A stretch of DNA of 64,000 nucleotides from Watersipora subatra (taxonomy: Eukaryota; Bryozoa; Gymnolaemata; Cheilostomatida; Watersiporidae), in the NCBI RefSeq assembly GCF_963576615.1, contig NC_088714.1:27834558-27898557 (forward strand), given 5' to 3'. Shown piece by piece: positions 1-64,000 of the stretch; within the stretch, counting starts at the first letter, position 1; every line of letters starts with the position of its first letter. Below the pieces are notes generated by a model. It ran no database searches. It saw only the letters and a list, made by a program, of their open reading frames with translations, and was not told the DNA's origin. Both the position numbers and the translations under genes were made by a program.

Positions 1-72
1 TGTGAAGTTTAAAACTTGACTATGTGAAGTTTAAAACTTGACTATGGGAAGTTTAAAACTTGACTATGTGAA
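1..72. repeat. 22-bp tandem repeat at window edge
   Basis: Three copies of a 22-bp unit containing the palindrome AAGTTTAAAACTT, plus the start of a fourth. The array probably continues left of the window. Confidence 0.8.
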
Positions 73-204
73 GTTGCCTAATTCTCTGGCAACTGAGTAC
101 AACTACTAGATCTTAGTAACTTCAGGATGTTAGTTTTTAATGCTGCAGAACAACCAAATATTTCTTTCAAAGATAAACTTCCACAACACTTTAACAGATT
201 GCAT

Positions 205-595
205 CAGAAAGTATTAATATTTTTCTATCATTTGCAATTGTTTCTGATATTTGAGGTGATCTGACTGCTAAGATGTTTCAAGATTAAAACTGATAAAACA
301 TGATCGCAGTTAAAGCGCTACAAGAATACATGCAAAATGACTTCACTATTTGCTAGTTAGTTGTTGTTGTTATAGTTGGTATCAGCTATTGCGTTCAAGT
401 TGCGGCGTTATGCGTCTCTATTCTGTACGTCTCTATACAACTATAGATGTCATAATCACCCTTTCTCTTGATCTGAGTATTTCAACCGTAACCAAGTTTT
501 GTTGATTTTAATTTTAAAACTTCCTGACAGCCAGATCACCTCAAACAACAACAACAATCGCAAATGATAGTAAAATACCGATAACTCCTGACATA
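205..595. repeat. MITE-like element with ~70-bp inverted ends (family R)
   Basis: The left arm (about 205-275) and right arm (about 526-595) are inverted copies, sharing for example TTTGAGGTGATCTG and CAGATCACCTCAAA. A related half-copy lies in the opposite orientation near 61.1-61.4 kb. No coding capacity is seen. It lies in a DNAH6 intron or beyond the last visible exon. Confidence 0.6.
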
Positions 596-737
596 ATCTA
601 CTAAAACTCTGTCCAAGATCATCTACAAAGAAAGCTTGAAGCGATTAGTGATTATTCTATCACAGTCACTTAACTACAGTCCATTGACTAAATATATAAA
701 CTAGAGGTCATTGACTAACTTTTCGTCAAAGTCTCAC

Positions 738-995
738 CTCCCTGAGCTGGTTAATCTGGGCGTCCTTGAACTCTCTCAGAGTGTATGTGTGACCTTTCTC
801 AACCTTGCACAGCCCCATGTCACTTATTCGGAAACACATCTCCCTGACATTCAATAGAGCTGGTCGCAGAGATGGATTGACAATGAACAAATTCTCTACC
901 AGGGCCTTTTTACAATTTCGGATTTTCTTTTTCCGACAGTTCTGCCTCCAGACGCTGAACGCCTTCCATTTTCTGAACCTCGCGAATATGCCGAT
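738..995 (-). CDS. DNAH6: DNAH6 exon 8 (tail domain)
   Basis: 86 codons, phase 0 at both ends. It contains FRKWKAFSVWRQN, NLFIVNPSLRPALLNV and the strongly conserved MGLCKVEKGHTYTL of dynein tails. It ends LRE before GTGAGA. Further exons lie left of the window. Confidence 0.9.
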
Positions 996-3900
996 CTGCC
1001 ATAAAAGTACACACCATAAAAACATTACAGGTTTTACGTCTATAATATGTAATAGACCTGATAATAAAATTCAAGACCTCATTAAATTGATAATGACTCA
1101 CCAAGTTATATTAGAGGCCATATTGGGTAATTTGAAGTGAATCGCTTTGAGTTCAGCGTGACATTAAGACACCTAATATGGCCTCTAATATGACCTTGTG
1201 ATTCCTCTATTAATGTCTCGCAAGGTCATAATGAGGCCAAATTAGGTGTCTTTACGTTATCTTCAACCCAATGCAATTCACTTTTAGTGATTAAAGCTAA
1301 AAGGTAGACATAACCATCTTGTTACTTGGTTATGAGACAGAAAGCTTCAACATCTATGTTCTGCGCTCTAGTGGTAAAGTCTATGCAAATAAGATGGAGG
1401 GCATGAGTTTGATACGAATTTGTAATGAGCGCCTCCACGATACTCCAACTTTTTACTACAGTTTTCTCTATCGCACTTCCAGATACCTTATAAAACAGCA
1501 TTTTGCATTGATATGTCTGTATTTCTACCTCCATACAGTCTTTTCAAGTTTTCTACAGGAAGTAAATAAGCAGAAATCTACTTGGTATCAATACTTGGTT
1601 GCATCATCACATAATGTTTGCAACAACTTTTAAAACTAATAGGAATAGACCTATATATAATTAATGGGAGAGGATGTGTTGATGGCCGCCACCAAGTCTT
1701 ATACCAGTTTCCTTTTAACTTAAATCTTGCAAAAAGAAATATGATGTACCAAGAAAACCATTTTAAAATACAAGAACCTTTTTGTATAAACATCCTCGTG
1801 CTGCGATGTTTTAAAAAAGAGTGGCCCAGCCATATACTTAATATACACTCATACTTCGACTTACGAGCTTAATGCGTTCCGAGGCTGAGCTCGTATGTCA
1901 ATTCACTCGCATGTTGGTGCAATTTATTTATATATAGAACAATTAAATATATATTGATTGGTTTCCATACTCTAAAAAATGCAAATAAAACTCTCAAAAC
2001 AAGATATTGTAACAGAAAGAACATGTTGGTTATTGTCCCAACTTACCACATGCTTTCAGAAAGCAACAAATAAAAAATAATGCAAGGAAATGTGATAAAT
2101 TAAAATGTAAAATTAAATACATACAATAGCAGCTAAGGCTAGCATTTGCCAGAGAGGGAGATATAAGTTATCCTTCATTACAACAGTTGACTTTGATAAA
2201 TTTGGATTTTATCAAAGTTTTAAAAGACAAACTTAGAAGCAAATCTAAAAGCAAACTTTCATTTTTAACTTAACGTAATTAAAATTTCTTCGGAGTTCAC
2301 CGTTTGAAGTTTCTCGCTGGTTAGCTAATTTTTCCTTTGTTTCGCTTTCACGACTAGCCTGCCGTTTTAAGATGAACCTATCTAAGGACGTTTGCCTTTG
2401 TCGCCCTTTCAACATGTTGCGATTAGGACGAACACAGGTGTCGTCACAAAGGTTTAATGCACGACCACTAGCCAACTTGTCCGAATGTCTACTTTTTGTA
2501 GTTTTGATAGATAGCACCGGCCTTTTCAAATAGCCAATTGTTTATCTTTTATCCAATGCCTGAGCGATCTCTCCATCAGCGGTCGTGAAGATCGCTGCGC
2601 TGTTTAGAAACTACGGTTAATTCTATTGCGAGCTAAATGCCCTGAATATAATACTTCTGTTTGATAATTGTGGATGTATTTCTGTCATATTGCTGAGCTA
2701 GCTCAATTACGCATACACATTTCGCATATTTTTTCAATAATTTTCTGTTTAATATCAATTGTTATCATTTGCTTTTTCTTTGCATTATTTTTCATTTTAC
2801 TGGCAAACTTTCGGTCTACGCGCAATACTTTTAATTCACATATTCCTGCACTGAAAAGCGCGCACAAAAACACGGTACAAAAGTATAACCTGAGCAGTTG
2901 AAAAATACAGATCGATGCTGTTGTCATAAAACACCTCCGGCATACTTGGCAACTGACTCACGTGCTCGTATCTAAAACATGGCTCGTATGTTAGTGCTAA
3001 AACTTGCTTAAAAGCTGGCTCGTATTACAAGTTTCTCGTACGTTGGAGCACTCGTAAGTTGAAGTATTACTGTATTAGGTAATAAAAAACAATGACAAAT
3101 GTGACAGTGAGAAACACTAAAATTCTCAACACTTAGTTAACATCTGCTGCAGGCATACATAATAAGTCTGGCAGCTTATTGAGCAGACTGAAGCATTGTC
3201 AAAAAGCAGAAATCCATAATTTCACATTGCTATTCTAGGACTGACTCGCTGCTGTCATTGGAACTCATTAAAGGTCTGTTGACTATTGAAAATACCTGAA
3301 TAAGCTTCTTGAAGTTTTTGTACTCATGTTCGTATCTGTTGAGGGGGACAAACTCCGTTTCATCATCGTTTCTCATACGAGAGACTCCTTTGATGCTAAT
3401 GGTGCAGTAGTCACTCTTGTTTATGTGTTCGTGGCTAACCACCTGCAAGAGATGCCAACCATCATGGTGAGTGTTTGGGGCTATAGAATCCCGCTTGAGA
3501 TAGTAGAAAAGAACTACATGATGCTGCGTAATGCATCTAGAGTTGGTATAGATCAGGGCTTCGTGTTGAGGGCGCAGGAATCAATCATAAAGACAGAAAA
3601 TGTATTTGTCGTCGCAACAATCCTGAAAATGATCTGCATATTTCACACCACAAGGAAACATGTTTCAATCAAATAACAGAAGAGGTGGAAAACTGTCAAA
3701 GATCATAAAGTGAGTTGATTTTTTTATATGTTGGTGCTGTGTGAAATCGCTCAAACTTTCTTAGAATCACCTTCCAATAACATATTGATTTCATATATTC
3801 CAAATACATGTATGTTGCTTTTCATAGTTTTAAACCATTTTGCCTCATCCAAAACAAGGTGTGCGAGATTGCCTTTATCAGTCGAAGGGGGTTCAGTGAT

Positions 3901-6900
3901 AAAAGCGAATGAAAAAGTGCTAGTACAGATCTAGCAAAAGTGGACACACAAAAGTAGCTGTCATATATATTGACCATCAATTATTGAGGAATGAATGGGT
4001 AGTAATCAAACACTAGTTGGTAAAAATATTTTAATTATGCTCCTGACACCAATGGAAAACCATCAATCACATGCTTTGCTTGCCATCAGATCTCTAAATC
4101 GACACATCCATCAACTAAACTGGAAAAAAGCATAACCATTTATTGCTAATCTAAGCAAATATTTTAGTTTAGTTAGAGTTTACATACAACATTTGAATTT
4201 TGGTTTCAAGTGAATAATAAATCTTTTGTTTTTAAGGTGAACAATGCTGTGCGGATGTTTGAATGTTCTAAACAGTTTAAAATGCACAAAATAACTCTGA
4301 AAACGATGTACATTGATATAATTATCTTAGACATAATTTTTGACCCCCATTAGCTACAATAATAGTCTACTAGCACCAGTGCAGTCCGGTGTGCGGTCAG
4401 AGGTCATAAGGGGAGCTAATAATTTACAGAGAATAACTATGTGAACAAGTATTCTAAAATTCATGAAAGTGAATGATTAGTGCAGGGATTAAGCCTAATG
4501 ACGCGAGTTCGAAACCCACATTATGCAGTATTTTTCCTAACCTCCATGCATCGCTTCAGATGGATAGGATGGCTCTCGTTATAGTAAAGATGAAAATGCT
4601 TCGCTGAGTTGGTGTGGGTGTCAATAGTAATGATTGGCAAGTTGTGTATTGCAAACTATGTATTGCCTAAATTGGCAGCCAGAGAAGCTGTCTTACTGGC
4701 TTTAAACATTTTAAATCTTGTTTTAAAGTGATTGTGAAGCAACTTCAACATTGTCTTAAGTTGTTGTCATAACAACGGTGATAACAAGATTTAGCTAAAC
4801 TGTATATTGACCTTGAGGTTGTAGTAGTGGTAGTCCACACTAGTTTTAGGTACAGCATTGCTCAGGTAAAGAAAACCAATCTGGTCATTTTCCCTGATAA
4901 TCTGTACTATCTTGAGTGGATCCCTGATGCCTTCCAAAGCCTTAGTTCCTTAAAAACAAGTGGGAGAAACTATGCAATACTTTAATACAGTTAGCATCAA
5001 GTTAAACTCCAGTCCACACCAACATTAAACTAGACTCTGCCATACAGCTACCAATGCAAAGGCTGCCTTAAGTACTAGAAAAATAGTTAGAGATCAGGCT
5101 ATGAAAGACTTTACATCAAACATAAAAAATAAGTTTGCTTTAACTACAATTGGAAGCTACTATAGCTATTTTGAATGTACGGCCCGTGATACTACTGAAA
5201 AAAATCGAACAACCATTATATGTGAAGAGCTAATCGTTATTTATACACAACCTGAAAGTATGCATCAGAGACCCTAAAAAAAGCAGCTGCCTATTGCTTC
5301 AAAGATGCTTTCCATAATTCAAACAGAAGTAGATAGAGAATAATTTGAGGCAAAGAAAAGCTAGAGGTTGAGCCAAGTAGAGGATACAGCAGGGATAAAT
5401 GGGGAGGAGATGCAAGCAAATGGAAGTAGCAAACATGTAAGCCTCTCTTACCATGAAAAACATCTGCAAACAATAAAATGCATTACACAGATGGAATCAA
5501 CAGAAATGTGGGATGGGGCTAGGGCTAGGCTGTGCAGGTATAAAATATCTAAGAAAAAGGAGAAACCAACCATGAGCCATCAGTTCCCGGGCTGCAGAAT
5601 TCAAATTTTTGATTTAATCAGAAATACGTTTAGATAATAGATTTTGAAATACAATAAAGTGATGCCAAAACACAAAAAATATTAAATATGGCTGGGAATA
5701 AACTGATGAATACAACAGACATGGGATAGACAGGAAACAGTTATATGACTAAACAAACTGAGAAGCACAATCCCAACCGCAAATCCTATTTTAAGATGGT
5801 AAAAACTCATTTACCGACGGTATCATGTGTGATATATACCCTTAGTGACAGAAATAGTTACCATAGACGTTTGAGTCCTCTGTGGGGGCTGTTGGACCTT
5901 TAGTGTGTGCTCGTGTAGGTGGGGTCTTTGGCCTTGCATCCTTTGGAGGAGAAGGAGACAATGTGCGCAACGTATCTTGCTTGCTCTTTAAAGCTTCAGG
6001 AAGATCGGGTAAAGGAGATGATGTTTGTTCTGTGTAAATAAATTTAAAAACGAAAATTGAAAAAAACAACAACTGCAAGTTAGTCTGAAAAAACATTGAT
6101 CATGAAGCTTATCGTTGCAAAACAAATAATGCATAGGTAAAATTGCTAACCCATAGGCTCTACACTGCCAGCTCTTCGCATCTTCTTTGTGCTTGGCGGC
6201 TTTGGATCGTTTTCAGAGATGACTGGGTCGGGAAGGGACACTGCAATGCCTTTAGCTTCCAAATTCTGTTTATTCTTTTTATGAATATATTCAGGTTGAT
6301 TTTCATGCTGAAATTTCTGTAGCACAGGCTAAAAATGAATGTGTAAAACATAAAGGCAACTACTTTCAACGGATAAAACCATGCCAAGTTAGTTGGAGAT
6401 TCATTACATACCAGTGGCTCCAGTTTAGGTGCAATCGGAGCCTGGGCCTTTCGCAACTGTGCATTGGTTGGGCGTTTAAACTTCAAAGCACTTGTATTGA
6501 CAGGTGCTTGTTGCGGTGCTCGATAGACAAGACGATCTTTCAGTTTTTCTGGATCTATAGGTGGAATACCTCCAACTCGACCATCCAGCTTTAATAAAAC
6601 AAGCCGATGCAATTTTATTTATCAATGCTAACCAAGCCTTTCTAGGAAATCAGACAACAAAGAAAACGTTTTATAGGTATTATTTAGTCAACTATCGTAG
6701 ATAATTACCCTAATCATGAGTTATGCCTATTGTACCTAGCACAGTGATGCACTATCTCTTGAAATATAGATCTAAATATCAGCATATAGGCCTAATAAAT
6801 TAATCATTTGTTTCATTAACTAATCATCAACCATAAAAAACACAATTTCAATAGACTAGTAGATAACAAACCTGTTTGCTGCCTGTCAGTGCCGGACCTT

Positions 6901-7199
6901 TTGCCGAAGGCACTGGAGCAGGTGAACCATTAACGTTTGGCATTTTGCTCTTCACATCATCCTTTGCAACTGTACAACAAATGCCAAAAGCTTAAACAAA
7001 ATCCTACTAAAAGTTGTAAAAGCAGGGCGATTGAATGTTTTGAAGAGAAGGCTGTATGGTCAAAATGGTAATAGGTTGAGAGTTGAGATCAGCGGTATTC
7101 CATTATAAGATGTAGAGTTATGACTACCAGCACACACAAAATCCGGATATTTAGCAAATCGCATCAAATAACAGGAAACTTACTTAATTTTTTCTTCAT
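738..7199 (-). CDS. DNAH6: Axonemal dynein heavy chain 6-like, N-terminal part (8 exons, 3' part off the left edge)
   Basis: Inner-arm dynein heavy chain of motile cilia; the visible part is the N-terminal tail, not the motor. Exons in transcript order: 7184-7199, 6872-6969, 6412-6588, 6151-6328, 5862-6029, 4812-4948, 3296-3442, 738-995. All have GT-AG borders and the phases join without error, giving 393 residues. Recognition rests on motifs shared with DNAH6: KLEPLPVLQKF followed by QPEYIH, an SPSPPK segment, ENDQIGFLYL, DETEFVPLNRY, then FRKWKAFSVWRQN and NLFIVNPSLRPALLNV. The start ATG precedes a lysine-rich MKKKL and is followed by a low-complexity Pro/Lys region, as expected for this poorly conserved N terminus. 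The gene is head-to-head with TAF13. A different inner-arm paralogue is possible but fits less well. Confidence 0.88.
1168..1250. repeat. Short foldback repeat
   Basis: Arms of about 31 bp (1168-1198 and 1220-1250) are inverted copies starting GACACCTAAT, separated by about 22 bp. This is a hairpin-like MITE remnant in a DNAH6 intron. Confidence 0.6.
1846..3072. mobile_element. Pogo/Tigger-type TA-flanked DNA element, copy 1 (family P)
   Basis: Ends are inverted copies (CATACTTCGACTTACGAG versus CTCGTAAGTTGAAGTATT) flanked by TA, as for Tc1/mariner/pogo elements. A second copy of about 1.25 kb is at 28,719-29,969. Both retain a minus-strand segment (here 2245-2529) with the motif GRQRQTSLDRFI, which resembles the C-terminal PCNA-binding tail of pogo/Tigger transposases. 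No full transposase remains, so the copy is non-autonomous. It sits in the intron between DNAH6 exons 7 and 8. Confidence 0.8.
3296..3442 (-). CDS. DNAH6: DNAH6 exon 7
   Basis: 49 codons, phase 0-0. It carries DYCTISIKGV and DETEFVPLNRYEHEY, and joins in frame to exon 8 at KLIQ. Confidence 0.88.
4460..4590 (+). repeat. tRNA-derived SINE fragment
   Basis: Box A-like GTGAATGATTAGTGCAGGG and box B GAGTTCGAAACCC (4505-4517), followed by the family body TTTTTCCTAAC. Lies in a DNAH6 intron. Confidence 0.6.
4812..4948 (-). CDS. DNAH6: DNAH6 exon 6
   Basis: Starts with two bases completing a Gly codon split with exon 5, then 45 codons. It contains IRDPLKIVQIIREND and GFLYLSNAVPK, the conserved dynein segment preceding the tail domain. 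Confidence 0.88.
5862..6029 (-). CDS. DNAH6: DNAH6 exon 5
   Basis: Pro/Ser/Thr-rich linker with LSPSPPKDARPK. The donor GTAACT follows TATG. Reading through it instead of splicing would hit a stop at 5842-5844, but splicing to 4948 restores a phase-matched dynein sequence. Confidence 0.82.
6151..6328 (-). CDS. DNAH6: DNAH6 exon 4
   Basis: 59 codons plus one base. It begins PVLQKF and contains QPEYIH, matching the DNAH6 N-terminal signature. Confidence 0.85.
6412..6588 (-). CDS. DNAH6: DNAH6 exon 3
   Basis: 59 codons, phase 0-0, beginning LDGRVGGIPPIDPEKL and ending KLEPL. Less conserved than later exons but phase-consistent on both sides. Confidence 0.82.
6872..6969 (-). CDS. DNAH6: DNAH6 exon 2
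   Basis: 98 nt encoding a Pro/Ala/Gly-rich disordered segment (MPNVNGSPAPVPSAKGP). Phase 1 in, phase 0 out. Confidence 0.72.
7184..7199 (-). CDS. DNAH6: DNAH6 exon 1 coding part (start codon)
   Basis: The ATG and four more codons (MKKKL), then donor GTAAGT. This short start exon is chosen because it is phase-compatible with exon 2 and lies next to the shared promoter region. The true 5' end was not determined. Confidence 0.6.
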
Positions 7200-7744
7200 A
7201 TTCCAAATGAAGCCGAGTGTATACTGGTGATGGTGAGAAGGATGCTCAAGGATGCGCAAGAATGAGGAAGGATAATGAATGTGCAATGCTAAAAGTGTGA
7301 GTGCTAAAAAGTGAGTTCTAAAAGTTTTCAATTTCACTGCTCAAAGGCGCAAACTGAATAGCAATACAAAACTTGTAAGCAACTGTTTAAAAAACGTAAA
7401 CGATATCGACTATGACTATGCAAAGTTAACACGCGCAATCCTTCAGGTAAATGGTAAATATTACAATATCACACAGACTAACGCATATCATGACTGCAAA
7501 AAAATTAATCAGCTCTGCATAGGGCGTAGATTAATTCCTACTTAAAACACACTGAGATTTTAAATATAAGCCTGTCCAACATCTTGTAGTTAATATCACC
7601 AAGCAACGTGCTGCGCGGCTTGTACTCGGATGCGCACGAATGTGTTTTTGCAATGATGTCTTTATTAACATGCTCCATATTGACGTAATATTGTTAGAGG
7701 TATCACTGCAACCGAATGGTTGTAATACGGCTATGCGTTGAAGT
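7200..7744. promoter_or_regulatory. Probable bidirectional promoter between DNAH6 and TAF13
   Basis: 545 bp separate the divergent start codons of DNAH6 (minus) and TAF13 (plus). The part nearest TAF13 (about 7,600-7,745) is richer in CG dinucleotides than the surroundings. No TATA box can be assigned with confidence. Confidence 0.55.
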
Positions 7745-7777
7745 ATGGCGGCGTCCGGAACTGATTGGATTCCTGAC
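7745..7777 (+). CDS. TAF13: TAF13 exon 1
   Basis: 11 codons from the start ATG, donor GTGAGA, phase 0. Confidence 0.82.
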
Positions 7778-10700
7778 GTGAGACAATTAAATTTGATTTT
7801 ATAACATCACAGCTAGTTGTTTTTCGATGTGTAATTAACTGTCTTGTTTTATTGTAACACTATGCTTTATTTGCTTTTAGTTTGGAGTTTAGTTCGAAAG
7901 GCCACATATTCTTTGAACTATACTCTGGCAATATTCATTCATTTCGTTGGCTAGGTTTTTATATTGAATATTTTCATCACATCTTAAGCTTTGTGGCGGG
8001 GAAACTTCGTTAATTTTTTTGTATTTCAAGTTGTATGAAAGAAAAATAGTAACTTATCAATAAATAATGTTATACTTGTGAACTTTAGGTAATATTTAAC
8101 CATCCGTGAGCTATGCTTACTACTACTATTTTCTTTGCCAATCAATTATTTTTGTAAAATATATATGAGCATGTATCCAAATTAACAAGTGGTCACAATT
8201 ATACCTGGAGAAAGATCATTCGCAGTGACGACTCCTTACTGCAAATGTGTAGTTTTTGGTTGCATGTCGCTCGATGGCATGCTTTTAGATAATCTATGTT
8301 GCGATTCTCCACAGGTAGATGACGACGAAGAAGAGGAGGAAGAAGCACCCATCGGTAAAAGACGGAAGTTTTTCGTCAAGGAATGTGAGCATCGTTCAGA
8401 TTGCTGTCAGATTGCATACTAGTTATACTATAGTAAATTGCTATTGTAGATTCTGTCTATTACAATTTTTTCTGCGAGCCAGAGCTAGTCTTATGTTGAA
8501 CATGCTTGACTCCATAAATAGTTTATTCTATTTCATGGCATGATTTTCTTGTTTGACAGTAAGATGCATGCTCTATGGATTTGGTGACGATGAGCAGCCA
8601 TATGCTGAAACTGTGGACCTACTTGAGGATCTAGTCATAGAATACATCTCTGAAACAGTGAGTCTCTTTTTACCTATTTTTCAGTTTGAGTGAATCTTTC
8701 AAATACTAAAATTTTATTCTGCTAATCAGAGAGGTTATGGTGAATTTGCTAGAAATAATTGCCTCATTTCAACACTAGCGTACACAACTAGCAATCATGC
8801 AAAATCAATAAATTAGGGATTCAGCTTTGCAAACATAGAATTTTTATGTCAGATCTACGTTTAGTTAAGTATATTCTATCTATGAATAAATAAACATCAG
8901 TATCTATTGGCCTGCGCTAGTCATTATTATTGTTCAATGTGCCTTTAAGAATTTTGAACAGGGATAGGAATAAACCCGCTGTACCTTTCATTGTAAAATG
9001 GTTCATCCCTATTCAAAATAATTCACTGTACTATCAGATTCAAAGTAAAATATTGTTGACCTTATTGCAAAAATAGTGGATTATTACTGGCATGTTAAAA
9101 GCTTCTTGTATTTTCTCTATTCACACAATAATAGTCCAGCTTTTTAAGGTTCACTTGCAGAAATTCTGAACTCACAACTGTCACTCTGTCAGATCTTTAG
9201 GTTTAACGTCGTAGAATGGAATCCCTCACCAAAATGGTTCAAATGGGACATAGTTGAGTTAAACATGGAGTGCTTTTGTTTACGCTTTCATGCAACCTCA
9301 TTCGTCGAAATATTTTCACAAATATTTCATAAATACGAAGGGGTTCTAACCTACAAAGTTTTCATGATGGCTGCAATTAACTGTTCGTTTTTGAGCTTTT
9401 AAGAGCTTCTAATCACATTTTCACTAATTTTGCACCTAAAACACAGTAGAGTAAGACATGGAGAACCTTTTGATACAACATAACTGTAATTTGAATTTTG
9501 TTGCTAGTCAACCTTTAAGGGAATTGTCACAAAGTTTTGATAATTGTTAAGAAAGTATTTGCAACATCTCGATAAAATGTGTGCTATTTTGCTGTTATTC
9601 ATTTCTTTTGCCACTATTAGTTAAATACTTGTCTTAACTGTCTAAAACTGCTTCATAGCTAATCTAAATATATTTCTCCTGTGTATATATCAGGTTAGTA
9701 GATGTTTTGTAATCATATCATGCTCATTCATTGGTTGTTAAGTTTTATCGATTCTTAGCCATTGCAGAAATGCGAAAACTGCGGGTCATGTAAGCGTTTG
9801 TGCAGAAATGGCAAAATGGCACCTAAAGGGTTCCTTACAACAGATTTTAGAGTGTTGGTTTAACACCTGGAAGTCTTTGCCTAAGAAAACTCGGCGGAGT
9901 TGTTTCGCTTTGTTTTTCCCTACTTTTAGTTTAGATAGGATTACGAAATTTGGGCTGCTATGCGCTTGAAACATATTCATTATAACTCAGAAGTTTCATG
10001 TTGTTTGGACTACTTAATTTTCGAGATATTACTGAAATGCTGAAGGCATCTCAAACTGGCCGATGAAGAACTATGGCTGATGACAGAATATTAATTTCTA
10101 ATGACTCAGGGAAATTCTTGGTAATCAAGGATCAAAAATAGACAAAGCTAGAGAGCATCTTCTCAGCAACAAGAACTTGGTGCTAAAACTAGTTGTTTTC
10201 CTTTTTGTAAGAAGTATGCACCCTCTATCAGATTCAATTAGCTGCAATCATTATTTTTTCATTTGTCTCATTAACATCACTCTTTTGAGAGAGTGTGAAA
10301 AATAATATATTCACTCTATTTTATTTCTGTTTTTTTTTTCATTATATTCTACAAGCTTACTGCTTCAACATAAAAAAAATTGTGCTATTTTAAGTGCTTC
10401 ACAGTTGACAGAACGTCTAGGATCAGGTAACCTGGTTGTATATACAGCTCAAGATTTTCTAAAGTGTTAAGGTTAATACCAAGCCCTGAACCTTGCCATT
10501 TCATAAATGTACTAAATTGAGTAGTAGTGGTGCATTTTTGGGATCAAATGGGAGTTATCTACTTAATCTGATCTGTCATTGGCAGTAGCAAACAACTTCA
10601 AAAATATCTTCATTGAATTTCTTTTATGCTAAATTGATATCATTTATTGCTTGCTCTGTTTGTTTGTTCCTAAGGCAATATGCTTCAAAAGAAAATGAGA

Positions 10701-10903
10701 TGCTTTTTGGTTGCTTGTCTCATATGTAGACAAAGAAAGCAATGGAGGTGGGCAGAGTTGGTCGGGTTTCTGTCGAAGATATAATATTCATTGTCAGAAA
10801 GGACAACAAGAAGTACTCTCGCGTCAAAGAGCTACTTGTCATGAATGAGGAACTACGCAAGGCGAGAAAGGCTTTTGATGAGATTAAATATGTTGTAAAA
10901 TAG
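7745..10903 (+). CDS. TAF13: TFIID subunit TAF13, complete (4 exons, 124 aa)
   Basis: TBP-associated factor 13, a histone-fold subunit of TFIID that pairs with TAF11 in the nucleus. Exons: 7745-7777, 8315-8384, 8560-8657, 10730-10903, all GT-AG and phase-consistent. The product has the family's usual length. Order: a short N terminus (MAASGTDWIPD), an acidic run (DDDEEEEEE), a basic patch (GKRRKFFVKE), then the histone fold with CMLYGFGDDEQPYAE, DLLEDLVIEYI, VGRVSVEDIIFIVRKD and LLVMNEELRKARKAFDE. The last two motifs are almost invariant in TAF13. An ATTAAA at 10,962-10,967 lies 59 nt past the stop. The gene is divergent from DNAH6 and convergent with the EGF-repeat gene. The long intron 3 holds a MITE fragment. 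Confidence 0.95.
8315..8384 (+). CDS. TAF13: TAF13 exon 2
   Basis: Acidic stretch and basic patch. Ends one base into a Leu codon (T|TA) before GTGAGC. Confidence 0.9.
8560..8657 (+). CDS. TAF13: TAF13 exon 3
   Basis: First part of the histone fold, LRCMLYGFGDDEQPYAE to EYISET, donor GTGAGT. Confidence 0.95.
9205..9514. repeat. Partial MITE, family B
   Basis: Matches the right half of the complete copies at 12.7 and 16.0 kb, ending GTCAACCTTTAA. It lies within TAF13 intron 3. Confidence 0.7.
10730..10903 (+). CDS. TAF13: TAF13 exon 4 (C terminus)
   Basis: 57 codons plus TAG. Contains GRVSVEDIIFIVRKD and LLVMNEELRKARKAFDE. Confidence 0.95.
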   Translation, partial: TKKAMEVGRVGRVSVEDIIFIVRKDNKKYSRVKELLVMNEELRKARKAFDEIKYVVK

Positions 10904-10961
10904 GTTTTTTAAGGCGTGCATATTTATCTTAGGGTGTAAATACTGTCTATATTTTTCACTG

Positions 10962-10967
10962 ATTAAA
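10962..10967 (+). terminator. TAF13 poly(A) signal
   Basis: ATTAAA 59 nt downstream of the TAF13 stop codon. Confidence 0.6.
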
Positions 10968-12166
10968 GCGCCTTTCGTGAACTGTCATATTGTCTCAGCA
11001 TTGCACTTCTTAATGAACTGATTATAATTCATTGTAGTTAGTCATATATAATTTCACTACCAAATAGTACAGGCGAGTCATAGACTGGTTCTTTGAAGTT
11101 TTTTGGTTGACACCACATACTAGATATGTTCGCTTTTGACACATGGTTAGCTAATACAGTTTGAATCAATACGTTATATAGTACTGAATGTTCCTGATTG
11201 TGCTATCTTGATAAATGCATTCCTTGATAAATGCTTGCATTACGACTTGATGTGAATACATTGTTTTTTGGTCATGATTGTCCCACCATGGCTTTGGTCA
11301 GTTTGCTGCATTTGTACAAGCACAAGGTAGGTAGCTCATGTTAACTTTAATTACTAAATCGCAGGATAAACCAGGTGACATAAGTGGCTTTGACAGTTTT
11401 AGCTTAATGCCGACTGGAATGTTTGGAAACGTTAGTCTGTAGCAGGTGAACAAGATTTTGCAATATCTATACTAATCAATCTCATTGTATTATTGTCATT
11501 AACCCAAGCAAAATGTTCTAAAATTGTTTTCAAGCTTATAGAGTTTTCCTTCTGTAGTTATTTAGTGCTCACAAGGCATATATATGAGCCAGGCTGTACA
11601 GATGCCTATATACAGTTGTAAATGGCAAATGTCGCCGCCACTAAATTTGACGCTGATTGCGTATTGGCAAGGTTGGCCATTCCGACAAAATGAATTTCTA
11701 AAGACATACATTACAGCTATCTTTTGGAACAGTCAAACCCTGTTCTGCTTTTGGTTTTCCAAAATAAACAAAAATCAACAATGCAGCATCACAGGCACTG
11801 GACTACTAGTTTGATGATCATTGTAATAGTTACTGTCAAAATGTCTCAAAGGAAACGTGTAAATTCTATTTGTACGATTCCATCGTTAAAGTGAGCCTGA
11901 GCTTAGTGATTCTGGTGCTAAATTATTAGAGAACTACTAGAACTGTCTATGCTTGTACTACTAGCAATTTAAAATGCCTTGCTGTTGTTGCATGTCATGT
12001 GAACTACAACGAAATTTGTGCAAACTACCAACTTGGCATACCTGGCATACATTTGGTCTAGATACTGAATTCTCCGGGACTGTATGAAACCAAACATTTT
12101 TTGTCATGAGCACGCAACTCCTTATTATCCACACGATGCGAACTATCATTTGTCAGAAGGATGAAG
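10968..12166. other. Tail-to-tail intergenic region
   Basis: Between the 3' ends of TAF13 (plus) and the EGF-repeat gene (minus). No exon, RNA gene or clear repeat could be supported. The short open frames here look random. Confidence 0.6.
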
Positions 12167-12172
12167 TTTATT
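12167..12172 (-). terminator. Poly(A) signal of the EGF-repeat gene
   Basis: AATAAA on the minus strand about 230 nt beyond the stop codon at 12,399-12,401. Confidence 0.55.
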
Positions 12173-12398
12173 TATCAAAGTTACAATAAAGTAGAATAGT
12201 AGAGGACACAATAAAACAAGGTAGTTCTGTTCTAAACCTGCACGAATGGTAGCTTGCAGGCCACAAATTAAAAATTTATGGGCAGTTGTCTAAAACTAAA
12301 TGCATATGCAGGACCAGGTAAGTTTATTGAAATCTGCTACTACGCATTGACAGACATCGAACAGGCCGGCTCCTTGTATGCTCTAAAATGCACCCATT

Positions 12399-12481
12399 CT
12401 ATTGCTTTCTTGGTTTGAGGCTTTTCCCACTGCTCCTTGATACTGGCTGGTAATCTTCAAACTTTTCAGGCACTTTATCAC
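12399..12481 (-). CDS. EGF gene, last exon (cytoplasmic C terminus)
   Basis: Two bases complete a Gly codon, then [18 protein letters not shown] and the basic end LKPRKQ, stop TAG. The acceptor CTTACAG and phase match the previous exon. Confidence 0.75.
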
Positions 12482-15400
12482 CTGTAAGTATTATACATTC
12501 CTGGCAAATATCAACCAAGTAGCTTTTTCAATTTTATGTTGAGATTATGATAAATCTGGGGTTATCTTGAATATCCAATATGACTGAATTTGTGTAACGA
12601 AACAACCCTGTACTGATTAGTTGATTGATATAAAGTAGTTAGCTGTCGGCACAATGATTTAGAAATGCGTATAAAATTATAAACTTAGGTTGCGAATAAG
12701 ACTTTTTAGATACCAAGAGGTTAGTTAAAGGTTGACTTGCAACAAAATTCACATTACAGTTATTTGGTATCATAAGATTCACCATGTCTTACTCTGTTGT
12801 GTTGTAGGTGCAAAATATATGGGAATGTGATTACAAGCTCTTAAAAGCAAAAAGACGAGCAGTTAATCGCAGCCACACGAGACCGCCGTAGTTTGGATTC
12901 CCTTTCCAAAACGGCTCAAATGGGATGTAGTTGTTACATGATGGTTTCTGTTTACACTTTCATGCAACCTCATCATCGAAATATTTTCACAAATATACTT
13001 CACGCATTCAATAAAACCATGTCTATTGTTCTTACGCGTCTGTTTTATCGTCATTGTAATGCTGTCACTTTTAGCACTGATATCTTGTAACTTACCGTAA
13101 AAAATCGTTAAACTTTTTAACCTTAGCTCGAAGGAGTACACATCATTGTTTGATAATCATGACGAGCCTGTTAGTCACTTGTGATAATCGAAAAATGCTG
13201 CAAAAATTATTTGCGAAGTATTGGGTCACATGATCAGATTACGACTTGACGATTAGATAATGCCGAAACAAAACTGTAAAGTAGCGAGCATCAATATTTG
13301 ATACGGGGTCTTCGGTAAAACCCGAAGTGTTTGTCATAAACTAGTGCTATGATAAGTTTTATATTGAGCTTTTTATTAGCCTTTCAATTCACGTGAAAAC
13401 ATCACGTGACAAGACGATAACCCAACTGTAATGAATACGTCAGAGAAATAAAGAGATTCCAATATACAGCGGCTTTTCATTTTTGAGCTTTTAAGAGCTT
13501 GTAATCACCTTTCCACATATTTGGCTCCTACAACACAACAGAGTAAGACATGGTGAATCTTTTGATACCAAATAACTGTAATGTGAATTTTGTTGCAAGA
13601 CAACCTTAAATTTCAATGTTAGCGAAAACAGGAAAAGAAAGTTCCCAAGAACACCTTTATATCTCTCCTATGGCTATTTGCTCACCAGTGAAAGAAGGCT
13701 CTGGGGTAGGAATCGTTTGAGGATCCATGAAACTTGGAGAGACAGAGCTAACACTTCGGCTCGAAAAACGTGATGCTCCCTAAAAGTAACTCAACTCAAA
13801 AAGTCTCTCAATATCTACATCAGATATGCACAATTGAAACCTGATGAAACATGCCTTTGATGTATCGACAGTTACAAAGCTAAAGTTGGTTTATTCTCTG
13901 AAAGCCTGGTCATGAGTTAGATATGTGCAAAAAGATTCCACACAAATAAATACCCTGGAGATTATGAAAAACTGGTCTAAAAACAACAATTATTAAAGAT
14001 TTGAATTGATTAGCTGTTATTATGCCTGAATCATTATTAAATTATTGTTTTTACTAATAAAATTTGAACCAATCTAAAAGTCATTTTTAAGTAGTTTTGA
14101 GACAAATAATATTAGTTTTTGGCTATATATGTTGTAAGTAGGTATGATACAATTAAGATCAAGCTGTCAATACAAGCCAGCAATAACATTCAAGCTCCAT
14201 TGCAAGTATAGAGGAATGTCTGGATGAATATCGGATCATTATATGCAACTGCGCTCAGCTTAAGAAAGCTGAAGTGATAGCAGCAGGTATAATAATACAG
14301 AGAGGACCATTCAGTATGTGTACAAGCTAAATATAACTTATTTAATGTTATGGAATTCTTACTCTAAAATATAAATGTTACTTGTGTTTCTATAATATAT
14401 ATATGAAAAAAAATCTCCAATTAATTAAATAAACACACAGATTATAGCAAGATATAAAAGTCAAAAGTTGACCGTTTGACTCGTTGTGCACCTTGAGAAG
14501 GTTTTACAGAGAATTTATCAACATTACTCGGTCATCAATAATCATATAAGGGCTTGAGAATCTTTTAATAACATAGTTCTTAAACGGCCTCGATCACGAA
14601 TCGTAAAAATGGAACAACTAAGAGAAGCCAAGTCTATTAGGAAATAGATTGTTGTACATACTTTGATGATGAAAGTTCCACGACAAATTCTTCACAATAT
14701 TAGACATCATACATTTTGGTCAATTACTATTTATTTCTCCAAGTAGTGATTTATGACATGATACGTTAGTAGTACAAAGTTTTGAGCTTACTATATGAGC
14801 TGCTGGAATAAGCTAGTAAATCGTCAACTAGTAAATGGCCAGCTAGTAAATGGTCTGCTAGTAAATGGTCTGCTAGTAAATGATCTGCTAGTAAATGGTC
14901 TGCTAGTAAATGGTCTGGTAGTAAATGGTCTGCTAGTAAATGGTCAGCTAGTAAATGGTCAGTTAGTAAATGACCTGCTAGTAAATGACCCGCTAGTAAA
15001 TGGTCAGCTAGCAAATGGTCTGTTAGTAAATGGTCTGCTAGTAAATGGTCCGCTAGTAAATGGTCCGCTAGTAAACGGTCCGCTAGTGAATGGTTAGCCA
15101 GCAAATATTTAGCTAGTCAATTGTAAACTAGATACACACTGTATAACACCATGTCAAGTAGAACCACGTTTAAACTATTGTGAACTTTTATAAATGGGTA
15201 GTCTTATCGTGAGACAGGTTAAGATTAGGTTTTACAAGTTACCAACACATTGCTAGTAATTATCAAAGGGACGCTAAGGGAATAACACAAAAAGCCGTTT
15301 CTTGACTTTAAAAGTATCAAGCTGCTTAACAAACCAACAAACCTGTTTCTCGTCAGGATCCTGGCCATTTAACAAACAGTTATATCTCCTCTTCAGGTCT

Positions 15401-18400
15401 ACAACAGTTGGCACAAACTTTGGATTGAGCCTACATTGTAGTTCAATATTAAAAGCCAAGTCACGATGATTTTTACCATTTGAAATTCTGCAGTATTTTT
15501 ATCGATTTCACTTATTTGTTTTACTTGAAACAATAACTTTGACTTTAGCTAATCAGCAAATAAGACCCGGGTAGACACGCTCGATGTCTCAACATCCAGC
15601 ACAACAAGATTTCCCTAATACCACATAGTTCAATGTTAATAAGCATAGCAAAGGGATCACCATAACCTTTGTATGCAGCTTCTAAGTGTTTTAATTACAA
15701 GATGCTCTTATAGTGAGTGTGCAAAGTGAAGGAGTCATAACCTTTAACGAGAATCCAAACAGAGAAAATGACTGTTGTGATGACAACTCCAATGAGGACC
15801 GTTATTAAAATGACATATTGATTTCTCCTGCAAGGCATAGACTGATCCAGTATCTGTTTGAAGTTGGTCAATCGGAAATCATCTGCACATTCACATTCCA
15901 CAGTAAGAGCCATGCCTGACCAATTTTCATGCGCCTGAAAAAAGAGCGAGAACTATGTATATAAGAATGAATATTTGGGCGACAAAATTGGAGCCAAATA
16001 AGGTTTGCCACATTGGTAATTTTTTATATAAAAAGCAATTTCCTTAAAGGTTGACTTGCAACAAAATTCACATTACAGTTATTTGGTATCAAAAGATTCA
16101 CTATGTCTTACTCTGCGGTGTTGTACGTGCAAAATATGTGAAAATGTGATTACAAGCTCTTCAAAGCTAAAAACTAACAGTAAATCGCAGCCATCACGAG
16201 ACCGCTGTAAATTAGAATCTCTTTCCGAAACGGCTCAAATGGGACGCAGTTGTACAAGATGGCTTCTGTTTACACTTCCACGTAACCTCATTCGTCTAAA
16301 TATTTTCACAAATATATTTTACGCATTCAATAAAACCATGTCTATTGTTCTTACGCATCTATTTCATCATCATTGTAAAGATGTTACTTTGAGCACTGAT
16401 ATCTCAAAACCTACTGTAAAAACTCTTTTAATTTTTTAACCTTAGCTCGAAGGAGTGCATATCATCCTCTGATAAACATGACGAGCCTGTTGGTCACCTG
16501 TGATAGTCGAAAAATGCTGCAGAAATTATTCGCGCTGCTTGACAGGAAGTATGGGTCATATAATTAGATTACGACTAGACGATTAGACCAAGCCGAAACA
16601 AAACTGTAAACTAGCGAGCGTCTATAATTGGTAGGGGTTCTTCGGTAAAACCCGAAGTGTTTGTCATAAACTAGTGCTATGAGAAGTTTTATATTGAGCC
16701 TTTTATTTGCCTTTAAATTCATGTGAGAACATCAAGTGACAAAACAATAACCAAATGTAATGACTACCCCAGAGAAATAAACTGATTTCAATCTACGGCA
16801 GTTTTGTGATGGCGGCGATTAACTGTGTGTTTTTTAGCTTTTAAGAGCTTGTAATCACATTTCCACATATTTTGCACCTACAACACAGCAGAGTAAGACA
16901 TGGTGAATCTTATATCAAATAACTGTAATGTGAATTTTGTTGCAAGTCAACCTTTAAGTATACATTTTTCAGTAAAGTTACTGCGTGGGAGAGCGCATAA
17001 AATAATATAAAAAGTCCATAAGCATACATTAATAAAATACTGTTTGCTGCATTTGTAAGTGAAACAAGCTTAAGAGACTCTTAGAATGTATTTTCTGTCG
17101 AACATAGCTAAGAAGAATACCAAAGTGGTAAAATGTTTGGTAGAAAAAATATCAGTTGACATTTTGTTTCAGAACCAAATAAGCTGATAAACTAAATTTT
17201 CTGCGTACGGTTACAAAAACCATACAGTTATTAATAACCATTCACTAACAGCAGTAAATTGCATTTTCTTGTAGTGAGCATGCCTTATTATATCCATTAT
17301 CTATATTTGAACATAAAATATTTTAATTAGTTTTAATGAATAACAATGACAATGTCAAAAACTTTAGGATGTATCAGCATGGATCTTATATTACTCCCTG
17401 CCGTACAATTCATACAAAGCCTCAATATATTTTTGCAATGAAAGATTATCTTACACCTGTATAGACCGTTAAATATGCTTTAGAACTGCAGACTCACAGG
17501 CTATATTAATTAGTACTCACACTGCAGGTGCACAGGGTATATTAATAGTACTCATACTGCATGTGCACACGTAATAGTACTCACACTGCAGGGGCACAGG
17601 CTATATCAATAGTACTTATACTGCATGTGCACACATAATAGCACTCACACTGCAGGTGCACAGGCTATATTAATAGTAGGCCTACTCACACTGCAGAGCA
17701 TGAGGTATATCAATAGTACTCACACTACAGGTGCAAAGGCTATATTAATAGTACTCACACTGCAAGTGCACATTTGTTGCTCTGTCTGTTCGCATAGCCT
17801 GCCAACCCATGGCTCCTGACATGAGCAGTCATAGCCTGATAACAGGTCCAAGCAGGTGCCATTGTTGGCGCATGGAGAACTGGCAAACAAACCATAACTA
17901 TAGAGTTGGCAAATTAATAGCTCATTAGCCCCTGTGTACAATAGTGATTGTCAATAATTATTAACGGTCAACATTAAATATCATATCATGATGGAAAGAA
18001 GTTGTCTTACCATGGCACTTCATAAGAATGCTCAAATCAAGCCCACAGCCAGGCAAAAGAAGTCAATTCTTATTTTAGACTCATCAGATTTTAGATAGTC
18101 AATCATAAGCTAAAAGATGCAAAACTATTTCTCTTTCAATGATGTGTCTTAGGCGATACCAAAATAAAACATAAATTTATGTGAAATCCCTGTTAATTTG
18201 TGTTAAAGTAGATTAGGAAAAGAATGGTTTCTTTAAAATGAGAGAATTTCAATGAATGTCATAAATAATACTATCTAAAGATTTTGTAAATACAGTTTTT
18301 TTAGTTCATTTACACAAATGCTATATTTTTGTTGTCACAATAAACCATCTTGTAAACTAGAGGTTTTAGAAAACCAACAAAAGTATTAGGTACTTGGAGG

Positions 18401-21400
18401 CATCTTTTATCAATAAAGAGATATAAACAAAAGTAACATGGCTGCTTTGAGTTAGAACAAATATGTTATCAAGGGATACATTGAACAATTGAACGCCTCA
18501 TCAACCCACTACACTGTACATTCAAACTTCTACCAATAATCACAGCGTCAATTGATCGTTTCAACATGTGATCTCTTCAACATATGATCTCTTCAATATA
18601 TGACCCCCTTCAACATGTGACCCCATCAACATGTGACCTCTTCAACATATGACCCCTTCAACATGTGACCTCTTCAACATATGACCTTTTCAACATATGA
18701 CCAATTCAACATGTGACCTCTTCAACATATGACCCCTTCAACATGTGACCTCTTCAACATGTGACCTCTTCAACATGTGACCTTTTCAACATGTGAACTT
18801 TTCAACATGTGACCTTTTCAAAATGTGACCTCTTCAATATATGACCACTTCAACATATGACCCATTCAACATATGACCTTTTCAACGTGTAAACCCTTTC
18901 ATCATGTGTGATGTAAAATTCAAGCAACCATTGACTTTATACCTGAGATACTTTTAACATACTGCACTAAGTTCCAAGTTTTGTGAACTACTGCAGGTGT
19001 GTAACTGAAAGTGAAGGAAAAATAAAGAATGAAACCTGTGAAAATACAATAATAAAAGCTGTTAGTATAGACTTTAACTAGTCAGTCAGACTTAGTGAAA
19101 GTAAATATGTTTATTTGTTATACTACCTTTGGGTCTGTAGTTATGCATTGCTCATCTTACACTTATGTAATTTTTTGTCTTCAAAGTAATCTAATCATAC
19201 TAACCTATTTTTATTGTTAATCAACTTATTAAATTGCATTTACCTTTCTAGATAGTTTTAAATAAAACATTTGTTATTGCAATATGTAATTAACTGCAGA
19301 ATGTATTAAATTTAAGCATATGAAACCGCTCGGAAGCAAATTAATTTGCATGTCTAGGTTAGAGTGTATTGAAACACTTTCAGTCTATCTATGTATTCAT
19401 TGAGTAATATTATGTCAACTCTCTTCTCCGTGCTATGCTTATACTCAGCTGTCGCATGTCATCTACCCTCACCTGATACATTCATCTATGTCGGTTTCAC
19501 AGTTCATTCCAGTAATACCATCAGGGCAGTCACAAGCATACCCTGCCTCTCCGACAAGCTCTGTGCAATTTCCTCCATAACTGCATGGGTTACTAGAATA
19601 ACAAAAAATGATGTAAAGCAGGAAATGGAGGCTGTAATATTATGTGATTTTTTTCTTGTTTAAAAATTGAGCTTCATTGTAAATCATAAAAAATGTTAGT
19701 TTTTAAAATAACATGGCATAAACAGTAGCAACATATTCATGTTGTACTGCAGTGACAATAGTATAACCACAAATGATATTTATGCAATACATACTTAGTA
19801 GTTGTCGCCTCTTTCTTCCTAAAATGCAGTTTCTCCTGTCTTGTGCATAATAGACTGAGTTCTATTCTTGTTTTTTACACATTTAACAAGACAGTTTGGA
19901 TTGTGAGCAATATTCCATCAACTGGATCCATAGATGTGTTATACGCCACAAAATGATCAATAAGCAATCAATCAAGCACTGCTGTTTGTTCTGCAGCACG
20001 GTTGTACACAGTGCAGTTGTTAATAAAACTTGTTACCTTTCACACTCATTAATATCCTGTGTACACTCAGTTCCATTCCAGCCTGCATCACAGTCACAGG
20101 CATATCCATCTATCTCATCCACGCATAAACCATTGATGCACGGTGAACTGAAAAACAAGAGACTACTTTTGTCAGAATGCAGAAGGCAGATTACTAAACA
20201 ATTAACCTAGCGCAAATAATGGTTAACACGCATTGTTGCTCATTCTATTTCAGCAGTTGTCTTTTCTTGTTATTTTATTTATATCACTCATATTATAGAA
20301 GACCGAATAAGCAGTAAGGCAAGCTGCCAATTGGAATACTGCAGCAGCTTATGCGAAGCTCTTAATGATGAGATATTTATCAAGTCATTTTGTGAAAATG
20401 AATTTAGAGCAACTCATTGCAGGCAAGGAATATGACCTTAAACACTCATTGATGTCGTGCTCGCAGGTGACTCCACTCCAACCATCAGTACAATTACAGC
20501 TGTAGCTCCCAACCAGGTCTATGCAGGCTCCGTTCACGCATGGCGAACTGCAACAGGTTTACAAATAAAAATGATCATTCATTACATATTCTTATTTTGC
20601 TGTATACACTACTCAGCTGCAGGCGCCCATACCAAAGCTGTTAGTTATTTAGTACCAAGTTGTATTGTAAACCAATTTACACATAGTTACATAATATGTG
20701 ATCTTTAGTGCCTGTCGACAAGTTTGACAAAAATGACGACCTGCAATTTTTTTTAATTAAAAATGTTTGTTAATGGAGTAGTGAAGATCATTAAAACAAC
20801 ATATGCAAATGAGCTCAAGAAAAAAGTGACCAGAAAAGGAGAATTTTGGGATAATCAGGAAGTAACAGCTTTCCTATCTTCCGCGCTGTCTCTATAATAG
20901 GTTTGAATTTATCTCCCTTGGTTTATCGGTTAGTCATGAGTCAGTTTGTTCATTCTCAACTCTATAGATTTACAAGTGGTGATGTGACTATCTATAAACT
21001 CTAATTAGCAATCTATAAAAGTTAACCGGTTTTAAATTCCTAGCTTTGCTAAAATTGACAAGTACACTATTTGTTCTAATTAACAATTAGCCATATGTTA
21101 TAAGGAGAAATAATGGATAGAAGCTCAGTTATAGAAACTTTCTGAATATGAAATGCTCAATTAGGAACATGATTTGTAATGATAGGTTTATCAGATACAA
21201 TAGGTATGAGTTCTAGAGTATCATGCAGCTGAAGGAACTTGGCTCCATTAAAAAAGTTGCTATTTGAATAGTGCGAGGTTCTAAAAAGACATTGGAGGCA
21301 GAGCTACATTTTCAGAATAATACGAAAACGAGTGCTACATATTTACTTACATGAATGCAGAATACTGGAGAATATTTCTGCCACACAAGACAATTCAATA

Positions 21401-24400
21401 TAAAGATAATGCTATAAGCTGCTACATTTTATGACCGTTACTCCGCTTTTACCAAGTTTAAGGAAGTGCAAAAGGTGACATAGTTTGAGACAAGCTTTTT
21501 TAAAACTAGATCGCTGACACAAAAAAATGTTTGTGTATATTATTTGATCTGACAGTTTATGAGCAATCCATTTTCCTGCAAAATTCCAACACTTTTACCT
21601 ACAAAAAATAAATTCATCATGAAAGTTCTCACACATTTTTTACATTTGTTGCCATCAAACTTTATTTAACATCAATAACATACTGTATCTAATTTTAAGC
21701 TAGTCTTTGATACTGTTGGAAGTTTTACTGGTTTAGACAAGCTGAATATAAGTAATAAAATAGTGAAAATATAACCTGCATTATAAACGATCAAAACCAA
21801 TACAGAAAAAAAAACAATTCATGCAAAGCACATATGATATTTACAATCTTCTCTCTAATAACCTCAAAAAAGGTTGTGTTACCTTTCACACTCATCAACA
21901 TCCTGTGTGCAGTTGGTCCCATTCCAGCCACTGGTACAGGCACATGTATATCCATTTATCCCATCTAAACAGAGTCCATTGACACATGGAGAGCTGTAAC
22001 ATAATATGAAGGGATTAATAGAGTCACCCGCTGAAATTAGCTCTATCAATCACTTAACACCAGAACTTAGCTTTTGATCTTACCTTGAACACTCATCTAT
22101 GTTGGTTTCACAGGTGGAGCCGCTCCAACCATCTGTGCAATTGCAGCTGTAGCTGAGAAAGGTGTTTGTACACTCTCCATAGGCACATGGAGAGCTGTTG
22201 GATATAATAAAGCATTATTTTGATAATTTCATGTTTGGTTACCAGTGTGAAACAATCAATGTCCATAAAACTCAAAATAGACCAAGAAAAATAAATGTAG
22301 ATTAACAATGACATACCTAAAACAAAAACTTCTAATTTGAAGAAAATCAAATTAAACTCAAATAATTCATATTCTGCAGATGCAGATTATTGTATAGATT
22401 GCAATAAAATAGTTTCTATAGATCAACTCTTGGATTATATCAGCATCATTTAAAAAACATACATAAGTAATTATAAGTTTTTCCAGACAATCATAGGTAA
22501 ATCAAGTAACAAGCACAGACTATAGACAATGTGTCAGAAGGCTTTCTGTGTTATTAGAAAATTTAACAAACAAAGACCCTGATAACTCACTTGCTGCAGT
22601 TAACAGTAGGTGAGTTATCAGGACTCAAGCAGGATTACAAACCTTATAACTCACCTGCTACAGTGGTCAATTTTAAACACGGTTATAAACCTTGTTACTC
22701 ACCTGCTACAGTAATCAAGTTGAACAGGGTTCTGACACTCTGTTCCATTATACCTTTCAAGGCATGTACAGTTGTATCCATTTATTTCATCCGTACATGC
22801 TCCTCCATTTTCACATGGTGAACTGAATAAAAGAAGACATGTTTAGAGAATTGACAGTTTTAAATTTAATGAAAAGAAAACTTTTACAGGCACATTCGGT
22901 TGCTATAATTATGTGTGGTGGACAAATTCTAAAAAATTTTTAAAAGCATTTTGTGAAACGGTCCTTCACCTCACTCATTTGATGCATTTCTGGTACTCGT
23001 ACAGGTCTTTCGTAAAGACTCATGAAGAATATTTAGAGTTTATTGCTGTTCAGATGTTGTTATGTTTGTCAGCTGAAACTGATACCCTACAGGATGAAAA
23101 TATCCGATGGATATAAAAATTCGCGATTTCGCGGGCAGACAACTCCGCGAATTATTAAATTCCGTGAATAATTAGTTCTATTTTTAAACACAAGAGAGAA
23201 CAACTACTGCCTCAAATTAAAAATTAGTCGCTAGGCAGAAGTACTTAACATAGCCGAGTTCTAAAGCTGTTTTAAAATTATCGCCGGGGCTTCGAAATAA
23301 CTACATTGCTAATGCATCACGATTCTTTACAAAATTTTTCAAGGTTTTCACAAGTTATGCACAATGGCGTCATCGCAAAAATAGCCGTTAGGCAGAAGTA
23401 CTAAACTTAGCCCGGTTCGAAAAAAATTTTTAAAGCATCGCCGGGGCTTCGAGTTAACCCCATTGCTAATGCATCACACTTCTTTACAGAATTATTCAAT
23501 GCTGTCACATGTCATGCAGAATGGCTTCGCAAAAATCTATATTAGTTTTTTACATTAAAATCAACTGCATCAACTTCTAAAACTGAAGTTGATGACTCTA
23601 GTGATTCTGATCTGGATATCATGGTATGTATTTGATTTTTAGAATCGTTTTTTTCCATAATTACTTAACTGCGTTAGTTCATTATCTTGTTTAAAACCGA
23701 TCGCTTTTATTCGATACTTCAGCTATTGTTTTTGTACTTCTTGTACACTTGTTAATATTTTTCTCTTTTGTGTTTACTGCAGATTAAAAATGAAACAGCA
23801 TCTATTCCTGTCACGAAAACTAGAGACAAATATTCCAACTACACCGATAGTGAACGCCTTACCATTTGCCAACATGCATGTACCTATGGCACAGCATCTA
23901 CTTTGCAAAAATTTCCAAATATTAAAAACGAATCGACTGTACGAACGTGGCTGAAAATCTACAAGGAGAAAGTTGATACATTAAAAAATAAATTCAAGGA
24001 AGAATATGATCCCAAAATCCATGTGGTTCATGTTTATATGACAAGTTTGATGATAAGCGTGGACGCCCTAAGAAATTAGGAAACAAAATGGACAATCTTG
24101 TTATTAAAAAACTTGAACAAATTAGCACAGCTGGTGGCGTGATTAATCGGCGGATTGCTCAGTGCGTGGCAAAAGCAGTTATTAGCAAAGGAAACTCAGG
24201 TCTTCTTAAGGAAAATGGAGGTAGCATTGAGCTGACTGAGGGCTGGGCGAAGTCGCTGTTCAAGAGAATGGGACACACACAAAGGAAGGCCACTACTGGA
24301 AAATTTCAGCTTCCTACGAACTACATAGAGGAAATGTCGCTAACTTTTACGCGTGAGATTTCCCAGCATGTGATGGCAAAAAAACATTCCTTTGTGTTTG

Positions 24401-27400
24401 ATCCTTAATTGGGACCAAACACCACTCAAGTATGTGCCAGTCTCAGATAAAACCATGGCCCCCAAGGGCTCGGCAAAGGTAGCCATTAACGGCCTTAGCG
24501 ACAAAAGAGGGGTTACTGTTGTATTAGCAGTGTCTATGGACGGTACGATGCTTCCCTATCAGGTTATTTACCCAGGTAAAACTGCTAAAAGTTTGCCACA
24601 GCACAAAATGCCTGTAGGCTTTGATTTACAAGCAAACCCTAGCCACTGGGCCAATGAGGAGACAATGATCAAATATGTGGCGAATGTCATTCGGCCATAC
24701 TTAGATGAAACGAGGACTCGACTTGGCAAACCAGATACGCCAGCTCTTCTTTATGACGCTTTTCGAGTACACAATACTAATAATTTCAAAAGCAAACTCA
24801 GCTCCATGAATGTGATCTGCGTGCAGATAAGCCTAGACTTTAAATTGATACTTTCCTAAATTTGTGTATCAGTTTTATAACATAGCCAAACCCTGTTCTT
24901 CGTTTCATTGTTTGCAGGGCATAGTTATATATATATATATAGTACTTTATTGGAAATAATTTCATTTCACAAATAGAAATGTTGTTCAAATTAGGCCATA
25001 TAACATAGTTCAGACCAATCAATATTTAACTGCAATTTGTTTTATAGATTCCGAAGAACATGACTGACATCTTGCAGCCGTTAGACCTCTCAGTCAATAA
25101 ACCGTTTAAAGACTTTATCAAATCACAATTCTCCCAATGGTAAGCATATAAATTTAAAATGAGCCTGACTGCGAAGCCATAAAAAATTGTGTAAACGAAG
25201 ACATTGTAAAGCCTCTGCAAACACTCTTTGCAATGTTGAAGCATTGGATGCAAAAAGAATTTGTTTGGAAAACCTGTTTTGCATCAATTGTAACTGTTTA
25301 TAAAATGGCAGAATGTTTGATCTGAGCATAATTTTTTGATTCACAGGTACACAGAACAAATCATGGAGGTCGGCCATCAGTATGAGAAGGTTGCGTCACT
25401 GATGAAAAACATAACCAAGCTCAGAGAGATGCATGCCAAATGGTTGTGTGAATCATACAGGCACTTTTTATTACCATCGCAGAGGGTGACCTTACGGAAT
25501 GGATTCACCAAGGCAGGGATATTGGAACCATGATTGCATTATATATATTCAGAGATGTGTAGAATGTAGAGATATTTTACATGTATAAATATATATTTTA
25601 CTACCCTAACTAGAGTGTTGGAATAGGTTAATGTTACTTATCTTTTTTCCAGATTGATGTTTTACTCTGGGGTCACGACAGGTCTGTTTCGTGCTGGTGC
25701 TCTCTTAAGGTAAAATGTGTTAAAACCCAGAATTTAACACAAGTTACCTGAAGAGTGCACCAGCACGAAGCAGACCTGTCGTGACCACAGAGTAAAATCA
25801 ATCTGGAAAAAAGATAAGTAACATTAACCTATTCCAACACTCAAGTTAGTTATAACACTCCGCACTTTTCAGAGCGTAGAGTGCTGTTAGCAGTAGGCCT
25901 GACCACTCACTATAATTACATATTTTATACAACATTAGATATATTATATATATATATTTGAAATAAATCCATATATATAGATATTTCTCAAGGATTTTTA
26001 GAGATATTTTTATGTATAAATATATTATAATTAATTACAAACTTGAGTGTACAAATAATGTATTTCAAATACAAATAAAATTTTACAAACAATGGAGTAA
26101 ATAAAAAGTTTTGCCCATATGGTGGTTGTCTCGCAATAAAATTAAACTGATACATTTGCTAAGTAAATACTGGCGTGGAATGGTGCTCTCTGACTAGTTA
26201 TTTTGGTAATAGCAGCGGTATATCGCTGTCACTGTCTTGGGCAGATGTTAAAGGCAATTCTCCCATACTACGTGGCTGGTAAGTCAGTTATCATCAGAAA
26301 TCTCCTCGTGGCTTACTATTGCAACGTTCTGCTGGTTGGCCAAAAGTTTGTGATCGTAAAGGCGTTCTTGTTTCTTTTTTAAAACAGATATATTCTTCTC
26401 GTTAGCAGCTGTGGTCACTTCAATTTCAAGACATCCCTGAATGATTGGTGATCTTCTAGGAATACCATCCACCACCCTTGCAGTCATTGTACCTTCGGAT
26501 ATGATGAAAAAGCTGCTTACTATACTTATTTCACGGGGTAGATGACCAACCGTTGCGCAGTCTGCGTTTATTAGCTTTACTCCCAATGGTTCGTGTAGAT
26601 TATTGGGCTTTTCTAACACTAAAACGAATAACAAAGCGGTAGGGGTGAAAAAATAAATATTGCGTTTTACTAAAGTAAAATTCAATTAATAATTTAGTAA
26701 ATGGTTTTAAAAAAACTCATTACTTACCACAAGTTGTTGGCTTATCAAAGGCCTCCAAAGCGATGAATATTCGTGAAAACCTCTGGACGCAGCAAAAATT
26801 GTTTACCGCAACTTAGCACGATCGCCTCACAGTTGTAAGCTAAATATAAACCGGAACACACGGTGTGCGCATGCGTAAGGATAACTCTATTGCTAGCCGC
26901 AATAGAATTAACTTTTCCTAGAGAGTGGCAGTTGTCAGCCGCGAATAAATTCATCCTCGAATATGCATGAAAAGACAATTTTCGCGAAATATAACTCCGC
27001 GAATGAATTCATCCTGTAGGGTAATACCTCTGAAAATAAGTGGATTAGTTCCAAAAAATTTGCAGAGCTTATACACACACTCTAATTCATTTTCTGTATT
27101 TTTATATCAACGTAATTCAACTTGATGGTTTTTGTGTGAAAAAAACTACCAGTTTAGTATAAAAGAAAAGGCTAAATATTTATCTTCATAGCTGCAAAAA
27201 CTGGAGAATGTTTCAACCACATGAGACAATTCGATATAACGATATTGCTATTGCAGTAGTTAGTAGAATGCACGCCTGCTACTTCAATTTTATCAAGTTT
27301 AGGTAATCTATTTAGTTTAGACAGCAATATTTTTCCAGCTAAAAACTGGAAAGAGAACTTTCAGAGATACTAGTTTTAGACATTGAAATGCTAAACCTTT

Positions 27401-30400
27401 ATAACTATGATGCTTTATAGCTAAAATAATTCCTAGATAATGAAGAACAATCCTTCAAAATTGTTTAATTTTTTTGAACTAACAACTCGGAAATTAGAGT
27501 TTGTTAATCTCATTCTGCCACTTTTTTCATCATTCGCCTTATCAAGTCATTGAATCAATCCATCAATTGTGATTATTGGCCATGAATTTTTTAATCTTTG
27601 CAAGTGCAAGAAAACTTTTTCTCTTGCTTTTATGAACAGATAGTAGTTTTCCTTTTTTAGTAATAAAGTCTGAGTACTAAGCCAATAGGTTATGAATGAA
27701 TAATCAATTTCAATGATGCTTAAAATAGACTTGGGCAGCTTACTATACTGGCTGTGCTGGCAATGCCAAATTAACACACAAAACAGGGACAGCAAAACAA
27801 GCCTGATATAATAATGATGACAGCAGGCCCACAAACATGTCAGTCTAGCATAAAAACTACCAACCTTTCACATTCATTGATATTATGTTCACAGTTTACT
27901 CCACTCCAGCCATCACTGCAGTTACAGCTAAAACTTCCCAGTTGATCTATGCAGTCTCCATGTGCACAAGGTGAGCTGTAAGTAATATCATGTTACCACA
28001 AACCATACCATTAAAGCTGGACACAAGGAATGCTTGAAATACTTGATAATATAAACACGGCCATGATAACGATGAATTTTATGTAGTTGCAATTTATGAC
28101 ATTGATAAAACCACGAACATGCAACCTCAACGTAATAGATGTATACAAGCACCACACGTGTAACGTAACTCAACAGTTCTCAAACTTAAATCATAACTTT
28201 TGTAAAGATGGAGTGCTCACTTATTAGGTGATGCTATGAAATATAAAAACCTGCTTCCCAAGTAGCTATAAGATATTAAACTTCCATCAACTCGTATCAT
28301 ACCTTTCACACTCATCAACATCCTGCGTACAGTTGGTTCCATTCCAGCCACTGGTACAGACACATGTATATCCATTTATCCCATCCACACAAAGTCCATT
28401 GGTACATGGAGAGCTGTAACATGTTATGAATGGTTACTAAAATTTTTAATTGATATTTACTCTATAAATCACTTAACACCAGAACTTTGCTTCTGATCTT
28501 ACCTTGAACACTCATCTATGTTGGTTTCACAGGTGGAGCCGCTCCAACCATCTGTGCAATTGCAGCTGTAGCTGAGAAAAGTGTTTGTACACTCTCCATA
28601 GGCACACGGAGAGCTGTTGGATATAATAAAGCATTATTTTGATAATTTAATGTTTGGTTACCAGTGTGAAACAATCAATGTCTATAGAAATCAAAACAGA
28701 CCAAGAAAAATAAATGTACAGTCATACTTCGACTTACGAGCTTAATGTGTTCCGAGACTGAGCTCGTATGTCAATTTACTCGCGTGTTGGTGCAATTTAT
28801 ATATATATAGAACAATTAAATATATATTGATTGGTTTCCATATTCTAAAAAAATGCAAATAAAACACTCAAAACAAGATATTGTAATAGAATGAACGTGT
28901 TGGTTATTGTCCTAACTTACCACATGCTTTCAAAAAGCAACAAATAAAAAATAATGCAAGGAAATGTGATTAATTAAAATGCAAAATTAAATACATATAA
29001 TAGTAGCTAGCGTTAGCATTTGCCAGGGAGGGAGATGTAAGTTATCCTTCATTGCAACAGTTGATTTTGATAAGTTTGAATTTTATCCAAGTCTTAAAAG
29101 ACAAATTTAGAAGCAAACCTAAAAGCAAACTTTCATTTTTAACTTAACGTAATTAAAATTTCTTCGGCGTTCATAATTTGATGTTTCTCGCTGGTTAGCT
29201 AATTTTTCCTTTGTTTCGCTTTCACGATCAGCCAGCCGTTTTAAGATAAACCTATCTAAGGACATTTGCCTTTGTCGCCCTTTCAACATGTTGCGATTAG
29301 GACGAACACAGGTGTCGTCACAAAGGGTTCATTCACGACCACTAGCCAACTTGTCCGAATGTCTATTTTCATAGTTTTCATGGATAGCACCGGCCTTTTC
29401 ACATAGCATCGTTTCAGTTACGCTGTCACCGGCCAATTGTTTATCTTTTATCCAATGCTTGAGCAGTCTCTCCATCAGCGGTCGCGAAGATCGCTGCGCC
29501 GTTTAGAAACTATGGTTAGTCCTTTTGCGAACTAAATGCCCTGAATATAATCCTTCTGTTTGATAATTGTGGATGTATTTCTGTCATATTGCTGAGATAG
29601 CTCAATCACGCATACACATATCGCATATTTTTCAATAAGTTTCCGTTTAATATCAATTGTTATCATTCGCTTTGTTTTTGCATCATCTTTCATTTTACTG
29701 GCAAACTTTCGGTCTACGCAGTTTTTTTAATTCACATAATTCTGCACTGAAAATCGCGCACAAAAAACACGGTACAAAAGTATAACCTGAGCAGTTGAAA
29801 AATACAGAGTGATGCTGTTCTCGTAAAACACCTCCGGCATACTTGGCAACTGACTCACGTGCTCGTATCTCAAACACGGCTCGCATGTTAGTGCTAAAAC
29901 TTGCTTAAGAGCTGGCTCGTATCTCAAGTTTCTCGTACGTTGGAGCACTCGTAAGTTGAAGTATTACTGTAAATCAACAATGACATACCTAAAACAAAAA
30001 CTTTCAATTTGAAGAAAATCAAATTGAACTCAAATCACTCATATTCTGCACATGCAGAGTATCGTATAGATTGCAATAAAATACTTTCTATAGATCAACT
30101 CTTGGATTATTTCAGCATCATTTAAAAAACATACATAAGTAATTATAAGTTTTTCCAGACATTCATAGGTAATCAAGTAACAAGCACAGACTATAGACAA
30201 TGTGTCAGAAAGCTCTTTGTGCTATTAGAAAATTTAACCAGCAAATATCTTGATAACTCAGCTGGTGCCGTTATCAGTAGGCGAGTTACCAGGATTGAAG
30301 CAGGATTACAAACCTAATAACTCACCTGCTAGAGGTCAACTTTAAACAAAACGGTTATAAACCCTGTTACTCACCTGCTACAGTAATCAAGTTGAACAGG

Positions 30401-33400
30401 GTTCTGACACTCTGTTCCATTATATCTTTCAAGACATGTACAGTTGTATCCATTTATTTCATCTGTACACGCTCCTCCATTTTCACATGGTGAACTGAGT
30501 GTAAGAAAACATGTTTAGAGAATTGACAGTGTTAAATTTAATGAAAAGAAAACTTTTACAGACACATTCAGATGCTATAATTACCGTAAAACCTCTAAAT
30601 TAATGCCACGTCTATTTGAATGCCACCTCCGATTGACCACCACCCTGAGAGAAGGTTGAAAAATAGAGCTCTACTCTCCAAATGAACGCCACCTCCATTT
30701 GACCGCCACTGACATTACTTGATTTTTACGAGCCCATAATACCAACTGAGCAGTAGAAAAGTGTCCACAAAATCGTATTAATAATGAATCGTTTATATCA
30801 ACAACAATTAATTCACTCGTTGTCTAATTCCAAAGCTTTTCTTTTTTTCGTTAAAACTTTGAAAGCAACACCATAGCAATAATCAATAATGATCTCAGGC
30901 TAATAGTGGTTCCTTGTTTAACTTGGTCCTGATACTTCGAAGTACATGTATATATATGAACGGGCTAAATTTACGATGATAGATGGGATGGAACTGTGAA
31001 AGCAATGCCATAGAACTAACTACTAACTGTATCAGGCTAATAGTACTTAGTTCCTTGTTTAATGTGGTCCTAATACTTTGAAGGACATGCATATAAAAAC
31101 TAGTTCGCAAGTTTTGGACCAAAGGTTGCGTTTACCGAGCATACTTTTATTGTGCTAAATGCAGCTCATGAAAGTTTTGCTCTGCCAAAAATTGTTTGGA
31201 CGCTAATATCGACTAGTTTAGCAGTGCAGAAGAAGAGTTGAGGTCAGAAGACACTGTGGAAGGTATTGGTCAACTAGAAAATGTTGTTTCATTGAAGGCA
31301 ACAATCAGAACGCAGCTATTCGAGCAAACGATAGAAATATTTTGGTTTTAAAAACGTTAATTTTTGTTTCTGTATGTAATGTAAGTATGATTAATTTATG
31401 TCACTTGTTCATGAATATATAATTGTATCATTTGATAGATTATTATTGTGCAGACTTATAAATAGATTTATAAATATGCAGATTTATAGCATGCTATTTA
31501 TTTAATAGCATCCTTGCGGCTAACTGAGCTTGGCTTACAATAACTCATAACTAGCTATAGCTAGTTAACTCAGCAATAGCTCATAACTCCACTTCTATTG
31601 CACATAAAAAGCCAGTTTTGGCTGTAAATTGTAGCAAACATATCAGTGAGTGCAATGAGCTTTTATTCAACAATGTTAATTATAGATATAAAATTTAAAA
31701 AATGTCTTCAAATTTAGAATGAAATAAAAATTGAAAATGCCAACAGTTTGCAAAGAAGGAGAGAGATATTTATCAGTTTCTTGATGCACATTTATTAAGA
31801 AATTTTTGACAAGTCAGAGGTAAGTTAGCAGATTTATTGTATCCAAAAAGGTTTAAAATATCGCTCCACCGAAAAAAGAGAGCAAAATATAGGCGACATT
31901 CGCTCCGCCCGTATTAGGGCTAAATATATCTTCAGAAAACTCTGACGAGCCATTTGAAAAATAGACCTCCAGCTTCTATTTGAACACCGCCTCCAATTGA
32001 CCACCACTCTAGAAGAAACGTTGAAAAATAGAGCGCCATGGCATTCAATTAGATGTTTTACAGTTTGTGGGGTTGACGAATTCTGAAAAATTCTCAAAAG
32101 CGTATTGCTGAAGCTTTTTACCTCATTCATTTAATATATTTTTAGCCCTCGTACATGTCTTTTGTAGAGACTCGTGAAGAATATTTAGAGTTTATTGCTG
32201 TTCTGGTGATGTTATGTGTGTCAGCTAAAACTGATTAACCTTTTGAAATGAGTGAATGTTACAAAAATTTTGCAGAGCTTATATACACACTCTAATTCAT
32301 TTTCTGTATATTTATATCAACTTAATTAAACTGCATGGTTCGTATGTGAACAAAGCTATCAGTGTGATATAAAAGAGGACAGACATTTATTTACATAGCT
32401 GCAAAAACTGGAGAATGTTTCAGCCACAAGGGAAAATTCCATATAACGATACTTCTATTGCTGTAGTTGCTAGATTGTACGCCTGCTACTTCACTTTTAT
32501 TAAGTTTAGGTAATCTATTTAGTTTAGATAGCAATATTCTTCAAACTAAAAACTGGAAAGAGACGCTTCAGTTACACTAGATATTAAAATGTTAGACATT
32601 TATAGCTATGATGCTTTATAGCTAAAATAACTCCTAGACAATGAAGAACAGTTCTTTAAAATTGTATCATTTTGTTGAACTAACAACTTGGAAATTAGAG
32701 TTTGTTAATCTCATTCTGCCACTTTTTTTCATCATTTGCCTTATCAAGTCTGAATCAATCCATCATATGTGCTTGTTGGTCATGAATTTTCTAATCTCTG
32801 CACATGTAAGGAAACTTTTTCTTTTGCTTTTTATGAACATATAGTAATTTTTCTTTTTTAGTAATAAAGTCTGAGTACTAAGCCAATAGGTTATGAATGA
32901 ATAATCAATTTCAATGATGCTTAAAATAGACTTGGGCAGCTTACTATACTGGCTGTGCTGGCAATGCCAAATTAACACAAAAAACAGGGACAGCAAAACA
33001 AGCCTGATATAATAATGATGACAGCAGGCCCACAAACATGTCAGTCTAGCATAAAAACTACCAACCTTTCACATTCATTGATATTATGTTCACAGCTTAC
33101 TCCACTCCAGCCATCACTGCAGTTACAGCTAAAACTTCCTAGTTGATCTATGCACTCTCCATGTGCACAAGGTGAGCTGTAAGTAATATTATGTTACCAT
33201 AAACCATGCAATTAAAGCTTGACATGAGGAATGCTTGAAATGCTTTGTAATATAAACATAGTTATGATAACAATGAATTTTAGCTAATTGCAATTTATGA
33301 TATCGATAAAACCACAAACATGCAACCTCAACATAATACATGTAGATGTATACAAGCACCACACGTATACGTTACTTGCCAGTTATCAAAATTAAAACTG

Positions 33401-36400
33401 AAACATCATAAGTTTTCTAAAGATTGAGTACTTCCTTACTAGCTGATGCTATGGGATATAAAAAGAACCTGCTTCCCAAGTAGCTCTAAGATTTTAAACT
33501 TCTATCAACTTAGTATATCATACCTTTCACACTCATCAACATCCTGTGTACAGTTAGTTCCATTCCAGCCACTGGTACAGACACATGTATATCCATTTAT
33601 CCCATCCACACAGAGTCCATTGGTACATGGAGAGCTGTAATATACAAACTGGTACACAGAGATTTTTTAGTAGAGTCTGTATTGCTCAACATCTATACAC
33701 TTACAATAAAGCTTTAAGCGTCAAAAGCTGTCAGCGCTTTGTCTCATAAAATGACTAAGAGTAACAATAGTATGCCGCCATTTTCAAGCTGACATACAGC
33801 TAAAAGTGACTATTGTCTGTATAAAGAATAGCTAGTGTATAAAAAATAGCAACATATATATCATTTGATGTGATCAGATCTATATCTGATTACACCAAAT
33901 TTGTAGAGAATGTCTAAAGTACTCATTAGATCTAGTCACTAGTTACTTGTTAAAGTACTATATACTCGTTATATTTTATAATATCATTCACTTAACATTT
34001 TCTATATATACATAAGCGATATATATAGCAAAAAAGTTTAGAGCAACAAAGTCTACAGTATACATACAGCAAAATAGTCTCAATGATATGAATATTTACA
34101 ACAAAGTCAATTAATTTTGTTGTAAATATTACAAATGACTCTGCATCTGCTAAAAACTTGAAACAATTCAGCACCATTGCTATTGGCCATAGACCCTACC
34201 CTGCACACTCATCTATGTTTGTCTCGCATGTTGAGCCACCCCAACCATCAGTACAGTTACAACTATAGCCTCCCACAAGGTCTTGGCAAACTCCATTTAT
34301 ACATGGTGAGCTGTAAACAAAAGATTGAATTACAAAGCTAACTTTACTAGCAGAATGGTATAACGCCTGAAATATAAGTCAATGAAAAATTATTCCCTTG
34401 GTTTCTTTTCATTTTGCCCCACCAAGTACAAGGACCAATGGGTCTATCACTACCTATATTAATAAATTTGCACCAATGTTATCTTAGATCAGAAAGCAAT
34501 GAACTACCATCTATGACACAAAATTAATGAACCAAAATTTAATAGAATGAAAAGTTTTAAAAAATTGACCTATTTACGGCATCACACCAGAATAGATTCA
34601 AAGAATATGGAGCAATACAATTTTGGTGAATAAATTCGAAAACATTTGATCCAGTTGAAAAACATTGTGTCAAAAAAGTAGCAGTGGCGCCACAAATCCA
34701 TGAACAGTGCAAATAAATGTCATAAACAGATTGTCTACAATAATTATAAATATAGCAGACAATTTGTAGATAAATGATAAGACAATTCTAGTTGAAATAA
34801 GCTTGATAGATTGATGTGGTAAAATAACTCCTTGATAGAGTCATTATGTAGAGAAAAGTTGTTGTATCCATTGAGATTATCCTATGTGAGGAAATGGTAA
34901 AACACTTGTATTGGAGGCTGAATGATCTTTATATTTTACTAACATAACTTTTTTAGAAGATTCATTAAACCTTTGCTGAGACAGTGAGTGAATGAGAGTC
35001 TTCAGCTTATGATTGCTGAGTGCTATATACTGGAGTATTGTTAAAACAGATATGTTAAATCTCAATATCCTTACCATACCAAAACTGACCACATTGTACT
35101 TGAAGACATTAGTAACAATGATTGTTACAGGAGATCACAATAAGACACAGCCCACCGTTAACTGGAATAATACATTGGATAGTTGATACTGATAGAAGCA
35201 TAGGCTGATTCACACTAAATTGCCGTATGTCGGAGTTGTCCTCTTGACGCCCATCATTGACTATGCGCAATGTAAACCGATAATGTTGATAAAGCAACAC
35301 AGATACGTCGGAAATGTTTGCAGCTGGCAAACTTTCCCAATAATTTGGCAAGTATCGACGACAGCCTGTACAATGTGCACCATTTCGAGGATAGTAATTC
35401 GCGGTTGTGGATAGCGTGATTTATTTATTTCCATTTACAACAGTTGCTCCGGGACCATTATTTGACTCAAACAAGTGAAAAAAAATTACAACGAACAACG
35501 ATAACATTAGTATTCGCTGATGCCAACACGAAAACTCTGTGACAGTGTTTTGACACAGGGTTTGTGGTAGTGTGAAAATTGTTATTATTAACGATCGCAG
35601 AATGATATAGTGTGAACCAGCCTTGAATGATCTTTCTGAGATTAATTTTTGAGCGGACTTTTTCTTTGTGTGCTGTTGGCATCAATCTAAAATATATTTA
35701 CAAACAATGAGCAACAGGTAACTACAAAAACTGTGGTTTTACTTAAGATCGACAAGTATGTGGTTAAAACATGTGCAACTCGATCAAACCCCAGAATGCC
35801 ATAGTTCAGATTACGCTATTTTTAGAGTACGTATGAATTGGCAAGAAAAACAACGATGCCACAATATGATATAAAATACTTTAAAATGATCTTAAAACAG
35901 TACAATCCTTTTTGCAGTAACTTGGAAAGAAAAAGGTTGCACCCTTTACCCTTCACACTCATCAACATCCTGTGTGCAGTCGGTCCCATTCCAGCCACTG
36001 GTACAGACACATGTATACCCATTTATCCCATCTACACAGAGTCCATTGACACATGGAGAGCTGTAACATGTGATGAAAGGATTAATAGAGTCACTAACTG
36101 AAATTAACTCTATTAATTGATTTAACACCAGAACTTAGCTTTTGATCTTACCTTGAACACTCATCTACATTGGTTTCACATGTGGAGCCGCTCCAACCAT
36201 CTGTGCAATTGCAGCTGTAGCTGAGAAAGGTGTTTGTACACTCTCCATAGGCACACGGAGAGCTATTGGATATAATTAAGCATTATTTTTTATAATTTTA
36301 TGTTTGGTTATCGATGTGAAACAATCAAAGCCCATAAAACTAACTTTAAAAAAATAAATGTAGATTAACAATGACGTGAATAACTTAAATAAAGATTGCA

Positions 36401-39400
36401 CAAAGTTGAAGAAAACTAAGCCAAACATAAATAACCCGTGTTCTACAGAATATGGTCTGGACCAGCAGTGCTGAAATTTTTCTTATACGAGAGCTGCCCT
36501 TGACTTTAAATAAATCGTGCAGGTCAAAACACATCAACAATTTAAAACAAATCTTTAAAGATAAAAATTATCTTAGCCCTAATTAATAAATAGCGTCGAA
36601 AAGCAAAGAAGAAATAATGATCTGAGATTTTGCAGTTATGGCTACAGCGCAAACCGACCATATCGAGTGACAATATCAAACTGCTTGACCTACACATAAA
36701 GACCTGTATTTTTGTAGGCACCCTTGAAGGCGCTAGACGGGTTACAATATAAGCCCGAGCCGTAACATGGTCCACAGCTAAACATGAGTAATCAAACAAG
36801 GTTTTAATGCCATTTCTCAGCGATGCTTAGTAAAAAAGAGTAGAGCGAGTGGACATAAGAAAGATCCCTTAGAATGAGAGATAAGATGGGGATTAACAAT
36901 ATTTGTGTTTGGCTTTTGGAATATATTAAGAAACGGGAGACTCTGTGGCGACTTTACAGTGCCTCGTCTCCCTTTTAAAAATTATTTTAATATATAACTA
37001 TAATTTGTCATTCCAATGAACTGCAAAAAAGCAGGCCATATGAGGCAGCTACACGGGCCTGAATGAGGTCCACCGGCCGTAAGTTGGGCACAGTTGGACA
37101 AGACTAAGATGAAGTAGGTTGTTTGTATAAATTAACTATAGATTATTTACACATTAAAAACAGCGATAAGTGATTTCAAGTTTTTCTACACATACATAAA
37201 TAAAATCAAACAACAAACACAGATTATAGACAGTGTCAGAATATTCATGTGGTATATTTAGAGAGTTTAACAAGCAAAAATTCTGATTTCACACATCTGC
37301 TGTAGTAGTCGACTTTAAACAAAATTATAAACCTTATAACTCACCTGCTACAGTAATCAAGTTGAACAGGGTTCTGACACTCTGTTCCATTATATCTTTC
37401 AAGACATGTACAGTTGTATCCATTTATTTCATCTGTACATGCTCCTCCATTCTCACAAGGTGAACTAAATGAAAGAAGATATCTTTAGATGATTTAAGTC
37501 ACTGATTTTTAAATATACAATTTTAATATTTGATAGAATATTGTGTAACGTATTAATTTGCAGATTTATATTATATTTTAAAATTATTCTTCGAAAGCAT
37601 CAATGCCATTATTCGAAATGGGCTTTCCATGGATCAATCCTAATGACTTATTATTTACTGCACATAATAAGCCAGTTTCTGCTGCAACCTGTAGCAAACG
37701 TATCATTGAGCGCAATGAGTCTTATACAAAATTGTTAAATATTGTTATAAAATAACAAATATGCCTTCAAATTTAGAAAGCTGAAAAAAAAATTTGAAAG
37801 CTCCAACTTTTTGCCGTTTAGTCTATAAGATCTTTGTGGGTGAATGCGAGCAATAAATATTAACTTGTAGAGATATTTTTTAGCTTTCCAATGCATATTT
37901 ATTTAGAGATCTATGACCAGTTCGAGGTTAGTTATGTCAGCCTTCTTGTAACGATGTCAAACGATAATATTGCTAACTGACAGGCCCGGTACACTGTACG
38001 ATTCTCAGCCATAGGCATTAGGTAGTGAAAACGTTGATGAAAAGAAAACTACTACATTCACATACAGCCGCTGTAAGAATTTGTGGTACCGGTATATAGA
38101 TTCTGAAAATTAAGAGTTTAGAAATCTTAAAAGGTTGAGATTAACTGAACTATTCTCATGAATTGATTTTGGAAACATTTACAAAAATAATCTTATTGGC
38201 AAAATCAAATTAAAAACTTAGCTAAGAAAGATTTTTCTCCCTGCGGTCATTATACGAACCACAACATATAGATAATTTGGATATATAACCTATGTGAAAG
38301 ACATGATGTGACATTTATTCTCTTTCTTGAACTGATGCTTGAAAAATACTTAGTCAGCTCCTTATATTAGCTGTGCTGGCAGTGCCAACTTGACTCAAAC
38401 ACAAAACCTGAACAGCAAAACAAGCCTGATGTAATAATGATGACAGCAGGCCCACAAACATGTCAGTCTAGCATAAAACTACCAACCTTTCACATTCATT
38501 GATATTATGTTCACAGTTTACTCCACTCCAACCATCACTGCAGTTACAGCTAAAACTTCCCAGTTGATCTATGCAGTCTCCATGAGCACAAGGTGAACTG
38601 TAAATAATTTTAGATTTGCCAGACGTCTTGAAACTAACATCTAACACAAGAAATTGCTAAATGCTTTCTACTAAAGCTCTCAAAGTTTTGGTGTTATAAA
38701 ATAATGAAATATAGATGTGATTACAGCCAAAAAACAAACATCATTACAGTAGAGTTAACAAACATACAAATACAGCAAAAATGACGAAAACAAAACTTGC
38801 AGATTCAAAAAGAAAGAGTTATGCAATTAATAAGCTTATGCTTACCTTCTCCCGGTTTCTAAGAGCACTGGTAGTTGCAGTATTCCCTTGTGTAAATGTA
38901 GGTATACACATAATGTTGTTTGGCAAGGAAACGGCAGCCCGCTGGCGCCGACGAGAAAAGAACAAGCACATGAGACGTGAAAATGAAAAGTAGGCGGGGA
39001 TAAAGCACGAATAGCACGAGTTCCTACTAATGGTCTATGTATACGAATATGTTTACGGTACGTAACAGCTACCACAACTACCACCAACAGGAAACAGTAC
39101 AACCACCAACGGAGTGCATTTATAAAAATAACTATCATGCTTGTGTTAACCAAATCGATGCCAGCTGTCCAAAGTATGCTGGTATTGCTAAAGATTTGTG
39201 GTCAAATGAATACATAATTAAACATGCCTTATGTCTTTAACCAAAAGCTCGGACTGCTACATGATTAGTGACATAAACATTGCCATGGCAACAATGAATT
39301 TTCCTAAATGCTCTCTTACTCTTTTTACTATTTCTTGTTGTATACTATTTATGATATTGATAAAACCATGAACATACAATCTCAGCATAATACATTTATC

Positions 39401-42400
39401 TAAACATCACATGTATAACGTTAATCTCTGGTTATCAAACTTAAAGACTGGAATCATTTGCAGTTTCTTGATTAAATACATCCAAAAATGTCATAAAGTA
39501 CTTACTTATTAGATGACAAGATGATACTATAGAATATAAAAGAAACCTGCTTCCCAAATAACTATAGGATATCAAACTTGTATCAATATTCTGGTATCAT
39601 ACCTTTCACACTCATCAACATCCTGTGTACAGTCGGTTCCATTGTAACCGCTGGTACAGAAACAAGTATAGTCATCTATTCCATCCACGCAAATTCCATT
39701 GGTACATGGAGAGCTGTAACAACAAACCTTGACAGTTCATAACTATATATGTATTTACACAATAGGTATCGTTGGTCCAGTGTAAAGTTGTTAATTATAT
39801 TCTGGTAGTATACATATATATCTGATTGTAGCTGTTAGTCTTAGTTCTTACCTTGCACACTCATCTATGTTTGTGTCACATGTTACGCCACTCCAGCCAT
39901 CCATACAACTACAGCTGTAGCTCAGAAAAGTGTTCGTGCAACCTCCATTCACGCACGGGGAGCTGTAATGACAGCTAAGTACGTATAAGGGAATCGGAGT
40001 CAACTAAATGTTCAAAGCAATCTTTACTATGGTAAGATCTAGATTCCTATCTATCGATTTGTCTGCCCGAAGCCGCCGTTGAAAGTTAGGAAAAAGATTA
40101 CATCATACAGGATTTGAACCCACAATATTTGGCTTGGTCAACCATCAAGCTACCACATGCACCATTCACGGCTCAGCTTTTGAGAATTATTGTGCATTTA
40201 CTTTATATCTGTGCTTTATTGACACCGCTGTCGATCTGCCACAGCACTTGAAACTACCGGGTACTATTTGATACAGAAATGCGTCAAACATTAGCATGAT
40301 AGACTTAGCTAAGATAATGTGAAGTTTAACAAATCAATAACATAGCAACAGCTTTTAATTAAGCTTATAAAATTTTGTGTAAGTGTAGGAATTGATGTCT
40401 GATCTAAACGATCTACAACAAGGATGTCCAATATTATTGATGAAGTTTCGTGTGTAAAACCATCTCTAGACTCAATTTTTTTGTTAACCATGTAATAAAT
40501 TCTTTTATTTTACATTGCTCTATATTTTGTGTATTTCCATAATGAAACGCCAATTTTCTTGCAAAATCACTAACAGTCTCAAATAAGACAAAAACTATAC
40601 AGATACTTGACAAATTTGTAGGTTCAGACTCCTAAGCTAGCCGTCCTAACGAGACGTTTTATATTGAGCCTTTTATTGGCCTTTAATTTCATGTGATAAC
40701 ATCATGGCGCCATAACAATAACCCCAATGTTTGAGACTTTGAGTACATCATCGAAACATAGAGATTTCAATCTACGCCATTTTCGTGATAGCTGCGATTA
40801 ACTGTTCGTTTTTGAGCTTTTAAGAGCTTGTAATCACATTTTCACATATTTTGTACCTACAACACAGCAGACTAAGACATGGTGAATCTTTTGATACCAA
40901 ATAACGGTAATGTGAATTTTGTTGCAAGTCAACCTTCAAGGTAGTCTATCAGGGAAAAAAGGGTTAAAATGAAATAACATCATTGGTTATTAGTGTCCTT
41001 TTTATACCTTTTTTATTGGCCAAGTTAATAGGTAAGGTAGTAGTCATAGTTACTGCTGTTTCTAATGAAATATTTACCACAATAAGAGCTATGTCCGTTT
41101 GTTTATTTGAAGCCATGCTTAGAGGTTGGAAACGAGTTTGCGCTCTACAGAAGTTGAAGCCACAATAATGGGATTCGCTACCCAGTGCGCTGCCATTTGG
41201 GCCGATCATTTACCTTCCATTTTTTGAATTAGAATTAGTGTGCGTAGAATTATTATCCATATTATTGGCACATCTGATGATCTCTCACAATGATCTGTCA
41301 TATCTCTATATATATACATGTATATTTAAAGTTTATTAAAAACTACAGATTAAAATCATTACTACTAATAGTTGCATGCAATCGCGTTGCAGTCTTCAAG
41401 TAGAATGACTAAAATGTATAATGTACAAGCTATAAAATTTATAAAGCTGAGGGCTTAATACTAGTAGTAATGGTTTTAACCTGTAGTTTTTAATTAACGT
41501 TATACGCAGCTCTAATTGACTCGATTATTGAGCACTTTACTTTACAATGTAAACTACATATACTACATGTATATTTATATATTATATATCATTTAAGTTA
41601 TACTGAAGTTTGTTATAAGTGAATTTATTCATGGAGGAAATTTTCCAAGATCTAGATAAAGAGCTCCTATTAAAAACTCATGCATATGGACCTTCGTTTT
41701 AACTTAAATGTCAGAGGTTAAAAATGTACAGGAACCTAACAGGTTTCTAACCTAGGGCTATGGAATTACGGCTCACCTGCTGCAGTAGTCAAGTTGAACC
41801 GGGTCCTGGCATTCTGTGCCATTGTACTTCTCATCACATGTGCAGTTGTATCCGTTTACTTCATCTGTACATATTCCTCCATTTTGGCAAGGCATACTGA
41901 ATAGAAAAAGATAAACTTCTGCCACAACTGTGATTCGTTGCAAATCTGGTTATAGTTGGATGTGCATACACCCTCACCAGACTACAACTGAGGTGAACTG
42001 ACTACACTTTACTTGATTCCAGTGTCAGCTATGTTACTAGATTAACACTTAAAAAATCTTTACCGTTGGTATATAAAATGCTCAAAGGTTAATCAACCTG
42101 GTACACCAAACCAAGTTTGGTATCTAGAGAAACAAATTTCTGACACGTTCTGAGAAAGACCACCAATTCGGTATGTTTCAAAATTCGTCAAAGACAAATT
42201 AAAACAAGAATATACATTTTAAGTCATATAAGAATAACTCTAAGTCCTATAAGAAAAGCTTTGCCACATAAAAGCTACTTTATGTCATATAAAAAAAACT
42301 TTGTCACAAAATGATAACTTTATGTTATATAAGAATAGCTCTATGTTGTATAAGAATAGCTCTATGTCATATAAGAATAGCTCCATTTCATGTAAGAATA

Positions 42401-45400
42401 GCTCCGTGTCATATAAGAATAGCTCTATGTCATATAAGAATAGTTCTATGTCATGTAAGAATAGCTCAATGTCATATAAGAATGGCTCTTTGTCATATAA
42501 GAACAGCTCTATGTCATATAAGAATAGCTTTATGTTATATAAGAATAGCTCTATGTCATATAAGAATAGCTCTATGATATATAAGATTAACATCGTGTCA
42601 TATATAAAAGCTCCATATCATATAAGACTATATTTACAGGTGTATAAAAATGCACTTCGAACTTGCTTATAGCAGTTTTCTTTGATCAATTCCTTAGGCT
42701 AGAGGTTGGTTAGTTGAAGTGACTAGAGCTCTTAATACAAAAACACTGTGCAGATCATGTAATCACTACGGTCTACTTCGCGAAGTTGAAAGAGATTACA
42801 ACATAAATATAGCTCTGTATTTCTTACCCCTATTTGGTTTAGATTTCTATAAAATTTACATCTTGGGCAATTAGAGTAGGTCATGTACAATTATCACACG
42901 AATGCATGTTGTAACATACCTTTCACATTCATCAATGTTTTGTTCACAGTTTGTGCCATTCCACCCATTCTGACAGACACAATTGTAGCCAGCTAAGACA
43001 TCTTGACATATCCCATTGACACAAGGTGAGCTAAAAAAAACAACGTGCAATTAATCAATCAGACGGGTTTTAATGAATTCTGAACTACATTGAGAGCCAG
43101 ACTATTTTTTATGTCATACACATCTATATATATAAATTTATAGTCTTTTGCGTGTATGCCCAGCTACAGTGATAAAAATCTATGAATGAAAGATCCGCAT
43201 CATAGAGGGTTTGATCTCAGAACCTTCCGGCGATCTAATCCACTACATTACAATACCTAAGCTGTGGACAGCGATTACTAAATTAATTACATTGGTTAAG
43301 ATGTTCACACTTATAGCACTTGAGATCATTAATTAGCATGGCTGACAGTTACGCGTAATGGAATGATTATTAAGCCGCCTGCAAACATGGCAATTGTTTT
43401 AGTAAAGAAAAACTTACCCTTAAAGGCTTACCAGGTAAGTCACTAAAATTCATTGGGTGATTATTTTATTACCAGTGCACCACCCGGCATTCAGCTAGAA
43501 GTAATATACTGTACTATAATATTACATACGATAATATATATTGTAGTATAACATAATGTTTAATAAAAAGAGAGCAGTGTCTTTTCGAAGCCAAGCTGAG
43601 AGCGTTAGGAAAAAAGTGCCTCACAAGGGCATTGAACTAAAGTACTTCGATTTAGTCTGGCACTCCAATCCCTACACCACTCAGCCACCTTGACAGTTCA
43701 TGAATAAATTAGGTAGTGAGTGATTACTCATTACGATCTCTCGTGGTGCACGGGACTGCCACACATACTAGTTTAATATTGTATAATATAACATGTCAAA
43801 AATATTATCTGATACAACATAACCCACTATAAAATATATAAAATATCACTATACAATTTTGCAAACTATGCTATAATAAAAGGCAGTATAGTATAACATA
43901 AAACATTATAGCATAATCTAATAACATCTCTATAATTATATACTGAATATAAAGCTTTAAACAGACCTGGCGCAATCGTCGACATCGGTTTGGCAAGTGT
44001 CTCCACCGTATCCGTCTTGGCACATGCAGTAATATGAGTTGAAAAGGTTTAAGCAGGTTCCTTGATTTTCACAAGGAACACTACAAGCATATGAGACAGT
44101 TTTACCAGCAGAACTCGGCCTTTATGACTACGTACATTGAATAGCTAAGTGTTTGGTTATTCAAACATTGAAACTGCTAGAACATGTTCACAAAGTATAG
44201 GAATTAGTGGCTTTTTAGCTACTATGTTCTTTTCCATACAAAAATCTATTTTGTGTTTATTATAATAAAATAACAAGAGCTTTTTTGCTAGTGAGATATG
44301 TAGTGTGAGTGAATGATTTGTTGATAACCAACAGCTGGCTACATTGAGCTTGCCACACAAGACGTACTGATAAAGTTGCTTATGACCAAAACCTATAGAA
44401 TTTCAATTTCTTGACCAATCAATTTCAATAACCAAGATGTAAAAGACACGGAATAAAAAGGTATGTTACAAAAATAAGGTGCCGCTAAGATTTTTTTTAC
44501 AATACAATTGATTTTATGCTATTAGGAGCAATTGATCAAGTAATGTGCTGGCTGTAACTCTCCTCCGTTTTGATGATAAAAATTAATGAGTAATGGTGAT
44601 TAACTTATAGCCAACTTGTCTCTGTGCTAATAGGAAAAATTGTAAGTTCAAACTAAATTGCAATGATTTAGTTTGTTCAATCACTCGCCACTGATTGGCT
44701 CATAACTACAATCACTCGCCACTGATTGGCTCATAAGTACAATCACTCGCCACTGATTGGCTCATAAGTACAATCACTCGCCACTAATTGGCTCAAAAGT
44801 ACGATATATTACTACTAGCTACTTACTTGGCACACTCATCTACGTCTTCTTCACACTGAGCTCCTTCATAGCCTGGGACACAAGTACAGTCATAGCTGTT
44901 TGAGCCGTCAACACACGTTCCTCCATTGAGACAGGGATTGCTGTAGTCACAAAAAAGCTAAAGAATTGTTCATCATGGTTTTATTACACAAACGCTGACT
45001 AAAGCTGGCCTGATGTCGGTTTGCACAAGTTTGGATGCAGCTGTAATTACAAATAGACAATGTTTTAAAATAGTAATTGTAAAATTGAAAGTTAACCTTT
45101 TGACTAACCTTTAACAATAATTGAAAACATAGATGCATGCTTTTCATTGAAACAAGAAATTTACCAAAAACTGCAATGAATATTTTAACACTTTTAGTTT
45201 TAGAAGATTTTACCCAAATTGTACTTGTTACTTTCAGTAATTTATTATGATTACATGATGTGATATGGCATGGTATGATTATATTAAGACGTAAGAACAT
45301 ATCAAACTGGTATGATTATACTAAATGAGCCTGATTACACTAAGATAGTGTGATCAGGTAATTTCTACCTTAAGGTTGTACCTATTAAGGTAGAAAATTA

Positions 45401-48400
45401 TAGCACGCATGCGCACACACTCACATGTGCATGCACGCACATCAAGCAGGTATGATCACACTAAATTGGTGTGATTACACATCGACAGTGTGATCGCATC
45501 AAGTAGTTATGATTACACTAAGTTTTTATGGTCATACTAAGCATGTGTGATTACATTAAAACAGTCTGATCGCACTAAGCTGGTATGATCACATTAAACT
45601 GGTGTGATCACAAATGTAAGTTCAATTTTAGAGCTAGTTACTTTGCTTTCTGCTAACAATTTTCCTGAACACTTAGCGCCTTCCTTACTGACTGCATATC
45701 TGTGTAATTGTTTGCCATGTACCAAGATCACCATTACAATTAATTGAAGCAATGCCATGCAATTGTGTAAATATGAAACATATTAAACCTTCATCAACTC
45801 TGAACGCCAAACATAAACTAGCAAAACAATTTCAGTGGGTTTAAAAATGGTAATATAATAATAACAACTATAATAATTAAGTGTAATAATAATCTCTTTT
45901 TACATAACTAAACATTAAGAAGTTAATTATATATAGCAAGAGAAAGGTGAGTTATAAAACTGAATGTTTTTTATAAATAAGAGTCTAAGATGAGGAGTAA
46001 TCTCACCTTGTACACTCATCTATGTCAGTGTCACAGAGAGTGTCTGTATACCCAGAAGGACATATACAGGTGTAAGAATCGAGTCCATCAACACATGTTG
46101 AGTCACCAAAGCAGGAACTAGTGAGGCAGTCATCATACTCATCTGGAAGCAGAGGTTAATAAGGATGATACAGTAACTAGTTGGAATGTATAGTAATGTT
46201 AAAATACATGCATATCGTTGTGACTCATGTGTCGCTACTAAAATCATACCTCATTGTAATTTGTTTTTGTAGTTTTTGAAACTATAAATAAAAGATATAA
46301 ATGAACAATTCTAATATGTATAAATCTCAGTGTTTGCATGTTTGTATGTTTGTTGATCTGTCATTCAGATGTCCAGTTATAACAATAAAGTTTTAAGAAC
46401 AAAAAACAAACCTCTCACTGGATTTGAACTCACAACATCTAGGTCTGCAGACAGTCATGCTAAACCACTAGCCACTTTCCCAAACTCTCTGAACATGCAT
46501 GTTGTAATCTATATGAGTATGACCACAATTATTCCATTGCGTAGCAATGGAATAACTGTGGTCTCAGTTATTCTATTGCGTATTATAAATGAATTCTTAA
46601 AGAGGGATTTATGCAAGGGCTGATACAACTGAATAACTGAGTAACTAATAGATCTAGTTATAGCTAGCTATATTTAGCTATCTAAGCTAGGCAGATACAG
46701 CTAGCTATATGTGGTAGCTATATGCAGCTACTGTATATAGTCATAGGTAATTGTACCTTGTTCACAGTTGTATCCAGTGGCACCCGGAACACAGGTGCAG
46801 GTGTAAATGTTCTCCATATTGTTGCAAACACCACCATTTTGACATGGATTGCTCTCACACTCATCGACATCATTAGCATAGACATAGACACAGCGATACT
46901 CACTTCAAAGCAAGAACTGTTTGACATCACTTGCATAAACATTAAACAAAAAATATACTTGCTACAAAGTTACCATTTGCTGCGACAGCTTTGAGTGGTA
47001 AAGCAAACAAATTATGATAGTATACAAATGGATAACGGCATCTTATATATAAAAACAATAGGTACTTGATAATTAGCTGCTACCATGACAGTAATCATTT
47101 GAAATCTTCAAAGGAATTCCGGTTCAGTCTTAAACCTTGTCTTTGAGATTAAGCAGAGAAAATAAAGCTGCTACAGCATGTAATCACTGATACTGTTACT
47201 GTAACTATGGCAGCTACTAAAGTTTTAAAGAATGTAACAAAGGGCATTAGCAAACATGAGCAAAAAATAATTAATACCACCTAACATGCGATAGTTAACA
47301 CCATATAACATGCAATAGTTAACACTACCTAACATGCAATAGTTAACACCATCTAACATGCAATAGTTAAAACTATCTAACATGAAATAGTTAACACCAT
47401 CTAACATGCAGTAGTTAACATCACCCAACATGCAACAGTTAACACCATCTAACATGCAATAATTAACACCATATAACATGCTATAGTTAACACCATCTAA
47501 CATGCATTAGTTACCACTACCTAACATGCAATAATTAACACCATCTAACTTGCAATAGTTAACACTACCTAACATGCAATAGTTAACACCATCTAACATG
47601 CAATAGTTAACACCCTCTAACATGCAGTAGTTAACATCACCCAACATGCAACAGTTAACACCATCTAACATGCAATAATTAACACCATATAACATGCTAT
47701 AGTTAACACCATCTAACATGCATTAGTTACCACTACCTAACATGCAATAATTAACACCATCTAACTTGCAATAGTTAACACTACCTAACATGCAATAGTT
47801 AACACCATCTAACATGCAACAGTTAACACCATCTAACATGCAATAATTAACACCATATAACATGCTATAGTTAACACCATCTAACATGCATTAGTTAACA
47901 CTACCTAACATGCAATAATTAACACCATCTAACTTGCAATAGTTAACACCACCTAACATGCAATAGTTAACACCATCCAACATTCAATAATTAACACCAT
48001 ATAACATGCTACAGTTAACACCATCTAACATGCCATAGTTAACACCATCCAACATGCAATAGTTAACACCATATAACATGCTATAGTTAACACCATCTAA
48101 CATGCAATAGTTAACACCATCTAACTTGCAATAGTTAACACCACCTAACATGCAATAGTTAACATGATCTAACATGCAATAGTTAACACTACCTAACATG
48201 CAATAGTTAACACCATACAACATGCAATAGTTAACACTACCTAACATGCAATAGTTAACACCATTTACCATGCAATAGTTAACACTACCTAACATGCAAT
48301 AGTTAACACCATATAACATGCTATAGTTAACACCATCTAACATGCAATAGTTAACACCATCTAACTTGCAATAGTTAACACCACCTAACATGCAATAGTT

Positions 48401-51400
48401 AACACGATCTAACATACAATAGTTAACACTACCTAACATGCAATAGTTAACACCATACAACATGCAATAGTTAACACTACCTAACATGCAATAGTTAACA
48501 CCATTTACCATGCAATAGTTAACACTACCTAACATGCAATAGTTAACACCATCTAACATGCAATAGTTACCCCTACCTAATATGCAATAGTTAACACCAT
48601 CCAACATACAATAGTTAACACCATCTACCATGCAATAGTTAACACCACCTAACATGCAATAGTTAACACCATCTAACATGCAATAGTTACCCCTACCTAA
48701 CATGCAATAGTGAACACCATCTAACATGCAATAGTTAACACCATCCAACATTCAATAGCTAACACCCTTTAACATGCAATAGTTAACACCACCTAACATG
48801 CAATAGTTAACACCACCTAGCATGCAATAGTTAACACCACATAACATGCAGTAGTTAACACAATCTACCATGCAATAGTTAACACTATCTAACATAGAAT
48901 ATTTAACACCATATACCATGCAATAGTTAACACTATCTACCATGCAATAGTTAACACCACATAACATGCAGTAGTTAACGCCATCTACCATGCAATAGTT
49001 AACACTCTCTACCATGCAATAGTTAACACCATCTACAATGCAATAGTTAACAATATCTACCATGCATTAGTTAATCCTATCTAACATGCAATAGCTAACA
49101 CCCTCTAACATGCAATAATTAACAGCACCTAACACGCAATTGAAATGAACTAGAACATTTTTATTTCTAAGCAAACGACTTGCTTGATTGACATGTCTTA
49201 ACATACTTATGAAATAACTTCATAAAAGCGACATTTAAACTTGTGATTGTCTGTCAAATGTACTATTATGGAAGTATTATTAAAATCTATAATAGATATA
49301 ATTTACTATGGATATAATGAAATATAAATATTACTCGCATCATACCTTGATTTGCCCCCATCGTCGACTGCCATAAAGCACATCGTATTTGCTCCAGATT
49401 GAGAGGCTGTTGGTGTCCAATAAATTATCATGTACTTGACTCCTGAGCGACCTTGGTCATCATCTAATATTTCAGAGGAGATAACTCCATTTGGAACAAC
49501 GAGGTCAAAGCTAACAATCCTGAAAGGGTTACATAAAATATGTATGTACAGTGGAGTCCACCATTCAACATTAATTTGTTCTGGTATTGGCATCAAAAGG
49601 CTAAAATGTGGTAGAGAGGGGTATAGAAACCTATAGAATTTTGTCAAATTTCTATCAAATTCTATCAAAATTTTGTATACATGCTTTATATATTAAAAAT
49701 AAAGTATCTTAACCTGAGTAATTACAGTTACCTACAACAACTTTAGCGTATTTAGTAGTTATGATCTGCAATAAAATGTAACATTACTACATACCATACA
49801 AGTCACATAGAGCTCTTACCTTTGTGACAGATGTGTAACATAAACTTTGAATCTAACTTAAATGAATTTATCTCACTAAACACATACTTAAAGCTAAGTT
49901 TTAGTAGCTATTTCACTAGACTAATTTTTAATTTTGTTATTGTCTTAATTAATTGTCATACGACACTCAAAGAATGCTGAACTGATATTGGGAGAGAGCA
50001 TCGTATCTTTTTTAGGCGTTGTGGGAAGGATTTTAACAAATAGCATATCAGGATGTTCGTTATTTGTAACTTGTATCTTTGTAACTCTGACATGCAGAAA
50101 ACCGACCACCAAATTTAAACTTCGAGAGGCATCTTTGTTGATGTCATACGACGAAAAAAATGCTGTTACAAGGGAACAAACATCATTGTGTTCTACATTA
50201 TAAGGAAAAAAACCGTTAAACAGAGACATCATTAAACTCGTTAGGCTCGTAGGCCCTACACACTATCGCTCAAATTGACGATTAGCTGTGCGATTAACAG
50301 CAACGATGGACTGCTATGACGTCATTTGCCGATGAGCGGTCAACATAATCATTGCTAGCGATGCTGTGATAGGCTTTCAACATGTTGAACTTTGACACCG
50401 ATGATCGCAACTATTAGCATCTTGATTAGCTTTCTGTTGACTGCATCCGGATCCAATTTCAAGTTGTGAAGATTGGTGTCAATCGATATTAAGCATGGCG
50501 AAGAACTACGCGTGATGAATTGCATAATCAGATGATTAAAAGATAACAATAGGACCTGCGATATCACCAATGCAATTTGGTAATTTCTAATTGGTTGTTG
50601 GTTAGTGATCACCTACAGATAATCGCTCATACACTATGTTTCCATGATGCACAGTACTTCGGAGTTGCGCTCTCTCCGAATCATGGAAACGGCGTCTTCG
50701 CACTGAACTCACTGCGCACTGATCACTGCGAAGCCAGTGCAAATTCGCAGCAAGGAAACGGCAGTTGCGCTGTGGCTGCGCATAGCTCTCTTGCTGTGGA
50801 GTCAGATTCATCGAAGGCCATAAACTAGTACAAAAGTTATTCCGCTTATCTTGTTTTTTTTTCTATTCTTCTGATTTTCTTTCACTTAAATTTAATTATG
50901 GTCTGCACCCACGAGGATGATGAGGTGATTACATTCCTGGACTTTGTTATCAATGCTAACAATTTTTGAAAAATGAATGGCAAGTCCTACAGTAACATTT
51001 AAATAATATATTACTTAAAAATACCTATTAAAAATATATTACTTTGTAAAAATTGTGTTAAGGTTTGTAAAACCTTGTGAATGTATATCGTAAATAAAAG
51101 TATTATGATGACAGAAGCATAAACAGACCGTTTCTGACGTTCGGTATCCATGATTAATTCTATGTCTCCATCCGGCGATTCGATTTATACAATTTCCTTT
51201 CTCTGGCTAATTTGCTGAAAACCACTGCGCAGTATGTAAACGTACAATCCCCTCGACTTTGGAGGGGGCTGCGTCAAAGAACTGCGCATCATGGAAACAT
51301 AATGATTGTGTGTAAGCCTTATCGTTGGTGATGATGTAAAAATAGCTAATCATTGTTACAGTAGTCCATCGCACAGCTAAACGTTGATTTGAGCGATAGT

Positions 51401-54400
51401 GTGTACATGCCTGAACCTGGGAGTCCCCTACACTAAGTGTTGTTAACCAATTTATAAACTAGTGTGTGTTTGAGTAGTTAATGCTTATTGGTAAATGCTC
51501 TCCACATCCTGTAAGTTATGTTCAAGAATATATCTTTTTTATATTAAAATTATAGCATATGTGTTTGTTGTACATCATGCTTTTCTACTGCAGGTTTGTG
51601 ATAAAGGACGCTAACAGGTGAGATTCGAAATCATGACATTAAGTTTGGTCGACCAACACACTATCTCAGCAATATTCAAATGTCATGCAATGTTTGGGAA
51701 TAGCTGCGCACATTGTTAGTTTAGTTTGTCATGAGTGTAAGATGCCACTGTTTGTTTGCAAATTGAAGAGTTATGCCTATTTTTATTCCAAAAATTTGAA
51801 TGTTCTTTGAAGAAATGTAACTTATGATCCTTCAATCATATTAGTCAATTTGTGGCAATTCTTCCAATCATATTAGCCAATTTGTGGCAAATCCTCTTAT
51901 CATATCAGTCAATTTGCTGCAAATATTCCAACCATATTAGTCAGCTTGTAGATGAACTTCCAATAATATGTTTCATTTTGTCAAAGAATAAATTTTCTTG
52001 GTTTGCCTAACTGTTACACATTTTGCAGTAAATCGACTTATTCAAATATTGGTGAAAGCTAATAACGTGTGTTGGTAGATTATCAACAAGTTTAGACTCG
52101 GCAAAAATAAAACATCCGACATTTAAAAGTTGCTGCTAACACTCTAAATTTAGCGAGTTGGAGAGACGAGCCAACTAAGCAATGCACAAGGTAGTTAGGT
52201 GAGAATGTCATGAAGAACTTTCACTTATACAGCTACTCATACATTTTCATTTTTACTAGATAGATATTCAATAGTTTTCATTAGTGAACATGCAAAACTT
52301 TTTGCGATCATCACGTTTCATAACAAGACTGTCATATAAACAGCTGTTTAAATTGCTATAAGTTTTGCTGACACTTGAATACAACACCTGACCTACAAAG
52401 AAAGGACTCAGGTTTAATACCCAAAAAGCCACTAGTGCTGACGGAAATGATACACAACATTAAATTGCTTTCTTCAACTGGGCATGTCTCCAGTCATCGT
52501 GGTTCCCTTGTCATTGGACTCAGACAGATCCAGCCAAAATCACAGAGTCTCTGTTTGTGCAACAACTTTTTTTAAAAGCATTCACAGAGCTCTGCTTGCA
52601 AATAGCTAAGCAGAAATCATACTCATGTACTTACGTAAACATGTACTCATGCAAACATGTACTCATGTATTCTTTGTAAACATGACACACAAATGTACAG
52701 TACATGCATAAATAAAGCTTAATTAAAGAAGGAAACTTTACTATAACAAAAGCCGTGTCTGTTCATAAGGTTAGCAGAAAAATTGCTTTTAATAGGATTC
52801 GAACATCTGCACCAACGAGACTGTCATGTTAGATATTGTCGAATCACTTTCCTGATACTTTTGTACTTAATCAGCTCACGTGATGATCTCTGATTGCGCA
52901 CGAGACTGCCAGGGTACTCTAGCCTCGTATAATTATAAAATGACTAAATAAATCTGTTTGCACTCTCTTGAACTACATGTAGCTAGATACAAACAGCGAG
53001 AATTAGCTTTTTCCATTAATAAGAATACCTCATAATTATTGTAACGATTTGGTCAATTACATCCTCAAGTATTGACTAAAGAATGAAGATAAAAAATGGT
53101 TGCAGATCAAAAATTTATGACAGCTAGGTGCTGTGCCGAACTAATTATCATACAAAGATGTGGCCTCTTAAAATTTAACAATTCAAACAAGCGAATAATA
53201 TCCTGCCTACTACTTTGCAGTCACAACTCTGCTTCGCTTTTGCTGCTATGGAAAGCTAAATGTGTTATTAAATATCTGCTGTTCAAGATACTCAAATTGT
53301 CTCTCCAGTCTACCTGACTATCCATTACATTCCTAATATTCCAAAAAAAATCAACTAGACCTTATACCAGACAACAACACTTTACAAATTTACATTATAG
53401 AACAAATATACACAAACAAGCCTTTTCTTTCATTACACATAATTAACTTTATTTTTTAAATATGTTCTACTTGGCTTCAAAAAGTATAGACTACTGTAAA
53501 TAATGTTAATACATTTTTATCTCACAGAATATGACAGTTCGAGAAAAGAGAGAAATTTTGTGTCTACTACTTTGCAGTCATAACTGTTCTCCTAGCAGAA
53601 GCTAAAGAGAACACAATGTCTGTTTACTATTAGCATTGAGAAAACACTATGATAATTTGACCTAAAGCAAGGACCACTTAAAGAGACCTACGTTGCTGAA
53701 GGGTCCTGTTCATTTACAGCGTACATAAGTATTCCTACAGACTGGCTGGGCTCAAGGTAGTAGGTTGTTCCTTCATCTGGGGTTGGACTCACAAACACTG
53801 GTTTTGCTGAACAATCTGTCACATACTCTGGAGTTTTTACCAGAAACTGTAAAATAAGCACGAAAAGCATATGGGTTTTCTTGTGGAAAGCTTTCTTATT
53901 GATGGTTTGCTTGTGGAAAGTTTGTTTGGGACTGTGAAAAGTTTGCTTGGGAAAGTTTGCTTGGGGTTGTGAAATGTTTGTTTGTGGTTGTGGAAGGTTT
54001 GCTTGTGAAAGGTTTGCTTGTGGAAGGGTTGCTTGTGGAAGGTTTGCTTGTGGAAGGTTTGCTTCTGGAAGGTTTGCTTGTGGAAGGTTTGCTTGTGACC
54101 GGTTTGCTTGTGGAAAGTTTGCTTGTGGAAGGGTTGCTTGTGGAAGGTTTGCTTGTGGAAGGTTTGCTTGTGGAAGGTTTGCTTGTGGAAGGGTTGCTTG
54201 TGGAAGGTTTGCTTGTGGAAGGTTTGCTTGTGGAAGGTTTGCTTGTGGAAGGGTTGCTTGTGGAAGGGTTGCTTGTGGAAGGTTTGCTTGTGGAAGGTTT
54301 GCTTGTGGAAAAGTTGCTTGTGCAAGGGATGCTTGTGGAAGGGTTACTTGTGGAAGGTTTGCTTGAGGAATGGTTGCTTGTGGAAGGTTTGCTTGTGGAA

Positions 54401-57400
54401 GGTTTACTTGTGGAAGGCTTGCTTGTGGAAGGGTTGCTTAAGAAAGGTTTGCTTGTGGAAGGTTTGCTTGTGGAAGGTTTACTTGTAGAAGGGTTGCTTG
54501 TGCAAAGTTTGCTTTTAAAAGGGTTACTTGTGCAAGGTTTGCTTGTGGAAGGGTTGCTTGTGGAAGGTTTGTTTGTGAAAGGGTTGCTTATGGAAGGTTT
54601 GCTTGTAGAAGGGTTGCTTGTGCAAGGTTTGCTTTTGAAAGGGTTTCTTGTGCAAGGTTTGCTTGTGGAAGGGTTGCTTGTGGAAGGTTTGCTTGTGGAA
54701 GGGTTACTTGTGGAAGGTTTGCTTGAGGAATGGTTGCTTGTGGAAGGTTTGCTTGTGGAAGAGTTACTTGTGGAAGGCTTGCTTGTGGAAGGGTTGCTTG
54801 AGGAAGGTTTGCTTGTGGAAGGTTTGCTTGTGGAAGGTTTACTTGTAGAAGGGTTGCTTGTGCAAGGTTTGCTTTTAAAAGGGTTACTTGTGCAAGGTTT
54901 GCTTGTGGAAAGGTTGCTTGTAGAAGCTTTGCTTGAGGCCAGTTTGTTTGTGAATGGTTGAGTGTAGCAAATTAATAACTTATTCCTTTATGCCTAAGTA
55001 ACTTTATTTTACATGAAACTAAAAGTTTTGAAGCTTGTAAAATGATTTAAATTTTTGAACATTACAAAAATATATTATTTGTTATTTTTACTACTAAAAT
55101 GTAATTTCAAGCCAAACTTGTGATTCAAATTTCCTAATGACTTATGCATTTTTGTAAAAATTAGGCTAATTTGAAAAAAGGCTTTAATAGATTATTTTTT
55201 TCAAACATTGTCAACTTGTTTGCAAATGGTTTTTTTATTGTCTTTTAATAACCTTTTGAAAAACTTAGCCCATATGGGCAACTTTTTCAGTTGAAATATA
55301 AACAGAAAATGAACTTCTGTGTTCAGCTAAGAAGTTTGCAGTATTAGAGTAATGCAGTTCTCACTGGTCGATCAGCTGTAAGCACGCAAGGGATTTGCAC
55401 AAACTTGAATATTCCATATAAATACATACCCTGAGTCATTTAAAATTCCTGAGATTTATCATTTAAAGTCTATGTAAACAGAAAAATATACATATATCTC
55501 AATATTGTGAACATAAATTAAAATTTTGTAAAAGCCAGCCAATGTAGATGCACTCAGGCTGACTTATTTTGTCCATGGTTTATATTTTGCAACCTCAAAA
55601 ACATTGTATAAATCGTTAAAATAGTCAGAACGTCCAAATAGGGAGTTGTAATAATCTACAATGAACTTACAGTTTTACATTTTAAAGAGCTAAAGTCATA
55701 GTATCTCACATGATTTCGCAACTCTCAATCACTTAGTGACAACTGTCTGTCAACCATAGTTTCACTATGGTCAACCATAGTTTCACTATGGTTGACCATA
55801 GTTTCACTACGGTTGGAGGTCTCTGCCTGGTTGCCAAATTAAAACAAAATCAGATTAAATTTTGAAATGATCGTTGTTGACCGAAGCTGGTGTAATATTG
55901 CGTAAGGCTAGCCTTGTATACATCTACACATTTGTCGTTCCTGAGAAAGTAGGCTATCCATTGCTATCAAAGTATTTAGTCATCAAGGTATTAAGTATCA
56001 AAATATGTTATTTTGTGCCCAGAAAAGTTTGATGTGTCTATTAAATCTTTATTATATCTAATGGCATTCTTCTTGACCTTTAACACAGCTTCACAATTGG
56101 ATGACTATTTGGGAGCTATGCAAAAATAAAAATACCTCTATTGTGTTGTAAAATGAAACAGCATACTGGATCACCACAGCATGGGCATTGCTATGCCACT
56201 ACATAAACATATCAGAAGTGTGAATTCGAATAAAGGCACAAGTAGATTGACCACAATTACTGTACTAAGATGTGACTGTTATCAAATTGTATTTATAGCT
56301 ATGACAATCTCTGGCAGCCAATTTTAAAATGATTTCCTATATGCAAATTCCTTTCATTAATGTGTTTGAATCCTAAAGGACACTAGAAAACATGTCAACT
56401 AGTAACCCAGCCATTGGCTATCACGAAGACACATATATGAATTTTGGTGGGATAATTTTTCAGTGATACATTGAGCTGGAAAACATATATTTAACAATTG
56501 TTTTTCCTGTTAACATTCATGTTTTTTTGCATACAATGATTCACTTTTTCATATATTTGCACTTGCTGACTGCCCTTGGTTGTGCATATAATAAAGTACT
56601 TTTTAATGAATTTGAGTAACTTACTTTGTAAGCTAGTAGTCTGAATCTTTATTAAAACAATAGCGGTATTCGAAGCCAGCTTAATAATTATTACGTTATG
56701 TGTACCAATCAACCCTGCCAGATAATAACCACACGTGTGTCAAACATGAGTATTTTAACAGATGTAATGTACATGTATATCATCACAATCATTCATTACT
56801 AGGGTCAGTTGTTCATCTTAGTGTAAAAGATTAGTTTGCTGGTCTTCGAACCTGGAGGTTCTGAGATCAAATAATATCTGTAGCAGGTTTGTAATTGCTA
56901 GATTTTAATTGCTATGACTGGACACAGGTGTAGCAAACCAACAGAAGACAACCTAGCAAAACTTTGAGATATATATAAATGGATATAGAATAGATTTGTT
57001 ATCCAAAAGTTGTTAGGCCTTTAGTGTTAGTGCCTGAGCTGCTACAATCAATATGCCTTTTATGAATAACAACTCATGAATTCCTCTTATTTTCATTAAT
57101 AGCATGCCCATGCTAATCAGCATGGTTCCAATCAGAGCATCGTACTTACAGGTAAATGCAAGATGATAGGATTACTTACTTATTTATACTTATAATCATT
57201 TATCGAACACACAAAATTATACAATTTGGAGTAAAACTTTCTGAGACTAAAAGTGTTAAAATATTTACATTAATTTTGGTAAATCTTGTCTCAATCAAGG
57301 AGCATGCATCTATGGTTTCAATTCCCTTCAAATGATTTTCATGGCATTAGCTTTCAATACTAATGCTAGTCTTTTAAAACAATCCATTTTTACTTACAGC

Positions 57401-60400
57401 TGCATGCAAATATTGTCTACAAACCTACTTTAAGACTGTCATAACCAGCATACAATAAAACCTCGACAATCCATTCTCTATTTTTTGGAAATACAGTAAT
57501 CCTTGCTTCAATGGAGGAACGTGTGTTGACGGCCCAAACAGCTATGACAGCACAAACGTTAAAACCTAAGCTTTTTGTTAAAAATAAGCTAGTCTCACAG
57601 TAAAAAACCAAGCAACGACTACATTTATGAAAGATAGTTCCGAATATGTAGTTGATAATCCTTTCACATGAAAACATTATTACACTGTTAGAACAGGTGC
57701 TGAATAATTTTTCCACTTTTTGCTTCATGAGATCTCTTACGGTACAAAGTGTCATTATAGCGATATATAAAAGTTACTAAAAATGTTGTTTTGCCTAAAA
57801 AGTAAACCAAAATTGAAAACTGAGTTATAATAAGAGTTATAATTATTAACTTGGTTATAAACAAGAGTTATAATAAGACTAATCATATCAATATTTAAAC
57901 TAGAGAAATTAAAAACGAAATAAATAAACAAAATATATTGTAGACATCATCAGAATACATGTAAAAGGTGTATATATTACATGATATATCTAAGCATGCA
58001 GTGCTTAGATGAGTTTTTTGCACTTCGGTGTTAATATGGCCAACAACAGAATCTATTCTGGTTATCAAATGTATCTGATGACAATTTGATCTATATGAAC
58101 TAATGAACTGTGACCCAAGATGGGTGTATATAGCCTTATATCACAAGATGTTCTGCGTCACCTTAGGGTAGCCCAGTTATTCAAGGATGTTAATTCATAT
58201 GTATATATTGGTGTAATGGTTTTACAGCTAACTGTTAGTTGTACATATTAATTTTATTAATTATTATTATTTATTAATTAATTTTTTATATTCCAAGTTT
58301 GATAGTTTAGAAACTTTTGAAAAAATACAAATCATCGTAAGTTAAACTTTAGTTCTAGATTTTACCTGAACAGGAACCAAGCTGAGCGCATCAGAAGTAG
58401 TGAAAGAAGCTCCTCCCAGAGTTATATCACTGTTAGGGAAGTCTTCAAGCACAATTGTCCCTACATACCATCCCCCTCCGATATACGCATTCACACCATC
58501 TGCGTCGAGTGACATCTCGCATGTCGTCTGCAACAATATTTTTCCTGTATTATAATCTACAGTAATAACGGTATTACATATTAAAGAACAAGGTGAAAAA
58601 AAGGCATCAGAGAATGAATAGCGATGAATATAAAAGGATGACGATGATGAATATAAAAGGATGACGATGACGATGATGAATATAAAAGGATGACGATGAC
58701 GATGATAATATTAAAGGATGACGATGACAATGATGAATATAAAAGGATGACGATGATGAATATAAAAGGATAACAATGATGAATATAAAAGGATGACAAT
58801 GATGAATATAAAAGGATGACGATGATGAATATAAAAGGATAACAATGATGAATATAAAAGGATAACAATGATGAATATAAAAGGATGACGATGATGAATA
58901 TAAAAGGATAACAATGATGAATATAAAAGGATAACAATGATGAATATAAAAGGATGACGATGATGAATATAAAAGGATAACAATGATGAATATAAAAGGA
59001 TAACAATGATGAATATAAAAGGATGACGATGATGAATATAAAAGGATAACAATGATGAATATAAAAGGATGACGATGATGAATATAAAAGGATGACGATG
59101 ATGAATATAAAAGGATAACAATGATGAATATAAAAGGATAACAATGATGAATATAAAAGGATGACGATGATGAATATAAAAGGATAACAATGATGAATAT
59201 AAAAGGATGACGATGATGAATATAAAAGGATGACGATGATGAATATAAAAGGATAACAATGATGAATATAAAAGGATGACAATGATGAATATAAAAGGAT
59301 GACGATGATGAATATAAAAGGATAACAATGATGAATATAAAAGGATAACAATGATGAATATAAAAGGATGACGATGATGAATATAAAAGGATAACAATGA
59401 TGAATATAAAAGGATAACAATGATGAATATAAAAGGATGACGATGATGAATATAAAAGGATAACAATGATGAATATAAAAGGATAACAATGATGAATATA
59501 AAAGGATGACGATGATGAATATAAAAGGATAACAATGATGAATATAAAAGGATGACGATGATGAATATAAAAGGATGACGATGATGAATATAAAAGGATA
59601 ACAATGATGAATATAAAAGGATAACAATGATGAATATAAAAGGATGACGATGATGAATATAAAAGGATAACAATGATGAATATAAAAGGATGACGATGAT
59701 GAATATAAAAGGATGACGATGATGAATATAAAAGGATAACAATGATGAATATAAAAGGATAACAATGATGAATATAAAAGGATAACAATGATGAATATAA
59801 AAGGATAACAATGATGAATATAAAAGGATGACGATGACAATGATGAATATAAAAGGATGACGATGATGAATATAAAAGGATAACAATGATGAATATAAAA
59901 GGATGACGATGATAATATTAAAGGATGATGAGAATTATTAATAAAAAGATGAAAACCCAAATTAAGCCAGAAGATCAATTAGAACATTAAACAGTTTTCT
60001 GTTAAAAACAATTTAGGAGCATTTTCTTGCCGGGCTAATATATTGCTATCCAACTAATTTATTTATTCTAGTAACTTGCAAACTATTCTGCTCAATAAGC
60101 CGAACAAAAATATATTTATAATATTCATGCGCTTAAAAATCGATGAAGTGAAATTGTAAATTCGCTGTTTACAAAAAACTTTTGGAGTTAGGTATAAGTT
60201 ATATTAAAACAAGATTAAACATAATTTGAACTATTTTTTGTAACATTAATATTATATGGAATTAATTATTTGCCTTTAATGTATCAAAAATCTCTACTTC
60301 TGCTTTGCTTAGTTGTCAATGGTAAACTAATATCCTGGATTAAAAGAAATACGTTATCTAAAACGTAGTAATTAGATGTGTTTATAGATTCTAGGATGTT

Positions 60401-63400
60401 TTACATTGAGAGATGAGATGCAAACCACTGACTCATTCCTAAACAGCCAGATGCTGCCAGTGCTGCCTGGCATGGCTTAAACATGCACATAGCTAATAGC
60501 GCTGTACTAAATTGATTCAGCTGTTTAATGGCTCCATCTGCACCAAATAAACAACGGAGTAACTTATTATTCGAAAAAAATTATTCAGTGGAAGATTATA
60601 ATCACTTTAAATTGCTGTTACATCATTTCTCTTGTGCATCAATTTTCCTGAAACCTTTTTTTTTACGCACAGATCCGCAAGCAATCATAGAAGAAATTGT
60701 TTAAAGTTTTCACCCTTATCTGCAGCCAATAGTAGCCCCATGTGTTTGCTATTTTAGCTGGTGATGCTGTAGAGAAATGAATTTTACCGATCCTAGAGTG
60801 CAGTCAGCTGTAGAAACAGATCAAGAAACTTCACAAAGCACACTCAATAAAATGGGTAAACTTTCGAGAGATGCTTTTGAAATTGGTAATCAGTAATTAG
60901 ATGAATAGCATTAGTCAGAAGGATTCTTTGGAAGGATTGTTTGTTTTGAGACAAAATCAATTATTCTGTTGATACTAGTCCGATTAACAGGGAATGTGTG
61001 AGTTTCATAAAAACTATAAGCTACTGTTTTCTCACCCAGTATTAGGCTGCCAATAACATTAGCTGTTCAGTAAGGGAACAATATTGATCTATGGCGCATT
61101 GTTGACCAAAGCTTTGCTTTATTAAAAGCATAAATAAGCACAAAATTAGCTGGTAGGCTAATAGAAACCGAATAGAAATGCGCAACGCTGCAGCTTGAGC
61201 GCAGTAGCTGATACCAACTATAGCAACGATAGCAGCTAGTGGTGTTGTTTTGCATGTATTTTTCTTCTGAGCGTTTGAACTGCAATCAAGTTGGATCAAT
61301 CGTAGTTTTGAAAGATCTCGGCAATCAAATCACCTCAAACATCAAAAACAACTGCAACTGATAAAAAAATACCAATAATTTCTAATAAAATCTACAGAAA
61401 GTTAGGGCAAGGTCATCTTAAAGAAGACCTTACCCTAATGTAGTTAAGTAGAAAGTTGGTTGGTTCTCATTACACTCTTGACTTACCTCATTCAATACAA
61501 CACCCGGTAAGGCAGCACAAACATCACCACATTCCTCATCTGTCTCTCCCCACCGACAGGTCACTCTGTCACCATCAGGGTCCATTAGAGGGAACCGCAC
61601 TTTTCCAGTACAGCCAAACTGTAAGCTGAAAGATTTGAATCAATTATTTGCTGACATACATAAACTTAAGAAATTCTTTTGACTACTGCTATATACTCAG
61701 AAGAATATAGTTCACTAAAAAGATGTTTTGAGCATATCAAAACTTTAAATTAAAATTTCAAATAACAGTTTAAAAGATGTCATTAAGAACTGAATCAGAG
61801 TTCCAATGGTTGGAAGAGAATGTCTTGCGAGAACATATTTAAATAGTAGTGTTAAAACATACTAATTTTTAAATTCTCTATTTATGGGTAATTAAAAAGT
61901 ACAATGTGGCCATTTTTAAATGGAGACACTCGCATAATAGACAGTGAGAAAGAAAAGGGAGAGAGGGCGAAAGAGAGGCAAATTTCATTTTATGTTCATA
62001 GAGATAGAGTATACTTTTCAAATCAAACCAAGATAAAAGTGGAAAAAAATAGCAATATGGAGCAACTATCGGTTAGAGAAGATACATGTACATGCTTGGC
62101 ACAGCATTTTACCTAACATTGCACTACAATTTATTTTAGAAAATACATGACTTGCAGTACCATTTTTATACTAAAATTCAATCATTTAAGTGAGTTAAAA
62201 TTGATGTAAGATAAAGGGCTGTGGAGTTTACCTACTATGACCCTGTGAGACATTTTGTTTTGATATAAGCTTTAGAAATACGCAGCCTGAACAAACTTAC
62301 ATTGTGACAACCTGTATGGCCTAGTACAACTTTTACACACAAGCCATTTTTAGTTTACGCATAAGCGGTCTCAACATTTATCAATATATATAGCATGGAC
62401 AAATGCACTGAATGGTTAAGCTGAGGTTCTTTTTAGAAAGACAAGGCTAAGCTTAAATTTTGAATTAATATGAAAGCCATGATACATTTGTGACTAATTA
62501 AAGCTTTCTTCTAGCAGAGTAAATGCAGCTACACTGTCAATGCTCCCATCTTCACCAGGCTGACTGTTGTTGTTATTGTTTATTATCATTGCTGAAAAAT
62601 GAGTTTATTTTTGTATAACAAGCATTAAAAGGTTTTAACATCATATAAAAAGTTTTGTTGATTAAAGTTATTAGACTGCTATAATTTACCTTGGTAAAAA
62701 CATCTGAAAAAAAACATCTGAAAATAATCCTTAGAGTTTTTTATTTCTTGTTTGTCTGGTAGATATTGCAGAAGCTGATGCAATATAAACTTTTACCAAA
62801 ACAACCAAAATGTGAATCTCTGACTGTGACAGTAGATCTAAAGACTCACATGCTTTCAACAATTGACAAAACCAATCTAGATATGAAATATCTGGCACTG
62901 AGAAAGTTAATTAACTTTTGATGAATGAGCTCAGTATGCATTTTCACTGCAAATTATACACCGCTAACAATATAAGTGTAGGAGAAAATACTTGTATATA
63001 GGAAGGCTTGACGTGACGGGGCTATTGTTAGGCTTCCCTGTATCGCTTCTATCCCCAAACAGTACTCTGGTGAAAACCTTCCATTTGGGACTGCTCGGGA
63101 CTATTACATCCAAATTTCTCCAAGCCCAACCATACAACCTGCAGTTTACCGGTCAAATCATATTTTGTTGAATAAAGTTGTACAAATGGAGAACTCCTAT
63201 TTTATGTAATTTTTTTCACATCAAATTAACAGCTTTTGGGTACACTGGCAACAATTTAAATATGAATGCTTTGTTCAATGGTTGTGTCATCTTCACAATC
63301 AAGTCGCAGATTGCCAGATAACAGTCAAGTTGTCAGCTACATCTAACTATCAGAACAAGTTCCTAAAACAACTCGAGTTAGGATAGAAACCCACTTTAAT

Positions 63401-63564
63401 TGGTTACCTACCCGACATTGAAAGGACCTGCAGAGGCAAACGTATGAGTAAACTCATTCTCTCCCATCTCATAGTCGTCGACAGTATTGACTGCGGTTAT
63501 CCAATACTCAGGTCCGGCGAATACAACCAGATCGTTGGCATCTGAGCATCCAGCATGACATTTG
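12399..63564 (-). CDS. Large EGF-repeat type I transmembrane protein (5' end off the right edge)
   Basis: Adhesion- or receptor-like surface protein of unknown ligand. About 35 exons are visible, some 1,470 residues. Order: a non-EGF extracellular module (63412-63564, 61487-61625, 58366-58527, 53692-53846, 49346-49519), 26 EGF-like domains (46757-46902 down to 17759-17879), a transmembrane exon (15742-15934) and cytoplasmic exons (15567-15666 uncertain, 15343-15487, 13686-13779, 12399-12481). Most EGF domains have the calcium-binding pattern (DVDEC, NIDEC) and the Asx-hydroxylation motif C-x-[DN]-x4-[FY]-x-C. Many carry N-glycosylation sequons (NGT, NCT). Each EGF exon is phase 2-2 and runs from just before C2 to just after C1 of the next domain. 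Exon phases agree throughout. Fibropellin-, Notch- or uromodulin-like names would all be guesses, so no symbol is given. Confidence 0.88.
12728..13607. mobile_element. MITE with ~130-bp inverted repeats, family B copy 1
   Basis: Ends AAGGTTGACTTGCAACAAAA and its inverted copy, with TA or TTAA at the borders. The arms stay similar for about 130 bp. No transposase is seen. It lies in the last intron of the EGF gene. Confidence 0.8.
13686..13779 (-). CDS. EGF gene, cytoplasmic exon
   Basis: 31 codons plus one base. Ser-rich sequence [15 protein letters not shown] followed by a proline-rich [11 protein letters not shown]. Acceptor TTTTAG, donor GTGAGC. Phase 0 in, phase 1 out, matching both neighbours. 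Confidence 0.72.
13780..14805. other. Intron with no recognised feature
   Basis: AT-rich intron sequence. No exon, RNA gene or repeat family could be supported. Confidence 0.5.
14806..15118. repeat. 15-bp minisatellite
   Basis: About 20 copies of a unit close to GCTAGTAAATGGTCT. As 15 is divisible by 3, both strands stay open, which produces spurious LLVNG- and LLADH-type repeat peptides. Intronic. Confidence 0.9.
15343..15487 (-). CDS. EGF gene, cytoplasmic exon
   Basis: One base plus 48 codons, ending NGQDPDEKQ before GTTTGT. Contains [16 protein letters not shown]. No stop in frame, and it joins in phase to the exon at 13.7 kb. Its link to the transmembrane exon needs an intermediate exon because the phases differ. 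Confidence 0.6.
15567..15666 (-). CDS. Candidate exon bridging TM exon and tail
   Basis: 100 nt, open, with acceptor ACAAAG and donor GTCTTA. It enters with two bases and leaves with two, exactly what is needed to join 15742-15934 to 15343-15487. Its sequence ([15 protein letters not shown] then a basic segment) is not recognised and the acceptor tract is weak. Confidence 0.35.
15742..15934 (-). CDS. EGF gene, transmembrane exon
   Basis: 64 codons plus one base. A juxtamembrane part ([13 protein letters not shown], then SMPCRRNQ) precedes one clear hydrophobic helix, [20 protein letters not shown]. The helix is followed by WILVK, the start of the cytoplasmic side. Acceptor TTTTTTCAG, phase 0, matching the last EGF exon. 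Confidence 0.82.
16047..16954. mobile_element. MITE, family B copy 2
   Basis: 908 bp with the same long inverted ends as the 12.7-kb copy, flanked by TA. It lies in the intron just before the transmembrane exon. Confidence 0.8.
17515..17770 (-). repeat. Minisatellite carrying repeated 5' splice sites
   Basis: Several imperfect units (about 45-60 bp) resembling, on the minus strand, TGCAGTGTGAGTACTATTAA. The first unit overlaps the 3' end and donor of the last EGF exon, so each later unit repeats a GTGAGT donor context. Confidence 0.8.
17759..17879 (-). CDS. EGF domain 26 (membrane-proximal)
   Basis: Contains [22 protein letters not shown] and GRLCEQ, then MCTCS. Starts phase 2 like the other EGF exons but ends phase 0 to join the transmembrane exon. 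Confidence 0.85.
18562..18912. repeat. ~16-bp minisatellite
   Basis: About 20 imperfect copies of CTTCAACATGTGACCT. Intronic. Confidence 0.88.
18913..19472. other. Intron with no recognised feature
   Basis: AT-rich intron between EGF exons. Nothing else could be supported. Confidence 0.5.
19473..19592 (-). CDS. EGF domain 25
   Basis: 120 nt, phase 2-2. [20 protein letters not shown], then CDCPDG and TDIDEC. Unlike the amplified cassette types. Confidence 0.87.
20037..20147 (-). CDS. EGF domain 24 (type B-like)
   Basis: 111 nt, phase 2-2. [19 protein letters not shown] and [13 protein letters not shown]: a diverged type B. Confidence 0.88.
20437..20547 (-). CDS. EGF domain 23 (type A-like)
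   Basis: 111 nt. [19 protein letters not shown] and [14 protein letters not shown]: a diverged type A. Confidence 0.88.
20548..21882. other. Intron with no recognised feature
   Basis: Long AT-rich intron. No exon or repeat family could be supported. Confidence 0.5.
21883..21993 (-). CDS. EGF domain 22 (type B)
   Basis: 111 nt. [19 protein letters not shown] and [14 protein letters not shown]. Confidence 0.9.
22084..22194 (-). CDS. EGF domain 21 (type C)
   Basis: 111 nt. [19 protein letters not shown] and [14 protein letters not shown]. The protein sequence is nearly identical to the type C exons at 28.5 and 36.2 kb. Confidence 0.9.
22573..22720 (-). repeat. Tandem copies of an exon-end/donor segment
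   Basis: Downstream (minus strand) of the type D exon, the segment ACTGTAGCAG followed by GTGAGT recurs as ACTGTAGCAGGTGAGTTATA, then in a more diverged third form. A related arrangement follows the type D exon at 30.4 kb. Confidence 0.65.
22703..22822 (-). CDS. EGF domain 20 (type D)
   Basis: 120 nt. [18 protein letters not shown] and [19 protein letters not shown]. Type D has four extra residues between C6 and the next C1. Confidence 0.9.
23768..25533 (+). pseudogene. Pogo/jerky-type DDE transposase, broken
   Basis: Reads in three frames: an N-terminal helix-turn-helix region ([19 protein letters not shown]) at 23.8-24.0 kb, a second HTH/linker part ([20 protein letters not shown], then [16 protein letters not shown]) at 24.05-24.4 kb, and the DDE core from 24.4 kb. 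The three catalytic aspartates are visible in NWDQT, LLYDAF and [15 protein letters not shown]. There are frameshifts near 24,035 and 24,395. A GT-AG intron separates the segment ending SQFSQW from the last exon (25,348-25,533). Another gap near 24,830-25,047 may be an intron. Typical of DDE_1 family elements. Confidence 0.75.
25607..25852. repeat. Long near-perfect hairpin inside the transposon
   Basis: The left arm (25,607-25,724) and right arm (25,733-25,852) are inverted copies with few mismatches and a loop of about 8 nt. It sits between the 3' end of the transposase and the 3' end of the convergent HIRAN-like segment. Confidence 0.85.
26284..26782 (-). CDS. HIRAN-like protein segment encoded by the transposon (partial)
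   Basis: Two phase-matched exons. The first (26,728-26,782, upstream border uncertain) reads [18 protein letters not shown]. The second (26,284-26,618) carries [45 protein letters not shown] and QGCLEIEV, and ends at a TGA. The pattern 'N-x-H-D/E ... VGHvPreis ... FF ... GG-x-I/M ... QGgLEi' resembles HIRAN-type domains that occur in many invertebrate repeat-associated proteins. No start codon was found, so an upstream exon is missing or lost. The assignment is an inference from motif memory only. Confidence 0.45.
27022..27864. repeat. Intron segment duplicated at 32.2-33.06 kb
   Basis: Near-identical to 32,238-33,065. Both precede a type A EGF exon (plus-strand order), evidence that introns were copied with the exon cassette. 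Confidence 0.85.
27865..27975 (-). CDS. EGF domain 19 (type A)
   Basis: 111 nt. [19 protein letters not shown] and [14 protein letters not shown]. Confidence 0.9.
28303..28413 (-). CDS. EGF domain 18 (type B)
   Basis: 111 nt. [19 protein letters not shown] and [14 protein letters not shown]. Confidence 0.9.
28503..28613 (-). CDS. EGF domain 17 (type C)
   Basis: 111 nt. [19 protein letters not shown] and [10 protein letters not shown]. Confidence 0.9.
28719..29969. mobile_element. Pogo/Tigger-type TA-flanked element, copy 2 (family P)
   Basis: 1,251 bp, ends CAGTCATACTTCGACTTACG and its inverted copy, flanked by TA. Homologous to 1846-3072. The matching intron of the neighbouring cassette (TA at 22,298-22,299) is an empty site. 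It also retains the frame with [12 protein letters not shown]. Confidence 0.88.
30375..30494 (-). CDS. EGF domain 16 (type D)
   Basis: 120 nt, protein nearly identical to the 22.7-kb type D exon: [18 protein letters not shown]. Confidence 0.9.
30584..32063. mobile_element. Non-autonomous Tc1/mariner-like element
   Basis: 1,480 bp. Inverted ends CCGTAAAACCTCTAAATTAA and TTCAATTAGATGTTTTACAG; left flank TA, right flank TT (decayed). Subterminal copies of ATTTGAACGCCACCTCC-like sequence occur. An internal segment near 30,900-30,960 recurs at 31,030-31,100. The homologous intron at 22,910-22,911 is the empty site. No transposase is seen. Confidence 0.75.
33066..33176 (-). CDS. EGF domain 15 (type A)
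   Basis: 111 nt. [19 protein letters not shown] and [11 protein letters not shown], two residues different from the 27.9-kb copy. Confidence 0.9.
33524..33634 (-). CDS. EGF domain 14 (type B)
   Basis: 111 nt. [19 protein letters not shown] and TQDVDEC. Confidence 0.9.
34200..34310 (-). CDS. EGF domain 13 (diverged type C)
   Basis: 111 nt. [19 protein letters not shown] and [14 protein letters not shown]. Donor GTAGGG. It follows a type B exon directly, with no A or D between. Confidence 0.88.
35203..35625. mobile_element. MITE with short inverted ends
   Basis: GGCTGATTCACACTAAAT at the left and the inverted copy of GGCTGGTTCACACTATAT at the right. About 420 bp without coding capacity. It lies between domains 12 and 13, where a cassette is shortened. 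Confidence 0.55.
35950..36060 (-). CDS. EGF domain 12 (type B)
   Basis: 111 nt. [19 protein letters not shown] and [13 protein letters not shown]. Confidence 0.9.
36152..36262 (-). CDS. EGF domain 11 (type C)
   Basis: 111 nt. [19 protein letters not shown] and [10 protein letters not shown]. Confidence 0.9.
36263..37344. other. Intron, possible degraded hAT-like remnant
   Basis: Around 36,470 and 37,100 there are weakly inverted ends (CAGCAGTGCTGAA and GGGCACAGTTG) suggesting an old DNA element. No target-site duplication could be confirmed. Confidence 0.25.
37345..37464 (-). CDS. EGF domain 10 (type D)
   Basis: 120 nt. [18 protein letters not shown] and NPVQLDYC. Confidence 0.9.
37465..38486. 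other. Intron, diverged cassette copy
   Basis: Only the last ~100 bp before the type A exon clearly match the introns at 27.8 and 33.0 kb. The rest has diverged, and no other feature is supported. Confidence 0.5.
38487..38597 (-). CDS. EGF domain 9 (type A)
   Basis: 111 nt. [19 protein letters not shown] and CEHNINEC. Confidence 0.9.
38598..39602. other. Intron with no recognised feature
   Basis: Parts near the end match introns before other type B exons (33.4 and 28.2 kb). No exon or mobile element was identified. Confidence 0.5.
39603..39713 (-). CDS. EGF domain 8 (type B)
   Basis: 111 nt. [19 protein letters not shown] and [14 protein letters not shown]. Confidence 0.9.
39852..39962 (-). 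CDS. EGF domain 7 (type C)
   Basis: 111 nt. [19 protein letters not shown] and [11 protein letters not shown]. Confidence 0.9.
40055..40175 (-). repeat. tRNA-derived SINE
   Basis: Minus strand: box A-like TGGTAGCTTGATGG, box B GGGTTCAAATCC (40,110-40,121), then body TTTTTCCTAACTTTCA and GGCTTCGGGCAGAC. Confidence 0.7.
40650..40935. repeat. Partial MITE, family B
   Basis: Right half only, ending GTTGCAAGTCAACCTT. Matches the 16.0-kb copy. Confidence 0.75.
40936..41776. other. Intron with no recognised feature
   Basis: AT-rich intron. No exon, RNA gene or repeat family could be supported. Confidence 0.5.
41777..41896 (-). CDS. EGF domain 6 (type D, most diverged)
   Basis: 120 nt. [18 protein letters not shown] and [16 protein letters not shown]. 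The first cassette in transcript order. Confidence 0.9.
42205..42625. repeat. 21-bp minisatellite
   Basis: About 20 copies of ATGTCATATAAGAATAGCTCT. All frames are open by virtue of the 21-bp period. Intronic. Confidence 0.9.
42920..43030 (-). CDS. EGF domain 5
   Basis: 111 nt. [19 protein letters not shown] and [12 protein letters not shown]. Confidence 0.9.
43185..43270 (-). repeat. SINE-like tRNA-derived fragment
   Basis: Minus-strand box B-like GGTTCTGAGATCAAACCC with a weak box A region. Lower similarity than the other copies. Confidence 0.4.
43571..43770 (-). repeat. tRNA-derived SINE
   Basis: Box A TGGCTGAGTGGTGTAGGG and box B-like AGTTCAATGCC, then body TTTTTTCCTAACGCTCTCAG and GGCTTCGAAAAGAC. 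The 5' lead (GGCAGTCCCGTGCACCACGA) is shared with the 52.8-kb copy. Confidence 0.7.
43967..44080 (-). CDS. EGF domain 4
   Basis: 114 nt. [20 protein letters not shown] and [12 protein letters not shown]. The calcium motif reads DVDDC instead of D-x-DEC. Confidence 0.88.
44081..44671. other. Intron with no recognised feature
   Basis: Nothing supported beyond AT-rich intron sequence. Confidence 0.5.
44672..44812. repeat. 31-bp tandem repeat
   Basis: About four and a half copies of a 31-bp unit beginning CAATCACTCGCCACTGATTG. It ends within 20 bp of the donor of EGF exon 3. Confidence 0.88.
44827..44940 (-). CDS. EGF domain 3
   Basis: 114 nt. [18 protein letters not shown] and [14 protein letters not shown]. 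Confidence 0.9.
45305..45610. repeat. Degenerate tandem repeat
   Basis: Repeated imperfect segments such as GTGATCACACTAAACTGGTA and TATGATTACACTAA, with a short CA/CG-rich stretch inside. Intronic. Confidence 0.6.
46007..46142 (-). CDS. EGF domain 2
   Basis: 136 nt, phase 1 in, phase 2 out. [30 protein letters not shown] and TDIDEC. Complete EGF plus C1 of the next. Confidence 0.88.
46405..46480 (-). repeat. tRNA-derived SINE head
   Basis: Minus strand: GTGGCTAGTGGTTTAGC (box A) and GAGTTCAAATCC (box B). Confidence 0.7.
46757..46902 (-). CDS. EGF domain 1 (first EGF)
   Basis: 146 nt. [20 protein letters not shown], then [22 protein letters not shown]. It joins the preceding non-EGF module (KSS|EYRC) to the EGF array. 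Acceptor TTCTTGCTTTGAAG; a stop lies just upstream of it in this frame, which fixes the start. Confidence 0.82.
47278..49135. repeat. 24-bp minisatellite (~1.86 kb) with higher-order repeats
   Basis: About 77 copies of AACATGCAATAGTTAACACC plus ATCT. Blocks recur at multiples of 24 bp (216, 168 and 240 bp shifts seen). The minus strand reads as an artificial octapeptide MLDGVNYC. Intronic. Confidence 0.93.
49346..49519 (-). CDS. Extracellular module, exon 5
   Basis: 174 nt. [18 protein letters not shown], then [20 protein letters not shown] and MAVDDGGKS. The W-T-P...CF-x-A-V-D pattern looks like a beta-sandwich module but no named family is assigned. Confidence 0.82.
50248..51405. mobile_element. 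Nested pair of inverted-repeat elements
   Basis: Outer ends: ACACTATCGCTCAAAT and its inverted copy near 51,390-51,405, each extended by TTAGCTGTGCGAT. Nested inside, about 50,636-51,301, is a second element with ends TGTTTCCATGATGC(A/G)CAGT. Neither encodes a recognisable transposase. Confidence 0.6.
51600..51690 (-). repeat. tRNA-derived SINE head
   Basis: Minus strand: TGCTGAGATAGTGTGTTGG (box A region) and GATTTCGAATCTC (box B). Confidence 0.6.
51833..51965. repeat. ~32-bp tandem repeat
   Basis: Four imperfect copies of CAATCATATTAGTCAATTTG plus GGCAAATCCTC-like sequence. Confidence 0.75.
52785..52925 (-). repeat. tRNA-derived SINE
   Basis: Minus strand: 5' lead GGCAGTCTCGTGCGCAATCA, a box A-like segment, and box B ATGTTCGAATCCT. 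Confidence 0.65.
53692..53846 (-). CDS. Extracellular module, exon 4
   Basis: 155 nt. [46 protein letters not shown]. Phase 0 in, phase 2 out (AC|G), joining exactly to the 49.5-kb exon. Confidence 0.82.
53880..54962. repeat. 15-bp minisatellite (~1.08 kb) with 360-bp higher-order repeat
   Basis: About 70 copies of GCTTGTGGAAGGTTT. Lines at 54,361-54,540 and 54,721-54,900 match with a 360-bp (24-unit) shift. It starts only about 35 bp upstream (minus strand) of the extracellular exon 4 acceptor. All frames are open because the unit is 15 bp. Confidence 0.93.
54963..57490. other. Intron, mostly featureless
   Basis: A small tandem or palindromic repeat of CCATAGTTTCACTATGG lies at 55,755-55,812. 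A weak SINE-like stretch is near 56,810-56,900. No other feature is supported. Confidence 0.5.
57497..57548 (+). pseudogene. Truncated EGF exon in reverse orientation
   Basis: After an acceptor-like ATACAG the plus strand reads [17 protein letters not shown] and then diverges to a stop. This closely matches the first half of EGF domain 3 ([18 protein letters not shown]), including the one-base entry phase. The second half, with C4-C6, is missing. Orientation is opposite to the host gene. Confidence 0.75.
57549..58365. other. Intron with no recognised feature
   Basis: AT-rich, with poly-T/TTATT stretches near 58.25 kb. Nothing else supported. Confidence 0.5.
58366..58527 (-). CDS. Extracellular module, exon 3
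   Basis: 162 nt, phase 0-0. [20 protein letters not shown], then [14 protein letters not shown] and DALSLVPVQ. Confidence 0.85.
58612..59935. repeat. 23-bp minisatellite (~1.3 kb) with exact 483-bp higher-order repeat
   Basis: About 57 copies of GGATGACGATGATGAATATA plus AAA, with a second variant GGATAACAATGATG. As 23 is not divisible by 3, each minus frame cycles through all three readings and stays open for ~390-465 codons ([19 protein letters not shown]-like). These are not genes. The array begins about 85 bp from the acceptor of the exon at 58.4 kb. Confidence 0.95.
59936..61094. other. Intron with no recognised feature
   Basis: AT-rich intron. No exon or repeat family could be supported. 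Confidence 0.5.
61095..61410. repeat. Partial element, family R (opposite orientation)
   Basis: The inverse complement matches 240-420 of the window (GATATTTGAGGTGATC-like end, then TTGCTATAGTTGGTATCAGC). Confidence 0.6.
61487..61625 (-). CDS. Extracellular module, exon 2
   Basis: 139 nt. [46 protein letters not shown]; donor GTAAGT. The 'DPDGD-x-V-x-CRW ... ECG-x-VC' pattern occurs in other invertebrate EGF proteins, to my knowledge without an established domain name. Confidence 0.85.
61626..63411. other. Intron with no recognised feature
   Basis: No exon, RNA gene or repeat family could be supported on either strand. Confidence 0.5.
63412..63564 (-). CDS. Extracellular module, exon 1 of the window
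   Basis: 153 nt, phase 2-2. [20 protein letters not shown], then [17 protein letters not shown]. Acceptor TTTTTGTGGCAG. Earlier exons, including the signal peptide, lie right of the window. Confidence 0.82.
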
Positions 63565-64000
63565 CTGCCACAAAAATGAATGACAATGCAGTGCTGGAAA
63601 CTTACTTGCATTGCACCACTTTTTATGCTCATGACTTTACATGAACTCAAAACCTGCATTGATTTTATTATCAGGTTATTTTCGCTGTATTATTTATTTT
63701 ATTGCCTATACATATATTATGATCTAGCTCCAATATATGTCATTAATAATTTATTTTTGTGCAATAAAGAGCATTCCATCTAATTGCTAATCTACATCAT
63801 ATTCCAGAATATATTATTCCAAGAAATGATCTTTTTAAATTTTTGTATCTTTTTCCAAAATGTTTATTTTATTTCAATTACAAGTTAAACAAATTTTCAT
63901 GGCTTGTGTCTTCATTCTTTACATGTCAGTTACAGGTTTTCAACTCATTTCAGCTCATGTAAAATAAACAAACTGCATGTAACATCTAACAACTATTTTG
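63565..64000. other. Intron at the right edge
   Basis: No exon seen. The upstream exons of the EGF gene must lie further right. Confidence 0.5.

Follow-up and report, generated by a model that had tools for sequence, protein, structure and literature searches.

A HIRAN-like gene accompanies the transposase gene in two diverged lineages of pogo-type transposons of Watersipora subatra

In the genome of Watersipora subatra, a pogo lineage regularly carries a HIRAN-like gene as its second component, in a place and orientation that are constant in two diverged families, here called lineages A and B. The two lineages that share this co-inheritance of both genes are deeply diverged and belong to one genome, from which all copy counts and related elements reported below were drawn. 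The partner gene is convergent with that of the transposase, is spliced and encodes a predicted protein of roughly 140 residues, and the transposase often carries an N-terminal PIP-box motif. We consider it probable that these are old two-gene pogo elements, in which a DDE_1 transposase is joined by a convergent HIRAN-like protein with a role, broadly stated, at DNA ends or forks, and related copies that are readable for both genes hint at a tie of the transposon to DNA replication and repair.

The copy described in most detail, a member of lineage A, lies in a 64,000-nucleotide stretch of contig NC_088714.1 (the window), where a pogo-type DNA transposon of 3,937 bp, flanked by TA and bounded by 14-bp terminal inverted repeats (TIRs), spans positions 23085–27021. 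The inverted ends, CCCTACAGGATGAA, are exact (23085–23098 on the plus strand, 27008–27021 on the minus strand) and adjoin the TA target-site duplication on the left (23083–23084) and on the right (27022–27023). These were the only two matches in the window at up to 2 mismatches, against a chance expectation of 0.23 and with 2 of 100 shuffles reaching two matches; exact matches across the genome numbered 996 (forward) and 1010 (reverse), and the control, the repeat read backwards, gave 0 and 0. These searches and controls bear out a preliminary description of this DNA as a single TIR-bounded, TA-flanked unit. A TA duplication with short TIRs, a trait of the pogo superfamily, was seen in the window and in 20 of 20 elements defined by TIR pairs (L069–L088), among them L087, whose TIRs have 1 and 2 mismatches. 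The ends of lineage B are represented by one element with both, its TIRs imperfect, and by one further end. Inward of the 5′ repeat lies a subterminal direct duplication of two 152-bp copies that are 80% alike (23220–23528, plus strand), and DNA resembling it is present in 67 of the 96 sequences compared, the window counted.

A plus-strand piece of the window element matched DDE_1 (E=1.4e-5), as did L086 (E=1.6e-6) and the lineage B copy L057 (E=1.4e-17), all above the Pfam cut-off; the reading in the window is split over several frames, in agreement with the frameshifted DDE transposase first proposed for this strand. Exon 1 (23521–23623, ends set by eye) contains the PIP-box motif QKSILVFY at 23530–23553, after which the window copy is frameshifted. 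The main exon (23783–24859, 3′ end approximate), placed by the DDE_1 match and holding the bulk of the DDE domain, runs through three frames here and is open as a 367-residue frame in L085 and L086. Exon 3 (25048–25139), placed by eye from its likeness to lineage B, carries the third catalytic aspartate (QPLDLSVNK), and the last exon, its start likewise set by eye, ends the plus-strand gene at 25347–25533. The second and third aspartates of lineage B are 35 residues apart, within the DD29-56D of pogo; the third in family A lies beyond an intron and is placed by eye only. Matches to N-terminal DNA-binding domains were weak and below cut-off (HTH_Tnp_Tc5, E=0.051 in lineage B; HTH_28, E=0.14 in the window), and lineage B transposases are about 39–44% identical to that of the window.

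On the minus strand, HIRAN was the sole Pfam match of the ORF at 26284–26685, which upholds the likeness proposed for its product, but the match is weak (E=0.033) and its 14.4 bits fall short of the cut-off of 24.7. From the ORF, the Pfam match and alignment, we place exon 2, with an Asn pair and the GHLPREI core, at 26284–26619, and a remnant of exon 1, its start codon altered and its frame shifted, at 26728–26819. The N-terminal strand of HIRAN (26802–26728) differs in frame from the ORF at 26745–27008, so the phase-matched two-exon gene of the preliminary description was not recovered, and a frameshift common to the window's subfamily cuts this strand off from the old start. The HIRAN-like gene of the window is a pseudogene and, with the transposase gene broken as well, this copy is dead.

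HIRAN-type proteins are known binders of loose or 3′ DNA ends. Spliced readings of the gene matched Pfam HIRAN at E=2.5e-4, 2.7e-4 and 2.8e-4, and that of the window at 0.0066; four spliced copies scored 16.7–21.3 bits, all single-copy scores lay within 14.4–21.3 bits, and since the curated PF08797 cut-off of 24.7 was missed throughout, we call the gene HIRAN-like and do not file it as a member. A genome-wide PF08797 scan found no match, the probable reason being the intron that divides the domain. At E≤0.1, 19 of 21 chosen exon-2 sequences matched Pfam HIRAN (best 1.9e-4), and profile searches of the PDB at this threshold returned HIRAN chains of HLTF only; a single spliced lineage B sequence as the query gave no PDB match. 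The Asn pair, which aligns to N90-N91 of HLTF (its PNN), is invariant in all 21 of these sequences, and the GHL core is also conserved. Mutation of N90-N91 is reported to impair HLTF HIRAN function (PMC4666394, PMC11237066), and the isolated HIRAN domain stopped HLTF from removing Cas9 from cut ends (PMC11237066).

Of the 21 lineage B transposase loci listed, 20 have a convergent HIRAN-like exon within 5 kb (two of the 20, on contig 5, share one HIRAN match and are perhaps one element) and, counted in reverse, 19 of 20 lineage B HIRAN matches adjoin a lineage B transposase. For lineage A, the exon was found at 15 of 21 loci, 9 by match listing and 6 as read in retrieved DNA; one of the remaining loci has HIRAN pieces in both orientations and five were read over too short a stretch to tell. 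No HIRAN was among the matches listed for 57 other listed pogo-type loci, these lists covering 150 scored candidates out of 3,411 and 150 out of 222. Two scans of viral contigs, one with a lineage B transposase and one with the HIRAN alignment, yielded no relative. The idea of an accessory HIRAN protein travelling with a pogo transposase is thus supported by its regular presence in both lineages, but not by its state in family A, where it is neutral and broken.

The constant place and orientation in two diverged families argue against the view that an unrelated element bearing HIRAN inserted itself late into a pogo element. A palindrome, probably a nested element of another kind, does sit between the genes, which lends that scenario some plausibility, but lineage B has the HIRAN-like gene in the same place and orientation, with an intron at the position that matches the window lineage, and the palindrome was not found there. 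As far as one genome shows, the later arrival by a nested element considered in the preliminary description is therefore highly improbable. The palindrome itself is near-perfect (25606–25849, with arms at 25606–25724 and 25733–25849) and its arm recurs at other genomic sites, three times in the form of inverted pairs spaced 1.2–4 kb apart, making the hairpin most likely a nested insertion. Hence the central hairpin, initially listed with the unit, is real but probably foreign to the two-gene system, and we rejected it as a regulatory part, its arms being found outside the element.

Between lineages A and B, exon 2 of the HIRAN-like gene shows saturated synonymous sites (pS 0.80–0.82) and pN of 0.44–0.48, and the transposase shows pS of 0.78–0.80 and pN of 0.42. 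Had an ancestral pogo element acquired exons of a host HIRAN gene by accident, such a passenger, serving no use, should have decayed in the course of this divergence, which counts against a captured gene fragment; so do the similar protein constraint on the two genes, their like order and orientation in lineages with saturated synonymous sites, and the state of lineage B, where 15 of 20 HIRAN matches are stop-free (5 contain a stop) and some constraint is significant. Ten pairs among five lineage B copies gave omega of about 0.38–0.89, three with P≤0.015 (best 0.0025) and seven non-significant; these tests left out L058 (99.5% like L057), L063 (frameshifted) and the HIRAN of L062. One lineage B transposase pair, L057–L061 (partial), showed no constraint either (omega 0.96). 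In lineage B, divergence is faster in the HIRAN exon than in the DNA flanking it, and a mosaic history of this exon is therefore possible.

Family A differs, as its HIRAN-like gene evolves neutrally in 14 of 14 comparisons (omega 0.69–1.68, lowest P 0.16) while its transposase is still constrained. In L085 and L086, 3.9-kb copies at separate sites, the transposase frame is open and the HIRAN region is broken at identical places, indicating that these copies spread with the gene broken and that the HIRAN-like protein is dispensable in cis in this family; the expectation that intact copies keep both genes held for some related copies, readable for both, but not for these two. Partial constraint in B and decay in A are therefore both observed. 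The neutral, broken gene of family A is what a captured fragment would leave behind, as are the sampled short copies, which retain little transposase (main exon and exon 3 checked) and in 15 of 16 cases lack a visible HIRAN core, yet keep exon 1 (15 of 16) and the exon 2 tail (14 of 16). Weighing both sides, we judge chance capture unlikely.

Even less probable, in our estimation, is a regulatory role in which the product of the convergent gene or an antisense transcript restrains the transposase, the HIRAN fold being reused for element ends. The convergent layout would suit it, as would the short spacing between the match edges of the two genes (about 0.8 kb in most lineage B elements, 1.35–1.5 kb in most of lineage A) and the multiplication of short copies in which the HIRAN side is retained; however, the conserved Asn pair and GHL core are unneeded for antisense, and the sampled short copies are mostly without the core. 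That short copies actively keep HIRAN was likewise rejected, given the absent core and omega near 1 in lineage A.

The motif pattern Qxx[I/L/M]xxF[F/Y] was sought near the transposase start, and a PIP-box motif was present at 13 of 21 family A loci and 5 of 8 retrieved lineage B loci; it departs from the pattern in L066, L067, L055 and L059, and six further lineage A loci had no PIP motif in the DNA as retrieved. PIP boxes of pogo-type transposases are on record, their purpose being described as unclear in PMC5371812.

Within the two-gene reading that we favour, we tentatively suggest that the HIRAN-like protein might grip 3′-OH DNA ends, whether those of the excised transposon, those of the donor gap or those at the replication fork, while the PIP box might recruit the transposase to PCNA, both parts together timing transposition to replication. 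The HIRAN-like protein could keep HLTF and similar host remodellers away from the 3′ ends of the post-cleavage complex or, alternatively, steer donor-site repair, and in family A this helper may have become dispensable in cis and then decayed. We hold with slightly less confidence still that the whole could be a replication-aware, eukaryotic cut-and-paste pogo system of two proteins, possessing its own stand-alone HIRAN-like 3′-end cap and a PCNA-docked transposase, with cut ends guarded from HLTF-type remodellers and jumping coupled to the fork. A co-inherited gene from a 3′-end-binding family offers a testable handle on why pogo transposases touch the replication machinery, and some stand-alone HIRAN-like genes of animal-like genomes may come from such pogo elements.

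A literature search, with subscription journals and Repbase outside its scope, found no work joining the whole words HIRAN and pogo; the titles and abstract openings of literature on HIRAN with transposon or transposase held no such element, and the word HIRAN is absent from the main text of PMC7386202 and PMC7325037. As set out in PMC7386202, the pogo superfamily shares with our elements the DDE_1 transposase, the TA target duplication, short TIRs and a length inside 1.2–5.2 kb, and the 35 residues between the last two aspartates of lineage B correspond to the DD35D given there for Passer and Fot; PMC5371812 likewise quotes a PIP box for POGO, Tigger and Lemi1. The elements described here differ in their extra convergent HIRAN-like gene. 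HLTF HIRAN resembles the product of that gene in the Asn pair and the VGHL..E core and supplies its sole PDB relatives at E≤0.1, but the protein here is small, stand-alone and transposon-encoded, without the RING and SNF2 of HLTF, and lies below the Pfam curated cut-off. The ciliate Tec/TBE elements, as presented in PMC7325037, are likewise of Tc1/mariner type and carry at least two genes, one lying on the opposite strand, but the additional gene that is named encodes a site-specific recombinase and not HIRAN.

Within one pair of terminal inverted repeats, a DDE_1 transposase and a convergent HIRAN-like gene are co-inherited, the latter keeping the key Asn pair of HIRAN. The window carries a single 3,937-bp copy of this transposon (window 23085-27021), bounded by perfect 14-bp inverted ends and flanked by TA on each side. 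Its plus-strand transposase spans several exons, whose boundaries were placed by eye, in a frame disrupted at several points; the middle piece of the transposase matches Pfam DDE_1 at E=1.4e-5. For the HIRAN-like exon (26619-26284, minus strand), HIRAN was the sole Pfam match, a weak one (E=0.033), and the HIRAN first strand lies at 26802-26728 (minus), in a frame that differs from ORF 26745-27008. We also observed a 152-bp tandem subterminal duplication (23220-23528), with similar DNA in 67 of 96 sequences compared, short copies among them, which is possibly a transposase binding region.

To identify the HIRAN-like protein, we compared spliced readings with Pfam HIRAN, which matched the window copy at E=0.0066 and three other copies at 2.7e-4, 2.8e-4 and 2.5e-4, all four falling below the curated cut-off. 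Among 21 exon-2 sequences selected for open frames, 19 matched HIRAN at E≤0.1 (best 1.9e-4), and five also showed a weak match to the 3H domain (best 0.013). In PDB searches with three profiles, HLTF HIRAN chains were the sole matches within E≤0.1, the top E-values being 0.008, 0.024 and 0.006; a single sequence from family A, the window element's own lineage, reached HLTF HIRAN chains at 0.047, and a single sequence from lineage B, a diverged pogo-type lineage of the same genome, gave no PDB match. All 21 selected sequences share an unchanged Asn pair and GHL core; in HLTF, the pair mutated to disable HIRAN function is N90-N91, according to excerpts of PMC4666394 and PMC11237066.

Across the genome from which the window derives (783.7 Mb, 239 contigs), exact matches to the 14-mer of the inverted ends number 996 in forward and 1010 in reverse orientation, compared with 0 and 0 for a backwards-read control. 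The 71 matches to the window transposase piece fall into 53 loci, 21 of which, at ≥65% identity to that piece, define family A. At least 163 matches to the HIRAN-like protein were found, a lower bound with 150 of 3,411 candidates scored. Among the matches listed, a convergent HIRAN-like match accompanies 9/21 family A transposase loci, and direct reading revealed a HIRAN-like exon at six more (L085, L086, L088, L089, L090 and L060). At locus C4:60685..., a HIRAN piece occurs nearby on the transposase's own strand (fetched stretch L051), along with a convergent match 3.9 kb off, and the assignment is uncertain; at the remaining five loci, the fetched DNA stops before or about at the expected position of the HIRAN exon. 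In the fetched region of another family A element (L087), a stretch on the minus strand near 1766 resembles a lineage B transposase start (MAKQIKIISFFGKA).

A frameshift just past the start of the HIRAN-like gene is common to comparable copies of A1, the window's subfamily; the window copy additionally lacks the ATG, and in L056, of subfamily A2, the start is still open. L085 and L086 occupy separate TA-flanked sites, each with an open 367-aa transposase frame, and their HIRAN frames are disrupted at identical places. Family A has spread despite its broken HIRAN gene, which shows that the HIRAN-like helper is dispensable in cis there.

Seven fetched lineage B loci (L057, L058, L061, L063, L066, L067 and L068) have transposases 41-44% identical to the window piece and a convergent HIRAN-like exon in the flank; for the eighth, L062, the HIRAN match falls outside the fetched stretch. 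We completed one element of this lineage, which is TA-flanked, starts CCCTAGGACACTTA and holds both genes between imperfect ends ~4.7 kb apart. Its HIRAN exon 1 starts MAMARFEFTCGLRRFYVYREFWTP, and a putative GT-AG intron comes next. L066 provides a second end with TA, plus its own HIRAN exon 1. In L061, a 202-aa open frame (174-779 minus, element orientation), which resembles a terminal stretch of non-LTR reverse transcriptase, stands where other B copies have their 5' part. Genome-wide, 20 of the 21 lineage B transposase loci (≥77% identity to the reference, L057) have a convergent HIRAN-B match within 5 kb, two contig 5 loci sharing one; the transposase is present for 19 of 20 HIRAN-B matches, and 15 of the 20 have no internal stop.

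Of 60 loci <39% identical to B, four belong to family A, one of them with HIRAN; at the other 56, and at one 40% non-family-A locus, no HIRAN appeared among the matches listed, which rest on A and B queries that a very diverged HIRAN could escape. HIRAN matches in the one outgroup element fetched (L095, 3.4 kb) did not improve on E=0.28. The genome harbours many further pogo-type lineages. A whole-genome DDE_1 search gave at least 150 places (150 of 718 candidates scored).

Between A and B, pN was 0.44-0.48 and pS 0.80-0.82 for HIRAN exon 2, and 0.42 and 0.78-0.80, respectively, for the transposase; long-term constraint is comparable for the two. Within B, ten non-independent pairs that share sequences, drawn from five of seven fetched HIRAN copies, gave omega values of 0.38-0.89, with P≤0.015 against neutral simulation in three; for the B transposase, omega was 0.57 in L057-L067 (P=0.03) and 0.96 in the partial L057-L061 comparison (not significant). 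Within A, none of 14 HIRAN comparisons was significant (omega 0.69-1.68), and the transposase pair L086-L088 gave 0.44, a value reached in 0 of 2,000 simulations. In L057-L067, the HIRAN exon has diverged by 0.137 versus 0.063 in its own intron, and in exon 2 (2900-3139, element orientation) the core is most diverged, 2-3x the adjacent intron and transposase, suggesting that exchange between elements may lie behind the excess.

Sixteen short copies with paired inverted ends on contig 1 (L069-L084; 561-2,476 bp) were also inspected. At E≤1e-3, matches to the transposase main exon were limited to 21-24 residues in four copies, and exon 3 was matched in none. HIRAN exon 1 was found in 15/16, the exon 2 tail in 14/16 and the core in 1/16; the short copies are MITE-like hitchhikers in which the HIRAN core is not retained.

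Between the two genes of the window copy lies a 245-bp palindrome (25606-25849), present in 21 of the sequences compared, each a family A element or an overlapping piece of one, but not found in L088, lineage B or the short copies compared. Its 119-bp arm has at least 58 genome matches (40 of 641 candidates scored), including three inverted pairs, spaced 1.2-4 kb, at sites without a listed family A transposase; elsewhere it occurs as tight palindromes. The best reading of the hairpin is that a palindromic derivative of some other element became nested in the A1 ancestor. The arm pairs look like terminal inverted repeats of another element family.

Excerpts of PMC5371812 report Qxx[I/L/M]xxF[F/Y] as the PCNA motif of POGO, Tigger and Lemi1. 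This PIP-box motif is retained in many copies: the transposase start fits it at 13/21 family A loci and at 5/8 fetched lineage B loci (MAKQIKITSFF), and an off-pattern version occurs in L066 and L067 (B) and in L055 and L059 (A). It was not found in the remaining six family A loci, in L061, where other sequence takes the place of the 5' part, or at the start in outgroup L095. The transposase would dock on PCNA via this box and the HIRAN-like protein would bind 3'-OH ends, and cut ends or the donor gap would thereby be handled at the fork. For family A, the protein could be supplied in trans by lineage B, or this family may have ceased to need it. Within the collection of papers searched, no publication combines the whole words HIRAN and pogo. 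An end-shield role for the HIRAN-like protein is plausible, since an isolated HIRAN domain stops HLTF from clearing Cas9 from cut ends, as described in PMC11237066.
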